Shown here: positions 1 through 64,000 of the stretch, piece after piece
Layout: the number at the start of each line of letters is the position of its first letter
Position numbering within the stretch: position 1 is the first letter of the stretch
Source: Planctomycetota bacterium
Lineage (GTDB): Bacteria; Planctomycetota; Phycisphaerae; Phycisphaerales; SM1A02
DNA: 64,000 nt
Reading direction: 5' to 3'
NCBI GenBank assembly: GCA_003671075.1
Contig: QWPT01000003.1
Location: 1-64,000, forward strand
Translations under genes and position numbers: made by a program
The notes under the pieces: model-generated
The model's input: the letters and a program-made list of their open reading frames with translations, nothing else
What the model was told of the DNA's origin: nothing
Databases searched by the model: none

Positions 1-7
1 GAATGAG

Positions 8-57
8 AAAACCCGCGCTCGTTTCAACTTGGAAAGTTGGAACGACCGCGGGTTTTT
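8..57 (-). terminator. Rho-independent terminator downstream of tRNA-Ser
   Basis: Long near-perfect inverted repeat aaacccgcg...cgtttcaactt-ggaa-agttggaacg...cgcgggttt with flanking A/T runs, immediately 3' of the minus-strand tRNA. Confidence 0.75.
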
Positions 58-64
58 CATGAAG

Positions 65-151
65 CGGAGAGGGTGAGATTCGAACTCACGAGTAGGCGAA
101 CCCACTACTAGTTTTCGAGACTAGCTCCTTCAACCGCTCGGACACCTCTCC
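65..151 (-). tRNA. tRNA-Ser (anticodon CGA)
   Basis: Minus strand GGAGAGGTGTCCGAGCGG...CTAGT-CTCGAAA-ACTAG...long variable arm...GAGTTCGAATCTC...CCTCTCC-G; 7-bp acceptor stem, TTCGAAT T-loop, CGA anticodon; CCA is not encoded (CTT follows the discriminator). Confidence 0.95.
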
Positions 152-258
152 GTGTGCAAAGCCCCCCGCGCTTCATTGCGGGGGCTGAGCGGAAACCAAG
201 TATCGCCCAAATCGCGGCGCTTGTCCACCGATTTACCGCGACCGGTTTGCTGTCGCGG

Positions 259-783
259 TTATCGCAACCCTGTTGGCTCGGACTCCGCGCCACCACCCGC
301 CGCGGGGGGCAAAGTTCCTGCCAACTTTCCCGAGGTCGTGAGCACCAAGACTCCGGTCACGATCAAACCGATAGCGATGGCCTTGCGCGCGTCCATGGAT
401 TCACCGAGCACGAGCCAGCCGAGAAGAACGCCCACCACGGGGGCGATCGAGAACGCGATCGGCTTGACGACCGACACCTCGCCGAGCGACAGCGCGATGT
501 AGAAGCAAATCATGGCCACCGCCCCCGCCACCAGCCCCGAGCCGAGCACGAGCTTCGCCCATGTCGTTGCGTCGACCTGCGCCAGCGGCGGCTCAACCTT
601 GAGTCCGACGGTGCCGCGCGTCATCAACCAGTAAGTCGCGACCAACAACGGGATCGCCACCAGCGAGCGCACTGTGATCGCACTGATAGGACCGATTCGG
701 CCCGCGTGCAACGCGCTGCGCGTGCACGCTTCGCCAATACCCCAGCACAGCCCCGCCAAGATTGCAAACAGGATCGCCTTCAT
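259..783 (-). CDS. EamA/DMT-type membrane transporter (single-domain length)
   Basis: 174 aa, about 5 TM segments, EamA-like MKAILFAILAGLCWGIGEACTRSAL and C-terminal VLLGWLVLGESMDARKAIAIGLIVTGVLVL. Confidence 0.75.
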   Translation of the reverse strand: MKAILFAILAGLCWGIGEACTRSALHAGRIGPISAITVRSLVAIPLLVATYWLMTRGTVGLKVEPPLAQVDATTWAKLVLGSGLVAGAVAMICFYIALSLGEVSVVKPIAFSIAPVVGVLLGWLVLGESMDARKAIAIGLIVTGVLVLTTSGKLAGTLPPAAGGGAESEPTGLR

Positions 784-805
784 GCCCGCATTGTTACAAA
801 CTCAA

Positions 806-1627
806 CTACGAGCAGGTCCCCCACGCGCCCAACAATGTTGCAAGGTCGAGCGCATTGGTCAGGCCGTCGCCCGTGACATCGCCTGATGCCGTGCCCCATC
901 CGCTGAGCATGATCGATAGATCTTGTGCGTTTACCACGCCGTTCGCAGTGAGATCGGCGGGACAAGACGGGGGCGCAAGCACTCCGCGCTGCTCGAGGGA
1001 AAAGCTTCCAAATCCAACATAGATGTCGTGTCCGCCAACCTGCACAAAGTAAGTGTTGCCCGCGGTGATCGGCACATCGACCTCGGCGTAACCGCCGCAA
1101 CCGAGAGTTTCGTCGCTGCAGCCGAGCACTGCGCCGCTCGCGGTGCGCAGCAGAATGATGCTGTCGAACTCGGCGGAATTGCCTGGGTGGGTCGCGGGGC
1201 AGCTGCTCACAATCGCTCGGCCGGTGTGGGTTGCAACGAAGCGAAACCACACATCGTGAGTGATGTCGTTGCCAAACATTCCGCCGCAACCGGCGGGCAG
1301 ACGAATCTCCGTTCCGTTGGTCGCGCCGATGGTGCAAACCTCGAATGAACCAGTCTGAATCAGAATCGCCGTATCCATCGTGTCATTGATCGCCGCGGGG
1401 GGCGAGCAGCGCGCGACGGCGGACTGACGGCAGATGTAATCCCATTCAACTTGTCCGCAAAATGGATCAAGCGCGCAGATCGCCGAACAGCAACTCGCGT
1501 CGGAGCATCCTGGAGTGGCGCGAACTCTCATGCAATCGCGACCGCTGGGCGCACCGCAAGATTCCTGCCCGTGGGCGAGGCCGCAGGAAGAAAGCGCGAT
1601 GGCGAACGCGAGCAAGTTTTTTTGCAT
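806..1627 (-). CDS. Secreted protein with C-terminal dockerin-like tail
   Basis: Signal peptide MQKNLLAFAIALSSCGLAHG; C-terminus CPADLTANGVVNAQDLSIMLSGWGTASGDVTGDGLTNALDLATLLGAWGTCS. Confidence 0.8.
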   Translation of the reverse strand: MQKNLLAFAIALSSCGLAHGQESCGAPSGRDCMRVRATPGCSDASCCSAICALDPFCGQVEWDYICRQSAVARCSPPAAINDTMDTAILIQTGSFEVCTIGATNGTEIRLPAGCGGMFGNDITHDVWFRFVATHTGRAIVSSCPATHPGNSAEFDSIILLRTASGAVLGCSDETLGCGGYAEVDVPITAGNTYFVQVGGHDIYVGFGSFSLEQRGVLAPPSCPADLTANGVVNAQDLSIMLSGWGTASGDVTGDGLTNALDLATLLGAWGTCS

Positions 1628-1730
1628 GGATCTTCTCGCGACAATGAGCGACCTTTGAACATGACACCAGCCGTGCACACCGCAACAGGCGTGTCCTTGA
1701 CCTGATCAGCAAACCCAACTGAGGGTCGGT

Positions 1731-1775
1731 CTGTGCGATCTGTGCGATCTGTGCGATCTGTGCGATCCATGCGCT
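1731..1775. repeat. Tandem repeat, 5 x 9 bp (ctgtgcgat), intergenic
   Basis: Five exact consecutive copies read directly. Confidence 0.95.
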
Positions 1776-1820
1776 GTGCACGCCCTTTGCTGCGCGCGCA
1801 GATTCGTCCGCGAAGTCCGA

Positions 1821-3311
1821 TCAGCTCCAGGCGTCGAGCAGGATGGACAGGTCTTGCGCGTTGACATGACCGTCGTGGTTCAGGTCCGCCGGCCCGCTGG
1901 TGGCTCCCCACGCGTTGAGCAGGATGGCGAGATCTTGCGCGCCGACGATGCCATCGCCGTTGAAGTCGGCGGGATTCGCCGCCTCGCAAGCATCAGCGAT
2001 GCCGTTGGCGTTGGCATCGACGCAAGTAGTGCCAGGACCCGCCCAATTCGCGCCCGCCGCCACAGCCTGCGCCTGCGTGAGCTGCAAGCAGAAGCCGTTG
2101 GCGAAGCACGCCGCGCCGATGGGCTCGGGGCAAAGACCTGCGGAACAGACGGAGCCGTTGCCTTGGAAAACGCCGCCCTGCGCTGAACATGCCGACGGAC
2201 TCATCGAGCCCGCGCATGAACCGTCGGGCAGGCAGCACGCGCCTTGCGGGAAGCAGACATAACCCGTGCACGATTGCCCGGTGGGACCAGCGATTCCGCC
2301 CGCGGCCTGACAAGACGACGGCGTGAGTGTCACGCAGCCACCGGTGGCGACGAAGCAGCACGGACAGATATTCGCAACGCAAGTGTTAGCGGTGCAAACC
2401 ACGCCGGCGCCGCTGAAGACGCCGCCCTGCGCAACGCACGCGCTGTTGGAGAGGCTCTGGCAAGTTCCGTTGGGCAGGCAGCACGCGCCGGGAATCTCGC
2501 ATTGCTGCGGAGTCCAGCTCACGCGCATGACCCAATCGCCTGACGGGCGGCAAATCGACGGGATCTGCGCGAAGGACTTCCATCCTGCGCTGCAACCGAA
2601 TGCACCGCAATCGAGCGCGTAGAGCCAATTGTTGGTGGGTGACGAAAGCCCGCCGACATCAGTGGTCGGAAAGGCGTTGGATGAACTCGGCGGCGCAACC
2701 TGACATGGATTCTGCGTTTGATTGTTGTGCTCGTCGATGCGGAATCCCACGCTGAAGGTGTGCGATCCGTTGTCAACAACAACCATTTGCTCGGGATCAC
2801 CTGGATCGATTCCGAACTGCACATTGGTTCCGTTAGTTCCCGGAGACATCACCAGATGCGGCAAATCAACGCCATTGGATGAGTAGGTGTACGCGAGCGT
2901 TCCCGTTGCGGGCGTGCCTTGCCAAACCATGACCGACCACTTGGTCGTCGTCGAAACCGAGGCGTTGCTGGTGGCGAAGATCGCCTCGATGAGATCGATG
3001 CGCAACGGAAAATCGGTCGGACTCAGCGTGTACGAACACGCGCTGCTCTCGCCTTGGGCAAACCCCGCCTGCACGACATACTGGCCGCCATCGAACGCGG
3101 CATTGGTGTAGGTCGAGATCACTTGCGGGCAACCGCCACCCGCGACGCCGCCATCGGACGACCCATCATGCGGCTTGAAGTTCGGCGCGGCGATCAGCGA
3201 CGGCGCGTTCTTCACGCCGATCGATTCCTCGACGAGACGGGATCCATCTGCCTGCGCGAGAGCGGCGCATGCAAGCGCGGTCGCGATGGACGAACGGTTC
3301 AGAATCTGCAT
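1821..3311 (-). CDS. Secreted Cys-rich repeat protein with C-terminal dockerin-like tail
   Basis: Signal peptide; repeated GACCLPDGSC...CxAQGGVFxGxGxxCxxxxC modules; C-terminus ADFNGDGIVGAQDLAILLNAWGATSGPADLNHDGHVNAQDLSILLDAWS. Confidence 0.8.
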   Translation of the reverse strand: MQILNRSSIATALACAALAQADGSRLVEESIGVKNAPSLIAAPNFKPHDGSSDGGVAGGGCPQVISTYTNAAFDGGQYVVQAGFAQGESSACSYTLSPTDFPLRIDLIEAIFATSNASVSTTTKWSVMVWQGTPATGTLAYTYSSNGVDLPHLVMSPGTNGTNVQFGIDPGDPEQMVVVDNGSHTFSVGFRIDEHNNQTQNPCQVAPPSSSNAFPTTDVGGLSSPTNNWLYALDCGAFGCSAGWKSFAQIPSICRPSGDWVMRVSWTPQQCEIPGACCLPNGTCQSLSNSACVAQGGVFSGAGVVCTANTCVANICPCCFVATGGCVTLTPSSCQAAGGIAGPTGQSCTGYVCFPQGACCLPDGSCAGSMSPSACSAQGGVFQGNGSVCSAGLCPEPIGAACFANGFCLQLTQAQAVAAGANWAGPGTTCVDANANGIADACEAANPADFNGDGIVGAQDLAILLNAWGATSGPADLNHDGHVNAQDLSILLDAWS

Positions 3312-3474
3312 GAAACTGCTCCAGAGTGGGCGTGCACGGCGTCGAATGGCTCGGCGGCTGCGATCAATCGACGCAGGTCGAGAGTACCACTGCTTTCTAC
3401 ACGCTCAAGAACTTGGAGCCCGTTCGGAGCCATTTGCGGCGATTGGGACTCTTGGAATGCGCGCCAATGGCGAA

Positions 3475-4059
3475 TCAGGCGCGGAGGGAAGACGCCAGCG
3501 CATCCACGAGCGCATCAGGCTCAGGCAGCCGCCCCGGACCCACCGCTCGGCAAGCCTGCCAACCGGTCGCGGGCTCGAGAATGATGAATCCATCGGCCCG
3601 CAGCGTGACGAGGTTGCGCTGGGTTGCCGGCTGGCGCCACATCGCTTCGTTCATGCTCGGGGCAACGAGCACCTTGGTCTTGGTTCGGTCGATCGAGGCG
3701 GCCAGCAACGAGACCATGTCATCGCACTGCCCACTCGCGAGCTTCGCAAGCATGTCCATCGTGCAGGGCGCGATCAGAAATGCATCGAGCGCGCTGGCGG
3801 CGCGGATGTGCTGCGGGTCAGCGGGATTCGCCGACTCCCAGGCCGAAGTCAGCACTGGCCGGCCAGCGAGCGACTGAAACACCAGCGGCGCTACGAAACG
3901 CTGCGCATCGGCGGTCATGGCGACCGTAACTTCTGCGCCCGCCTGCGCGAGCGTGCTCACGACAGAGCAGACCTTGTAGGACGCGATGCCAGCGCAAACG
4001 CCGACAGCGATCCTGCGTCCGTTCAGGGATGCAAGGTTGGCTTGGTCACCGTCGTACAT
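3475..4059 (-). CDS. coaC: Phosphopantothenoylcysteine decarboxylase-type flavoprotein (CoaC-only)
   Basis: RIAVGVCAGIASYKVCSVVSTLAQAGAEVTVAMTADAQRFV...APSMNEAMWRQPATQRNL; no CoaB domain. Start set to MYDGDQ. Confidence 0.8.
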   Translation of the reverse strand: MYDGDQANLASLNGRRIAVGVCAGIASYKVCSVVSTLAQAGAEVTVAMTADAQRFVAPLVFQSLAGRPVLTSAWESANPADPQHIRAASALDAFLIAPCTMDMLAKLASGQCDDMVSLLAASIDRTKTKVLVAPSMNEAMWRQPATQRNLVTLRADGFIILEPATGWQACRAVGPGRLPEPDALVDALASSLRA

Positions 4060-4164
4060 GTTGATACTGCGTGAAACCGCTTTCAATATGGCATTTACGC
4101 CAAAGCGCCCGGCCGGGCGCATCGCAAGTCATGCGCAAATCACGCCACGAAAGAAACGCGCAAT

Positions 4165-4407
4165 TCAGCGCTTCTTCGACGAGCCAGGTCCGCGCATCTT
4201 CTCGATGAGGGCTGGGTCCATCTCAAGCGTGATCTTGTCTTGCATGATCTCGTCGATGACGACCTCGAGATCCGAACGGCCGTTGCGGTCAACGAGCGGA
4301 CGGGCGCCCTCGATGATTTCACCGAGGCGGCGCTGGATGAGGGCGGTCAGCTTGAAGCGTCCGCCAAGCTTTTCGACGATAGCATCGCTCTTCAGTGCTT
4401 CAATCAT
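4165..4407 (-). CDS. rpoZ: DNA-directed RNA polymerase omega subunit-like protein
   Basis: 80 aa; GGRFKLTALIQRRLGEIIEGARPLV resembles the RpoZ/RPB6 motif; lies next to coaC as in the common rpoZ-coaBC order. Confidence 0.7.
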   Translation of the reverse strand: MIEALKSDAIVEKLGGRFKLTALIQRRLGEIIEGARPLVDRNGRSDLEVVIDEIMQDKITLEMDPALIEKMRGPGSSKKR

Positions 4408-4513
4408 GGGTTCCCTGTGCCTGAGCGGGTCTGTCCCTCAGGCGAAGGGATTACTATAGCGGCACATCGACTTCTTTGCGGCGACTTTTGCCGTTGTTCT
4501 CCTTCCGATCACC

Positions 4514-6418
4514 GTGACCGACTCATCGCGCCCATCTTCCGCCCCGCTCTTGGCTTCCACGCTCGGTCATACGCCAGGCCGGGCGGGGCGGCGACCGACC
4601 GATATCCCCCGTTTTATCCGAATCTCCCGATCCATCGGGCGGACGCTGACCAAGATCGGCCTCAACCGTGAGCGGCGACTGCTGCTTTGGGCGGCCGCAA
4701 TCGGCATGACGCTGGCAGTGGTGGCGCTCGCGTTCATCCTGCCGATCAAGTGGGCCGAGCGTGCGGCGATCTCGTGGCTCCACGATCATCCCGGACGCGC
4801 CGCGCTGGCCATTGCCATCGTGCCCGTTCTGGGCGCGCTTGCCTGCGGAGTGATCCAGCTTGCCTTCCCGGTGAAGATCCGTGCCCACGGCGTTTCCAGC
4901 GTTCTCTACGCAATCCATCGCCGCCGTTCGCAGCTGCCCGCCACGCTTGCGCTGCGCACTTGGTTCGGCGCAACCGCGATCATCGCCACTGGTGGCTCGG
5001 CCGGTCCCGAGGGGCCGATCGTCACCATCGGCGCAACGCTGGGCTCGATCATCTCGCGCTTCCTTCGCGTTGATCCGCGAACGGCGACCACCATGCTCGG
5101 TTGCGGCGCGGCGGCGGGACTCGCGGCTGTGTTCAACGCACCGATCACCGGGATCTTCTTCGTGCTCGAGGTTCTTCTGCGCGACTTCTCGCTGCGGACC
5201 TTCACGCCGATCGTGATTTCTTCGGTGTTCGCCGCAGCAACGGTGCAAACCCTTCTGGGCACGCAGGAGCCTCTCTTCGGCGTCAGCGCGCAAGCGGTCT
5301 CCGCCGACGGCGCCACGGCGTTGAACATCGCCACCGCACCGGCCTTTGCCATTCTCGGCATCGCCTGCGGAATCGCGAGTGTGTTCTTCGTGCGCACCGT
5401 GCAAGCGTGCGAAACGGCGTTCAGCCGGTTGCCGATTCCGCGCTGGATGTCGCCAGCGTCGGGCGCGGCGATCCTGGCGGTGCTGGGCATTCTCAACATT
5501 GCGTTCGCCGCCCGCTGGATGGATTTCGGACAAGGGCTGATGCCTCCGTTCTACGGCAACGGATATCCGCTCGCCAATGCGGTGCTGGATCCGGCCTTCT
5601 ATCACCACGAAACCGCGCTGGCGGTGGGCGCGTTACTCATCGGACTTGCGGTGGTGAAGTGCGTGGCCACTGGACTCACGCTTGGATCAGGCGGCATCGG
5701 CGGACTCTTTGCGCCGGCGCTTTTGGTCGGAGCACTCGTCGGCGGCGCGTTCGGAAGCATGGGTGAACTCGTTCCGCTGCTGCAAGATGTCGGGCCAACG
5801 CGGCTGGCGCTCGCGGGAATGGCGGGCGTGGTTGCGGGCACCACGCATGCGCCGCTTGCGGGCGCGATGCTGGTCTACGAACTCTCGCGCGAACCGTCGA
5901 TCCTGCTGCCCGTGATCTTGGTCGCGGCGCTGAGCACGATCGTTGCGCGCCTCCTCGAACGCCACAGCGTGTACACCGCCGAGTTGGCGGCGCTGGGCGT
6001 GCAGATCGGATCGACAACCGACATGTTGTCGCTGCGACGGATGCGCGTGAGCGATGTGATGCTCAAGGACGCCGTCTTTGTCCAGGGTTCCGCATCGGCG
6101 CACACGCTTCTCGCGTTGGCCGAAACGAAAGACGACTTCATCGTGCTCAACGACGCGGGTGGGCTCGAAGGTGTCGTGGGCGCGCGCGACCTTCGCATGG
6201 CGCTCGTGCACCCAGAGGCGCTGCCGCTGCTGCAGGTGCGCGATATCGCCCGCATTTCCACGCGCATGATCGATCTCGACATGCCGCTCGATCAGGCGCT
6301 TGAACTTGTCGAGCGCGGACCGCTTCCCGTCAAAAACGCTACTGGCCTGATCTTGGGCGTCATTACGCGGTCGCGGATCATGCGCACTTGGCAGCGTCGA
6401 ATCGAGCGCGACTCGTGA
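4514..6418 (+). CDS. ClC-family chloride channel/antiporter with C-terminal CBS domains
   Basis: ClC motifs GSAGPEGPIV and GSGGIGGLFAPALLVGALVGGAFG; CBS-like C-terminus VSDVMLKDAVFV...LILGVITRSRIMR. Confidence 0.9.
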   Translation: MTDSSRPSSAPLLASTLGHTPGRAGRRPTDIPRFIRISRSIGRTLTKIGLNRERRLLLWAAAIGMTLAVVALAFILPIKWAERAAISWLHDHPGRAALAIAIVPVLGALACGVIQLAFPVKIRAHGVSSVLYAIHRRRSQLPATLALRTWFGATAIIATGGSAGPEGPIVTIGATLGSIISRFLRVDPRTATTMLGCGAAAGLAAVFNAPITGIFFVLEVLLRDFSLRTFTPIVISSVFAAATVQTLLGTQEPLFGVSAQAVSADGATALNIATAPAFAILGIACGIASVFFVRTVQACETAFSRLPIPRWMSPASGAAILAVLGILNIAFAARWMDFGQGLMPPFYGNGYPLANAVLDPAFYHHETALAVGALLIGLAVVKCVATGLTLGSGGIGGLFAPALLVGALVGGAFGSMGELVPLLQDVGPTRLALAGMAGVVAGTTHAPLAGAMLVYELSREPSILLPVILVAALSTIVARLLERHSVYTAELAALGVQIGSTTDMLSLRRMRVSDVMLKDAVFVQGSASAHTLLALAETKDDFIVLNDAGGLEGVVGARDLRMALVHPEALPLLQVRDIARISTRMIDLDMPLDQALELVERGPLPVKNATGLILGVITRSRIMRTWQRRIERDS

Positions 6419-6837
6419 CCACGCCGCGCCTGACTTTTCGGCGTGAGCAGCGACTGCGCGGTCGTGGCGTCTTCAAGGAAGTCATGGACGGTCGGGCCCG
6501 CGCCGACGGTCCTGTCATCGCTGTGCATGCCCGGCCCAACGGCGGCGCGGCGCATCGCATCGGCATTTCCATCGGTCGCCGCGTTGGCGCCGCCGCGGTG
6601 CGCAATCGCATCAAGCGACTGCTTCGCGAAGCCTATCGCCTTTCCCAGCACGAATTGCCCCGCGACGAGCCGGCCCCCTACGACTTCATCATCGTCGTGC
6701 GCGCGCACGAGCCGCTCCCGCTCGAACACTACCGAGCCGCCTTCACCGACGCGGTGCGCCACCTTCACTCCACATGGCAGAAGCGAATCAACCGACGCAC
6801 AACCGCCGCCGACCGAGCCTCGCCGCGCGAGGACTGA
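6415..6837 (+). CDS. rnpA: Ribonuclease P protein component
   Basis: RNase P signature RIGISIGRRVGAAAVRNRIKRLLREAYRL; GTG start overlaps the ClC stop. Confidence 0.92.
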   Translation: MTTPRLTFRREQRLRGRGVFKEVMDGRARADGPVIAVHARPNGGAAHRIGISIGRRVGAAAVRNRIKRLLREAYRLSQHELPRDEPAPYDFIIVVRAHEPLPLEHYRAAFTDAVRHLHSTWQKRINRRTTAADRASPRED

Positions 6838-7031
6838 TCCGCGCTGTGCGTGGATATCAAGTCGTGCTTGGTCCGCTTCTGGGCGGCCATTGCCGTTTCA
6901 CGCCGAGTTGCTCGTTCTATTCAATCGAAGCGTTGAACACGCATGGCGCTTGGCGCGGATCAAGGCTCACGCTGCGTCGATTGCTGCGCTGCCAACCATG
7001 GGGCGGCTGTGGTCACGACCCAGTGCCGTAA
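6774..7031 (+). CDS. yidD: Membrane protein insertion efficiency factor YidD
   Basis: RGYQVVLGPLLGGHCRFTPSCSFYSIEALNTHGAWRGSRLTLRRLLRCQPWGGCGHDPVP is YidD-diagnostic. Confidence 0.95.
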   Translation: MAEANQPTHNRRRPSLAARGLIRAVRGYQVVLGPLLGGHCRFTPSCSFYSIEALNTHGAWRGSRLTLRRLLRCQPWGGCGHDPVP

Positions 7032-7300
7032 GCGATTCATCCGCACAACTCAATCGCTTGCGCGCTCTGGCGAATCAACTTCAATTGATCCTTGTTTTTA
7101 CCCTTCGTGCACAAGACCCGTAACCGCGCGAGCAGAGCCTTCTTGTGCTGCCTATACAACAGCGCACACGCTGAAAATCGGGTCATCGACCTGAGTTGTC
7201 AACGCACGATCACTCGTGCGCGCATACGCGTCGATGAAAGGAATCAGGGAATCGATCGGGGTGGCTGCCGCCCTCCGCTGGATTTCAATGCGTTGCTCCA

Positions 7301-7590
7301 ATGCCTGAACCCAACTCTCCAATCATTGTCAGCGTGCTGCTCGCCGCGCTGATGGTGTTGGGCCTTGGGATCGTCGTTCTTCTGTTGTGGCGACGACGCC
7401 ACGAGATGATGCGATGCGATGAGATGATGCGACGCGATGATGCGGTTCGAGCGCATCCATCGCGAGCGCTCCGAAGCCATCGAGCGCGGTAGCCATCAGG
7501 CTCGGCTGATTCATCCCGACATCGATCTCGCAAAATGCATCGGCTGCGGAACATGCGTCCGCGCGTGCCCCGAGGACGGCGTGGTGATCA
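7301..7590 (+). pseudogene. Frameshifted and 3'-truncated remnant of a membrane-anchored 4Fe-4S ferredoxin-type protein
   Basis: TM segment (frame of 7301) and CIGCGTCVRACPEDGVV (frame of 7437) lie in different frames across a repeat at 7403-7444; homology-like sequence stops where the convergent ccsA gene ends. Confidence 0.55.
7403..7444. repeat. Imperfect tandem repeat, 18 bp x 2.3 (gagatgatgcgatgcgat / gagatgatgcgacgcgat)
   Basis: Read directly; atgatgcg recurs at 7406 and 7437 (31 bp apart). Confidence 0.85.
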
Positions 7591-9294
7591 GCGCGCGGCA
7601 AGACTTCGCCAACGCGCGAGTGGCACGAAGGCAACGCTCATCAGCGCGAGTTGCACGATGCAGAAAGTAACGAGCGCGAAGACGGCGGAGTCCATGAAGC
7701 CGTAGGAATGCAGGCCGACTCCGAGCATGTTGGTGCCGAACCACGACCACGCCGTTACGACATTTCCTGCGATCGCCAACGCAGCCACGCCGCGCTCGCG
7801 AATCATGCCGCCCCAACGCGCGTGCAGAATCAGGAGATTCCACAGCACGATGAGCGCTGCGCCGTTCTCCTTTGGATCCCAGCCCCAGAAGCGACCCCAA
7901 GACTGATCGGCCCAAATGCCGCCGAGCACGGTGCCTACGAAACTGGCGAACGCGGCGAAACAAATCACGCCGTAGATCATCTTCGGCAAAGCCTTCATGG
8001 CATCGCCGCGCAAGAGACGGGTCAAGACCCCGCCGAGCACATAGAAGATGGCGATGAAGCCGGCGAGAAAGCTCGCCGAGTAACCGACGGTGACAACAAC
8101 GACATGAGTCGCGAGCCAGAAGTTCGAATCGAGAACCGCCTGCATCATCTCCATGGTGTCGCCGGAGGCGGAGAGATTGTGGGCAACAACGAGGGTGGCG
8201 AAACCGATCAGCGATGCGGCCATTGCCAACACGCCGATGCGCGCGAACCACTCACCGGCCAGCGCGAGCGGAATGCAAACCCAACCGATGAAGACCGCCG
8301 AGCTGTAGAGGTTGGTGACGGGCGGACGGCCTTGCAGGTAGATGCGCGCAACCAACCCAACGGTGTGAAGCACGAAGGCGATCGCGATCACGATCAGCGC
8401 GCTGCGCAACAGGCTTGGTTTCCAGCGGTCTGGCGAAATCGGCGAGGCCAACATTGCCACGCAGCCCAGGAGAAACGCGAACAGATAGAGCAACGATGCC
8501 TGATAGAACGGCTCGCAGCGGCTCATGATCACTTCGAAGGAACTGGCGCTGCTTCCGGTGCCGAGATTTCCCGCTTCGGCCTTTGACTCAAGGAGCGCGC
8601 GATACCCCGCAACCCGTTGCGTGAAGTCCGCGCTGTCGCCGGTGGCGTAACTGGCCAACATGCCACGAAACGCCTGCGCGGAAACAGTATCGAGCGGCCT
8701 GCCGCGCGGGTCCGCGCCCATGAGCGGCGCCCACTCCTCGCCAGCCGCCAACGGCGCAACCGTGTAAGGCGTGCGCAGCGACTGCACCTCCGCATACTCC
8801 ACGAGCTTTCCGTACAGATCACTGATTTGTCGCTGGAAAGGATCCTGTTTCTTGCGTGGAATCTGCGAAGCGAGTTCGGCTTGACGCACGACCTCCTCGA
8901 GTTTGGGCGCAATCTCCATCCAACTAAAGCGGGTGCGCGTTGCATCGGACAGGGCCAGCAGAGAACGCACATCGGGATGATCGATACGAAAAACGCGCCG
9001 CTCGGCCGCGAGCTTTGGGTTGGTCCACAATTCGAGAATCCACTCGATCGCCGGATGCGTGCCTCCGTCGATCTCGCAAGTTTGTCGACCACTCAAACGC
9101 AGAAGCGTGTTGCGCGCGAAAGTATCGAGCGGCTTGGTGCGACCGCCGGCGGAAACGGGAATGCGGGCGATTCCCTCGAGCGGCATGGCGCGGGAAAGAT
9201 CACCCTCGTCAAAACCGCGCAAAAGCACGATCGATATGAAGGCGACGACGCCGAGCGCCACCAACGCGGGAAACCAGTGGGCAAGCTTCTTCAA
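7588..9294 (-). CDS. ccsA: Cytochrome c biogenesis protein CcsA/ResC
   Basis: CcsA core WGRFWGWDPKENGAALIVLWNLLILHARW; TTG start overlaps the resB stop (TTGA). Confidence 0.92.
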   Translation of the reverse strand: MKKLAHWFPALVALGVVAFISIVLLRGFDEGDLSRAMPLEGIARIPVSAGGRTKPLDTFARNTLLRLSGRQTCEIDGGTHPAIEWILELWTNPKLAAERRVFRIDHPDVRSLLALSDATRTRFSWMEIAPKLEEVVRQAELASQIPRKKQDPFQRQISDLYGKLVEYAEVQSLRTPYTVAPLAAGEEWAPLMGADPRGRPLDTVSAQAFRGMLASYATGDSADFTQRVAGYRALLESKAEAGNLGTGSSASSFEVIMSRCEPFYQASLLYLFAFLLGCVAMLASPISPDRWKPSLLRSALIVIAIAFVLHTVGLVARIYLQGRPPVTNLYSSAVFIGWVCIPLALAGEWFARIGVLAMAASLIGFATLVVAHNLSASGDTMEMMQAVLDSNFWLATHVVVVTVGYSASFLAGFIAIFYVLGGVLTRLLRGDAMKALPKMIYGVICFAAFASFVGTVLGGIWADQSWGRFWGWDPKENGAALIVLWNLLILHARWGGMIRERGVAALAIAGNVVTAWSWFGTNMLGVGLHSYGFMDSAVFALVTFCIVQLALMSVAFVPLARWRSLAAR

Positions 9295-10475
9295 GCGATC
9301 TTCCTCCGAACCGAGCTGGAGAGGCGTGTGCCGAAGTGCAGGAGAAGCCCAAGCGAGACCAACGCGCAAGACAAGTACGGCAGCATCCATCCGGGATTGC
9401 GCACAACCTGCAAGACCGTTCCGCTGTCGTCAGGCGCGAACGACGCTTGGTAGAAGGTTTCTCCCGCGTAACGCAGCGGATTATTCATCGAGATCAGAAC
9501 TTCGCGATCCACGCGCTCGGTGGGATCAGACAAGCGCACCAGGCTGGAGAAGTTGCGCGCCATCTCGGTTCCGACAAAGCGATCGTGCTTGAAATCAATA
9601 AGCGAAACCGTGTAGGAGCGATAGTTGCGTTCGAAACGCAAGGCGATGTCGTAGCGCTTGGCGCCAACAACGACCGTCTGCGGCGCATTCAGCCGAGGCG
9701 AAACCATATAGGTTCCGAGCGAAGTTCCATCGTGCAATAACTCGAGGTAGGCGGCGGGAGTATCGATATCAGCGCCATCGACGCCAGTCGCAACATCAAC
9801 GGCGACTGCGGCGACTTGCGTGCCCGTCCCCACCGTCGCCCTCGCAAGTTGTTGCTTCGAAGCCTGCATCGGCCCGAGTACGCGCGCGTTGGGCATCCAC
9901 TCGATGACTCGCACCGCGAAAGGCATCACCCCGCTGGTGATCGGCGCCTGCGCACTTTCAGCGAGCAGGCTCGCGGGCACCACGACCACAAGGTCATCGG
10001 CCGGATCGGACCGATCGATGATGGCAAGCTCGCTGGTGCGCGTGTCCTCGATGTAGTTCGCCGACTGACCTTCGGCGATCGTCATGTTCCCTTCCTTGGC
10101 GAACGCACCGGTGACGAACTCGCCGACAAGCAGGAGCAGAACTCCGGCGTGCGTCGCGATCATTCCCGCGCGCTTCCACGAAAGCGTGAATCGCACGGCG
10201 TGGGCGGCGAGCAAGTTGACGAAGAGCAGGACGCCAAGAGTCATCCCGCCAGGAAAGGGGAAAACCCCTGGGATTCCTAGCACTTTCGCCGGCACGAACA
10301 GCTGGAAGGGAATCAGGACAAACAGCGAACGGAAGTAGAGGTCGACGACCATCCAGACGCCCTGCTCGGTCTGCGCGAGCGTGCCCGCGAGGATGAGCAC
10401 AATCGACAAGGCGAAGAGGACGACGGTCAGCCGCAGCGACGAGAGGCTGCGTAGAAGCGGTTTGAATGCGTTCAT
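9291..10475 (-). CDS. resB: Cytochrome c biogenesis protein ResB-like
   Basis: MNAFKPLLRSLSSLRLTVVLFALSIVLILAGTLAQ ... NNPLRYAGETFYQASF; typical ResB layout, adjacent to ccsA. Confidence 0.88.
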   Translation of the reverse strand: MNAFKPLLRSLSSLRLTVVLFALSIVLILAGTLAQTEQGVWMVVDLYFRSLFVLIPFQLFVPAKVLGIPGVFPFPGGMTLGVLLFVNLLAAHAVRFTLSWKRAGMIATHAGVLLLLVGEFVTGAFAKEGNMTIAEGQSANYIEDTRTSELAIIDRSDPADDLVVVVPASLLAESAQAPITSGVMPFAVRVIEWMPNARVLGPMQASKQQLARATVGTGTQVAAVAVDVATGVDGADIDTPAAYLELLHDGTSLGTYMVSPRLNAPQTVVVGAKRYDIALRFERNYRSYTVSLIDFKHDRFVGTEMARNFSSLVRLSDPTERVDREVLISMNNPLRYAGETFYQASFAPDDSGTVLQVVRNPGWMLPYLSCALVSLGLLLHFGTRLSSSVRRKIA

Positions 10476-11605
10476 AGTGCGACTCCTAGACCAACCGCGC
10501 GTACGAAGGCATCGAATTGCGCGCGCTCTGCTTCGACCCCAGCAACGGTGCCGCGCAACTTGAAGTACCAAGTCGCGCCGTCAACCGTGATGATTGCGAC
10601 GATCATGCGGTCGGTGCCCGCGTCGTTGACGAGATCAACCGCCGTCGCACCCGGTCCAACTTGACTGCGCTTGACCTGCGCGAGATCGGCCATCGCCTCG
10701 AGCCCGAGCTGACCGCGCCAACGATTGATGTTGGCAAGATCTCCGCCGCCGTCATTGGCGAGCGAAGTCGCGGTCACCCTCGCTCCACCTCCCGCATTTG
10801 TCACGGCAAAGGCGGCGGTCACGATTCCGCCAGCCTGCGCCTCGGCCCTCCAAGTGGCGGGCACGGCGCAGAGAGCAAGGCGTTCTTCAATCGCACCCAT
10901 CGCCTGCACCGGTGCACCCGCCGATGCGTTCGCGGAAGTCGGCGGCGAATTCGGATCGGTCGTTGCTTGGTCCGCGCGAGTGCTGGCGGGAGCGCTGGCG
11001 GGAGCACTCGCGGGCGCACCCGCACCCTCTCGGCGAAACGAACGGGCGAACGCGTCAAAGGTGGGACGCAGCGCCGCGGCGCGGGTTGCATCGGTCGTCG
11101 ACTTCACGAACCAAGTCTGCCCATCGCCAGGCGTAACGACGGCGGCGAGCATGACTCGTCCATCGCTTGCGGTCATCGCCAGCGTGGCAACATCGGTGCC
11201 ATGATCGCTCGTCGACGAAAGCAGCGGCGCGAGCTCACGCTCTTCGATGGCGGCAAGCCCGATCTGCCCGCGCCAACGATTCACATTCGCAAGCATTCCA
11301 CCAACAGCGCCGGGGAACGCCGCCACCGTCACCTCAGCGCCCGAAGCGTCGTAAGTCGCCAGGCGCATCGGCTGGTCCGATTGCACCACCTTCCAATCGC
11401 CAGGAACATCCCAAACGACGCGCGCGCCATCGGCGGCCCTCGTTGGAAGTTCAGGGTTGATGTCTTGTGGTCGAGCGCGCCCCGCACCCGCGAGCGAATC
11501 GTCAACCGATTTCGCAACACGATACGAGTGAACATCCTCACGGCCACAGCCGACGGTCATCACTGCGAGAGTGGCGATCAAAGCGATTCGGCGCTGCACA
11601 GAAAC
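10472..11605 (-). CDS. Putative lipoprotein with two homologous domains
   Basis: Lipobox-like VMTVGCG after GTG start; internal duplication around LANVNRWRGQIGLAAIEE and LANINRWRGQLGLEAMAD. Confidence 0.7.
   Translation of the reverse strand, partial: VSVQRRIALIATLAVMTVGCGREDVHSYRVAKSVDDSLAGAGRARPQDINPELPTRAADGARVVWDVPGDWKVVQSDQPMRLATYDASGAEVTVAAFPGAVGGMLANVNRWRGQIGLAAIEERELAPLLSSTSDHGTDVATLAMTASDGRVMLAAVVTPGDGQTWFVKSTTDATRAAALRPTFDAFARSFRREGAGAPASAPASAPASTRADQATTDPNSPPTSANASAGAPVQAMGAIEERLALCAVPATWRAEAQAGGIVTAAFAVTNAGGGARVTATSLANDGGGDLANINRWRGQLGLEAMADLAQVKRSQVGPGATAVDLVNDAGTDRMIVAIITVDGATWYFKLRGTVAGVEAERAQFDAFVRAVGLGVAL
10980..11027. repeat. 12-bp tandem repeat in CDS (about 4 units; encodes the ASAP-type linker)
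   Basis: gtgctggcggga gcgctggcggga gcactcgcgggc gcacccgcaccc; protein GAGAPASAPASAPAST. Confidence 0.85.
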
Positions 11606-11737
11606 TCCATTGATGTCGAGCGCCAGCCATCCGCGCGCCCCGGCGACACGAAAAAAGGCCGACATCCTCGATGATAGGATGCTATCGACTGTGACCGCGT
11701 CCGCGCCTCAGAACTTGGCCTGATCCTGCCGGCGCGC

Positions 11738-12394
11738 TCAGGCCTCGCGCACCTTGTTCACCAGGTGCCCGATCCGGGCGATCTTCACCTCAACGCAGTC
11801 GCCGTCCTTCAGGAAGAGCGGCGGCGTCCGCCCCGCACCAACGCCCGCTGGGGTGCCGGTGAGGACGATGGTTCCCGCCAACAGCGTCATGCCGCGCGAA
11901 AGTTCGGCAATGAGAAACTTGACCGGAAAGACCATCAATCGCGTGCTGGCGTGCTGCACACGCACACCGTTGAGGATCGTCTCGATCTCGAGATCCTGCG
12001 GATCAGCGATCGCACCCGCGGGCACGAGGTCGCTCATGGGACAGAATGTATCGAAGCTTTTGCCTCGGCAAAACTGCCCACCCGAACCAGTCTTCTGCCA
12101 CCAGCGCGCGCTCACATCGTTGGCTACGCGGTAACCGGCGAGCACCGACATCGCCTGTTCCACGGGAACATCGCGGCAATCGTCGGCAATCTCAAAGGCG
12201 AGCTCGCCTTCGTAATCAACCTGCGGTCCGCCTTCGCGGCAAATCGTGGGAATCACGATGGTGTCGCCGTTGCGACACGCGCTCGCGGGATTCTTCATGA
12301 ACACCATCGGGCGTTCGTCGGTCTTGCCGCCCATCTCGGCGGCGTGGTCGGCGTAGTTACGGCCAATGGCGATGATCGCGGGTGGAATGCGCAT
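11738..12394 (-). CDS. Fumarylacetoacetate hydrolase family protein
   Basis: IGRNYADHAAEMGG...PMVFMKNPASAC...DYEGELAFEI...LTGTPAGVGAGRTPPLFLKDGD. Confidence 0.92.
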   Translation of the reverse strand: MRIPPAIIAIGRNYADHAAEMGGKTDERPMVFMKNPASACRNGDTIVIPTICREGGPQVDYEGELAFEIADDCRDVPVEQAMSVLAGYRVANDVSARWWQKTGSGGQFCRGKSFDTFCPMSDLVPAGAIADPQDLEIETILNGVRVQHASTRLMVFPVKFLIAELSRGMTLLAGTIVLTGTPAGVGAGRTPPLFLKDGDCVEVKIARIGHLVNKVREA

Positions 12395-12432
12395 ACGCGC
12401 AATCTACCGACCAACGGTGACGAGCGCTCGCG

Positions 12433-14631
12433 CTACTTCCGCTCCGCGTCGGAACGGTTTTCCTGCTTGACCGCTTCGGCCTTCGCCTTGGCAGCTTCGG
12501 CCTGCGCCTTTCGGAACGCGTCGATGCCGGCTGGCTCAGGAACAAGATTGGCGAACACCAATCCAGAACTCGCCAACCGACTGCTCTTGAACTCCAACTC
12601 AAGCGCGGGGCGCACCTGGTCATAGACCAATGCGCGCACTTCGTCAGGCGCCTTGCGGAAGATGATCAGGCGATCAAGCAGCGGCTGCGAAGTATCGAGC
12701 AGAATCTTGGTGAACACCGCGGGAATCGACTGGTCGAGTTCGCCGATCAGGTCCTTCATGCGGCCCTCGCCGAACTTGTTCACGAAGTCGTTGTACCGCG
12801 CCTCGCGGAAATACCGAGTGAGGCCACGCGCGTACTCGAGCGCCTCCTTCAGCACCTGCTCATTGTCCAGCAGCAAGCCTTCGCGGAAACCGCGCTCGAG
12901 CACTGAGTAGACATCGCTGCGCGCAACTTCGGGCTGCATTTCAAACTCGCCGTAGGTCACGCTTCGCACGAACTCGTCGATAGGGACGTGGTAGGTGGTG
13001 TTCTCGTTAAACGAGCCGCGGCCGTAGAGCCGATCGAGCTTGTCAAGAATCGCCTGCCCGCCCGCGACATCACCGGTGCGATACAGCTCGCGCACCGCCT
13101 GTTTCATGAAGTTCTCGTGGAAGTTCGTGAAGGTGTCGCCACCAGCGCCGCGCACGTCGTAGTGCTTCTTGTAGAGCACCTCGAAGTACTCGTCGATCAC
13201 CTTGATCCAACGCGCGTCGTTGAGGCGCGTGACATTGTCGCCGCTGAACGGGTCGTACTGCACCAACCCCGAACGGGCGAGAGCCTGCATGGCCTGGATC
13301 TCGACGCGATCGTTGTTGATGACCTTGTAGATGTCTTTGTCGTCGGTAATGCGATGCTCGCCGTATTCGGAGCCGCGGCGCGCCCAATAGAGCGCGTGGG
13401 CTGCGGGGTGGCGCCAGTCGAGCGGACCAGTGGCGGCTGTGTACTTGGACATCAGCGCCGGATCCATGTTGTAAGCGTCTACGAGCACGCGCTTGCGAAG
13501 GAACGCCATGAGGGCGCCACCGGCACGGGCGCGCGCGGGATCGCCGAAGGTCGAATCGAAGATACCAACGAGAGTCGCGGCCTCTTCACTCATGGCGCGC
13601 AGGCCAAGAAAGCGCGCGTAGGGCGAACTCTGCCGCGACGCCCATTCGCCAACGAGCAACAGAAAACGCTTGTCGGCGGCGAAGGCGTAGCGCGGCGGAA
13701 GCGGCGCCAACTTCGTCTCCAACTCGCTGACGAAATCCTTCGCCTCCGGGACTTTGGCGTAGAGGCCGTCGAGGGTGTCGGGTGCGTCGGCGATCGCCTT
13801 GATCCACGCCTTGCGCTGCTCGTAATCCTGCGGCGGAATACCGAGGAGATACTGCCATTCGCGGGCAAACTGCCGCTTGTAGGTGAGGTGCGCATCGTCG
13901 GCCACGCCGTCGATCTTGTGAGAGAACCAAAAGGCGAGCTCCTTGCACAGCAACAGACTGTTCGGGTTGTAGCGAACGCCCTTGTCGCGCACGAGCGAGA
14001 TACCTGCGTTCACCCACGCCCAACGCTCTTCGGGCGTGTTGGTCATGACCGAGATGTTGTAGGCCATGTTGTGTCCATGGAATGACCACACCTCGGGAAA
14101 TCGCGGCTGCAGCGCGGTGATGAGATTGGCGTCGGACATCACCTCGTAGAGAAGGCCCTTCTCTTTCTGCAAGGTGACCTTGATCCACAGGTAATCGACG
14201 AGAAGACCGCGCAACGCACCGAGCGCAGTGCCCAGCACCACCATTGGTGGCGCGCCGTCTTCGGCTTCGTCGGTGTAGCGCAGGCCAAATCCGCCTTGAC
14301 CACGCACAACGGCCTCGATCGACTCCTGACCCTTCGCGGTCTCGAAGCCAACGGCAACATCGTCGCCGACCTTGCCAGTCCAGGTACGAATGTCGCCGAG
14401 GTACTTGAACGAGAGATCCTGGCCCGAAAGCACTGATTTCTTCGTCTCAATCGAGCGGATGCGCGAGAGCGAAACTCGGCGCTGTGCTTCGGGACGGCTC
14501 TCGCCCGCGACGCCGAGCGCCAGATACTGCTCGCTCGCCATCTCCGTCAGGCGCGGCTGCAGCAAACCCGCCGCGGTGAACGCAAGAATTCCGATGAGGA
14601 CGGAGAGGATCAGGATGGCGCGATCGCGCAT
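12433..14631 (-). CDS. Conserved hypothetical protein with N-terminal TM, linked to ABC transporter genes
   Basis: 732 aa from MRDRAILILSVLIGILAFTAAGLL; helical-repeat-like body; directly follows the ABC permease gene. Confidence 0.8.
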   Translation of the reverse strand: MRDRAILILSVLIGILAFTAAGLLQPRLTEMASEQYLALGVAGESRPEAQRRVSLSRIRSIETKKSVLSGQDLSFKYLGDIRTWTGKVGDDVAVGFETAKGQESIEAVVRGQGGFGLRYTDEAEDGAPPMVVLGTALGALRGLLVDYLWIKVTLQKEKGLLYEVMSDANLITALQPRFPEVWSFHGHNMAYNISVMTNTPEERWAWVNAGISLVRDKGVRYNPNSLLLCKELAFWFSHKIDGVADDAHLTYKRQFAREWQYLLGIPPQDYEQRKAWIKAIADAPDTLDGLYAKVPEAKDFVSELETKLAPLPPRYAFAADKRFLLLVGEWASRQSSPYARFLGLRAMSEEAATLVGIFDSTFGDPARARAGGALMAFLRKRVLVDAYNMDPALMSKYTAATGPLDWRHPAAHALYWARRGSEYGEHRITDDKDIYKVINNDRVEIQAMQALARSGLVQYDPFSGDNVTRLNDARWIKVIDEYFEVLYKKHYDVRGAGGDTFTNFHENFMKQAVRELYRTGDVAGGQAILDKLDRLYGRGSFNENTTYHVPIDEFVRSVTYGEFEMQPEVARSDVYSVLERGFREGLLLDNEQVLKEALEYARGLTRYFREARYNDFVNKFGEGRMKDLIGELDQSIPAVFTKILLDTSQPLLDRLIIFRKAPDEVRALVYDQVRPALELEFKSSRLASSGLVFANLVPEPAGIDAFRKAQAEAAKAKAEAVKQENRSDAERK

Positions 14632-14633
14632 GG

Positions 14634-16691
14634 TCAGCCCCCCTGCCCGCTGTAAATGGCGAGTTCCTTGCGACGGAACGAAAGGTATCCGAGCACAAGC
14701 AGCACACCCGACCAACCAACGCCGATCATGACGAAGGTTCGCCCGACATCGTTCCACGAAACCAACCGGCCTTCAACGACGGGCCCATTGCCCTGCGCCT
14801 CGCCGAACGCGCGCACCGAAAACTCAGTTGCGCCAGCGATGGTCCGCACCAACGCCTCGAAACCCTTGAGGATTTCGGAGTCGGTTCGAATGCTGTACTC
14901 GGCAACACTGGTGGCAAGGAACGGTCCGATGGATCCCGCAGAGAAGACGGTGAACACCACGAGGCAAGCGACGGGGAAGCTCAGTGTCGCTGCGCAAACT
15001 ACGGAAAGCATGCCGAGAAACGACAGTTTCAGCAGGTTCATCAACTGCGCGCGAAAGAGATTGTCACCGAATCCGCCAACGCGATAGAGCAGCTCGATGC
15101 CATTGGGATCGAAGAAGATCGTTCCCATACCAGGCAGAAACTCAAGTTCGTTGGGACGCGCGTTCTTGTTGAGTCTCTGATTCTGAATGTGCACATCGAG
15201 CGTGCCATCGTCGGCAATGGCGCTCGCGGGCACAGGCACAACATTGGACTGAGCGGCGATGAAGTTGTGATCGATCCACGCCTGCCGATCACCCTCGCCA
15301 AAGACGAACACCACGGGATACACCTGGTTGGGATCGCTCTCGCCGGCGTAGAACTTGTAACGCAGCGAAAGGCTTCCTCCCGCGCGCTGCTGAGCGGAAA
15401 GTCCGGTGAAGCGATACACGCGCTCGTTGTTCGGGCCAATCGAACGCTGCGCCTTGAGGTACTCCTCGCTGATCGCACGCGCCAGACTCTTCTTGACCTC
15501 GATTTCAGTACGCACGCCTTCGCGCAGATCGGACTGAATGTTTGGATCGGCCTTCATCGTCTCTTCGACGGCGGCCTGCAACTCCGCAGGCGCAAGCCTG
15601 GTGTAGAGGGGATAGCTACCGATGCGCGCAACCAGAACCTCGTCCTGCACGGCGATGGCGTCGTAAAGATCCTGGGCCGGACGCGCGCGGATCTGCGCGA
15701 GAAACGCGTACATCGCCACCGTGCAAGTCAGAAGAATGGCGATGTTGATCGCGACCAGTCCAAGCCACTTGCCCGCGAGCCAAGAAAGGCGCGAAACCGG
15801 CTTGGTGAGCGTGGTCCACGCCTGACGATCGCGAATCTCAAACGCAACAGTCGCGCAACCGAGGAAGACGGTGAGAAACGCGCACACCATGTACATGGTG
15901 TCGAGCGCGCTCGAAAGATAGGTCTGCACTTGGTAGCGCAGCGGCAGCGTTGGGTCGATCATCTGCGGCAGCAGCGGAATGACGACGATTGCGATGGCGG
16001 CAAACGATACAGCAATGCGCAGGCGCATCGCCTCGCGCACCACGCTTCCCGCAACGGCGTAGATCGGTCGCGGCCGGTCGAGGGCTTCGAGCAGCAAGCG
16101 CACCACCAACACAAACATGAACAGAAAGAGCGGGATCGAGGCAAGACTCGCGCCGATGTTGGGGCGGCCCGCCAACAGCAAGCCACCGCCGATGGCGCCG
16201 CTCACGAACGAAACCAACACCAGCTGCAAGGCCAGGCCCGACCAACAGGCGAACCCAACAATGCTGAGCGCGACCGCACCTGCGCCGAGCGCGAGCCACG
16301 GCTCCTGCGCGAGCGCGATGGGCAACCAGTCCTTGCGTTGCGTGGCAAGAATGACGCTGGCCGCCTCGGCAACGCGCTCGATCTTGCCAGTGCGCTCAAA
16401 CATGCGCTCCAAGCTCTTGGCCAACGCGGCGTCGCCAACACTGGCGCCGTCGACGGTCAGCGTGCCCCGCTCAACGAGTTCGACCGCGATGGGTTCCTTG
16501 GCCGTCAAGTCCGCTTGCTTGAGAATCTCAGGGATGCGACCGGCGAGATAATCCAAGCGCGATGCCTCGCGATAGAAGATCGCGGCGACGGCGATGATGG
16601 CGACGCAGTACACCACCGCGACTGAAGTGCGCAGGCGGCGGCTGCGGCCGAGGGCGCCGAACTTCTCTTGAATCGCTTGATATGCGCTCAC
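14634..16691 (-). CDS. ABC-2-type transporter permease
   Basis: 685 aa, multiple TM segments, FEIRDRQAWTTLTKPVSRLSWLAGKWLGLV; 4-bp overlap with the ATPase gene. Confidence 0.85.
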   Translation of the reverse strand: MSAYQAIQEKFGALGRSRRLRTSVAVVYCVAIIAVAAIFYREASRLDYLAGRIPEILKQADLTAKEPIAVELVERGTLTVDGASVGDAALAKSLERMFERTGKIERVAEAASVILATQRKDWLPIALAQEPWLALGAGAVALSIVGFACWSGLALQLVLVSFVSGAIGGGLLLAGRPNIGASLASIPLFLFMFVLVVRLLLEALDRPRPIYAVAGSVVREAMRLRIAVSFAAIAIVVIPLLPQMIDPTLPLRYQVQTYLSSALDTMYMVCAFLTVFLGCATVAFEIRDRQAWTTLTKPVSRLSWLAGKWLGLVAINIAILLTCTVAMYAFLAQIRARPAQDLYDAIAVQDEVLVARIGSYPLYTRLAPAELQAAVEETMKADPNIQSDLREGVRTEIEVKKSLARAISEEYLKAQRSIGPNNERVYRFTGLSAQQRAGGSLSLRYKFYAGESDPNQVYPVVFVFGEGDRQAWIDHNFIAAQSNVVPVPASAIADDGTLDVHIQNQRLNKNARPNELEFLPGMGTIFFDPNGIELLYRVGGFGDNLFRAQLMNLLKLSFLGMLSVVCAATLSFPVACLVVFTVFSAGSIGPFLATSVAEYSIRTDSEILKGFEALVRTIAGATEFSVRAFGEAQGNGPVVEGRLVSWNDVGRTFVMIGVGWSGVLLVLGYLSFRRKELAIYSGQGG

Positions 16692-17929
16692 GCGCGGCCC
16701 TCGCCATTGGGCTTCTTCTTACTGGCGTCACCGCCATCAAGCAACGAATCGATCAACCCTTGGTCGAGGTTGGGGGTGCCTGATGAACCTACTGATGAAC
16801 CACCTGCCGCCTTCGCCACTGGTTGAGCTGCGGGCGTGGCGGGTTCAATGAGCGCGTCGAGTATCGCTGCGCGTTGCGAAGTGGCGGTTGAGCCGCGCTC
16901 CGATGACGCGTCGACGAACACGGGCGCGGGCATCGTTGATGCCTTCACCAACTGATCGACGACATCGCGGCCAGCCGCGCCGTCACCACCTTCCTCACCT
17001 TGCAGGAACGATGCGATGCGACCGCCCGACTGCGCGCCACTGGTGGCGATCTGCTCGGCGCGCGCACGCTCGACGATGTCGAGAAAGAGCTCCTCGAGCG
17101 TTTGCCTCGGCGCGGAAACGCCTTCGATGGAGATCCCCTGCATCCGGTGCAGGGTTTCGTCAACGGCCTTGATGGTCGCCGCGTCAAGTCGCGGCGTGCG
17201 CAGCAGCGTGTGGCGACTGTCGGCGAGCAACTCGTTGGCCGTGCCCTGCGCTCGAATCTTGCCGCCGTAAAGAATGACCATGCGCGAGCAGACATCCTCA
17301 ACATCGGCCAAGAGGTGCGATGTCAAAAGGATGGTCTTTCCTCGGCGGCCAAGCTCAAGAATGAGATCCTTCACTTGCCGAGTACCGATCGGGTCGAGAC
17401 CAGATGTCGGCTCATCGAGGATCAACAACTCGGGGTCATTGACCAAGGCCTGCGCGAGACCGAGGCGGCGCGCCATGCCCTTGGAAAATTCGCCAGCAGG
17501 ACGATGGGCGACCTGGGTGAGGCCGACCATTTCCAACAGTTCCTCAGTGCGTCGACGGCGAGTGCGCCGATCGAGACCGAAGAGTTTGCCGTAGTAGTCG
17601 ATGGTCTCGGTCGGATTGAGAAAGCGATAAAGGTAGGTTTCCTCGGGCAAATAGCCGATTTTACGCTTCACCTCAACATCGCTCGGATCACGACCAAACA
17701 CAACCAAGCGACCTCGCGAGCGATGAAGCAGCCCGAGGATCATCTTGATGGTGGTCGACTTACCCGATCCGTTGGGACCGAGCAGGCCGAAGATCTCGTG
17801 ACGGTCGATGTGAAAATCGATCCCGTCAACGGCGCGCGCGGTGGCGCGCATCCAGAAGTCACTGAAGGTCTTGGTGAGGCCCGCGGCGTCGACGATGCGT
17901 GCTTCGGAACCGTGCTGAGAACTCGCCAT
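16688..17929 (-). CDS. ABC transporter ATP-binding protein
   Basis: Walker A GPNGSGKST, FSKGMARRLGLAQALVNDPELLILDEPTSGLDP, LLTSH. Confidence 0.95.
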   Translation of the reverse strand: MASSQHGSEARIVDAAGLTKTFSDFWMRATARAVDGIDFHIDRHEIFGLLGPNGSGKSTTIKMILGLLHRSRGRLVVFGRDPSDVEVKRKIGYLPEETYLYRFLNPTETIDYYGKLFGLDRRTRRRRTEELLEMVGLTQVAHRPAGEFSKGMARRLGLAQALVNDPELLILDEPTSGLDPIGTRQVKDLILELGRRGKTILLTSHLLADVEDVCSRMVILYGGKIRAQGTANELLADSRHTLLRTPRLDAATIKAVDETLHRMQGISIEGVSAPRQTLEELFLDIVERARAEQIATSGAQSGGRIASFLQGEEGGDGAAGRDVVDQLVKASTMPAPVFVDASSERGSTATSQRAAILDALIEPATPAAQPVAKAAGGSSVGSSGTPNLDQGLIDSLLDGGDASKKKPNGEGRA

Positions 17930-18030
17930 TCGTACTCCTCTGGTGACTGCATCTTCACTCTCACGCGCCGAAACTCAAGCGCGCTGAACTATGCGCAACG
18001 CCTGCGCTGGGTTCTCCGTCCCGCGGGCGA

Positions 18031-19488
18031 TTAGCGACCGATTCCGCCGGTCGCGTCGCGGCTGAGTCGCCGCCCCGCCTTGTTCACAAAGATCTGCTCG
18101 CTGTTGGGCGCATAGAAGCCACCGGCGTCACGCGCCGCCTTCTCGCCCTTCTTGCGCTCGACCTCCGCATCGCGGCGAAACTGCATCATTTCCGATGAAC
18201 TCGACAGCCTGAGATTGAGCATGCCCAGCATGGTGGGCGCAGCGATCACTTCAGCCTGCGGATTCTCCAACGCCTCGCGCACCGCATCGAGCCAGAGCTG
18301 CTTGACGATCTGACCGCGCGAATCGCGATAGCTGGCGGCCAGACTCTCAAGCCGCTTGGTTTCGCGCTCAAGTCCCGCACGCATCGACGCGTCGGTTGCA
18401 CGCGCGCGCGAAACGATCTTCGACACTTCGCCGCCGACATCCTTCTGCTCCATGCGTGCGCCAAGGCGAACGAGGATCTGCTCGGACTCGTCGGTGCGGC
18501 CGGCTTCGAGCGCCTCTTCGTAGAGACGGATCTCGCCGAGAAGATCGCCGTAGACCTCGCCGCCGGCGATCTGAGTGAGAATGGTTCCAGCGTTCTGCCG
18601 CGCGCGCTCGACCTCGCCCTTGGCGTACTCGCGGGCGGTCTGCACATCGCGAAACTTATTTTGCACTGCGAGCGGCGCGATCCGCTCGACGGCGCGCACC
18701 GATGTGAACTCGATGCCAACGCCCAGACGATCGAGCGTGCGCTGAGCGCGTTCGCGCACCAACGGGCCAACCATATCGCGCGTGTCGGTGAACTCAGGAA
18801 GCGTGAGCGTGCTCGCCGACTCGACCGCAGCCTGCATAAGCGCTGCAACCACGATGCGGTCACTGTTCTGCGGCGAAGTCGACTCGAGGAACTTGACCGC
18901 ATCGGCGATCACATAATCGGCCTCGAACTGCGCGTGGGCAAGATCGCCTTCTTTGGTCAGCAGCGATCCATCGGCACCAGGCTTGAGGCCCGAGTTGGGA
19001 TCGGCGGAGTCGATCTGCTCTTGCAGCGTCTTGCGGCGCTGGTCGCCCTGATTCATCGACGCTGGCCAGAACTGGCGGTCGAGTCGAATCGTGCGCCGCT
19101 GCTCGATCACCTGAAGGTCGCCGATGGGATACGGCCAAAAGGGCTGCAAACCAGGCTGCACCTGCGCATCGCCCGATTCGTCGCCGCCGGCAATCGCTCC
19201 GAAGAGCGTCTTGATTCCCGTACTACCCTCGGGCACCGACTGAAAGCCGGAGAAGACGAACACCACGCACAGCGCAACGATGCCCGCCTGCAGGATGCGA
19301 TAGGAAAGCTTGAGCGCATCGCCGAGCGACTGAGTCGCGGGATCGAGCGCATCACGCATGTCCATGCTGCCGCGCAAATCATCGCGGCCCGCGACTTCAA
19401 AGCGCGCGCTGGCGGCACGACGCGGCGCCTCCACCTCGAGCGGACGCATGGCGGCTGGACGCAGCGGATCGTTTGGTGCTCCCGTCAT
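18031..19488 (-). CDS. SPFH-domain membrane protein (HflK-like)
   Basis: TM ILQAGIVALCVVFVFSGFQSVPEGSTGIKTLFG, then band-7-like domain; ATG at 19488 overlaps the upstream stop. Confidence 0.75.
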   Translation of the reverse strand: MTGAPNDPLRPAAMRPLEVEAPRRAASARFEVAGRDDLRGSMDMRDALDPATQSLGDALKLSYRILQAGIVALCVVFVFSGFQSVPEGSTGIKTLFGAIAGGDESGDAQVQPGLQPFWPYPIGDLQVIEQRRTIRLDRQFWPASMNQGDQRRKTLQEQIDSADPNSGLKPGADGSLLTKEGDLAHAQFEADYVIADAVKFLESTSPQNSDRIVVAALMQAAVESASTLTLPEFTDTRDMVGPLVRERAQRTLDRLGVGIEFTSVRAVERIAPLAVQNKFRDVQTAREYAKGEVERARQNAGTILTQIAGGEVYGDLLGEIRLYEEALEAGRTDESEQILVRLGARMEQKDVGGEVSKIVSRARATDASMRAGLERETKRLESLAASYRDSRGQIVKQLWLDAVREALENPQAEVIAAPTMLGMLNLRLSSSSEMMQFRRDAEVERKKGEKAARDAGGFYAPNSEQIFVNKAGRRLSRDATGGIGR

Positions 19489-20429
19489 TGCGCCGCTCCG
19501 TGCTTGTCCGTCGCCGCGCTCACCTTTGGCTGAGGAATGCCATTCTTGTCGACCTCGGTCGACAGGTCGAACAGGTGGAACGGCGCTTGGCTCGTGTCGC
19601 CGACATAGGTCGTCGAACCACGCAGTCCTGCCTTGAGCGCATCGATCCACGCGAGGAAAGTCGCAAGTTCGGCGTGCTCCTTCATGCGCTCGTAGTAAAC
19701 GGTTGCCTCGGCGTTGCCCTTGTTCTCGATGCGCGACGCCCACTGGGTCGCGAACGCACGAATCGTGTCGGCCTGGCTCGAGGCCTGGCTCTTGAGCGCC
19801 TCGGCCTGCGAGGCCGCCTTGGCCGCTTCGAGCTTGGCCAGCGTGTTCTGCACTTCGCTCATGCGCGAGAGAACGCTGACGGTGGTCTTCTGCGGAAGCA
19901 CGACCTGCGCGAGTCCAACGGAAATCGTGTCGACGCCGACCTTCATCGAGCCGGAAACGCCGCTCAGAATCGACTTTTCCGCCTCGGCGAGTTTCGCGTT
20001 GGGGCCAACCAACTCATCGAAATTGAAACCTGCGACCGCCTTGACCGCGCCCGAAAGCGTCTGCTCGAGCTTCTTCGAAGCCTCATCGAGCGAGCCGCCG
20101 TAGCTGACGAAGAATGCTTCCGCGCCTTCATCGGTGTCGGTGACTTGCCAGAAAAGATAAGCCTGCACCATCACCTGCAGACCGTCGCGCGTCGAAGTCT
20201 GCACCAGCGGACTCTCGACGAATTGCTTGCGCCGATCGATCTTGGTAACCGAGTCCACGAAGAACGGAAGCTTGAAGTGCAGACCCGCATCACGCTCGAC
20301 GCCCGCGGGCTTGCCGAAGCGAGTGCGAATGGCGATCTCGTGGAAGTTCACCGTGTAAGTGGTGCTGTACATCACGAGCACCGCAACGATTGCGAGTCCG
20401 AGTGCTATGGCCGATGATCGCTTGTTCAT
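19485..20429 (-). CDS. SPFH-domain membrane protein (HflC-like)
   Basis: TM then YTVNFHEIAIRTRFGKPAGVERDAGLHFKLPFFVDSVTKIDRRKQFVESP; band-7 layout. Confidence 0.85.
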   Translation of the reverse strand: MNKRSSAIALGLAIVAVLVMYSTTYTVNFHEIAIRTRFGKPAGVERDAGLHFKLPFFVDSVTKIDRRKQFVESPLVQTSTRDGLQVMVQAYLFWQVTDTDEGAEAFFVSYGGSLDEASKKLEQTLSGAVKAVAGFNFDELVGPNAKLAEAEKSILSGVSGSMKVGVDTISVGLAQVVLPQKTTVSVLSRMSEVQNTLAKLEAAKAASQAEALKSQASSQADTIRAFATQWASRIENKGNAEATVYYERMKEHAELATFLAWIDALKAGLRGSTTYVGDTSQAPFHLFDLSTEVDKNGIPQPKVSAATDKHGAAQ

Positions 20430-20491
20430 GTCGGTCTTCCGTCTGTCGTTTCTTCTGAAGGGGAAATCGTCGTAGGTTGGAAACGCGCGGC

Positions 20492-22729
20492 TTAGCTGCC
20501 GTCCGTTGTCTTCTTCTCAAGATAATCAGTGAGATTCAGGCCCGAAGTTGGCTCCTGCATCTCGATGTCGAGGCGCACATTCTTGGCGTCGGGCAGCAGC
20601 ACATACTTCACGCGCACGCCTGCCAGCGACTCGCTCAGCGCTTCCATCGTTCGACGGGTGCGATAGAGCTCGGGGGCGACCTTCCATGCGGGAGACTGAC
20701 CGAGGACATCCTGCGCGATCGACTGCGCGTCCATCAGCGCCGTCCAGCGCAGGGCGCGGGCGTTGGAGATCACGCTTGCGGTTTGCGCCCGTGAATCGAG
20801 CAAGATCTGCTCAAGACGAGCGCGCAACCCATCGGCGGCCGTGCGCGCCTTTGCCTGCGCTACCAGATCCTTGCCTGCCTTCGATTCTTGCTCGAGCTTG
20901 ATCAGTTCAGCGATGCCGCGCGCAACCTCATCGGCGCGAGCAACATCGCCGACGATCAGACTCATGTTGGTATTGACGGTGCTCTGCGCGTCCTCAAGTT
21001 GACGCCGGCCATTCTGGCGAGCGATCGAGAGCTCCTCGAACTTTCCGCCTTCCTTGCTCGGCGGACGAAGGCGCGGAATGCTCAGGCCCACGACCTCGAC
21101 GCCGCAGTCCGCAACATCGAAAGCGGACTGGATCGACTGCGCGAGCGCATCGACAAGCGGCTTGTCCGTCGGCGGCGAAAGAACCTCGTCGAGCGAGCGG
21201 CTGCTCATTGCGCGCGTGACTTCGCGCAGCGCAATGGCCTTCAGCGCGCGCTCACGCATATCAAGCGGCGAGCGACGAGCCTTCACATCGTTGGAGAAAT
21301 CGAGGAACCGATTGAGTTGATGATCGCGCACCCGATATTGCAGCACGATGTCGGCCTCGACCACGGCGAACTGATCGGTGGCCTGACCCGCCACCTGCGC
21401 AGCGGTCTGCCCAAGCAACGACGCGGTGCGACTGCCCGCACCAACGAGGAAGAGGTTCACATTGAGGTCGATTTCCGGAGTGTCCTCGCCCCAGACGATG
21501 ACGTCGAGCTTGCGGGTGTCCTTCATGACTCCCAGCGGCAACTCGCGCACCCGATTCACATCGAGCACGATCGCGGTGTCGATTGGCCACGGCAACTTCA
21601 CCATGGGCGCGCCCTGATAAACCTCGCCAACAGGCGAACCGAAACGCAGGCGCATCCCCTGCTCCTGCGGCTCGACGATGACGAGAGCGGTCAGGGCGAT
21701 GACAACAGCGAGGCCGATGGCGATCAGGCGCACGAAGTTGCGCAGCAGGAGTTGATAGCCCCAGCTGCTGGTGATGTCGAAACCGAACTGATAGTTCACC
21801 GCTTCGTTGATCGAACGCACGATCGAGTCGGGCGCGGCAAAGAGACTGAGCAGGCGCGAATCGAAGGCGGGACGCGGCGTCTCGGTGGCGCGACGCGGGC
21901 GATACAGATTCAGCAGGAAGTTGAGCAGCGTTTCGATCGCAACCGCAACCATGAAGATCGCGATGCCCCACACGATCGCTTTCATGATGCCTTGGGAGAA
22001 GCCTTGGGAGAAACCTTGGCTGAGGCCTTGCGCGATACCCGGCGTAACGCCCGCCGTCAGGCCTTGCGCCGCCGCATCCGCCATGCGCGATTGCGCGTCG
22101 TCGCGCAGCATTTCGAAGATGCTTCCCACGCCCAACGCGAGCGTGATCAGCGCATTGCCAACCATGACTCCCGCGCCACCGCGCAGATTCGCCCACGCCG
22201 GCTGCACCGCCATTCCCGCGAGGAATCGCGAGAAAATGAACGACAGCAGCGAGATCCCCAACGCCACCGCCAACTGCCATCCCAGCGCGTTGGAGACGGT
22301 GAAAGTTCCGAGATCGGAATTCGGATCGCCTTCCTTGCCCATCCACCAGTTGATTCCGATGGCGCAACCAATCAGGAGCGCCGCGTAGAGCACGCTCAGC
22401 GTCGGCATCAACGCCGAGTGCATCAGACCGAGGCGTTTACGCGCGACGCGCGCCTCATCAGTGGCGAACAGCCGCCCACCATCGTCGATGCGCGCACCCG
22501 CGTCCATTTCCAAACTCTCCAGGCGCTCAAGGCGGTGCTGGTGAAAGGTCAGGATGAGGCCGAGCCACACGACCAGGCCGGCGAAGGCCCACCCCGAGGC
22601 GATGACCGAAGTGGTGTCATCGGTCGACTTGCCGAAGACGAGCAGCAGCAGCGCGATCGCAAGCTGGGCAAACAGGCCGGCGGCGGCAACGCCCGTAGCC
22701 CGCTGATAGGCATGGTGGTCGATACGCAT
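20492..22729 (-). CDS. Polytopic membrane protein fused to SPFH domain (HflK-like)
   Basis: About 7 N-terminal TM segments followed by VIVEPQEQGMRLRFGSPVGEVYQGAPMVKLPWPIDTAIVLDVNRVRELPLG. Confidence 0.8.
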   Translation of the reverse strand: MRIDHHAYQRATGVAAAGLFAQLAIALLLLVFGKSTDDTTSVIASGWAFAGLVVWLGLILTFHQHRLERLESLEMDAGARIDDGGRLFATDEARVARKRLGLMHSALMPTLSVLYAALLIGCAIGINWWMGKEGDPNSDLGTFTVSNALGWQLAVALGISLLSFIFSRFLAGMAVQPAWANLRGGAGVMVGNALITLALGVGSIFEMLRDDAQSRMADAAAQGLTAGVTPGIAQGLSQGFSQGFSQGIMKAIVWGIAIFMVAVAIETLLNFLLNLYRPRRATETPRPAFDSRLLSLFAAPDSIVRSINEAVNYQFGFDITSSWGYQLLLRNFVRLIAIGLAVVIALTALVIVEPQEQGMRLRFGSPVGEVYQGAPMVKLPWPIDTAIVLDVNRVRELPLGVMKDTRKLDVIVWGEDTPEIDLNVNLFLVGAGSRTASLLGQTAAQVAGQATDQFAVVEADIVLQYRVRDHQLNRFLDFSNDVKARRSPLDMRERALKAIALREVTRAMSSRSLDEVLSPPTDKPLVDALAQSIQSAFDVADCGVEVVGLSIPRLRPPSKEGGKFEELSIARQNGRRQLEDAQSTVNTNMSLIVGDVARADEVARGIAELIKLEQESKAGKDLVAQAKARTAADGLRARLEQILLDSRAQTASVISNARALRWTALMDAQSIAQDVLGQSPAWKVAPELYRTRRTMEALSESLAGVRVKYVLLPDAKNVRLDIEMQEPTSGLNLTDYLEKKTTDGS
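21990..22037. repeat. 12-bp tandem repeat in CDS, 4 units
   Basis: ccttgggagaag ccttgggagaaa ccttggctgagg ccttgcgcgata; encodes GIAQGLSQGFSQGFSQG. Confidence 0.9.
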
Positions 22730-23047
22730 CAGTGGATCATCAATGAGTTTGAACGGAATCGGGTTGTGATCCTGAGGCGCTTTGGTTTCGGATGCCGAAG
22801 CTCCGACGCGGTCGCGCACACAGGCCCACACCTAGGCATGGGGGGGAGAAATGACACCGTCGGAACGAGCGCGAACGGTGGGCTTGTACTGTAAGGTACG
22901 CGCCAAGTTCGTGCAGGGGTTCGAACCTTTTCCGACCTCTGCGCGTTCGGACAATTCATCCATCGTCACCGCGGGCGCGGCTCCGCGTTGGGCATCTCAA
23001 CCGTCCTGACTCCGCCCCGCGCCAACCGAATCTTCCCCCCCCCACCC

Positions 23048-23083
23048 ATGCCGGTCATGCCGATCATGCCGATCATCTCGATC
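23048..23083. repeat. 9-bp tandem repeat at start codon, 4 units
   Basis: atgccggtc atgccgatc atgccgatc atctcgatc. Confidence 0.9.
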
Positions 23084-24088
23084 ATCGAGCAACTCCTCGC
23101 GATCGCTCGCAACACGCTCCTCGAGTCGATCCGTCAACCGATCGTCCTGATCGTGTGCGCGGCGGCCACCATCCTTGTGGTCATGAGCAATCCATTCAGC
23201 GCGTGGACCATGCAGGACGACCAGCGCATGTTCGTCGACATCGGCCTTTCCACGGTGTTTCTCGCGACCGCCGTGTTGGCCTCCTTCATCGCTACCAATG
23301 TGATCACCCGCGAAATCGACAATGGAACGGTGCTGACGGTGGTGTCCAAGCCGGTGCCGAGGCCGATCTTCGTCATCGGAAAGTACCTCGGCGTTTCGGT
23401 CGCGATGCTGCTGGCGTTCGCGTATCTCTCCCTGGTGTTCATGCTGGTCGAAGTGCACGGAACGCTGCAGACCGCGCGCGACCCGCTGCACATTCCCGTG
23501 ATTCTGTTCGGCTCGGCGGCCATCATCGGCGCCGTGAGCGTGGGCGCCTGGATGAACTTCTTCTACGGCCGCAGTTTCGCCTCTTGGACCGTGGCCACCG
23601 CGCTGCCGATGCTCGGGCTGGCCTATCTGCTCTCCCTGTTCTTCGACGCCGAATGGAACAGCGTTCCGCTCGCGCAGCAGTTTGAACCAGAGATCTGGAA
23701 GGCGCTGCTGCTGATGTCGCTGGCCACGCTGGTGCTGAACGCGGTTGCGATTGCGGCCAGTACCCGCCTCGGGCAGGTGCTCACGCTCGTCATCGTGGTG
23801 AGCATCTTCGTGCTCGGACTACTTTCGGACTGGATGATCGGTCGCACTCTCAGCGAAACCGCCGCGCAGGCGACCCTCACCGCCGGCGACCAAGTCAAAT
23901 GGGGCTTGCTCTCGGCCTGCCGCGCCGTACTGCCGAACTTCCAAGTGTTCTGGCTCTCCGACGCGCTCACGCAGAAGAAGTCGATCCCCGGCGAGTACAT
24001 CGCTTACGCCGTGCCGTACGCGCTGGCGATGGTGACCGGCCTGCTCGCTCTGGCAACAGCGATGTTCCAGCGGCGTGAGGTTGGCTGA
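23048..24088 (+). CDS. ABC-2-type transporter permease
   Basis: Multi-TM; ATNVITREIDNGTVLTVVSKPVPRPIFVIGKYLGVS. Start placed in the MPVMPIMPI stretch (three in-frame ATGs). Confidence 0.8.
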   Translation: MPVMPIMPIISIIEQLLAIARNTLLESIRQPIVLIVCAAATILVVMSNPFSAWTMQDDQRMFVDIGLSTVFLATAVLASFIATNVITREIDNGTVLTVVSKPVPRPIFVIGKYLGVSVAMLLAFAYLSLVFMLVEVHGTLQTARDPLHIPVILFGSAAIIGAVSVGAWMNFFYGRSFASWTVATALPMLGLAYLLSLFFDAEWNSVPLAQQFEPEIWKALLLMSLATLVLNAVAIAASTRLGQVLTLVIVVSIFVLGLLSDWMIGRTLSETAAQATLTAGDQVKWGLLSACRAVLPNFQVFWLSDALTQKKSIPGEYIAYAVPYALAMVTGLLALATAMFQRREVG

Positions 24089-24120
24089 ATCACGCTTGAT
24101 TCGGGCCGAACTGGCGTGTT

Positions 24121-24828
24121 TCAGCCAACTTCGCGCCGCTCAGTCGACCAACCCGCAACATCGTTTCGGCTGCGCTTGCCCGTCAACGCGATCCCCAGCA
24201 CCAGCGGCCACAAGGCCACTGCGCCGATCATGATCCCAATCCACTTCGGCGCGGATTTCCTCACCGACTCGACGGTCGGCGGCTCCATCCCAAACGCGCG
24301 CATGCTCGTCTCCGCCTTCTCTCGGTCCCCCGCCGACAGTTGCGCCATCTGCGCCTCGTACTGATCGACCTGGGCCGTAACGACGAGATCGATGGTGACC
24401 ACTGAGATCGCCAATTGAATGACCGCAAACACCAAGCGCGCGGCGGCCCAGCCAATCACAAGTCGGTAGCCGCGCGGACGGCGACGAAGCAGTTCGATCC
24501 CGCCGTAGAGCAACATCCCGCCCAAAATCATGGGGACTGTCGTCTGCAGGATGTTGATCCAGAAGAGTGATGGCGGCGTCCCGATGGTTCGACCCGCGAG
24601 CTTGCTGAGCCAAGGACCAAGGATCACGATCAGCAGCGCCAAGCCGTAGAAACAAAGCCCGATTCCACCGTACGCCGCGCAAAGGATTCCAAAGACCACA
24701 TGCCAGCGTCGAGGCTCATTCTCGGCGTCACTCACATACGGCGCGGTCGGGTCGGCGTTCTGGACATTCGTTTCGGTCATGTTGGCATCGGACGCGATTT
24801 GGCGGAGTTTCGCAAGCGACGAATCCAT
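24121..24828 (-). CDS. Hypothetical polytopic membrane protein
   Basis: 235 aa with about 4-5 TM segments. Confidence 0.65.
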   Translation of the reverse strand: MDSSLAKLRQIASDANMTETNVQNADPTAPYVSDAENEPRRWHVVFGILCAAYGGIGLCFYGLALLIVILGPWLSKLAGRTIGTPPSLFWINILQTTVPMILGGMLLYGGIELLRRRPRGYRLVIGWAAARLVFAVIQLAISVVTIDLVVTAQVDQYEAQMAQLSAGDREKAETSMRAFGMEPPTVESVRKSAPKWIGIMIGAVALWPLVLGIALTGKRSRNDVAGWSTERREVG

Positions 24829-24845
24829 GCTCTACCAACCGCAAA

Positions 24846-24882
24846 ACGAAAGGCGCGGTCCCCGTCGAGGGTGACCGCGCCT
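24846..24882 (-). terminator. Rho-independent terminator
   Basis: Perfect 10-bp stem aggcgcggtc/gaccgcgcct followed on the minus strand by TTTCGTTTTG; downstream of the CDS ending at 24942. Confidence 0.75.
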
Positions 24883-24941
24883 GAACAAACACATGAATGA
24901 ACGCCTGAATAAACGCCCGAGTCCAATGACGAACGCGCGAC

Positions 24942-26276
24942 TTAACCCTTCTTCTGCTTCTGAATCTCGCCGAGTTGCTTCCTCAGCTGCTTCAGCTGCT
25001 TCTCCAGCTCCTCCTTGGGCGGAACCTGCGGGCCATCAAGCTGCATGCAGGGCGCGCACTTGTCCCACCACAAGATCAACTGCTTGATAGCCTTGATCTG
25101 GCTGCCGATCTGAGCAACATTGTCCGAACCCGCAGGGTTCATCGCGTCGCGGATGATCTTCGGCTTCTGCTCCTTACAATCCTCGAGCAACGCCTGCCAG
25201 TCCTTGTGGATCTTGTAGCCAACCGGCGAGATCACCACATCCTCCTTGTTCAGGTGAAGGAGCGCGATCAGCTCGTCAGGATTGTTGGCGATGCCATCGG
25301 CAAACTTGCAGTGCATCGCTATGTCGGCATTCAGCGTCAGGTTCTGAATCGCATCAGAGAGCGGATACTTGCCCTCGAGCGTGTTGTACCACTTGATGTT
25401 GCCGTTCTCGTCGCGGTCGTAGCTCAGAAGCGGAGCGTTGGTGACCATCGCCTCGCCAACCCAGCGATTGCGACCACCGACTTCAGTCACATCGCCGACC
25501 TTCTTCTGCCAGGCGTCGAGCTCTGCGCCCTCAATCGACTTGGTTCCAGCGAACATGGTGATGGCGCCGAGGGTGCCAACGCGCTGGAAATAGATCTCGT
25601 CGCAATGCAAGCTGGTGAACGCGGCGGCGGAAATCGCCTCCTTGATCCAGGCGATGACTCGGTGACGCTTCTTGAGATCCATGAGCGTCGCGTCGATCTC
25701 ATCGCCCTCGGTCACGAGACCGCCCGGACTGATGACCTCGAGAATGATGATCTGGTGCGGGCCAATCTTGTCGGCTTCCTTACCGATCGCCTCGATTTCG
25801 TCGTGACGCGCGCCTTCTCCAACGGTGCCTTCCCAAGGCATGATGAAGATGGTTCGTTTGGCGGGCGGGGCGGCGGCGATGGCGGTGCCGGTCTTGGAAT
25901 CAGCTGCCGCGGATGAACCGATGATGCTGATCGACTTGATCGAGCTCCACTTGATCACGCGGTCGGTGGGCTTGCCCGCAACGATCGCGGTCACGGTGAT
26001 CGATTTGTCATCGGCGTTGACGCGAAGGATCTTGCCTTCGACGACCGACGCGGATGGTGCAGCTGCGGGCTTGGTCGGATTCACCGCCGACGCCGATGCC
26101 GACGCCGTGAGCAAGACGCGGACCGAGTTTCCCGCGTCGACCTTGACGATGGTTCCGTCGCTGATCTTGATGTCCGCCGCGCGTGCGCTTGGCGCAATGG
26201 TGAGTGCGACAGCAGAGACGATGCAGGCCGCAATGCAACCGCGACCGAACGAGAGAAAAGACCTGTAGTCCGACAT
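24942..26276 (-). CDS. Exported ClpP/SppA/NfeD-like fold protein
   Basis: Signal peptide SDYRSFLSFGRGCIAACIVSAVALTIAPSARAA; IIILEVISPGGLVTEGDEID...VIAWIKEAISAAAFTSLHCDEIYFQRVGTLGAITMF resembles the ClpP-class core. Confidence 0.75.
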   Translation of the reverse strand: MSDYRSFLSFGRGCIAACIVSAVALTIAPSARAADIKISDGTIVKVDAGNSVRVLLTASASASAVNPTKPAAAPSASVVEGKILRVNADDKSITVTAIVAGKPTDRVIKWSSIKSISIIGSSAAADSKTGTAIAAAPPAKRTIFIMPWEGTVGEGARHDEIEAIGKEADKIGPHQIIILEVISPGGLVTEGDEIDATLMDLKKRHRVIAWIKEAISAAAFTSLHCDEIYFQRVGTLGAITMFAGTKSIEGAELDAWQKKVGDVTEVGGRNRWVGEAMVTNAPLLSYDRDENGNIKWYNTLEGKYPLSDAIQNLTLNADIAMHCKFADGIANNPDELIALLHLNKEDVVISPVGYKIHKDWQALLEDCKEQKPKIIRDAMNPAGSDNVAQIGSQIKAIKQLILWWDKCAPCMQLDGPQVPPKEELEKQLKQLRKQLGEIQKQKKG

Positions 26277-26478
26277 GAACAACGCTCCGAGTTGGTACTG
26301 CCCGTGGTGAATCAAACTTGGTTTCGGCGGCGCGATCGACGCGCACGATCCGATCTGCTTCCGCCGTTTCAGCGAACGCCTCCAGCAAAGCCGAAGTTCT
26401 GCCGCTGTAACTCTGATCAATCGACTGCTGCTTGACCCTTGGCTTGGCCTAAACCTTGCCTTGGCCTTAACCCCTGTC

Positions 26479-27687
26479 TTAGCCTTGCCCTTTGGGTCGG
26501 CCCATGCCGCCGCCGCCAAGACCCTTACCGCCACCACCACCACCGCCGCCGGACTTGCCGCCCTTTTCGGCGTCACGCTGGCGCTGGATGTCCTTCTTGA
26601 TGTCGTCGATCGCGCCTTCAATCGCCTGGCGAGTCACGCCCTGCTGCTGCATCTCGCGACGCTTCTCGATGCAGGGATACGCCTTGAACGCGGCAACGAC
26701 CTTCTCGTAGAGCGACTTGCGCTTGCCCAAGCCAGCGATGCTGTCCTCGGTGTCGCCCGCCTCTTCCATCCACTGCAGGACATTCTTCATGGCCTTGCGC
26801 CAGTCGTCGGTGTACTGCTTGGCGATCTTCTCGCCAGTATCCACCTTGGTGAACTCGCGGTAACCCAGCAGGAACACCAAGTCGTCGAGCGTGTCGACGG
26901 TGCCGTCGGAAAGCAGGATTTCCTCGGCCAAAGGAGCCTCAAAGCTCACGGGACGGTCGGTGCTGCTGTCAACAACCCACTGACCCGAGGTGTCGCCAAC
27001 GAACTTGGCGCCGCGCGACTCGAAGCTCACCGAAAGCGTGCGCTCCTCAAAGATCATGGCGTCGGCAAGCTGGTCAGGGTAACGGCCGAGCTGCACGAGG
27101 CCCTTCATGATGCCCGTCCAAGCTGCGACCATCTTCGATCGAACATCCGCGTCGGTCCACTGCGCCTCGACCATGTTCTTAAACTGGTAGAGACCGCCCA
27201 GACGGGCGTCGCTCGACATGTACATGCGCTCCCAGGCCAGCCCGACAAGCCCAGACACGCCAACGGAGTCTTCGATCCACATGACTTGCGGGATGCTCGA
27301 TAGATCTTGGTGGATCTTGTCGACCATGTCGCGATAGTTGGTGATCTCGCCGACCAGCCCGAACTCAACGGGATTGTCGTTTCTGAGGTGATTGATGCGG
27401 TCGATGTCCGCGCTCTTGAGCTTGAGCACCAGGATGTCGGGCTTCTGCTTCTTCACATCCTCGATGAGGGTCTGAACGATCGGCATCGAGATGTCGGTGC
27501 CCATCTGTCCAGAAAGCGGGAAGACGTACACCTTCGGCGACGCCATCCCAAGTGGAAGCGGCGCGCCCGTATCGTCAGCACGGGCGTCGGCGCGGGCCGT
27601 GGCGACCGTCATGCCGACCGTCATGGAAACGATCGCGGTCGCGAAGGTGAAGGCGAGAGAGAACGCACGGAACTTGGCAATCTTCAT
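26479..27687 (-). CDS. Exported ClpP/SppA-like fold protein with Gly-rich tail
   Basis: Signal peptide; YVFPLSGQMGTDISMPIVQTLIEDVKKQKPDILVLKLKSAD...VMWIEDSVGVSGLVGLAWERMYMSSDARLGGL; tail GGGGGGGGKGLGGGGMGRPKGQG. Confidence 0.7.
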   Translation of the reverse strand: MKIAKFRAFSLAFTFATAIVSMTVGMTVATARADARADDTGAPLPLGMASPKVYVFPLSGQMGTDISMPIVQTLIEDVKKQKPDILVLKLKSADIDRINHLRNDNPVEFGLVGEITNYRDMVDKIHQDLSSIPQVMWIEDSVGVSGLVGLAWERMYMSSDARLGGLYQFKNMVEAQWTDADVRSKMVAAWTGIMKGLVQLGRYPDQLADAMIFEERTLSVSFESRGAKFVGDTSGQWVVDSSTDRPVSFEAPLAEEILLSDGTVDTLDDLVFLLGYREFTKVDTGEKIAKQYTDDWRKAMKNVLQWMEEAGDTEDSIAGLGKRKSLYEKVVAAFKAYPCIEKRREMQQQGVTRQAIEGAIDDIKKDIQRQRDAEKGGKSGGGGGGGGKGLGGGGMGRPKGQG

Positions 27688-27829
27688 GGCGTGAACTCTT
27701 GTTTCTAGGCGCAGCCAAACTGGGCAAACGCTTCGCGCATCCTACGACACCGCCGAGGGCGGTTGGATGCAATCCCACGCAGAATCACCAAGATGCAGGC
27801 GACGATCGAGCGTTGCTTGTAACTTCGCC

Positions 27830-27900
27830 GACCTCGTCCGCAGACCTCGTCCGCAGACCTCGTCCGATCAGGCCTTCGGATCAGGCCTTCCGATCAAGCC
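27830..27900. repeat. Two adjoining 13-bp arrays (gacctcgtccgca x3; caggccttcggat x2.5)
   Basis: Read directly; the stop codon of the minus-strand frame (27894-27896) lies inside the array. Confidence 0.9.
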
Positions 27901-29292
27901 TTGTCCACTTTGGGGCTGCCGAGCGTGGTCGCCGCATGGCGCACCAACTCAAGCGCCTGCGCGCGGGTCGTTACTCGGCCTTCGATCTGCGCATCCATCG
28001 CAAGGTCAAGCAAGACCTTGAATCGCGGACCTGGGCGCATTCCCTCTGCGACAAGCGCGTTTCCGTCCACCAGTGGCTCCGGGAGCGCCCGCTCGGGCAG
28101 CGTGGCGTCGGCCTGCGACTTCCAGCGGGCGGCATCGGCGGGGAGTTCGGCGTGCAGGATCTCCAGAGCGGTGTCGAAACCGGGACCGGCCATCAGGCGC
28201 ACGCGAGCGGCGGGCTCGAGCGCATCGAACCCCGCCAGCAGCGCCTCGCGGGCGTCGAGCGCGTGAGCGACCCCATCGGCGTCATGGTTGGAAAGCGTCA
28301 GCCGCCGGCGCAACTCCCCCACCATCAGCGCGCGCTCGGCGGAGGTTGGTTGCGGCAGCGTGCGGTCGGGGCGGTCGGGGCGGTCGAGGCCGTCGAGGCC
28401 GTCGAGGCCGTCGCGGCACCATCAGCGCGCGCTCGGCGGAGGTTGGTTGCGGCAGCGTGCGGTCGGGGCGGTCGGGGCGGTCGAGGCCGTCGCGGCGGCC
28501 GGGGCGGTCGAGGCGGTCGAGGCGGTCGAGAAGCCAAGCCGCAAGAACCGTGGTCCACGCCGTCGTGTTCGCGAGAGCGTTCACGCGCGCGAGCGGTCCT
28601 GCCGACGAGCCTCCGCCGAAGATCGCTGCGTCGAGCGCGTGCTCCTCGATCAGCGTTGCGGCTCGATGACGCGCAGGATGCTGGAGCATCTTGCGCACCT
28701 CTTCGCCGACACGCTCGGGACTCACCGAAAGCAATTCGTTGGAGTGCGCGCGCACCGCGGCGCTGGTCGCTGGCTCGATGGCAAAGTTGAAGCGCGCGGC
28801 AAACCGCAGCGCGCGCAACATGCGCAGTCGGTCTTCGGCGATGCGCGCGTGCGGATCGCCGATGGCGCGGATCAGTTTCGCTGCGATGTCCGCTCGGCCC
28901 AAAACATGATCGACTGGCTCGCCGGTCTTGGGTTCGGCGAAGATCCCGTTGATGGTGAAATCGCGGCGTTGCGCGTCCTCCACCTCATCCGAAAAAGTCA
29001 CCGTGGTCGGGCGCCTTCCGTCTTGGTACTGACCGTCCTTGCGAAAGGTCGCCACCTCGAAAGTATGGCCGTGGTGGCGCACGAGCATCACGCCAAACGC
29101 CTCGCCCACTCCGCGGGCCTTCGGGAAGATTTGCTTAATTTCCTCGGGCTTTGCGCTGGTTGCAATATCAAAGTCGACGACATCCTCGATGCCCATCAAC
29201 TCGTCGCGCACGCAACCGCCCGCGAAGAGCGTGCGGTGACCCGCGTCGATGAGCCGTTGCGCGAGCGCACGCGCCGCCTCACGCGCCGACAT
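27894..29292 (-). pseudogene. cca: CCA tRNA nucleotidyltransferase/poly(A) polymerase family gene, split by a 97-bp frameshifting duplication
   Basis: N-terminal frame 28282..29292: LFAGGCVRDELMG...DFDIATSA...RRDFTINGIF...EDRLRMLRALRFAARF; C-terminal frame 27894..28325. A 97-bp repeat offset (28321 vs 28418) separates the frames. Confidence 0.75.
28321..28530. repeat. Direct duplication (97-bp offset) plus 9-bp repeats (cggtcgggg/ccgtcgagg)
   Basis: accatcagcgcgcgctcggcggaggttggttgcggcagcgtgcggtcgggg occurs at 28321 and 28418. Confidence 0.95.
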
Positions 29293-29321
29293 GCGCGGTG
29301 CGCCATCGGCGGCATCCAAAC

Positions 29322-30023
29322 TCACCGATGCTCCCCGACCCACCGCGCGCGAATTTCGCACGCTTCCTTGTGGGCCTTGGCCACCGCGTCGTACAGCGCC
29401 GCCAGTGCATCTTCGTTGCTGAGTTTGGCGATCTCCTCGCCAGAAATCGGCTCGCCGCACACGCAGACCACTCGGCCGCGCACCTTGGGAAACCTCCGCC
29501 CACGCGGCCAAGCCTCATGTGTGCCTTCGACGCCCATGGGCAGAATCGTCGGCTTCATCCGCTTCAGCAGCAGCAGCACGCCGCGCTTGAACTCCTGCAT
29601 GGTTCCGTCGGGCGAACGGGTGCCTTCGGGGTAGATGATGACCACGCGGCCGGACTCGAGTTCCGACAACGCCATCTTCATCGCTTCAAGGTCGCCGCCC
29701 GAGCGCTTGATCGGTCGCGCGCTCACCGACTTCAATATCCATCCAAACGGCGGAACGAAGAGCGAGTCGCGGGCAAGTGCGGTGAATTGGCGGTCCCACA
29801 CCGTCACGCCATTGACCATGGGATCGAGGAACGACTGATGGTTGGAAATGACGAGGATCGCGCCCGTGCGCGGCACGCGTTCACGATGCACGCGGCGCAG
29901 TCGGTAGCTGAGTCGAAGCCACGACCAACAGAGAAACGCGCCGATGTCCCACCAAATCGCGCGCACCGCGCTGCGTCCGGGCACACGGCGGCGGAAATCA
30001 AACGGGTTGGGAAAGGGACTCAC
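29322..30023 (-). CDS. 1-acyl-sn-glycerol-3-phosphate acyltransferase (PlsC family)
   Basis: NHQSFLDP, YPEGTRSPDG, LPMGVEGTHEAWPRG; GTG start overlaps the cmk stop. Confidence 0.92.
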   Translation of the reverse strand: MSPFPNPFDFRRRVPGRSAVRAIWWDIGAFLCWSWLRLSYRLRRVHRERVPRTGAILVISNHQSFLDPMVNGVTVWDRQFTALARDSLFVPPFGWILKSVSARPIKRSGGDLEAMKMALSELESGRVVIIYPEGTRSPDGTMQEFKRGVLLLLKRMKPTILPMGVEGTHEAWPRGRRFPKVRGRVVCVCGEPISGEEIAKLSNEDALAALYDAVAKAHKEACEIRARWVGEHR

Positions 30024-30790
30024 GCGCGGTTCCCATCGGCGTGTCCTTCGCATGATCCTTCGCATGCTCTTTCGCCTGATCCTTCGCACGCACTCTCGAC
30101 CAGCGCCGCGCCCGCGCGCCGACGCACGATCTCCTCGAGGCGATCGATCACCTCGTCGATGTGGATGTCGCTGGTGTCCACGACATCGGCACCGCGCGGG
30201 CAGATCAGCGGTCCATCGCGTCGCGACGAATCCATGCGATCGCGCTCGATGATCTGCGCGAGCACTTCGGACTCGGTGGTCACGATGCCCTTGGCGCGCA
30301 ACTGCTCGACTCGCCGACCAGCGCGAATTTCCGGACGAGCGTCGAGGTAGATCCGCACATCGGCGTCGGCAAAGACAACCGAACCCTGATCGCGTCCTTC
30401 GGTCACCAGTCGGCGATGCAACGAGGCGATCTTGCGCTGCGAAACCACCATCGCCGCGCGCACCATCGGATTGGATGCGACAAAGGAAACCGCCTTGGTG
30501 ACCTGCGGCGTTCGAATGCGTTCGCCGACGGGCTTTCCGTCGACGAGCAATTCGGGCGGATCGGATTTCCAATCGAAGCGAAGCTCGATTTCGCGCACGA
30601 GTTGGGCGATCGCTTCACCATCGGTCAGATCGATGCCACGGTCGAGCGCCTCTAACGCCGCAGCGCGATACATCGCGCCGGTGTCGAGGAACTCAAGACC
30701 AAGCCGCTTCGCCAATCGATGCGCAACCGTCGACTTGCCCGTACCGGCGGGGCCGTCGATGGTGACGATGAAGGAACCGGTGGCGGACAT
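30020..30790 (-). CDS. cmk: Cytidylate kinase
   Basis: FIVTIDGPAGTGKSTVAHRLAKRLGLEFLDTGAMYRAAALEAL; EGRDQGSVVFADADVRIYLDA. Confidence 0.95.
   Translation of the reverse strand: MSATGSFIVTIDGPAGTGKSTVAHRLAKRLGLEFLDTGAMYRAAALEALDRGIDLTDGEAIAQLVREIELRFDWKSDPPELLVDGKPVGERIRTPQVTKAVSFVASNPMVRAAMVVSQRKIASLHRRLVTEGRDQGSVVFADADVRIYLDARPEIRAGRRVEQLRAKGIVTTESEVLAQIIERDRMDSSRRDGPLICPRGADVVDTSDIHIDEVIDRLEEIVRRRAGAALVESACEGSGERACEGSCEGHADGNRA
30044..30091. repeat. 12-bp tandem repeat at 3' end of cmk, 4 units
   Basis: tccttcgcatga tccttcgcatgc tctttcgcctga tccttcgcacgc; encodes CEGSGERACEGSCEG. Confidence 0.9.
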
Positions 30791-30898
30791 GACCAACAAG
30801 ATAGCTGCTCCTGCCTTGTCACCACAACACTTCAACGATACGACTTCGGCATTGTCATCCGAACCAACGATCAGTATGCCGCAAAGGTGCGCGGAAGA

Positions 30899-31774
30899 TC
30901 AATCCTCTTCGTCGTCGAATACCACCGCCGCTTCAGGCTCGGCCGTCAGCGTGGAAAGTTGTCGACGGGCAGTTTCGAGTTCGGCCACAATGTCGACCTC
31001 GACCGCCTTCTTCGCGCTCTTCTTCTTCTCGACCTGCTCCCGGCCGATGAATTCAAGGGCAAGCGTGTTGCCGTAGCCAACGCTTCGAATGCTGCTCACG
31101 CAGGTTTCGAGGCTGAATCCGTCGTGAGCGCCGTCCTTATCGAACCCACGCACGCTGGCCGCGATGGATGGGGCGTATGGCGCCAGCTTGCGGAGAGTCT
31201 TCTCGATGTCGCCAGTTGCGTGAGCGTGAGCGAAGCTCGGATAGCTGCCGATGCGGAAACCGCCGATCTTCTTAATCAGATCGGTCAGTCGCGTCGGGTC
31301 GAAAGTCAGGCCCACGGTCGGCGAAATCAGCAAGTTCAACTCGAACTTATCGAGCTCCTTGAGCGCGATCTTCACGCCGAGGGCGGTCGCTTCGAACGCT
31401 TCATCGGTGTCAGGTGCCTGAATCTTCACCGCGATCGCTGGGCAGCCAAGGCGGCTGGCAGCTGTTCCCAATCGGCGAAGTCGATCAAGCGCCGCAACCC
31501 AGGTTGGGCCAGGGCGAGTTACGAAATCAATCGGAGTTTCTTCGGTGAGCAGGAGCACCGGGCAATGGGCGCGATCAGCCTCGTCGCGCAACTTCTCAAC
31601 ATCGGGGATCGCAAAGCCCTTCAGCATTTCGGCAGGCAGGTTCAGCCCGCGAAGCTCGAGGTCAGTGGCCACGAACTGCGGCATTTCGAAGATCGTCGAA
31701 CAGCGCGGATCCCTCGCCGCGAGGAGAGGGCGCACAGAACCGGCGGAGAGCGTGAGCAGGATATCGGGTTGCAA
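30899..31774 (-). CDS. Putative sugar phosphate isomerase/epimerase-like TIM-barrel protein
   Basis: 291 aa with alternating alpha/beta pattern; family assignment weak. Confidence 0.5.
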   Translation of the reverse strand: MQPDILLTLSAGSVRPLLAARDPRCSTIFEMPQFVATDLELRGLNLPAEMLKGFAIPDVEKLRDEADRAHCPVLLLTEETPIDFVTRPGPTWVAALDRLRRLGTAASRLGCPAIAVKIQAPDTDEAFEATALGVKIALKELDKFELNLLISPTVGLTFDPTRLTDLIKKIGGFRIGSYPSFAHAHATGDIEKTLRKLAPYAPSIAASVRGFDKDGAHDGFSLETCVSSIRSVGYGNTLALEFIGREQVEKKKSAKKAVEVDIVAELETARRQLSTLTAEPEAAVVFDDEED

Positions 31775-31911
31775 GGTGGCGGCCGGAACTTCATGGATCA
31801 GCGGAACCCCGTCCCGCCTGAACGGCGAAGTCTACCACGGACTCGGATCCATATTGCCGCACTCAATATTGCCACACAACGCGTCTTGCGATCCCGCTAC
31901 CATCCGCCCCC

Positions 31912-31932
31912 CTCCGACCGCTTTGGTCGGAG
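31912..31932 (+). promoter_or_regulatory. Stem-loop in gcvH leader
   Basis: Perfect 8-bp stem ctccgacc-gcttt-ggtcggag ending 15 nt before the gcvH ATG. Confidence 0.4.
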
Positions 31933-31947
31933 CCTCTTGGAGCAAGC

Positions 31948-32328
31948 ATGTCCACCCCAGCCGATTGCCGCGTTTCCGACACGCATGAGTGGTTCCGAGT
32001 CAACGGAACCACCGTCACCATGGGCATCACCCAGCACGCCGCCGACGAACTCACCGACATCACCTTCGTCGAGATGAAGCCCGCGGGCTCCACCATTTCG
32101 GCGGGCGGTTCGATCGGGGAGGTCGAGAGCGTCAAGACCACCAGCGAGATCTACGCCGTCGCCGCCGGCAAGATTATCGAGGTCAACTCCGCCGCCGCCA
32201 AGGATCCGTCGCTGTTGAACAGCGATCCCTATGGCAAGGGCTGGTTGGTCAAGCTCGAGGTCGCCGACGCATCGGCCATTCTCGCGCTGCCGAACGGTTC
32301 GGCGTACGACAAGAAGCACGGTCACTGA
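31948..32328 (+). CDS. gcvH: Glycine cleavage system H protein
   Basis: HEWFRVNGTTVTMGITQHAADELTDITFVEMK...GEVESVKTTSEIYA (lipoyl Lys)...LLNSDPYGKGWLVKL. Confidence 0.97.
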   Translation: MSTPADCRVSDTHEWFRVNGTTVTMGITQHAADELTDITFVEMKPAGSTISAGGSIGEVESVKTTSEIYAVAAGKIIEVNSAAAKDPSLLNSDPYGKGWLVKLEVADASAILALPNGSAYDKKHGH

Positions 32329-32342
32329 ACCGCGACCACGCC

Positions 32343-33125
32343 ATGCCACAAGCGCCGAGCCCTGCGACGCCAACCGTGCTTTGTCGCGGTGTTACCAAGC
32401 GATATGAGCTCGGCGCGCGAAGCGTCGACGCACTGCGCGGTATCGATCTCGCCATTGAAGGCGCGGGTTTCTACGCGATCATGGGCGCGTCGGGCAGCGG
32501 CAAGAGCACGCTGATGCATCTCGTTGCCGGCCTTGATCGGCCGACCGCTGGCGAAGTTTCTGTTGCTGGCGTCCGCGTCGACCGCATGAGCGAGGCCGAG
32601 TTGACGATGTACCGTCGGCGACAGGTTGGGATCGTCTTCCAACATTTCAACCTCTTGCCGTCGATGACCGCGCTTGAGAATGTGATGTTGCCCGCGCTGC
32701 TCGACGGAATGAGTCGGGCGGCTAGCGAAACGCGGGCGCGACAGCTCATGGACGAACTCGGAGTCGAGGAACGCGCCGAGCATCGACCCGACGCGCTTTC
32801 GGGCGGCGAGCAGCAGCGCGTTGCCATTGCGCGCGCGCTCTTTTTTGCACCGCCAGTCATTCTCGCCGACGAACCCACTGGAAATCTAGACAGTGCGGCG
32901 GCCGCGCGCTTGTTCGCCCTGCTCACGCAAATCGCTCGCACCCACAACACGCTGCTGCTCATGGTCACCCATGAGCCCGCCGCCGCCGCCAACTGTCAGC
33001 GCGTGATCGTGCTGCGCGACGGCGTGGTCGCGGGCGCGTTCGATACCACCACTCCTCAAGAAGGGAAACTCGATGCGGGCGCTTTGGCCCTTCGCGCGCA
33101 GGAGCTTGCTCGGCCGACCTGGTAG
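32343..33125 (+). CDS. ABC transporter ATP-binding protein (LolD/MacB-type)
   Basis: [25 protein letters not shown]...VGIVFQHFNLLPSMTALENV...LSGGEQQRVAIARAL...ILADEPTGNLDS. Confidence 0.95.
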   Translation: MPQAPSPATPTVLCRGVTKRYELGARSVDALRGIDLAIEGAGFYAIMGASGSGKSTLMHLVAGLDRPTAGEVSVAGVRVDRMSEAELTMYRRRQVGIVFQHFNLLPSMTALENVMLPALLDGMSRAASETRARQLMDELGVEERAEHRPDALSGGEQQRVAIARALFFAPPVILADEPTGNLDSAAAARLFALLTQIARTHNTLLLMVTHEPAAAANCQRVIVLRDGVVAGAFDTTTPQEGKLDAGALALRAQELARPTW

Positions 33126-35643
33126 GACGGCGCTGCTGCTGTGCGCCGTCGCGCTGGCCGCCACCCTCGTCGTCGCGGTGACGAGCGGTTTGCGCACAGC
33201 CCAATCGAGTCTCGACGCCGCGGTGTTGCGCGCGATGGGCGCCACCGACGCGCGTGTGGTGCATCGCTACGCGCAACCATTTCAAGCGACGCTGCTCGAG
33301 GAAATCCGCGCGTGGCCGGGCGTCGCGCGGGCGGCGGGCCGACTGAGCGGGTCGATCACACTTGCCAATGAAAGCGCGGTACCGGTCCGCAAGTCGACCG
33401 CGCAGTGTCGCGGAGTGGAACCGACGGAAGACGCCTTTTTTCGCGAGGTCGAACTCGAGAGCGGCCGACGCATCGAGTCGGTCGGGGAAGTCGTGCTCGA
33501 TCCGCTCACCGCGAAAGCGCTGGAAGCCAAGCCCGGCGACAACCTCACTATTTTGCGCTTCGGCAAGCCGATTTCGGTGAAAGTCGTCGGCATCTACAAG
33601 CGCCCCGCACTCGGCGCGCTGCAGCGGCCGCTCATCGAGATCGACATCGCCACCCTCGGCCGAGCGACCAAGCACGACGGTGAACTCACCGGCATTTCCA
33701 TCGCGCTCTCCGAAGGCATCGACGTCGAGGCGTGGTGCAAGGAACACTCCGCGAGCCTGCATGAACCCATGCTGTGCGAGCCGGCCGAGCGCGTGCGCAC
33801 CGGCCTCGACGAGCAGGTCGCCGCCAGCGAACTCGCCACCGTGATCGCAACCATGATCGCGTTTCTCTCCTGCGCGGGCATCGTGGCCACGGGCATGACC
33901 ACCGCGGTGCTCGAGGAACTCCGTGAAATGGGCATCGCCCGCGCCATCGGCGCCACCCGCGGACAACTCTTCGGCGCGCAACTTCTCTGCGGCTCGGCGA
34001 TCGGACTCGTTGGCGGACTTCTCGGCTTGCCACTGGGAATCGCATTGATCTCGGCGTTGGCGTGGGTCTATCGCGATCTGCTCGGATCGGGCGTCACCTT
34101 CGATATGCGCGGAGCGGCAGTTGCGGTCGGCGGCGCCACGATGAGCGGAATACTCGGCGGGCTCTTCCCCGCCATACGCGCTGCCAGCATTTCGCCGCTT
34201 GAAGCGCTGGCCATCCGCGCCCGCGCGCCCCAACCTCGCACGCTCATCATTGCAACCGCAGCCGCTTTTGCCGCCATTGGCGTCTGGGCGCTCGGTCTGC
34301 TTCCCGAGTCGCGCGATACACGCTTCTGGCTCTATGTCATGGGCGGGCTTCCCCTGCTGCACATTGCGTGGTTCGTGCTGTCGGTGCCGATCACGCTGGT
34401 GGTCGCGCGATTGGCCGGACCGTTGGTCGAACGCGCACTGCGACTGCCGCGCGGACTTCTCACCAGCAGTGTGCTGCGCATGCCTTGGCGATTGGGCTTC
34501 ACCGCGGGCGCGCTGATGGTCGCGGTTTCGATCCTTGTGAGCACGCGCTCCAACGGCGATGCGATCATCCGCGATCTGCGTGAACGCGTGCAATTTGCCG
34601 ACGGATTCGTCTTCTGCACCTCGGGACTCTCGAAGGAAGAGCAGGCGCGCATCAAGGCTGTTCCCGGCATCGTGGCCGCGCTGCCCATCGGCTATCTGCC
34701 GCTGCGCATCGCTGGCGAGCAGGTCTTCGGTGTGCAAGGCATGGGCCCGACCAATGTGGTGTGCGTCGGCTTCGAGCCGCGGCCGTTCCTCGAAACCAAC
34801 CGGCTCGAATGGCTGCAAGGAACCCCGGAACAAGCGATCCCGCGACTCGAGCAAGGCGATGCGATCCTGGTTGCTCCCGAGTTTCTCGTCGCGCGCAAGA
34901 TGGGCGTCGGCTCGCACATTCGCCTCGGGTCGGGCGCGAACGAATTCGATTTTGAAATCGTCGGCGTCGTCACCGCGGGCGGGCTCGACATCGCCACTCA
35001 GACTTTCGGCATGCGGCAGATCTACATGGAACAGGCCGTCAGCTGCGTGTTCATGGACTTCTCCGCCGTCGAACGCCATTTCAATACCCGCGACGCCTAC
35101 ATCATGCAGCTGCGACTCGATCCGAGCATCGACGAAGCTGCGGAAAAGCGGCTCGGCGAGGCGATTTCCGACACGGTGCCCGGTGCGATCTTCTCCAGCG
35201 GCCGCGCGATCCGCGGCTTCGTCGAGGAGATCGGCGGAAAGGTCCTCGCGATCACCAGTGCCATCGCTTTGGCGGCGCTGGCCTTGGCATCGATCGGCGT
35301 CGGCAGCGTGGTTGCAGCGGGAATCAGCGCGCGCACCCGTGAATTCGGCGTGATCCGCGCCATCGGTGGATCGACGCGGACCATCGCTGGCCTGGTTGTG
35401 GGCGAAACAATCCTCATGGCGATCGCGGCGATCATCTCTGGTTCCGCGCTCGGATTGCAGTTGGCGTGGATGGGCGTGTCGCTCTACCGCGACTTCGCTG
35501 GACTGCAGCTTTCATGGGTCTTCCCCGCCGCTTCGCTGCTCATCGGCGCCGTGGTGGTGATCGCGACCGCACTACTGGCCGCCACCCCCGCCGTCGTTCG
35601 ACTTTGCAGAAAGCCCGCCCGCGAGCTGCTGGCAAGCGCGTAA
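33073..35643 (+). CDS. ABC transporter permease, FtsX/MacB-like
   Basis: 856 aa; duplicated FtsX-like modules (EELREMGIARAIGATRGQLFG...; TREFGVIRAIGGSTRTIAGLVVGE). Confidence 0.9.
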   Translation: MRALWPFARRSLLGRPGRTALLLCAVALAATLVVAVTSGLRTAQSSLDAAVLRAMGATDARVVHRYAQPFQATLLEEIRAWPGVARAAGRLSGSITLANESAVPVRKSTAQCRGVEPTEDAFFREVELESGRRIESVGEVVLDPLTAKALEAKPGDNLTILRFGKPISVKVVGIYKRPALGALQRPLIEIDIATLGRATKHDGELTGISIALSEGIDVEAWCKEHSASLHEPMLCEPAERVRTGLDEQVAASELATVIATMIAFLSCAGIVATGMTTAVLEELREMGIARAIGATRGQLFGAQLLCGSAIGLVGGLLGLPLGIALISALAWVYRDLLGSGVTFDMRGAAVAVGGATMSGILGGLFPAIRAASISPLEALAIRARAPQPRTLIIATAAAFAAIGVWALGLLPESRDTRFWLYVMGGLPLLHIAWFVLSVPITLVVARLAGPLVERALRLPRGLLTSSVLRMPWRLGFTAGALMVAVSILVSTRSNGDAIIRDLRERVQFADGFVFCTSGLSKEEQARIKAVPGIVAALPIGYLPLRIAGEQVFGVQGMGPTNVVCVGFEPRPFLETNRLEWLQGTPEQAIPRLEQGDAILVAPEFLVARKMGVGSHIRLGSGANEFDFEIVGVVTAGGLDIATQTFGMRQIYMEQAVSCVFMDFSAVERHFNTRDAYIMQLRLDPSIDEAAEKRLGEAISDTVPGAIFSSGRAIRGFVEEIGGKVLAITSAIALAALALASIGVGSVVAAGISARTREFGVIRAIGGSTRTIAGLVVGETILMAIAAIISGSALGLQLAWMGVSLYRDFAGLQLSWVFPAASLLIGAVVVIATALLAATPAVVRLCRKPARELLASA

Positions 35644-35658
35644 CCTCCTGCCCGAACC

Positions 35659-37767
35659 TTGAACGAAACGCCCTTCATCCTCCGAAGCCAGTTCGAGCCG
35701 ATGGGCGACCAGCCGCAGGCGATCGATGATCTTTCCGATGGTCTCGAGGCTAAGCGCCGCTATCAAGTTTTGCTGGGCGCAACAGGAACGGGCAAGACTT
35801 TCACCATTGCCAATGTCATTGCCCGCGCCAACAAGCCCACGCTGCTGATCTCGCACAACAAGACGCTCGCCGCGCAGCTCTACGAGGAAATGAAGGAGCT
35901 GTTTCCGCACAACGCCGTCAGCTACTTCGTGAGCTACTACGACTTCTATCAGCCTGAGGCCTACATCCCTGCGCGCGACATCTTCATTGAGAAGGACGCG
36001 TCGCGCAACGCCGACCTCGACCGCCTTCGTCTTGCGGCGACGAGCCATCTGCTCTCGCGCCGCGACAGCATCGTGGTCGCGAGCGTGTCGTGCCTCTTCG
36101 GTCTTGGTTCGCCCACCGAGTACCGCAATAAGACGCTGATGCTTGAAGTTGGACAGACCATCGAGCGACGCGCGTTTCTTCTCGGGCTCTCCGCGATGAA
36201 GTACACGCGCAACGAAATCGATCCCGCGCGCGGAAACTTTCGCGTGCGCGGTGACTGCATCGAGATCTATCCCGCCTACGAGCAATACGCGATCCGCATC
36301 GATCTCTTCGGTGACACCGTCGAGGGAATCCAGCTTTTCGAGCCCACCAGCGGCGAGGTGTTGGCGGATGAGAAGAAGACATTCATCTTTCCCGCCGTGC
36401 ACTATGTGATGCCTGAGGAGCAACGAGCGACGGCGATTGGAACCATTCGCGAAGAACTCGACGCGCGCGTGCTTGAGTTGCGCCGTCAAGGAAAGTTGCT
36501 CGAGGCGCAACGGCTGCTCGCGCGCACCAAGTACGACCTCGAGTTGCTCGAGGAAACCGGATTCTGCAACGGCATCGAGAACTACTCGCGCCACTTCGAC
36601 GGCCGCGCTTCCGGTGAACGCGCGTGGACGCTGTTGGATTATTTCCGCCACTCCACCGGGCCAGCTCAAACCGAGGACTGGCTCGTGGTGATCGATGAGT
36701 CGCATGTCACGCTGCCGCAGATTCGCGGCATGTTTTTCGGCGACCGCTCGCGCAAGCAGACGCTGGTTGACCACGGATTTCGCCTTCCCAGCGCGCTCGA
36801 CAATCGCCCGCTCAAGTTCGACGAGTTCCTGGAGATCACGCCGCAAACAATCTTCGTAAGCGCGACGCCCGGCCCATGGGAACTCGAGCAGGCTGGCGGC
36901 ATTGTGGCCGAGCAGATCATCCGCCCGACCGGCCTCGTTGATCCGCCCATCGAGATTCGCCCCGCGCGCACCCAGGTGCCCGATCTGCTTATTGAGGCGC
37001 GCATGCGCAGCGAAAGTGGCGAGCGCACGCTGGTCACCGCGCTCACCAAGCGGCTGTGCGAGGATCTCACCTCGTACCTCGACCGCGAGGGTCTGCGCGT
37101 GCGCTATTTGCACAGCGAGATCGAAACGCTGGAACGACTGGAGCTCCTGCGCGATTTGCGCGAAGGCGCGTTCGATGTTCTCGTGGGCGTAAACCTGCTG
37201 CGCGAAGGACTTGATTTGCCTGAGGTTTCGCTGGTTTGCATTCTTGACGCCGACAAGGCGGGCTTCCTCCGCAGCCAATCGGCCCTGATCCAGACCATGG
37301 GCCGCGCCGCGCGCAACGCCAACTCGAAGGCCATTTTGTACGCCGACGAAATGACCGAGCAAATGCAGCAGGCGATCAACGAAGTCGAGCGCCGTCGCGC
37401 TAAGCAACTCGCCCACAACGCCGCCAACGGCATCGTTCCAACCACCGTGATCAAGGCGATTCGCCGCGGCATTGAAATGGAACTCGCCGCGCACAAGTCC
37501 GCCAAGCGGGCGGCGGGAATGGAAGATGAGGACGACGAAACCTTCGACCGCGAGGAACTCATCGGGCAGATGCAGTCGGAAATGATGCAGGCCGCCGAGC
37601 GCCTCGAGTTCGAAAAAGCGGCGCGGCTGCGCGACGAAATCGGCAAACTCAAGTCGCTGCCCGCGAGCGCACGGGTCACTAAAAAAAGCGGCGACGATGG
37701 CGAACGCCGCCCATCAAAGGCGGGAATGCCAGGCAAGCGCGCGCGGTCGGGCAAAAAGGGACGCTAG
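35659..37767 (+). CDS. uvrB: Excinuclease ABC subunit B
   Basis: GDQPQAIDDL, GATGTGKTFTIANVI, YYDFYQPEAYIP; C-terminal UVR motif. TTG start. Confidence 0.98.
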   Translation: MNETPFILRSQFEPMGDQPQAIDDLSDGLEAKRRYQVLLGATGTGKTFTIANVIARANKPTLLISHNKTLAAQLYEEMKELFPHNAVSYFVSYYDFYQPEAYIPARDIFIEKDASRNADLDRLRLAATSHLLSRRDSIVVASVSCLFGLGSPTEYRNKTLMLEVGQTIERRAFLLGLSAMKYTRNEIDPARGNFRVRGDCIEIYPAYEQYAIRIDLFGDTVEGIQLFEPTSGEVLADEKKTFIFPAVHYVMPEEQRATAIGTIREELDARVLELRRQGKLLEAQRLLARTKYDLELLEETGFCNGIENYSRHFDGRASGERAWTLLDYFRHSTGPAQTEDWLVVIDESHVTLPQIRGMFFGDRSRKQTLVDHGFRLPSALDNRPLKFDEFLEITPQTIFVSATPGPWELEQAGGIVAEQIIRPTGLVDPPIEIRPARTQVPDLLIEARMRSESGERTLVTALTKRLCEDLTSYLDREGLRVRYLHSEIETLERLELLRDLREGAFDVLVGVNLLREGLDLPEVSLVCILDADKAGFLRSQSALIQTMGRAARNANSKAILYADEMTEQMQQAINEVERRRAKQLAHNAANGIVPTTVIKAIRRGIEMELAAHKSAKRAAGMEDEDDETFDREELIGQMQSEMMQAAERLEFEKAARLRDEIGKLKSLPASARVTKKSGDDGERRPSKAGMPGKRARSGKKGR

Positions 37768-37774
37768 AGCCAAC

Positions 37775-37839
37775 AGTTGTCCGAAGCAGTTGTCCGAAGC
37801 AGTTGTCCGAAGCAGTTGTCCGAAGCAGCTGTCCCAAGC
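37775..37839. repeat. 13-bp tandem repeat (agttgtccgaagc), 5 units
   Basis: Four exact units and one degenerate unit between convergent genes. Confidence 0.95.
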
Positions 37840-37846
37840 AGCCGCA

Positions 37847-38134
37847 TCACGGCGAGAACTTGTACGGCTCCCACGTGGACTTAGGCTTCGAGGTGTCGAG
37901 GGCGAACAGCTTGCCGGTATCGTCGACGGCGATGAGCGTCGAGGACGAGCGTCCCGAACTCTGGCTTGCATCGAGCGCAATGGCCTGAATCTTGCGACTA
38001 GAGACTTGCTGCATGCCGCCCAGTACGAAACCTGCGCCAACGCCAACGGCGACGAGCGCAACTGTCCGCCACCGCGCGCGGCTGAGCATGAGTCCCTGCA
38101 TGGTGTCGGAGTACGGAGCTTGTGACGTGGTCAT
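37847..38134 (-). CDS. Small hypothetical protein with one TM
   Basis: 95 aa; TM TVALVAVGVGAGFVLGGM. Confidence 0.55.
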   Translation of the reverse strand: MTTSQAPYSDTMQGLMLSRARWRTVALVAVGVGAGFVLGGMQQVSSRKIQAIALDASQSSGRSSSTLIAVDDTGKLFALDTSKPKSTWEPYKFSP

Positions 38135-38166
38135 GAACTGATCATACAAGCGCGCGCGAAGCGCAC

Positions 38167-38205
38167 GCGTGAAATGCCCGAGTGAAGTGCCCGAGTGAAG
38201 TGCCG
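38167..38205. repeat. 13-bp tandem repeat (gtgaagtgcccga), 3 units
   Basis: gtgaaatgcccga gtgaagtgcccga gtgaagtgccggg. Confidence 0.9.
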
Positions 38206-38643
38206 GGGCCAACGACCGTAGTCGCGCGGGTTATCGCAGCCGAAACGAAGACGCGCGCCGTTCAAGCGCGCGCCATTCGTCAGGTCCGGGGATGCTCTTG
38301 CCGGCGTTCAATCTTGGGAAATCGGCTGGCGTCGCAGTTCCATTTTGCGTCGCAGTTTCGTCCTGCGTCGCGGCCATCATCACCGTCGCCGACGCAACCA
38401 TCGTCGCGGGGACGGCGGTCTGGTTGAAGGCGAGTTTGGTTACGGCGATGCTCATGCGAGGCTCATGCAATTCGAGGTCAGAAGAGTCCTACCCCAGTTT
38501 CGACACTGTTCGGGTACGGCTCGCAAAAAGACTCGCGAATCGTCTGCTTCCCCTTCTGCGATCGCACGAACTCTCGCGCTCGCCTTCGTTCTTGGACCGA
38601 GGACGAGCGCGAGATCCCCTCCCCGCCCTATCATCGTCCCCCC

Positions 38644-41600
38644 ATGGCAACGCCCGAGAAGTTCATTCGCGTTCGCGGCGCCCGCGAGCACAATCTCAAG
38701 AACCTGTCGGTGGATCTCCCCCGCGACCGCTTGGTGGTCATCACCGGCGTGTCGGGCTCGGGAAAGAGTTCGCTGGCGTTTGACACCATTTTTGCCGAGG
38801 GACAGCGCAAGTACATGGAGTCGCTCTCCGCATACGCGCGCCAGTTTCTCGACCAAATGCAGAAGCCCAATGTCGAGGCGATCGAGGGACTGCCGCCGAC
38901 CATCGCCATCGAGCAGCGCTCGGGCGGACATAGCCCGCGCTCGATCGTTGCGACAACGACGGAGATCTGGGATTACCTTCGCCTGCTCTATGCGCGCTGC
39001 GGTACGCCGACATGCTGGCACGCTGATGTCATGAGCAAGACTGCGGGCAAGACTGCGGGCAAGAGCGCGGGCAAGGCTGCGAGTAACACTGCGGCCAAAA
39101 CTGCGGGCAAGTCAACGCATGTGTGCGGCAAGTCGATCAGCGCGTCCAATCCGAGCCAGATCGTTGACACGCTGCTTGCGCGCTTCGCCGGCAAGCGCGC
39201 GATGCTTTGCGCGCCGGTCGTGCGTGCCAAGAAGGGTTACCACCGCGAGGTGCTCGAGGGGCTGCAGAAGCAAGGGCTGGTGCGCGCGCGCGCGAATGGC
39301 AAGATCGTCGATCTCCGCGAGGTGCTCAAGGACAGCGGTGAGAATCCGCTTGGTTTCGGCCGCTACGAGATCAACAACATCGACGCGGTGGTCGATCGCA
39401 TTCTGCTCGACGAAGGCGGACGCCAGCGCATCGCCGAGAGCGTCGAGACTGCGCTCAAGCTCGCCGACGGAACGCTCGTCGCCGTCATCGAAGAAGGCAC
39501 GATTTGGACTGAGCACCGTTTCAGCGAGAAATTCGCGTGCCCCGACCATCCCGAGTGCGCGCTCGATGAACTCGAGCCGCGCATCTTCAGCTTCAATTCG
39601 CCCCAAGGCGCGTGCCCGGCGTGTTCGGGCCTGGGCACCGTCAACGAGTTCGACGAAGAACTCTGCGTCCCCGATATGACCAAGCCGCTGCGCGAGTCGA
39701 TCGAGCCGTGGCGACGCAACGGGCGGCGCATGAACATCTACTACGCGCGCCAATTGCGCACTTTCGCCGCCGCCGCCAAGATCGACCTCGACACGCCCTA
39801 CGAGGATCTTCCCGAGAAGACCCGCGCCGCACTGATGCGCGGATCCGAGGCCGAAGGCGTGAAAGTCGCGTTCGAATGGGAAGGCGTTCTGCCTCAACTC
39901 AAGCGCCGCTGCTCGGATAGCGAAAGCGAGAATGTGAAAGAGCGCCTGATGGCCTACATGAGCCAGGCGCCTTGCCCGGTTTGTGAGCGCAGGCGCCTGC
40001 GGCCGGAATCCTTGGCGGTCAAGTTGTACAGCGGCACGCTGGCGCTCTCGATCGCCGACATCGCCGCCTTGACGGTTTCGCGCGCGCTCGCGGCGCTGCA
40101 ATCGCTCGTTCTCTCGCAGGAAGCTCAGCAAATCGCCGAGCCGATCCTCAAGGAGATCGATGCGCGTCTGGGCTTTCTCGCCTCGGTCGGGCTCGAGTAC
40201 CTATCGCTCGACCGCACCAGTTCGACGCTTTCCGGCGGCGAAGCGCAGCGCATTCGCCTTGCCACTCAGGTCGGCAGCGGGCTGGTGGGCGTGTGCTATG
40301 TGCTCGACGAACCGACCATCGGACTGCATCAGCGCGACAACGATCGGCTGATCGCCACGCTGCGCCGCCTTTGCGACATCGGCAACTCTGTGCTCGTTGT
40401 CGAGCATGACGAGGACATGATGCGCGCCGCCGACTGGATCGTCGACATCGGCCCAGGGCCAGGCCGTCACGGCGGAATGCTGGTTGCACAAGGTGACCTC
40501 AACGCGATCGCGGCGCATCCGACGAGCCTCACCGGCGAGTATCTCTCTGGGCGCAAGAAGATCGAGATTCCCGCTACCCGACGCAAGGTTTCGCCCACAA
40601 AGGCGATCGTGGTCAAGGGCGCGAACGCGAACAACCTTCAATCGGTCGACGCGGCGTTCCCGCTCGGAGGCATCGTGTGCGTGACTGGAGTGTCGGGCTC
40701 GGGCAAATCGACGCTGGTCAACGACATCCTGCTCAAGGCTGCGCAGAAGCATGTGCTCGGCGAAAAAACTGCGCCTGGCAAACACGCACGCGTGACCGGA
40801 CTCGACTCGTTGACGCGGGTGGTCGAGGTCGATCAATCGCCGATCGGCCGCACGCCGCGATCCAATCCAGCGACCTACACCGGCATATTCGACGAGATCC
40901 GCAAGATCTGGGCCTTGGTACCCGAGTCGAAGATCCGCGGCTACCAGCCGGGGCGGTTCTCCTTCAATGTCAAGGGCGGACGCTGCGAGGCGTGCCAAGG
41001 CCAGGGCGTGAAGCGCATTGAAATGCACTTCCTTCCCGATGTTTTTGTTGCTTGCGAGATTTGCAACGGCAAGCGCTATGCACGCGAAACGCTTGAAATC
41101 AAGTACCGCGGCAAGACCATCGCCGATGTGCTCGAAGCAACGGTCGAAGACGCGCTGCAGTTCTTCGACGCGCATCCGAAGATCCACCGCATGCTCGATT
41201 GCTTGCGCGAGGTGGGACTTGGATATGTCCAACTCGGTCAGGCTTCCACCACGCTTTCCGGCGGCGAGGCGCAACGGGTCAAGCTCGCGACCGAGCTGGG
41301 CGATGCGACCGACGCGACGACGCTTTATGTGCTCGACGAGCCGACCACCGGTCTGCACTTTGCTGATGTCGCGCGGCTTCTGACCGTGCTGCAGCGGCTG
41401 GCCGACAAGGGCCACACGCTGGTGGTGATCGAACACAACCTCGATGTGGTGAAGTGCGCCGACTGGATCATCGACCTTGGGCCAGAAGGAGGTGACCGCG
41501 GCGGCACGATCGTCGCCGCGGGCACCCCCGAAGAAATTGCCCGTCACAAGACTTCTTGGACGGGCAAGTGGCTCAAGGCCATGTTGTCAACAGCGTCACC

Positions 41601-41673
41601 AGCGTCAGCAGCGACTCCCGCCCCGACGAAATCACGATCGTCGGCGGCGGGTAAGGCGCTTAGGAATACTTGA
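38644..41673 (+). CDS. uvrA: Excinuclease ABC subunit A
   Basis: [86 protein letters not shown]. Confidence 0.98.
39037..39108. repeat. 12-bp tandem repeat inside uvrA, 6 units
   Basis: aagactgcgggc-type units encoding [24 protein letters not shown]. Confidence 0.95.
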
Positions 41674-42283
41674 ACTTGATTTCCGGGCCCGGCATCACAT
41701 GGCCGTCGACCGGGGTGATCACGAAGCCAACATGCATATTCGCCGTGGGCGCCTTGCGGGCGTTGTTCGAGCGATTGCGGGCGCGGCGCATGATCTCATC
41801 GAGTTCGTTGGCGAGCCCGCGCACGCGGGTGATCTCGTCGTCGTTGAGATTCTCCCAGTGCAGCCCAACGCGCTTGGCCTGGATGCCACCAGGCGACTTG
41901 GCGTCAAGTGCGGCCAAACGGCTCTCGTTGAGCCACGGGCGAGTGAGATCGCCAACGCGCTGCATCTCGCGCTTGCTGCTCGAATCGATGGGGAAGTGAA
42001 GTTCCTGCGTGGTCACGCTGTAGTAGCGCGGGCGCTTGCCACGACGACCCGGAGTTGGCTCGCCACCTCGGGAGGTCAGAACGCCAGCCTTCTCGAGGTG
42101 ACGGAGGTGGAAGTACAACGCTGTGCGATTGAGTCCGACGGCCTGCGCGAGTTCGGTCACCGACGACTCGCCGAGGCGGCGGGCCGCCTCGAAGATGCGA
42201 AGTCGCAGCGGGAGTCGAACACCTTGCCAGATCGGAGTCTTAGACAGCAGGAGCTTGGGGCTCTCAACAATTGCGTCAGCCAT
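41660..42283 (-). CDS. Winged-helix (ArsR-like) transcriptional regulator
   Basis: [47 protein letters not shown] is an HTH. Confidence 0.75.
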
Positions 42284-42320
42284 GATGACAAAAATCCCAA
42301 AGGTGGCGCGAGGCGATCAA

Positions 42321-43835
42321 TCACGCGCCGAAGTGCACTGAATGAGCCGCTGAACCCGATGACCGTGCGAGCAACTGCCATCGACCGACGCTGTCTAGCG
42401 TTGGCGGAGAGAGAGGCGTAAAGCCTCCCACATGCTGCACGATCTGAAGGAGTTCATGCGCCGCGAACAAATGCGACGCCTTCCCACGACTTTCGAAACG
42501 CGCCACTCGCGCCCGGCTCCTCACGATGAGGAGCCCGTCAGCAACCAGCAAACGCCTCGATTCCCTCAAGAGCCCGACAGGATTCCAATATCGCTCCACG
42601 CTGTCAAGTTGCGCCACAAATTTAAATGAGGCAGTTTGGAGTCCTGAAGATGCTAGGTCGGAAACATAGCAACTTCTCAAGCATTTCGCCGTCGCTCCAA
42701 GACTTTTTGACTTTTCTGCGAGCGCTCGAATCGACGGCGCGTGCTCCTCGACGGCGGTCACTTCGATCCCGTCGCGCGCGCGAAGGAACGATGACAGTCC
42801 GCTCCGACATCCGAACACGGCCACTGGTCCGTCTACAAGTCGAAGCGCGGAGAGCTCGGCTGCAATCCCTGACTGCAGCGCAGGATCGGTGAGAAAGCGG
42901 TCCCATTCCGCACCCGGAGGAAGATCGCCGAAGGATGCCGGGTCCCACGCGCGTGGACCATGAATGCCCGCGCGCTCCACCAGCGGCGTCCCCTTCCAGC
43001 GCTCCCAGACATCTGAGAGGTCAGGCGCGAGGCGATCGCAGCCCCATTTTTCACGAAACCGCTCGAGACTTCTCTGAAGACCCGCGCCCGTGTCGGCGGT
43101 GTTTGGTCGCCAATGCCGCTCGCCGTGAAAATGGCGGAACACGATGCGGGTGGTTGCAAGCGCGCGCCAACCCGCGAGGTTCAGCCTCATGGCGAGCTCC
43201 TCGGTCTGACCGCGCAACACGGTCTCGTCGTACCCGCCGACTTGCGTGATCGCGGCGCGACGCGATGCATGAAAACACCCCATCGCATGCTCGACCTCGA
43301 CGACCTCGGGCAGCGCCGACTCGGGAAGGCCCTGGCCGAGGTGGTGGTAGCCGAGCGGGCTTAGGATCGCATCGCCGAGCGCGTGCACACGACCGTCGGG
43401 GAGTTTCTGCAGGCCGGTGACCACGGCCACCTGCGGATCGGCGTCGAGCAGCGCCACGCACTTGGCGACCCAGCACGGGGTTTCGAGGACGACATCGCCG
43501 TCGAGTCGGCAGATGTACTCGCCTTGGCTGTGCGCATGAAGCGCGTTCAGCACCTTCGAGAGCACGCCGGTATGCGCGAGCTCAACCAGCCGCACCATGG
43601 GCAGGCCCGCGCGCGGCGATCCTGCAGGCCAGAGCCGACGCGACCACGCGCGGGCGGTTTCGAGACTGTCGTCGGTGGATCCGTCGTCGGCGATGAGGAT
43701 CTCGAGCTCAGTCGGGTCGTCGGCGAGCGTGCGCTCGAGGCTTTCCAGGAGTTTGCCCAGGAAATCACGGGTCCCGTCGCGCGAACTGGCGCGGCCGTTG
43801 TTGTAGTTCGGGATGATGACGGTCGCGCGCGGCAC
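42321..43835 (-). CDS. Glycosyltransferase family 2 fused to methyltransferase-like domain
   Basis: N-term ATVIIPNYNNG...LEILIADDGSTDDSLE...YICRLDGDVVLE; C-term VAVFGCRSGLSSFLRARDGIEVTAVEEHAPSIRALAEKS. Confidence 0.8.
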   Translation of the reverse strand: MPRATVIIPNYNNGRASSRDGTRDFLGKLLESLERTLADDPTELEILIADDGSTDDSLETARAWSRRLWPAGSPRAGLPMVRLVELAHTGVLSKVLNALHAHSQGEYICRLDGDVVLETPCWVAKCVALLDADPQVAVVTGLQKLPDGRVHALGDAILSPLGYHHLGQGLPESALPEVVEVEHAMGCFHASRRAAITQVGGYDETVLRGQTEELAMRLNLAGWRALATTRIVFRHFHGERHWRPNTADTGAGLQRSLERFREKWGCDRLAPDLSDVWERWKGTPLVERAGIHGPRAWDPASFGDLPPGAEWDRFLTDPALQSGIAAELSALRLVDGPVAVFGCRSGLSSFLRARDGIEVTAVEEHAPSIRALAEKSKSLGATAKCLRSCYVSDLASSGLQTASFKFVAQLDSVERYWNPVGLLRESRRLLVADGLLIVRSRARVARFESRGKASHLFAAHELLQIVQHVGGFTPLSPPTLDSVGRWQLLARSSGSAAHSVHFGA

Positions 43836-43904
43836 CGCTCCGAGATCGGCAACTTCGCGCGCCGAACTGCAGAGGGCGCGAGTCGGCGGCTACCATCGCC
43901 GCCA

Positions 43905-44312
43905 ATGAGCGCAGACTTCCCTCCAGTAGAAGCCCCACGCCTCGCGTTGCGCGTGCTGATGATGCCGCGCGACACCAACCACCAGGGCACCATCTTCGGT
44001 GGAATCATTCTGGCGCACATCGACCAGGCGGGCTACATCGAGGCGCGGCGCCATGGACTGCATCGCTGGGTAACGGCGTGCATCGATCGCGTCGACTTCA
44101 AGGCGTCGGTGCACACTGGCGAGGTCATCGAACTCAAGACGCGCACGATTCGGCTCGGGCGCACCTCGGTTGCGATTCAGGTGCTGGTTGACGCCGAGCG
44201 CCTCGACGGAAGTTGGGCGCGGGTAACCGAGGCGCAAATGACGATGGTCGCCGTCGACGATGCCGGCAAGGCGATGCCGTTTCGCGACTCGCCAACACCG
44301 GAGGCGCATTGA
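43905..44312 (+). CDS. Acyl-CoA thioesterase (hotdog fold, YciA-like)
   Basis: MPRDTNHQGTIFGGIILAHIDQAGYIEARRHG...VDFKASVHTGEVIEL. Confidence 0.9.
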   Translation: MSADFPPVEAPRLALRVLMMPRDTNHQGTIFGGIILAHIDQAGYIEARRHGLHRWVTACIDRVDFKASVHTGEVIELKTRTIRLGRTSVAIQVLVDAERLDGSWARVTEAQMTMVAVDDAGKAMPFRDSPTPEAH

Positions 44313-44950
44313 ACAGCGCGGCCATCGGCGGCGAGCTTTGCGACGAGATCGGCGGCGTGCGACTCGGCGTGCTTATCTCCGCCGGCGGGCGCAGCGCGAT
44401 GAACATCCACGACGCGTGCATGAGCGGCGAACTGGGTGATGCGCGCATCGCGATCGTGATCGCGCATCGCGAGGAAATTGAGGGTGTCGCCCGTTGCCGC
44501 GCCGCGGGCCTTCGCGTTGCGGTCTTGGCGCAAGGCGATGCGCAAGCCGACGCGCTCGATGACCGCATCGACGCTGCACTGGCGGCGGCGAAGGTCGATC
44601 TCGTCTGCCTTGCTGGCTATCTCCGCCACTTTCGCGTGGGTGAACGCTGGCGCGGTCGGACACTGAACATCCACCCCGGGCTGTTGCCGGACTTCGGCGG
44701 ACCCGGCATGTTCGGGCTGCATGTTCACCGCGCCGTGCTCGCCGCCGGAAGCTCACAGAGTGGTTGCACTGTGCACGAGGTCGACGAGCAATACGACCAC
44801 GGAACTGTGATTCTCCAGCGAAAGTGCCCGGTTCTTGCCAACGACACCGCGCAATCGCTGGCCGAGCGCGTATTCAAAGAAGAATGCGTCGCCTACCCGC
44901 AAGCCATCCGACAAGTGCTTGCGGCCGTGCGCGCGGGCGTGAAGGCATGA
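44309..44950 (+). CDS. purN: Phosphoribosylglycinamide formyltransferase
   Basis: LGVLISAGGRSAMNIHDA...LNIHPGLLPDFGGPGMFGLHVHRAVLAAGSSQSGCTVHEVDEQYDHGTVILQ; TTG start overlaps the thioesterase stop. Confidence 0.92.
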   Translation: MNSAAIGGELCDEIGGVRLGVLISAGGRSAMNIHDACMSGELGDARIAIVIAHREEIEGVARCRAAGLRVAVLAQGDAQADALDDRIDAALAAAKVDLVCLAGYLRHFRVGERWRGRTLNIHPGLLPDFGGPGMFGLHVHRAVLAAGSSQSGCTVHEVDEQYDHGTVILQRKCPVLANDTAQSLAERVFKEECVAYPQAIRQVLAAVRAGVKA

Positions 44951-44982
44951 TTGGTCGCATGATTGGTCGCATGATTCATCGC
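44947..44982. repeat. 12-bp tandem repeat at start codon, 3 units
   Basis: atgattggtcgc atgattggtcgc atgattcatcgc, giving MIGRMIGRMIHR. Confidence 0.95.
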
Positions 44983-46500
44983 ACGAACTTCGCCCAACTG
45001 CTCCGCGCCGCCATGGTCGGCGCCGTTCTCATCGCGGCTTCGTTCCTGACCGCGCCGCTTGCCGCCGCCGATCCTCCGTCGCCCCCCGCCGACATCCGTG
45101 AATCCCCCGCCGATCTGCTCGACCGTCTCTTGCGCGCGCGTCGATTCGACGAGGCGCAGCGGCTTATGCAGCGCCGCATGGACGATGGCGACCGCGACCC
45201 CGTGCTCCTCTACAACTCGGCCTGTGCGCTCGCACAACTCGGCCAGCTTCAGGCCGCCGAGAAACGCCTGCTCGAATGCGTCAAGGCGGGCTTTCGCGAC
45301 TTTGACGCGATGGAGGCGGACGATGACCTCGAGCCCGTGCGCGCTTCGCGCACCTACGAAGCGATCATGGAGGCGCGCACGGCGATCGACGCGCGCGCGC
45401 CGAGCGCCCTCGCGCCACGCCCGCGTCGTAAGACACTCGTTCCCGATCCGGTCGCGCAATGGAAGTCCGACCATCCTGAGGAATACCGCTCCGACAAGGG
45501 ATACCGCTACGACCACGGCGAAGAGGGCAATGGCGGCGAGAACCTCGTGTACGCGACCTTTCTCGACGAAGCTTCGCACGCGCGCATGAAGCGCATGCTC
45601 GACGAACTTGCCACTCATTTGCGCCGCGCCTATTTCGGCAAGCCGCCCGAGGACATCGTGCTCGTCGCCATCGTTCGGCCTGCGGACGCCAAGAAATACC
45701 TTGAGCGCGCTGAGGTGCGCGGGATGTATCTGCACAGCGCGCGCCGACTGGTCTCACGCGACGCGGGGCAGAGTTTGCAGCATGAATTCGTTCATCTCCT
45801 GCACTTTGCCCAGATGGAGCGCATCGGCCAACGCCATCCCATTTGGGTGCAAGAAGGCCTCGCTAGTTTGTATGAAGACTACGAGTTTCGCGCCGACGGC
45901 AGCGTTGAGTTCCATCCGAACATCCGCTTCAACATCGCCCGCAGGCAAGTCGTTTCCAAGACCGCCAAGCATTGGGACCAACTCTTCGCGCTCTCGGGCG
46001 AGGCGTTCATGCAGGACGCTGAGCGGCTGTACCCCGAGGTTCGTTCGATCTTCGAGTTTTTTGCTCGCGAAAAAAAGCTCGAGGAGTTCTATCGCCAGCT
46101 TTGCAACACGGCAACCACTGATCCCGACGGCTCGAGCGCGGTCGAGAAGGCATTCGGCGAGCCGTTGGCGCGCGTCGAGGACCGATGGCGCAAATGGATG
46201 ATCGAGCGCGGCGCGATCGACGACAGCATCGATCAGAACGACGCGTCGCTGGGAATCACCGTCGACGACGCGGGCGACGGAGTGCGCATCCGCTCGTTCG
46301 TGTTGAAATCAGCGGCAAAAGCAGCGGGACTTCGCGTGGGCGATGTCATCTTCGAAGTCGGTGGCTCGCCCGTGCGCAATCGCGACGAGATGCAGCTCGC
46401 GGTCGCACGCCTTGTCATCAGCACGCCGGTTGAAGTGAAATTTCGCCGCGACGAACAAGAACTCACGCTGCCGGTGTCGCCGCGTGCGCTCGGACGATGA
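44947..46500 (+). CDS. Exported MA-clan-like metallopeptidase domain protein with C-terminal PDZ
   Basis: Signal peptide; LQHEFVHLLHFAQ (HExxH); C-terminal PDZ AAGLRVGDVIFEVGGSPVRNRDEM. Confidence 0.7.
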   Translation: MIGRMIGRMIHRTNFAQLLRAAMVGAVLIAASFLTAPLAAADPPSPPADIRESPADLLDRLLRARRFDEAQRLMQRRMDDGDRDPVLLYNSACALAQLGQLQAAEKRLLECVKAGFRDFDAMEADDDLEPVRASRTYEAIMEARTAIDARAPSALAPRPRRKTLVPDPVAQWKSDHPEEYRSDKGYRYDHGEEGNGGENLVYATFLDEASHARMKRMLDELATHLRRAYFGKPPEDIVLVAIVRPADAKKYLERAEVRGMYLHSARRLVSRDAGQSLQHEFVHLLHFAQMERIGQRHPIWVQEGLASLYEDYEFRADGSVEFHPNIRFNIARRQVVSKTAKHWDQLFALSGEAFMQDAERLYPEVRSIFEFFAREKKLEEFYRQLCNTATTDPDGSSAVEKAFGEPLARVEDRWRKWMIERGAIDDSIDQNDASLGITVDDAGDGVRIRSFVLKSAAKAAGLRVGDVIFEVGGSPVRNRDEMQLAVARLVISTPVEVKFRRDEQELTLPVSPRALGR

Positions 46501-46550
46501 CGCATCCGAGCGATGACGGATCCGAGCGATGACGGATCCTGGCGATGACC
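46495..46550. repeat. 16-bp tandem repeat, 3.5 units, over a stop codon
   Basis: cgatgacgcatccgag cgatgacggatccgag cgatgacggatcctgg cgatgacc; TGA at 46498-46500. Confidence 0.95.
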
Positions 46551-46599
46551 ATCACACGAAACCTCGCGCGCGCAAACGCCTGATTGCTACACTCGCTTC

Positions 46600-47454
46600 A
46601 TGAGTCAATCGCCGTCCAAAGGCACCATTTCCATGCCAATCAAACGCCACGGTGCTGGGCGTTTTTTCATTCGCGGACTCGGTGTCGTTCTACCCAGCGT
46701 GCTCACGCTGTGGATCTTGGTGGCGGCGTTCCGCTTCATCGACAGCAACATCGCCGCACCAATCAACGCGGGCGTCCGTCTGGCCATCGCCACCGCCGCC
46801 GACACTGGTTCGATCGACCGTTTCCTGCCAACCGAAGATGAGATCGTCCGCGAGCAGGACCTCGCCAAGCGCAATCGACTTGACCCCAGCCGCGCCAACG
46901 CCGTGTCGCGCGCGACCCGCACCAATGTCGACGCCTGGTGGTCGGCGCGCTGGTATCTCGAACTCGTCGGCCTGGCCTTGGCGATCGTCGCCGTCTACCT
47001 GCTCGGCCGTTTGGTCGGCGGATTCCTCGGACGCAAGTTACTTTCGGCATTTGAGGCGGGGCTGCTGACCGTGCCCGGCATACGCTCGGTGTACCCCGCG
47101 CTCAAGCAGGTGGTCGAGTTCCTATTTGGCAGCGGAAAGCAACGATTCAACTTTAATCGCGTGGTTCTCGTCGAGTATCCGCGCGCAGGAATGTGGTCGA
47201 TAGGCCTCGTGACTGGCGATGCGCCCAAGGAACTCGTACCAATCGTTGGCGATAGCCTGACCGTGTTCATGCCCAACTCCCCCACCCCATTCACGGGCTG
47301 GACCATCACCGTCCCCCGCTCCGAAGTCCGCGAGGTTTCCCTCACCATCGACGAGGCGCTTCGCTACCTTGTGTCCGCTGGCGTCATCGTCCCTGAAGGC
47401 AAGCAGCCCACGGATGGCGAGCCAGGAAGTTCAAACAACCATCAGCGTCAGTGA
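46600..47454 (+). CDS. DUF502 family membrane protein
   Basis: GRFFIRGLGVVLPSVLTLWILVAAFRFIDSNIAAP...PGIRSVYPALKQVVEFLF...FMPNSPTPFTGW. Confidence 0.9.
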   Translation: MSQSPSKGTISMPIKRHGAGRFFIRGLGVVLPSVLTLWILVAAFRFIDSNIAAPINAGVRLAIATAADTGSIDRFLPTEDEIVREQDLAKRNRLDPSRANAVSRATRTNVDAWWSARWYLELVGLALAIVAVYLLGRLVGGFLGRKLLSAFEAGLLTVPGIRSVYPALKQVVEFLFGSGKQRFNFNRVVLVEYPRAGMWSIGLVTGDAPKELVPIVGDSLTVFMPNSPTPFTGWTITVPRSEVREVSLTIDEALRYLVSAGVIVPEGKQPTDGEPGSSNNHQRQ

Positions 47455-47464
47455 AAGGTTCATC

Positions 47465-47767
47465 ATGCAGATCAATGTGAAGGGCAAGCACCTCGAGATC
47501 ACCGAAGCCATCGACGCCTATGTGCGAACGAAGTCAGAGAAGTTCGTCCGCTACTTCGACAAGGTGCAGTCGATCAACTGCGTCATTGAGAAGGAGCCAA
47601 ATGGCTTCCATGTCGAGTTCATCGTTGCTGTCGAGCATCACGAGGACTTCATCGTCAACCAGCGCAATGCAGATCTCTACGCCGCCATCGACCTCGCCGT
47701 CGACCGCGAGTCCCGCCAACTCGCCGAGCACAAGAGCCGCACCCGCGATCACAAGCACCACCAGTGA
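47465..47767 (+). CDS. hpf: Ribosome hibernation promoting factor (short form)
   Basis: MQINVKGKHLEITEAIDAYVRTKSEKFVRYFDKV...DLYAAIDLAVDRESRQLAEHKSR. Confidence 0.92.
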   Translation: MQINVKGKHLEITEAIDAYVRTKSEKFVRYFDKVQSINCVIEKEPNGFHVEFIVAVEHHEDFIVNQRNADLYAAIDLAVDRESRQLAEHKSRTRDHKHHQ

Positions 47768-47819
47768 GTCAGCGATCACACCCGCGTTCCCCACGCCTGC
47801 ATCAGCCTGCGAGACCGCT

Positions 47820-48296
47820 ATGAAACTCCGAGATATCGTCGTAGAAAAAGCCATCGTCACCAACCTCGTCGCCACCAAGCGCGACGATGCGATCAAGGAG
47901 TTGCTTGATGCGCTGGTGACGAGCGGCAAGGTGTCCGCCGACATGCGCGACACCTTCGCCAAGTCGATCATCGCGCGCGAGAACAAGGGTTCGACCGGAC
48001 TGAACCATGGTGTTGCGATTCCGCACACCAAGACCACCACGGTAAAGACGCCGCTGGCCGCGATCGGCGTGAGCCGCGGCGGCGTCGAGTTCAATTCACT
48101 CGACAAGCAACCGGTGTTCTCCATCTTTCTGCTGGTTTCGCCCGAGGACAAGCCTGAACTGCATCTCGATGCGATTCAGGCCATCTTCTCCCACCTTTCC
48201 AAAGACCAGTTCCGACGGTTCCTGCGCCAAGCGACAACCGTCAAGGATGTCGTCACGCTGCTCGACGAGGCGGACGCGGGCCAGGCTGCGCGCTGA
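47820..48296 (+). CDS. ptsN: PTS IIA component, nitrogen/fructose type
   Basis: KGSTGLNHGVAIPHTKTTTVKTPLAAIGVSRGGVEFNSLDKQPVFSIFLLVSPED. Confidence 0.92.
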   Translation: MKLRDIVVEKAIVTNLVATKRDDAIKELLDALVTSGKVSADMRDTFAKSIIARENKGSTGLNHGVAIPHTKTTTVKTPLAAIGVSRGGVEFNSLDKQPVFSIFLLVSPEDKPELHLDAIQAIFSHLSKDQFRRFLRQATTVKDVVTLLDEADAGQAAR

Positions 48297-48302
48297 TCGA
48301 CC

Positions 48303-48578
48303 ATGCGTGCGGCAACGACGACCATCGTCAACCGGCTCGGGCTGCACGCGCGGCCGGCGATGACATTCGTTGAGGAAGCATCGCGCTTCATCGCCGAGAT
48401 CACCGTGCGCAAATGCTGCGAAGGCGAGACGGTCGACGGCAAGTCCATCTTGCAGATGCTGATGCTCGCCGGCACCTGCGGAACGCTGATCGAGATCACC
48501 GCCGACGGCACCGATGAGAACGATGCGCTTGCGGCGTTGGTGCGCTTAGTCGAGTTGAGGTTCGGCGAGGACGAGTAG
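48303..48578 (+). CDS. ptsH: Phosphocarrier protein HPr
   Basis: TTTIVNRLGLHARPAMTFVEEASRF (His15 site) and VDGKSILQMLMLAG (Ser46 site). Confidence 0.95.
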   Translation: MRAATTTIVNRLGLHARPAMTFVEEASRFIAEITVRKCCEGETVDGKSILQMLMLAGTCGTLIEITADGTDENDALAALVRLVELRFGEDE

Positions 48579-48581
48579 CCG

Positions 48582-48598
48582 TTGGTTCGCAGAACCAA
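48582..48598. terminator. Possible bidirectional terminator hairpin
   Basis: Perfect 7-bp stem ttggttc-gca-gaaccaa between convergent ptsH and gpsA; no strong T-tract. Confidence 0.35.
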
Positions 48599-48607
48599 TC
48601 GATGCGC

Positions 48608-49615
48608 TTAACCGATTCGTTCAGTGGTGCTCGCGCGGCGCATGAGTTGAAACAGCGCCTCGTGAGGATCGAGGCCGTTGAAGACAATCGCGTCGACCGC
48701 TTCGCAGATCGGGAGTTCGATGCCATGGCGGCGCGCGAGACTGACCAGCGCGCGCGCGGTGGGAACGCCCTCGACCACGGAAATCGTGCGGGAAAGCGCG
48801 TCGTGCACCTTCTCGCCTCGACCTAGGCGCTCGCCGAAACTTCGGTTTCGGCCTTCAGGTGCGAAGCAGGTGGTGGCGAGATCGCCAGCGCCGGCGACAC
48901 CGAAGAATGTCTCAACCTTGCCACCGAGGGCAACACCGATGCGCGCGATTTCCGCGAGTCCACGCGCCAGAAGCGCGCTCTTGGCGTTGGTTCCGAGGCC
49001 CATGCCATCGGCGACGCCCGCCGCAATGGCGATGACATTCTTGCACGCGCCCGCGAGTTCGACGCCGATCAGATCGTTCGACTGGTAGACCTTGGTCCAC
49101 GGTGAAGTGAACACCGCCTGCACACGCGCGCAAAGTTGGGCGTCATGGCTCGCGGCAACCAGCACCGCGGGAAGCCTTCGCGCAAGTTCGGCCGCGATGG
49201 TCGGGCCACTGAGCGCCGCAATCGGTCGCGCTCCGCAAGCCTCGGCGAGGATGTCGCACGGCAGGCGGAACGAATCGACCTCGATGCCCTTGGCAATGCT
49301 GACCACGGGGACCCCGGGCGCGATCCACGGCGCCATCGCCGCAAAGGTTGCGCCGATGTACTGGGTGGGAATGGCGCAAACCACGAGCGTTGCGTCGGCC
49401 AGCATCGAAGCGTCGGAAGTAACGCGCAGCTGCGCGGGCAGCGTGAAACCGGGAAGACGCGGGCTGGTTCGAGCGGCCGCGAGTTTCTCGCTCACGGCCG
49501 CGAATGGCGAGATCAGAGTGGTGGTGATGCCTCGGACGGCGAGGATGTCGCTGAGAACCAGCGCCATCTGCCCGTCGCCGACGAGCGCCACATGTTCACG
49601 GGTAGCCTGTTGCAC
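48608..49615 (-). CDS. gpsA: Glycerol-3-phosphate dehydrogenase [NAD(P)+]
   Basis: VALVGDGQMALVLSDIL...SIAKGIEVDS...ALSGPTIAAEL...VELAGACKNVIAIAAGVADGMGLGTNAKSALLARGL; GTG start. Confidence 0.93.
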   Translation of the reverse strand: MQQATREHVALVGDGQMALVLSDILAVRGITTTLISPFAAVSEKLAAARTSPRLPGFTLPAQLRVTSDASMLADATLVVCAIPTQYIGATFAAMAPWIAPGVPVVSIAKGIEVDSFRLPCDILAEACGARPIAALSGPTIAAELARRLPAVLVAASHDAQLCARVQAVFTSPWTKVYQSNDLIGVELAGACKNVIAIAAGVADGMGLGTNAKSALLARGLAEIARIGVALGGKVETFFGVAGAGDLATTCFAPEGRNRSFGERLGRGEKVHDALSRTISVVEGVPTARALVSLARRHGIELPICEAVDAIVFNGLDPHEALFQLMRRASTTERIG

Positions 49616-49748
49616 CCCCGCAGGATAGCGGGGCATTGCGCGGATGAGTCCGCATGTCCTCATCGCGACGGTCTTTGACCGAGCGGCGTCGAACAAGCCG
49701 CTCGATGGCCCGTAGGCTCTGCTACGCTTCGAACTCGCGGATTGCACT

Positions 49749-51776
49749 ATGTCCACTCTGACCTCGACCCCGACGGACAACATCGCCCGCACCTCCCTCG
49801 CCGATGACGCTGGAGGCGCAGAACGCCTTGAGCGCCAACTCTTCGTGGCGCTCCTCGGAGGCATGCTGCTGCTTGCCTCGTGGGTGTCGCGGCTGTTGGG
49901 CATCGAAAGTTCGGTCGCCGACATTCCTGCGCTTCTGGGCGCACTTGTGCTGGTGGTGCCTTTGGCCAAAGGCGCGTTCGAAGAGTTGCGCGAAGGCCGC
50001 GCCTCCAGCGACAGCCTCGCGAGCTTGGCCGTGTTTGCGGCCATTGCCAACGAGCTCTACCTCGCGGCAGGTTTCCTCGCTTTCTTCCTCTGGTTCAGCG
50101 AACTCGTGCTTTCGCGCACCGCTTGGGGCGCGCAACGGGCGATCCGCAATCTGCTTGAATTGACGCCTGATATCGCACGCATCGTCGATGCCGACGGCAG
50201 TGAGCGCGCGGTTTCACTTGCCGAAGTGCGCATTGGTTCGATGGTCCGCGTTCGCCCTGGTGAGAATCTTCCCGCCGACGGTGTCGTGCGCAAGGGCACC
50301 TCGAACATCAACCAAGCGTCGCTCACTGGCGAAGCGGTGCCGACCGAGGTTCAGCCTGGCGCGCCCGTCTACGCAGGCACGACCAACCTCACTGGCCAGA
50401 TCGATTTTGAAGTCACCGCCGTCAAGGGCGAGACCACCATCGGCAAGGTCGAGAAACTCATCCGCGAGGCGGAGAGCGCCAAGGGTCGCAAGCAGGAACT
50501 CATCGAGCGCATCGCTGGCTACTACGTGCCCGTCGTGCTCATGGTCTCGCTCATCGTCTGGTTCTTCACCGCAAAATCGGGATCGCCCGACGCGAAGGCC
50601 GTCGCTGCCGAACGCGCGATCACGGTGCTGGTGGTGACTTGCCCGGGCGCACTGCTCATCGCCTATCCCACCGCGATGGTGGCTGCGTTCGCCGCGGCCG
50701 CACGCTTGGGCGTGATGATCAAGCAAACGCGCACGCTCGAGAGCGCCGCCGACATCGACACGGTTGTGATGGATAAGACCGGCACGCTCACCACGGGCAA
50801 GTTTGCCGTGAGCCGACTTGCGCCTGCCGACGGCGTCGACGGTGCGATGTTGCTGCAGGCCGCGGCCGATGCAGAGCAGTCGTCGAACCACCCGCTGGCG
50901 AAGTCCATTATTGAAACCGCCGAACGCGCGCGCATCGCGCCGCACACGCTTGTTTCCTATCGCGAAGTGCATGGACGCGGCGTTGCTGCGACCACCGCCG
51001 ACGGCGAGATCTTCGCTGGACGCGGCGCTTGGATCGTCGAACTCAACGCCGCAACCGCCGCCGAAGTGAGGGTCGTCGAGGCCAAGATCGAAGGCATGTC
51101 GGGCGTGCATGTGATGGCCAATGGCCGCTACCTCGGCGCCGTCGGACTCGAGGACAAGCTGCGCCGCAATGCCACTGAGGTCGTCGCGAAGTTGCGCGAA
51201 CTGGGCGTGCGCCGCGTGTCGATCTTCACTGGTGACCGCCTCGCCGTTGCAACCCGCGTCGGCCAAGCCGTGGGTGTTGACGCGATCGAGGCCGAGTGCC
51301 TGCCCGAAGAAAAGCACGAGGAACTCAAGTACCTCATGCGCAAAGGCCACCGCACGCTCGTCGTCGGCGACGGCATCAACGACGGACCGATTCTGGCGAC
51401 CGCGGATGTCGGCGTGGCGATGGGCCTCTCTGGCTCCGACATCGCCACCAACAGCGCGGGCGTCGCGCTCATGAACGACGATCTACGCAACATCCCGTTT
51501 CTGCTTGAGATCGCCCGCAAGACCAAATCGATCATCGCGCTCAACATCACCGTGGCCGTGCTCATGGCGCTCGTTGGCCTCGCGCTCGCCGCCACTGGCA
51601 GGCTGTACATCTGGGTGACGCCGTTCTATCAGGCGGCTGCCTATGTGTTCGTGATCGCCAATTCGCTGCGCCTCGTGCGATTCGGCGAGGAGTTCGCGAC
51701 CACCGAGGAGATCCGTCGACAGGCGGAATCCGACGCGGCGGACAAGCCTTCGCGCCGCATGCTCGCTGGCCCCTGA
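49749..51776 (+). CDS. P1B-like metal-translocating P-type ATPase with CPG motif
   Basis: TGEAVP, VTCPGALLIAYPTAMV, DKTGTLTTGKF, VGDGINDGPILATADVGVAMG; no N-terminal HMA domain seen. Confidence 0.9.
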   Translation: MSTLTSTPTDNIARTSLADDAGGAERLERQLFVALLGGMLLLASWVSRLLGIESSVADIPALLGALVLVVPLAKGAFEELREGRASSDSLASLAVFAAIANELYLAAGFLAFFLWFSELVLSRTAWGAQRAIRNLLELTPDIARIVDADGSERAVSLAEVRIGSMVRVRPGENLPADGVVRKGTSNINQASLTGEAVPTEVQPGAPVYAGTTNLTGQIDFEVTAVKGETTIGKVEKLIREAESAKGRKQELIERIAGYYVPVVLMVSLIVWFFTAKSGSPDAKAVAAERAITVLVVTCPGALLIAYPTAMVAAFAAAARLGVMIKQTRTLESAADIDTVVMDKTGTLTTGKFAVSRLAPADGVDGAMLLQAAADAEQSSNHPLAKSIIETAERARIAPHTLVSYREVHGRGVAATTADGEIFAGRGAWIVELNAATAAEVRVVEAKIEGMSGVHVMANGRYLGAVGLEDKLRRNATEVVAKLRELGVRRVSIFTGDRLAVATRVGQAVGVDAIEAECLPEEKHEELKYLMRKGHRTLVVGDGINDGPILATADVGVAMGLSGSDIATNSAGVALMNDDLRNIPFLLEIARKTKSIIALNITVAVLMALVGLALAATGRLYIWVTPFYQAAAYVFVIANSLRLVRFGEEFATTEEIRRQAESDAADKPSRRMLAGP

Positions 51777-51868
51777 CCGCCTGCACGAAGTTGCTACATT
51801 TCGCGGGCGCGTGCGTTCTCTTCACCTGAGGTCGGCGCGTTCGCTTCATTTCCCGCCCGGGACCAAAC

Positions 51869-52951
51869 ATGTCGACACTCAGCACGATTCAGTCGCTCCT
51901 CGGCGCCGATGCCGATTCGCTCCTCAACCACAAGGCCAAGGTGTCGAAGGATGTGCTGCACATCCCGGGACCGACATCGGTCGACACCTGCTTCGGTCCG
52001 AGCGATCGCAGCCCGCAAGTGATGCGCAGCCTTCAGTCGATGCTCGGCCACGGTCGACTCGCCAACACTGGGTACCTCTCGATCCTTCCGGTCGATCAGG
52101 GCATCGAGCATTCCGCGGGCGCGAGCTTCGCGAAGAACCCGATTTACTTCGATGGCGAGAACATCGTCAAGCTTGCGATCGAGGGCGGCTGCAACGCCGT
52201 CGCCTCGACCTTCGGCGTGCTCTCGAGCGTCTCGCGCAAGTACGCGCACCGCATTCCGTTCATGGTCAAGATCAACCACAACGAACTCATGACCTATCCG
52301 AACAAGTTCGACCAGATCATGTTCGGCTCGGTGCGCGATGCGTGGAATCTCGGCGCCTGCGCGGTTGGCGCGACCATTTACTTCGGCAGCGACAACTCCA
52401 CGCGGCAGATCGTCGAAGTCGCGCGCGCATTCGATGAGGCGCACGAACTGGGCATGGCGACGGTGCTGTGGTGCTACATCAGAAACAACGCGTTTAAGGT
52501 CGGCAGCGGAGCATCTCAGAAGGATTTTCATGTGTCCGCCGACCTCACCGGCCAGGCCAATCACCTGGGCGTGACGATCAAGGCCGACATCATCAAGCAA
52601 AAGTTGCCCGAGCTGAATGGCGGCTTCGAGGCGCTGAATTCGGGCGACTCGAGCTACGGCAAACTCGACAAGCGCATGTACACCGATCTCTCGACCGATC
52701 ATCCGATCGACCTCTGCCGCTATCAGGTTCTGAACTGTTACTGCGGACGCGCGGGCCTGATCAACTCGGGCGGCGCCAGCGGATCCAACGATCTCACCGA
52801 GGCGGTGAAGACCGCGGTGATCAACAAGCGCGCGGGCGGAATGGGCCTGATTTCGGGACGCAAGGCGTTTCAGAAGCCGATGGCCGACGGAGTGAAACTC
52901 CTGAACGCAGTGCAGGATGTGTATCTGTGCGCGGGCGTTACGGTGGCTTGA
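51869..52951 (+). CDS. fbaB: Class I fructose-bisphosphate aldolase (FbaB/DhnA type)
   Basis: [55 protein letters not shown]...[10 protein letters not shown]...[12 protein letters not shown]. Confidence 0.95.
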
Positions 52952-53008
52952 TCGTGGCTTGATCGTGGCTTGATCGTGGCTTGATCGTGGCTTGCTCGTG
53001 ACTTGCTC
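52943..53008. repeat. 11-bp tandem repeat (gtggcttgatc), 6 units, over the fbaB stop codon
   Basis: Four exact units plus gtggcttgctc and gtgacttgctc; fbaB TGA is at 52949-52951. Confidence 0.97.
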
Positions 53009-53051
53009 GTGAACGCGGACGCGGGCACGCGTCTCGCGTAGACTCGCGGCT

Positions 53052-54191
53052 GTGAAGATTCTTCTCGCCATGTCCGGCGGTGTCGACAGTTCCGTCGCCG
53101 CCGCGATGCTTCAGCGCGATGGCCATGAGGTCGTCGGCTGCTTCATGCGGCTGGGAAGTCCGGGCGAAGAGCTTGAGACGCCGCTTGCCGGAGCTGCCTG
53201 CAAGATCGGTCCCGCCAACAGCAGTCCCGCGAAGATCGGCCATCAAGGCTGCTGCTCGATCAACGACGCTGCCGACGCTCGCCTGGTCGCAGCTAAGTTG
53301 GGAATCCCCTTCTATGTCGTGAATTTCCGCAACGACTTCGGGCGGATCATCTCGTACTTCGAAGAGGAGTATCACGCCGGCCGCACGCCCAATCCATGCG
53401 TGCGCTGCAACGACTGGCTGAAGTTTGGAAAGTTGCGCGAGTACGCCGAGCAACTCGGCTGCGACGCTGTTGCCACCGGCCACTACGCGCGCGTGGCGAC
53501 GACCGACGCGGGACCGCGCATCCAGCGCGGCCTCGATCGCGCGAAGGATCAGTCGTATGTGCTCTTTGGAATCGGTCGCAACGCGCTCGCGCGCATGATG
53601 CTGCCGATCGGCGAGATGGAGAAGCCGGATGTACGGGCGTTGGCCCGTGATTTTGCGCTGCCCGTCTTTGACAAGCCTGATTCGCAGGAGATCTGCTTCG
53701 TGCCCGACGACTACGCGAAGTTTCTCGAGCGCCGCGCGCCTGCTCGGTTTGCTGAGGGCGCGATCGAGGATGAGTCGGGCCGCGAACTCGGCCGCCACGA
53801 AGGCCACCAGAACTTCACCATCGGGCAACGCAAGGGAATCCGCGTAGCTGCAACGATTCCGCTGTATGTGCTGCGCAAGGATGCAACGCGCAACGCCGTG
53901 GTGGTTGGCCCGCGCGCATCGCTCGAGGTCCATCGCGTCGAGGCGGCCGAAGTGGTGTGGTACGCCGGCGACGGTCATGAAACCGAAGTCGAGTGCACGG
54001 CGCAGGTTCGCGCCCACGGAGCAGGAATTCCCGCACGGGCGCGCGTGATCTGCGTCGATGGCGTGACCACGCTCGATGTGCGTTTTTTGCGCGCGGAATC
54101 GGGCGTTGCGCCGGGGCAGGCCGTGGTCTGTTACGACGGCGAAGAGCGCGTCCTCGGCGGCGGATGGATCCACGCTACATTCCCCGCGTGA
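53052..54191 (+). CDS. mnmA: tRNA-specific 2-thiouridylase MnmA
   Basis: ILLAMSGGVDSSVAAAMLQRDGHEVVGCFM...TPNPCVRCNDWLKFG...GHYARV...KDQSYVLFGI...DSQEICFVPD. Confidence 0.96.
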   Translation: MKILLAMSGGVDSSVAAAMLQRDGHEVVGCFMRLGSPGEELETPLAGAACKIGPANSSPAKIGHQGCCSINDAADARLVAAKLGIPFYVVNFRNDFGRIISYFEEEYHAGRTPNPCVRCNDWLKFGKLREYAEQLGCDAVATGHYARVATTDAGPRIQRGLDRAKDQSYVLFGIGRNALARMMLPIGEMEKPDVRALARDFALPVFDKPDSQEICFVPDDYAKFLERRAPARFAEGAIEDESGRELGRHEGHQNFTIGQRKGIRVAATIPLYVLRKDATRNAVVVGPRASLEVHRVEAAEVVWYAGDGHETEVECTAQVRAHGAGIPARARVICVDGVTTLDVRFLRAESGVAPGQAVVCYDGEERVLGGGWIHATFPA

Positions 54192-55138
54192 TTTACGCAG
54201 GCATCGACGAGGCGGGCTACGGCCCGCTGCTTGGACCTCTGTGCGTCGGCGCGAGCGCGTTTCGCCTTGCCGATGTGCGCGACGCATCCACGGCGCCCGA
54301 CCTTTGGTCGTTGCTTTCGCTCGGCGTCTGCCGCAAGCCCAAGGACGCGCGACGCAGAATCGCCGTTGCCGACAGCAAAAAACTCAAGAGCGCGGGCGAC
54401 CAGCCGCTCATCCATCTTGAGCGCGGCGTGATGGCGTTCGCAGGAATCGACATCGCTTGCGACGCCCAACTCTTCGCGCGGCTGGGCGTGCATACGCGCG
54501 AGACCAAGGCGACTCCGTGGCACGCGCGTGAAATGACTTTACCGACCTCGCACACGCGCGACTCGCTGGGGATCGCGCGCAATGTCGTCGCGCGCGCGCT
54601 TGCCCGCGCCAACGCCGAGGTCGCCCACTTCGGCGTCTGCGCGCTCGATGCGCCGAGTTTCAACGCGCTCTACCGCAGCCTCGCCAACAAGGCGCATGTC
54701 AACATGTCGCTGGTGTTTGAGGCCGCACGCAACATCGATCTGCTGCGCGGCGACGAGCCGGCCTTCCTCGCCATTGACCGGTTGGGCGGTCGCTCGACCT
54801 ACACCCGCGAACTCGAGGAGCATGTTGCCCGCGGCGCGCGAGTGCGCACGATCATCGAGTCCGACGAACGCTCCGCCTACGAAGTCGGCGACGGCCTCTT
54901 CGTGTCGTTCGAGGTCCAAGCGGAGGACCGACACCTGCCGGTGGCGCTGGCGTCGATGGCTGCGAAGTATGTTCGCGAGCTGGTCATGCGCCGCCTGAAC
55001 GCGTACTTCGCCGAGCGGATGCCCGGGCTCGAGCCAACCGCGGGCTATGTCGAGGACGGGCGGCGCTTTCTTGCCGAAGTGAAGCCGATCCTCCTCCGAG
55101 AGGCGATTCCCGAGGGCGAGTTCGCCCGCATGGTGTGA
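54188..55138 (+). CDS. RNase HII-like protein, extended/divergent
   Basis: YAGIDEAGYGPLLGPLCVGA resembles RNase H type 2 DEAGRGPLAGPV; IAVADSKKLKSAG resembles the DSKKL element; 316 aa; GTG start overlaps the mnmA stop. Confidence 0.75.
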   Translation: MIYAGIDEAGYGPLLGPLCVGASAFRLADVRDASTAPDLWSLLSLGVCRKPKDARRRIAVADSKKLKSAGDQPLIHLERGVMAFAGIDIACDAQLFARLGVHTRETKATPWHAREMTLPTSHTRDSLGIARNVVARALARANAEVAHFGVCALDAPSFNALYRSLANKAHVNMSLVFEAARNIDLLRGDEPAFLAIDRLGGRSTYTRELEEHVARGARVRTIIESDERSAYEVGDGLFVSFEVQAEDRHLPVALASMAAKYVRELVMRRLNAYFAERMPGLEPTAGYVEDGRRFLAEVKPILLREAIPEGEFARMV

Positions 55139-55175
55139 AATTGGGCTTATAAGCCTGAAATCGGGGGCCATGACG

Positions 55176-55215
55176 GACGGAGCGCGGCTGGGCGGGACGG
55201 AGCGCGGCTGGGCGG
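55176..55215. repeat. 20-bp direct tandem repeat, 2 copies
   Basis: gacggagcgcggctgggcgg repeated exactly. Confidence 0.95.
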
Positions 55216-55558
55216 GACGAATCGCGACCCCTGTCCCTCCGATGATCGGCGCAACGGAGGAATTGGCGTTGCATTGGCATCGACGCAGGTTTACACTGTT
55301 CGGCTCGGCGGAATTCCGCCGACAAGAATCCATACCTGCCTAACCATGACTGACGACGACCCAACCATTGCCGACGACGACCGCCGCGCCCCCACGCGCA
55401 GATGGTCCTCGCCGCGCGACTGGTTGAGGAGCGTCCGCTGATCAGCGCACGGTTTCGTTCCCCACTTCACATTCTGTCTTGAACCGTCGCCGAAGGCTCG
55501 GCGACACGCATCGTTACTCCGCCCGCTTGTCAGCGGGCCCACTTTCAGGATTCCCGAC

Positions 55559-57670
55559 ATGGCTACCGATCTCAATAGGGTCCGCAACATCGGCATCTGC
55601 GCCCACATCGACGCAGGCAAGACGACCGTTTCCGAACGCATCCTCTTTTACACTGGCCGCAACTACAAGATCGGCGAGGTCCACGACGGAACCGCCACGA
55701 TGGACTTCCTCCAGGAGGAGCAGGAGCGCGGCATCACCATCCAGTCGGCCGCGACGACTTGCCCGTGGGAGAAGGACGGCCACGAGTACAAGATCAACCT
55801 GATCGATACCCCGGGCCACGTCGACTTCACCATCGAGGTCGAGCGTTCGCTGCGCGTCCTCGACGGCGCGTGCGCGGTGTTTGACGGCAAGGAAGGCGTC
55901 GAGGCGCAGTCCGAGACCGTCTGGCGCCAGGCCGATCGCTACAACGTTCCCCGCCTTTGCTTCATCAACAAGATGGACAAGATGGGCGCCGATTGGGACT
56001 TCTCCTTCGCCTCGATCCGCTCGCGCCTCGGCGCCAACGGCATCGCCATCCAGCTGCCGATCGGCAAGGGCAACGACTTCATCGGAATCATCGATCTCGT
56101 CACGATGAAGGCCAACTACTTCTCGCAAGACGATCAGGGCGCCACGATGACCGAGGGCGAGATTCCTGCCGACTTGCTCGACAAGGCGGAGTACTACCGC
56201 AACGAACTCATCGAAAAGGCCGCTGAAGTCGAGGATGTGCTCATGGAGCAGTTCCTCACCGACCCGGCGAAGATCACCAACGAGCAGTTGAAGGCCGCGA
56301 TTCGTCGTGGCACGATCGACATCAAGTGCTTCCCCGTGCTCTGCGGCGCTGCGCTGAAGAACATCGGCGTGCAGAAGGTGCTCGATGCTGCCATCGACTA
56401 TCTGCCGAATCCGACCGAGCGTCCCGACACCAAGGGCGTGAATCCTGATGACATCAACCAGCCGATGACGCGTCCGCACTCCGCGACCGCGCCGTTCTCC
56501 GCGCTGGTGTTCAAGGTCGTTTCCGACATTCACGGCGACCTCACCTACATCCGCATCTACTCCGGCACCCTGGACAAGGGCACCCGCGTGCTCAATCCCG
56601 GCAACGGCAAGCGCGAGAATGTCAGCCGCATCTTCGAGATGCACGCGCGTGACCGTAACGCGCTCGATACCGTCGACGCTGGCAACATCGTCGCCGTCAT
56701 CGGTCTCAAGAGCTCGTACACCGGCGACACCATCTGCGATCAGGATCACCCAATCATCCTCGAGCGCATGACCTTCCCTGAGCCGGTTATCTCGATGGCG
56801 ATCGAGCCGATCACCGCCGACGACAAGAAGAAGCTTGGCGATGCGCTCACCACCATCCGCCGAGAGGACCCGTCCTTCCGCTCCAACTACAACGACGAAA
56901 CCGGCGAGACCATCATCGCGGGCATGGGCGAGCTTCACCTTGAGATCATCAAGAACAAGCTGACGCGCGACATGAAGATCGGCGTGAATGTTGGCAAGCC
57001 GCGCGTTTCCTATCGCGAGACCATCCTCGGTACCGCCAAGGATGTCCGCGGTCTGTTCAAGAAGCAGTCCGGTGGACGCGGTCAGTTCGGCGACGCAGTT
57101 GTGACCGTCATGCCGATCACGCCTGAGCAGGCGGCCGAAGAAGAATTGAAGATGAAGAACGGCATCGTGTTCGAGGACAAGATCGCCGGCGGCGTTGTTC
57201 CGCGCGAATTCATCCCGTCGATCGAATACGGCGTGCGTCAGGCTGCGGCTTCGGGCGTTCTTGGCGGCTACCCCGTCATCAATGTCCGCGTCCAGCTCGT
57301 CTACGGTTCGTACCACGATGTCGACTCCAGCCAGATCGCCTTCGAGCAGGCCGGCATGCTGGCCTTCCGCGAGGCGATCATGAAGGCGAAGCCAGCGCTT
57401 CTCGAGCCCATCATGAAGCTCGTGGTCACTACGCCTGACGAGTTCTTCGGCAACGTCTCGGGCGACATCGCTTCCCGTCGCGGCCAGATCACCGACCAGG
57501 AGATGCGCGGCAATGCGCGCTTGCTCACCTGCGAAGTGCCGCTGTCCGAGCTCTTCGGCTACACCACGACCCTGCGTTCGATGACGCAGGGCCGCGCGAC
57601 CAGCTCGATGGAGCCGCTGACCTACCGCGTCATGCCAGAGAAGTTGAAGGACCTCGTCCTGAAGAAGTAA
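55559..57670 (+). CDS. fusA: Elongation factor G
   Basis: RNIGICAHIDAGKTTVSERILFYTGRNYKIGEVHDGTATMDFLQEEQERGITIQSAATT; full-length EF-G domains. Confidence 0.98.
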   Translation: MATDLNRVRNIGICAHIDAGKTTVSERILFYTGRNYKIGEVHDGTATMDFLQEEQERGITIQSAATTCPWEKDGHEYKINLIDTPGHVDFTIEVERSLRVLDGACAVFDGKEGVEAQSETVWRQADRYNVPRLCFINKMDKMGADWDFSFASIRSRLGANGIAIQLPIGKGNDFIGIIDLVTMKANYFSQDDQGATMTEGEIPADLLDKAEYYRNELIEKAAEVEDVLMEQFLTDPAKITNEQLKAAIRRGTIDIKCFPVLCGAALKNIGVQKVLDAAIDYLPNPTERPDTKGVNPDDINQPMTRPHSATAPFSALVFKVVSDIHGDLTYIRIYSGTLDKGTRVLNPGNGKRENVSRIFEMHARDRNALDTVDAGNIVAVIGLKSSYTGDTICDQDHPIILERMTFPEPVISMAIEPITADDKKKLGDALTTIRREDPSFRSNYNDETGETIIAGMGELHLEIIKNKLTRDMKIGVNVGKPRVSYRETILGTAKDVRGLFKKQSGGRGQFGDAVVTVMPITPEQAAEEELKMKNGIVFEDKIAGGVVPREFIPSIEYGVRQAAASGVLGGYPVINVRVQLVYGSYHDVDSSQIAFEQAGMLAFREAIMKAKPALLEPIMKLVVTTPDEFFGNVSGDIASRRGQITDQEMRGNARLLTCEVPLSELFGYTTTLRSMTQGRATSSMEPLTYRVMPEKLKDLVLKK

Positions 57671-57750
57671 GCCGCTGCGTATCTGGCGGTCGCCGCTGTT
57701 GCGGCTTCCTCTGGTGGTGGTGCTTGTGGTTGATGTGATTTGAAACTTTG

Positions 57751-57783
57751 ACCGCCGCCGGTTTTTGCCGGCGGCGGTTTTCC
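57751..57783 (+). terminator. Rho-independent terminator of fusA
   Basis: ccgccgccgg-ttttt-gccggcggcgg followed by tttt. Confidence 0.85.
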
Positions 57784-57831
57784 TTTGAGAGATCATGACG
57801 CGCCCTCGCCGACTGCCTACTATGGCGCCCC

Positions 57832-59853
57832 ATGGCTGCGGCACCAGGCGACACCGCCGAACTCCAGAATGACCGCGGGGTGTTCCGTGCCGAGTACGAG
57901 CGTGAGCTTGGACAGTGGTTGCGCCGACGCCTCGGGTGGCTGTGCATTGCCTACGCGGTGTTCCAGATCCTCTCGACCACAGCGCTGATCTTGACCTCAA
58001 CGCGGTCTGGGCCATTCGCCAGGCCATCGCAGCCGCAGGTGCTCACGCCCATCGAGATACGCGCCGACCGCGCAGAGAAGCGCGCCGATGCGGGGCTGCC
58101 GCCCAAGCCCGGTGATGCGCGCGCGATCGAGGTTGCCAAGGAACTCGAACAGCGTCGCGCTGAGCGCGAACGCGGCGCTGAGGCGGTCGTCTCGACGCTC
58201 GATGCTTTCAGCGAGATCGCCAAGGGAATCTCGCGCGAAGTGCGCGATGTAGCGACAGAATCGAAATCCGCGCGCGAGCCAGGTGGCGGCCTCGCAGGCG
58301 CGCCCGCTGTCGGACGCATGGCCGATCGATGGTGGGAAGAAACCAACGCGCCCGTCGCCACTGCTGCCGACGCACCTGCTTCAGCCCGCAGCGCTTCGGC
58401 TCGAGCAACTTCGACACCCGCGCCAACGGCGAACAAAGAAATCGCCATCAGCAAACCAGCTGATGTCGGCGATCAAATGGGCCTGCGCGCCGATGGGACC
58501 GCCGCGTCCGCGACCGCGCTCGGAAGCGCGCTCGATGCCGCGCTCGCAACCGCTGGCGAGTCCGAGTCGATCGATGTGCCTCGAATCCCCTGGTGGATCT
58601 GGGCGATTCTCACGCTGCCCATTCTCGGAGTGGTCGCGTGGTACGGACTCGCGGTTCGCCCGCGGCTCTACACGCGCGCCGAACTGGTGACCGCCGCGTC
58701 GCGCATGATCCTCACGCTCGGGCTGCTCAACTTCACCTTCGAAAGCGCGTTGCTGCTGTCCAATCCCGACGCGACGGTCACACCGCTGCTCTCGATCTTC
58801 TTCTGGCACTTCACCGCGTCGATGTTCCTGCCGTGGAATTGGCGCGAATCGCTGCGTCCGATCGTGCCCGTTTTCCTCTGCTGGGTGCTGCTACAAGCGG
58901 GTCTTGCCGCAACGGATGGATCTTGGCTTCAGTTCCTGCTCACGGTTGCGTTCGCGCCGTTGGCGTTTGTGCCCGCCCTGCTGCTGTGCTACGTGCGACT
59001 GCGTTGGCACCAGAACCGCTTCAAATCCGGCTTCGTCGGCCGCCGTTTCCTGCAGATGCGCCGCGAGTTCCTGCAGGCACGCGCGGTACACGAGTCGCTC
59101 TTCCCCAAGCCGCTCGACTCTGGTTGGATGCGCTTTGACTTCGGCTACCGACCAGCGGCCGACATCGGCGGCGACTTCATTCATGTGTGGATCGACGAAC
59201 GGGAGCGATTTCACCTTGCGCTGATCGATGTGACTGGCCACGGTCTGGCGAGCGCGATGAGCGTTGCCCGCATCCACGGCGAAATCGAGCGTCTGCGCGA
59301 CGAGTATCCCGAAGAGGGACCCGCCAAGATTTTGCTTCGGCTGAACCGCTACTTTCACCGCCTATTGGCGCGGCACACTTTGTTTGCCACTGGCGTGCTG
59401 CTGATGATCGATCCGCACAGCGGCGAACTGCGCTACGCCAGCGCTGGACATCCGCCCGTCTTCATTCGCACGCGCGAACGCGTTGTCGAACTTCCTTCGA
59501 CCACACTCCTGCTCGGAGCGGTGGATGATTCGATGTTTGGCGAGGAAGAAGTCACGATCAAGCTCGAGGAGGGCGACACCATCGTGCTCTTCACCGATGG
59601 CGCGTACGACGCACGCAGTCCGCGCGGCGAGCGCTTCGGGCTCGATCGCCTGCGCGAGATCATGCAACGACCCACCGCTCCGCCGCGATGGACGCAGTAC
59701 CTCATGCGCTTGGTCGAGACATTCGAGGCGGGCATGCCTGAGGACGACCTACTAGTTGCGGAGATTCACTTTGTAAGCCGACGGTCGATTTCGTCGGTCA
59801 CGGGCGACGATATTCCCATGCCCGCGCAAGAGTACGCCGGAGCGCGCGCGTGA
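57832..59853 (+). CDS. SpoIIE/RsbU-type PP2C serine phosphatase with N-terminal TM region
   Basis: FGYRPAADIGGDFIHVWIDERERFHLALIDVTGHGLASAMSVARIHGE...LRYASAGHPPVFIR...IVLFTDGAYDAR. Confidence 0.92.
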   Translation: MAAAPGDTAELQNDRGVFRAEYERELGQWLRRRLGWLCIAYAVFQILSTTALILTSTRSGPFARPSQPQVLTPIEIRADRAEKRADAGLPPKPGDARAIEVAKELEQRRAERERGAEAVVSTLDAFSEIAKGISREVRDVATESKSAREPGGGLAGAPAVGRMADRWWEETNAPVATAADAPASARSASARATSTPAPTANKEIAISKPADVGDQMGLRADGTAASATALGSALDAALATAGESESIDVPRIPWWIWAILTLPILGVVAWYGLAVRPRLYTRAELVTAASRMILTLGLLNFTFESALLLSNPDATVTPLLSIFFWHFTASMFLPWNWRESLRPIVPVFLCWVLLQAGLAATDGSWLQFLLTVAFAPLAFVPALLLCYVRLRWHQNRFKSGFVGRRFLQMRREFLQARAVHESLFPKPLDSGWMRFDFGYRPAADIGGDFIHVWIDERERFHLALIDVTGHGLASAMSVARIHGEIERLRDEYPEEGPAKILLRLNRYFHRLLARHTLFATGVLLMIDPHSGELRYASAGHPPVFIRTRERVVELPSTTLLLGAVDDSMFGEEEVTIKLEEGDTIVLFTDGAYDARSPRGERFGLDRLREIMQRPTAPPRWTQYLMRLVETFEAGMPEDDLLVAEIHFVSRRSISSVTGDDIPMPAQEYAGARA

Positions 59854-60938
59854 CCCCGGATCGCGTGCGCGCGCTGCTCGACCGTGCGGTGCGCATTGCC
59901 GCACGCGGACACGGCGGCGTCGAGCCAAATCCGATGGTCGGCTGCGTGATCGCCCACGACGACGCAACGCCGATCGCCGAGGGATTTCATCGCGTTTGCG
60001 GCGGACCACACGCTGAAGTCGACGCCTTGCGCGCTGCTGGTGCGCGCGCGCGCGGGGCCACCGCGATCGTGACTCTTGAGCCCTGCGCGCACCGAGGTCG
60101 GACCGGTCCGTGCGCCGATGCGCTGATCGAAGCGGGAATCGCACGCGTGTACTACGCGGTTGCGGATCCCAACCCAATTGCCGGCGGCGGCGCGCGAAAG
60201 CTCATCGACGCAGGGGTTCCAGCTGAGCTCATATTCCACGCGGGCGCGGACGAACTCGCGCGGCCGTTCATCAAGCGGATCACAACGAAACTCCCGTGGG
60301 TGAGTGCGAAGTGGGCGCAGTCGATCGACGGCGCCATCGCGCTTTCCAACGGAGATAGTAAGTGGATGTCGTGTGCGCGCAGTCGGGCAATGGTCCATCG
60401 CGAGCGCGGCCGCGTCGATGCGGTGCTGACTGGCATCGGCACCGTGGTCGAGGATGATCCGCAACTCACTCCGCGCGGCGTTCGGGTGCAGCGCCTGCCG
60501 CGACGAATCGTGTTTGACCCCGATGTCATGACGCCGGTCGAAGCGAAAATCCTCGAAGGCGACGCGCCAGCAACGCTGTTGGTGAGCAATGCGCTCGACG
60601 CTGCGGCGCAGCGACGCATGGCGCTGCTGCGCGGGCGTGGCGCGACATTTCTGCCGCTGGGCCCGAGGGATTCGCTGAAGGACGCGTTGGCTGCGCTCGC
60701 CGAGTCGGGCGTCGCAACCATCCTCGTCGAAGCTGGCGGCGGCTTGGTAGGACGACTTCTGCGCGAAGGATTGTTGGATGAAGCCTGGGTCTTCGTCGCG
60801 CCGCTGCTCGTTGGCGATGCGTCGGCCCAACGCGGAGCTCGCGGCATCGACCGCGATGTTCTCGCAGCGATTCCTCGCGCGCGTCTGCTGAGCGTTCGAC
60901 GCCGTGGCGCCGACGCGCTGCTCCACTATCGATTCTGA
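59850..60938 (+). CDS. ribD: Bifunctional riboflavin deaminase/reductase
   Basis: GGVEPNPMVGCVIAHDD...GGPHAEVDAL...TLEPCAHRGRTGPCADALIEAGI...WAQSIDGAIAL; GTG start. Confidence 0.95.
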   Translation: MTPDRVRALLDRAVRIAARGHGGVEPNPMVGCVIAHDDATPIAEGFHRVCGGPHAEVDALRAAGARARGATAIVTLEPCAHRGRTGPCADALIEAGIARVYYAVADPNPIAGGGARKLIDAGVPAELIFHAGADELARPFIKRITTKLPWVSAKWAQSIDGAIALSNGDSKWMSCARSRAMVHRERGRVDAVLTGIGTVVEDDPQLTPRGVRVQRLPRRIVFDPDVMTPVEAKILEGDAPATLLVSNALDAAAQRRMALLRGRGATFLPLGPRDSLKDALAALAESGVATILVEAGGGLVGRLLREGLLDEAWVFVAPLLVGDASAQRGARGIDRDVLAAIPRARLLSVRRRGADALLHYRF

Positions 60939-60970
60939 TGGCGGGAAGATCTTCCCTCGTCAATGAGGGG

Positions 60971-61006
60971 TTTCGCGCGGTGTTTCGCGCGGTGTTTCGC
61001 GCGGGA
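60971..61006. repeat. 12-bp tandem repeat (tttcgcgcggtg), 3 units
   Basis: Between convergent ribD and the DUF4340 gene; third unit has a degenerate end. Confidence 0.9.
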
Positions 61007-61010
61007 TTTC

Positions 61011-62426
61011 CTACTTAGCATGGAACCCGAGTTCCTCCGCCGTCAACGGAAGATCGATCGACCCATGCACGCGCAACACGCCGTCACCGTTTTCAAGCAG
61101 CGTCTTGGAATCTGCGCCACGGCGAGCGATGCGCACGGTGTCGAGCGGTTCACTGGCGAAGCCGAGGAAAGTCACGGTGGCAACCGAATCGCTGGCGGGA
61201 AACGCGGAGAGTTCGACGCTGGCCGCGCGAGTCTCGGTGAGCGCCTTCAACAAGCGGTCGGCGGCGTCGAGGTCGATGGTGCCGGCGATTGATGCGGGAC
61301 TTGTTGCGGGACTTGTCGCGGGATTCAAATCATGAGTAGCCACCGATGCCGTCCAACCGCTTGTCTCGCGACGCAGCGTGATGTGCTGCGCGCCGACGGC
61401 GATCTCGATGGCCGCGATGTCGCGCGGACGAATGGCGCTGGCGACGGCGTCGATGAGCCGCTCGACGCGCGGGAAGATCGGCGCGAGCACTGCGGCGGGC
61501 AAGCGGACGACGGTGCTCGTTCCATCGAGCATGCCGAAGCGGTCTTGTGCGCCGATCGAAACGGTGTCGCCGATCAGAAGTGTGCGCCGCGTGGAGCCTG
61601 AGTCGACCTCGAGCGTCGCCATTGCAGGCGAAAGGCCGTACGCCGCCAGTTCGGCGGGCTTGTCGGACACGAAGCCCGAACTCTTGGCGCGGCGCAACGC
61701 GTCGAACAACTCCTCAGCTTGCACGCGATCGACGCGGGTCTTGACCGGCGACTCGAGGCGAAAGACTTTCCCCTGCCGCGTGAGCACCAGTTCGTTTCCC
61801 GTGCTGCGAAACGCCACTCGATCTACATCCTTGAGATCGATGAACAGGTCGCGCCGACGGAACTCCTTGGGATCGCGACCGAGGGCAAACTCGTGCAGTT
61901 CGGAGTCCACGACTTGGTAGTGCGTGTCGTCGACCTTTCCATCCTGTGCTCCAACTCTGGCGTACGCGCGGCCCGCGAGGCTGCGACGACCGAGGTCGAT
62001 GGTCACGCTACGCGCCGCGGCGCCTGCAGCCGCCTGCTCCTTGAGCTCGATGCGTCCAGATGGAGGCGAGAGCCCCGCTTGCACGAGAGACTTCGCGCGC
62101 GCATCGCCATCGCTCGTCGAGAGATCGACGGTCCGGACCGAGACGGTCTTGAGCACGCGGCCGATGAGCTGTCGCATGCTCCAATTCTCGACGGCATGCA
62201 GGATCGGCGCGGTCTGCAACCACGAACCATCCTGACGCTCGAATCGATAGACCGTGCCATCGCGTTCAAGAACGATTTCGTTGACGCGGTCGGCGTCGAT
62301 GGCGTCGCTGGCAATCAGCGGCGCGCGGGTGGATGTCGCCAGCGCAGGTCCGTTGGCCATGCGCGATGTTGCAAACGCGAGCGCGAAAGCCAGGACGAAG
62401 GCGATGATGCCACGAAGCCAGTTCAT
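61011..62426 (-). CDS. DUF4340-like protein
   Basis: N-terminal TM; INEIVLERDGTVYRFERQDGSWLQTAPILHAVENWSMRQLIGRVLKT layout; paired with a GldG-like gene. Confidence 0.75.
   Translation of the reverse strand: MNWLRGIIAFVLAFALAFATSRMANGPALATSTRAPLIASDAIDADRVNEIVLERDGTVYRFERQDGSWLQTAPILHAVENWSMRQLIGRVLKTVSVRTVDLSTSDGDARAKSLVQAGLSPPSGRIELKEQAAAGAAARSVTIDLGRRSLAGRAYARVGAQDGKVDDTHYQVVDSELHEFALGRDPKEFRRRDLFIDLKDVDRVAFRSTGNELVLTRQGKVFRLESPVKTRVDRVQAEELFDALRRAKSSGFVSDKPAELAAYGLSPAMATLEVDSGSTRRTLLIGDTVSIGAQDRFGMLDGTSTVVRLPAAVLAPIFPRVERLIDAVASAIRPRDIAAIEIAVGAQHITLRRETSGWTASVATHDLNPATSPATSPASIAGTIDLDAADRLLKALTETRAASVELSAFPASDSVATVTFLGFASEPLDTVRIARRGADSKTLLENGDGVLRVHGSIDLPLTAEELGFHAK
61294..61329. repeat. 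12-bp tandem repeat in CDS, 3 units
   Basis: gcgggacttgtt gcgggacttgtc gcgggattcaaa; encodes LNPATSPATSPAS. Confidence 0.85.
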
Positions 62427-64000
62427 CCGCGGCGCCTCCTGCGACTCACAAGAATTCCGCCCAGCGCAATTGGTCCAAGTGCCAACAGTCCGCCGAAACC
62501 GATGGCCCAGGTCCTCTGCGCGCTCACAGAGAGGTTCTCGATGCGCGCAACCTCACGGCCACTGAGCCCTGCATCGAGCAAGTCGGTTCGACCGGCGAGC
62601 CAGGAGACAGTCGCGAGCAGAAGTTCGCGGTTGCCGGGATTGACCAACGCGGTGCGGCCTCCGCCGAGACTGTCGGAAAGATCGGCGACGCTCGAAAGCA
62701 TCCATCCTCCGCTGGCGACCAGAGCCGCGCGCTGCGAACCACCAGAAACCTTGCGCTCGCCCAAGACGGCAACGGGGAACGCGGTCGTCAGTTCCTTCCC
62801 CGCGGGAACCTCGCGGATGCCGTCACCATCGCCGCGCCAATCGTCGGCGAGCCAACGACTCGGCGAGGGAGCGATCTCGACCACCGTTGAAACCGTAGCG
62901 CCCGACGGAAGCGGATCGGCGATGCGCACTCGCATGGCCTGATTGAACAGAATCGATCGACCTCGAAGTCGTGAGGCCAACGGCGAATCGGTAGGGACGC
63001 GCTCGATGAGCTGCCACGGACGCACTTCAGGAGTGCCGTCGTCCTTGGCAACGAGTTCGAGGAGAACCTTACTGGCTTCGGGTTCTAGCCCGAAAGGAGC
63101 GAGGATCTGTTGCCACGGGTCGGTCTGGCCGAGCACCGCCAACATGCTGCGACCAGCTGTCATCAACACCGGCTCACCATCGCTCACCAGACGCGCAGCT
63201 TCCTCGACGAGCAGTTTCTCTTCACGCGAGAGATCAAGCTGCGCGCGGCGCAACGCGGGAACAATGATGTAGACCTGCGTGCGAACCTTCGACTTCGTCG
63301 GCCGGTCGCCGCGTCCTGGCGTCCACTCCTCGACCATGAAGCCCGCGCTCTTCAGCGCGTCGGCGACCGAAGCGAGTTCGTTGTGATCTGCACGGGCGCG
63401 AAGAAGGGAGTCGCGTTCGCAATGCACAAAGATGACCTCGGGCATCGAACCGGAGGAAATGCTGCGGATCGCGCCCGAAAGCACTTCTTCACCACGGAAC
63501 CCCCAACTGTAGGAAACTCGGTCGGTGCCTTGCGCCGCTGCCAACCGCGGGAAGATTCTCCACGCGGGGACGACCGAAATCCGCCCGGCCCCCGCCACCA
63601 CCGCGGCCTCGCCATTGACAAGTTCGCGACCGAGTGCGTCGAGCTCCAGCGTGGGGAGCGCCTCAAGTTCCTGTCGCGACGCGAGCATCTTGGTGGCGAT
63701 CTCCTCATAGCGCGCGATCCGCGAGCTGGCGATATTGCGCACCGACTGCGCAAGTGCCGTCTGCCCGCGCCATTGAGCGAAGAGCGTCGCGGCGGAGGAA
63801 AGTTGATCGCCCCAAACGCGAAAGCCCTGCACGAGTGCCGAACGGGCACCCTCGATGTCGGGCAGCGGTCGAGTGACGCTCGTCTTAGAGAGTTCGACAA
63901 CCTGCCGCTTAAACTCCTCGCCATCAGTAGAGATCTGCGCGAACAACGCGGCGAGCTGCTCAAGCGTGCGGCGCACTGGACTCTCGGCGGCGAGTTGCTG
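62423..64000 (-). CDS. GldG-like ABC-associated exporter component, 5' end beyond window
   Basis: Open frame continues past 63976 to the window edge (QQLAAESPVRRTLEQL); C-terminal TM IGFGGLLALGPIALGGILVSRRRRRG. Confidence 0.7.
   Translation of the reverse strand, partial: QQLAAESPVRRTLEQLAALFAQISTDGEEFKRQVVELSKTSVTRPLPDIEGARSALVQGFRVWGDQLSSAATLFAQWRGQTALAQSVRNIASSRIARYEEIATKMLASRQELEALPTLELDALGRELVNGEAAVVAGAGRISVVPAWRIFPRLAAAQGTDRVSYSWGFRGEEVLSGAIRSISSGSMPEVIFVHCERDSLLRARADHNELASVADALKSAGFMVEEWTPGRGDRPTKSKVRTQVYIIVPALRRAQLDLSREEKLLVEEAARLVSDGEPVLMTAGRSMLAVLGQTDPWQQILAPFGLEPEASKVLLELVAKDDGTPEVRPWQLIERVPTDSPLASRLRGRSILFNQAMRVRIADPLPSGATVSTVVEIAPSPSRWLADDWRGDGDGIREVPAGKELTTAFPVAVLGERKVSGGSQRAALVASGGWMLSSVADLSDSLGGGRTALVNPGNRELLLATVSWLAGRTDLLDAGLSGREVARIENLSVSAQRTWAIGFGGLLALGPIALGGILVSRRRRRG

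Follow-up and report, generated by a model that had tools for sequence, protein, structure and literature searches.

Assembly is the probable origin of a split CCA-adding enzyme gene in a Planctomycetota genome

Is the gene for the CCA-adding enzyme of this Planctomycetota bacterium broken in the living cell, or only in its assembled genome? Within the window, that is, the whole stretch of 64,000 nucleotides analyzed here, the gene (cca) is encoded on the minus strand in two frames, N-terminal and C-terminal, whose ORF coordinates place them one base out of register. A sequence-only reading of the locus had proposed four ways of accounting for this: an assembly artefact, a recent lesion compensated by a second copy elsewhere, a functional truncated enzyme, or a locus that tolerates the frameshift. 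Judged from the sequence and the properties of the assembly, the split probably reflects overlapping contig ends or strain variants that were left unmerged, and no real lesion.

Anatomy of the split gene

The N-terminal part of cca (28282..29292, minus strand) runs from an ATG at 29292 to an out-of-frame TGA stop at 28284-28282. In profile searches, it contains the PolyA_pol head (PF01743; 106.5 bits, cut-off 23) and the neck, or RNA-binding, domain (PF12627; 39.2 bits, cut-off 22), followed by a linker and, past the junction, by an out-of-frame tail of PRR/PRP repeats. The C-terminal part (27894..28421, minus strand) is open from 28421 to its stop at 27894-27896, has a possible internal ATG at 28325, and matches the corresponding region of the enzyme in relatives with 32-70% identity. 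Our reading of the sequence reproduced both frames with their coordinates, and the offset of one base, as originally claimed; both halves are otherwise open and display no further decay. The best NCBIfam match is to the CCA family, with a score of 217 bits that lies below the cut-off of 290, as does the 218 bits of an intact relative, and the match to PcnB is weaker (170 bits, cut-off 306).

Separating the two halves is a tandem repeat of two copies (28320-28416, 28417-28513) with a spacing of 97 bp, 94% identity over 97 bp, and a TRF score of 348, which is far beyond chance, with shuffled sequence yielding ~1.5 arrays per 100 kb. The 97-bp repeat initially described is thus present, and its structure can be refined to a 79-bp duplication plus 18 bp, or two 9-bp units, in one of the copies. 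On the minus strand, the copy adjoining the N-terminal half (28417..28513) includes the exact 79-bp unit (28417-28495), and the copy adjoining the C-terminal half (28320..28416) consists of 97 bp, namely, the 79-bp unit and the two extra 9-bp units. Both 79 and 97 equal 1 mod 3, and the frame is shifted by one base with either length. Underlying the repeat is a 9-bp minisatellite of the GCGGTCGGG type (28362..28528), which is interrupted by the duplicated unit. This array is frame-neutral, encoding LDR/PDR repeats in the reading frame, and appears to have grown from the LDR codons of a conserved 'AAWxxDR' motif. When aligned in the coding orientation, the two copies differ by whole 9-bp units. 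The junction between them (28416/28417) is devoid of Ns, and the 24-mer spanning it has a single genomic occurrence, where expected.

Requirement for the enzyme

A search of the 3.35-Mb genome, which is 97.6% complete, identified one PF01743 gene and likewise a single copy of the cca C-terminal part, which speaks against the suggestion of a second copy elsewhere; plasmid records contained only distant relatives, below 60% identity. The only tRNA gene of the window, tRNA-Ser (64-151), does not encode CCA, as had been noticed at the outset, and this pattern extends genome-wide, with CCA encoded in none of the 44 tRNA genes that were identified with the Rfam tRNA model and inspected at their 3' ends. 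Two tRNA candidates were rejected along the way: a tRNA-Asn predicted by ARAGORN in the window (14300-14390, minus strand) that has no match to the Rfam tRNA model and is probably false, and a tRNA-Gln that seemingly ends in CCA, in which TCC follows the discriminator base once the acceptor stem is correctly paired.

Both halves of cca share one frame in all 29 relatives examined, whose kinship ranges from genus to order level. The linker that follows the 'AAWxxDR' motif varies in length among the relatives, and one of them (G008) has an in-frame tandem duplication at the corresponding site in the linker. When the cca duplication was used as a DNA query, only minisatellite look-alikes were found in the genus, and none at the cca loci listed for the relatives; a search for another assembly of the same species returned none, the best relatives being ~60-70% identical. 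Given the single PolyA_pol-type gene, the lack of encoded CCA in 44 of 44 tRNAs, and the intact frame in 29 of 29 relatives, a real inactivation should be lethal, and a truly dead cca gene is hard to accept.

Assembly properties and other duplications in the genome

We scanned 1.89 Mb of the genome for assembly properties and duplications, with the count of unmerged overlaps covering the first 1.56 Mb (45 gaps). In three contig pairs, the ends overlap by exactly 127 bp, the mark of a de Bruijn assembly with k=127, and the presence of 54 N-runs in 1.89 Mb indicates that the contigs are scaffolds. Within the first 1.56 Mb, the sequence on either side of four short N-runs (N6-N10), mostly located in minisatellites, is an exact, unmerged overlap of 22-31 bp reaching up to the gap; at these four gaps, overlapping ends were left joined without being merged. 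Short tandem repeats are abundant, both in the window and in the 1.89 Mb, with 25-39 arrays per 100 kb and period 12 being the commonest. This density compares with 9-14 arrays per 100 kb in the sampled relatives (one 15-kb contig excepted) and amounts to ~2-4 times the value in most sampled relatives and ~20 times the value in shuffled sequence. Several of the N-gaps in the assembly fall inside short tandem repeat arrays. A dispersed motif, CATGCCTGTCCCCGA, is possibly a mobile repeat unit: it is present in 22 copies in the 1.89 Mb (for instance, L251:8390-8539 and L253:17520-17575) and in none in the window, and its core, CCTGTCCCCGA, has a single occurrence in 380 kb from relatives.

Among tandem duplications of 50-130 bp, four in the same 1.89 Mb are two-copy and sharp-edged, with lengths of 97 (cca), 70, 61, and 129 bp. 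The 70-bp duplication (L185:17674-17811; G000:C1, at ~77.7 kb, with the locus starting at 60001) splits a gene for an RND efflux periplasmic adaptor, the pieces of which match RND adaptor families, and the 61-bp duplication (C38:968-1089, equivalent to L280:968-1089) splits a small gene that neighbors a lipoprotein-like paralogue. Both lengths are 1 mod 3. The 129-bp duplication (C21:456-710) is in frame. Thus, the frame is broken in three of the four cases (97, 70, and 61 bp), close to the neutral ratio of 2:1, with no sign of selection on coding. Microhomology at the junction amounts to 0-1 bp in the 97-, 70-, and 61-bp cases, and stray bases separate the copies in the 70-bp (two bases) and 129-bp (three bases) cases. 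The 70-bp copies have two differences, both synonymous, and the 61-bp copies also have two, one of which is synonymous and the other an Ala/Ser replacement. The broader proposition that all long duplications in this genome are artefacts was dropped because the in-frame repeats of 57, 102, 117, and 126 bp, in which similarity fades at the edges, look like genuine, old protein repeats. A codon-usage test of the frames around all arrays proved too noisy, mis-assigning the cca locus itself, and therefore, only duplications inspected by eye were used.

Origin of the split

Among the options first put forward, the assembly artefact is the best supported, by the properties of the assembly and by the two other genes that are split alike, and from these we infer that the cca junction itself probably arose in this way. 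The assembly seems to be a short-read, scaffolded metagenome, in which the minisatellite, probably with strain variants two 9-bp units apart, would end contigs on both sides; if two such overlapping ends were joined unmerged, the same 79-97 bp would appear twice in a row. The gene in the organism itself is most likely ordinary and intact, encoding a class II CCA-adding enzyme whose variable linker contains the 9-bp minisatellite. A fresh lesion is expected to leave identical copies and an old one to be followed by decay; the differences between the copies look like those between alleles of a working gene rather than post-lesion decay. Together, the 0-1 bp of microhomology and these allele-like differences favor overlapping ends that were never merged and that probably came from coexisting strains, although the small numbers (four SNPs and three or four junctions) make the inference only moderate. 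Several points count against an artefact. The cca junction lacks the Ns that mark gaps elsewhere, the class is confined to three or four cases, and a junction that is held by no read does not emerge from a pure de Bruijn assembler. Furthermore, real duplications are to be expected in a genome so rich in short tandem repeats.

Second after the assembly artefact, we rank a duplication that is real yet transient or carried by a minority, one that is recent and present in some cells only, such that the assembler took this allele while most cells keep a working gene. The density of real minisatellites in the genome, the change of the 9-bp array by 18 bp between the copies, and the uninterrupted junction are all compatible with this scenario, and direct repeats lying side by side are easily lost again. 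Nevertheless, we consider it unlikely, if worth keeping in view: the microhomology at the junction is minimal, the minority allele would have had to win in the assembly, and the copies are not identical, unlike those of a recent duplication. Readings in which the duplication is real and fixed appear far less probable. In one of these, low-level full-length enzyme, with ~32 extra linker residues, would be produced by +1 ribosomal slippage at CCC-C. By arithmetic alone, two hypothetical CCC-CGA sites (28369..28380, minus strand; CCC at 28380 and 28371) would restore the frame, a +1 slip at either giving a single open frame that reaches the C-terminal stop; the predicted product, likewise calculated, would have 465 residues from the ATG at 29292 or 474 codons from 29319. 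CCC-C has been described as the classical +1-prone motif, with tRNA-Pro(UGG) as the shift-prone isoacceptor (PMC4519876). The only proline anticodons found in this genome are CGG and UGG, in a tRNA list that may be incomplete, and changes in linker length are tolerated across the genus. However, CCC is a common proline codon here (27%), so that CCC-C cannot slip much, and two unrelated genes being split alike calls for a general cause, not one specific to cca. Beyond the frame-restoring sites, nothing else points to programmed slippage. We therefore regard slippage across a fixed duplication as improbable, and what is left of the proposed frameshift tolerance is weakly possible, through the two +1-prone CCC-C sites. 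It is a shade less probable again that a free-living bacterium would carry its only, presumably essential cca in split form and obtain the full enzyme by +1 slippage at a CCC-C supplied by a minisatellite.

Alternatively, the halves might be made as separate, cooperating polypeptides, or the N-terminal half might work alone. The N-terminal half has a complete head and neck, including the catalytic part, and translation of the C-terminal one could begin at the ATG at 28325. Yet a Shine-Dalgarno-like sequence is not evident by eye upstream of 28325, the truncated protein bears a foreign basic tail, and the C-terminal part is in frame in every one of the 29 relatives, which also disfavors the functional truncated enzyme envisaged in the sequence-only reading; either arrangement is very improbable. 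Least credible of all is that cca is truly dead and that another enzyme adds CCA. The frame is indeed broken as assembled, but the genome, at its level of completeness, yielded neither a second PF01743 protein nor another C-terminal part, and we know of no other bacterial route of CCA addition.

Accordingly, the split cca should not be counted as biology before the reads are checked. If the preferred reading, an assembly artefact, is correct, genes of repeat-rich organisms, even those whose loss would be striking, can be falsely split in scaffolded short-read genomes with no Ns to betray it, and three such cases lie in the 1.89 Mb. If instead the duplication is real, cca would offer a naturally occurring and rare instance of frameshift tolerance, in which an enzyme that is both essential and single-copy is kept functional despite the broken frame.

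Comparison with known systems

In vertebrate genomes, false (heterotype) duplications arise when an assembly presents the diverged alleles of a single locus as separate copies (PMC9516828). The cca copies resemble such false duplications in several respects: they are adjacent and near-identical, carry allele-like differences, and lie in a scaffolded assembly. Unlike the vertebrate cases, the copies here measure 61-97 bp, belong to a haploid population, are not separated by Ns, and are known from the assembly rather than from read depth.

The enzyme itself is best compared with the class II bacterial CCA tRNA nucleotidyltransferase (PDB 1miv; PRK13299, NF009814), with which it has the PF01743 head and the PF12627 neck in common. 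In class II enzymes, the C-terminal body and tail are continuous with the N-terminal part, whereas the assembled cca has its C-terminal part in another frame and a linker that contains the 9-bp repeat array. For the intact enzyme of a close relative, the alignment with 1miv covers residues 10-234 (E 3e-44), and that with NF009814 spans nearly the whole length.
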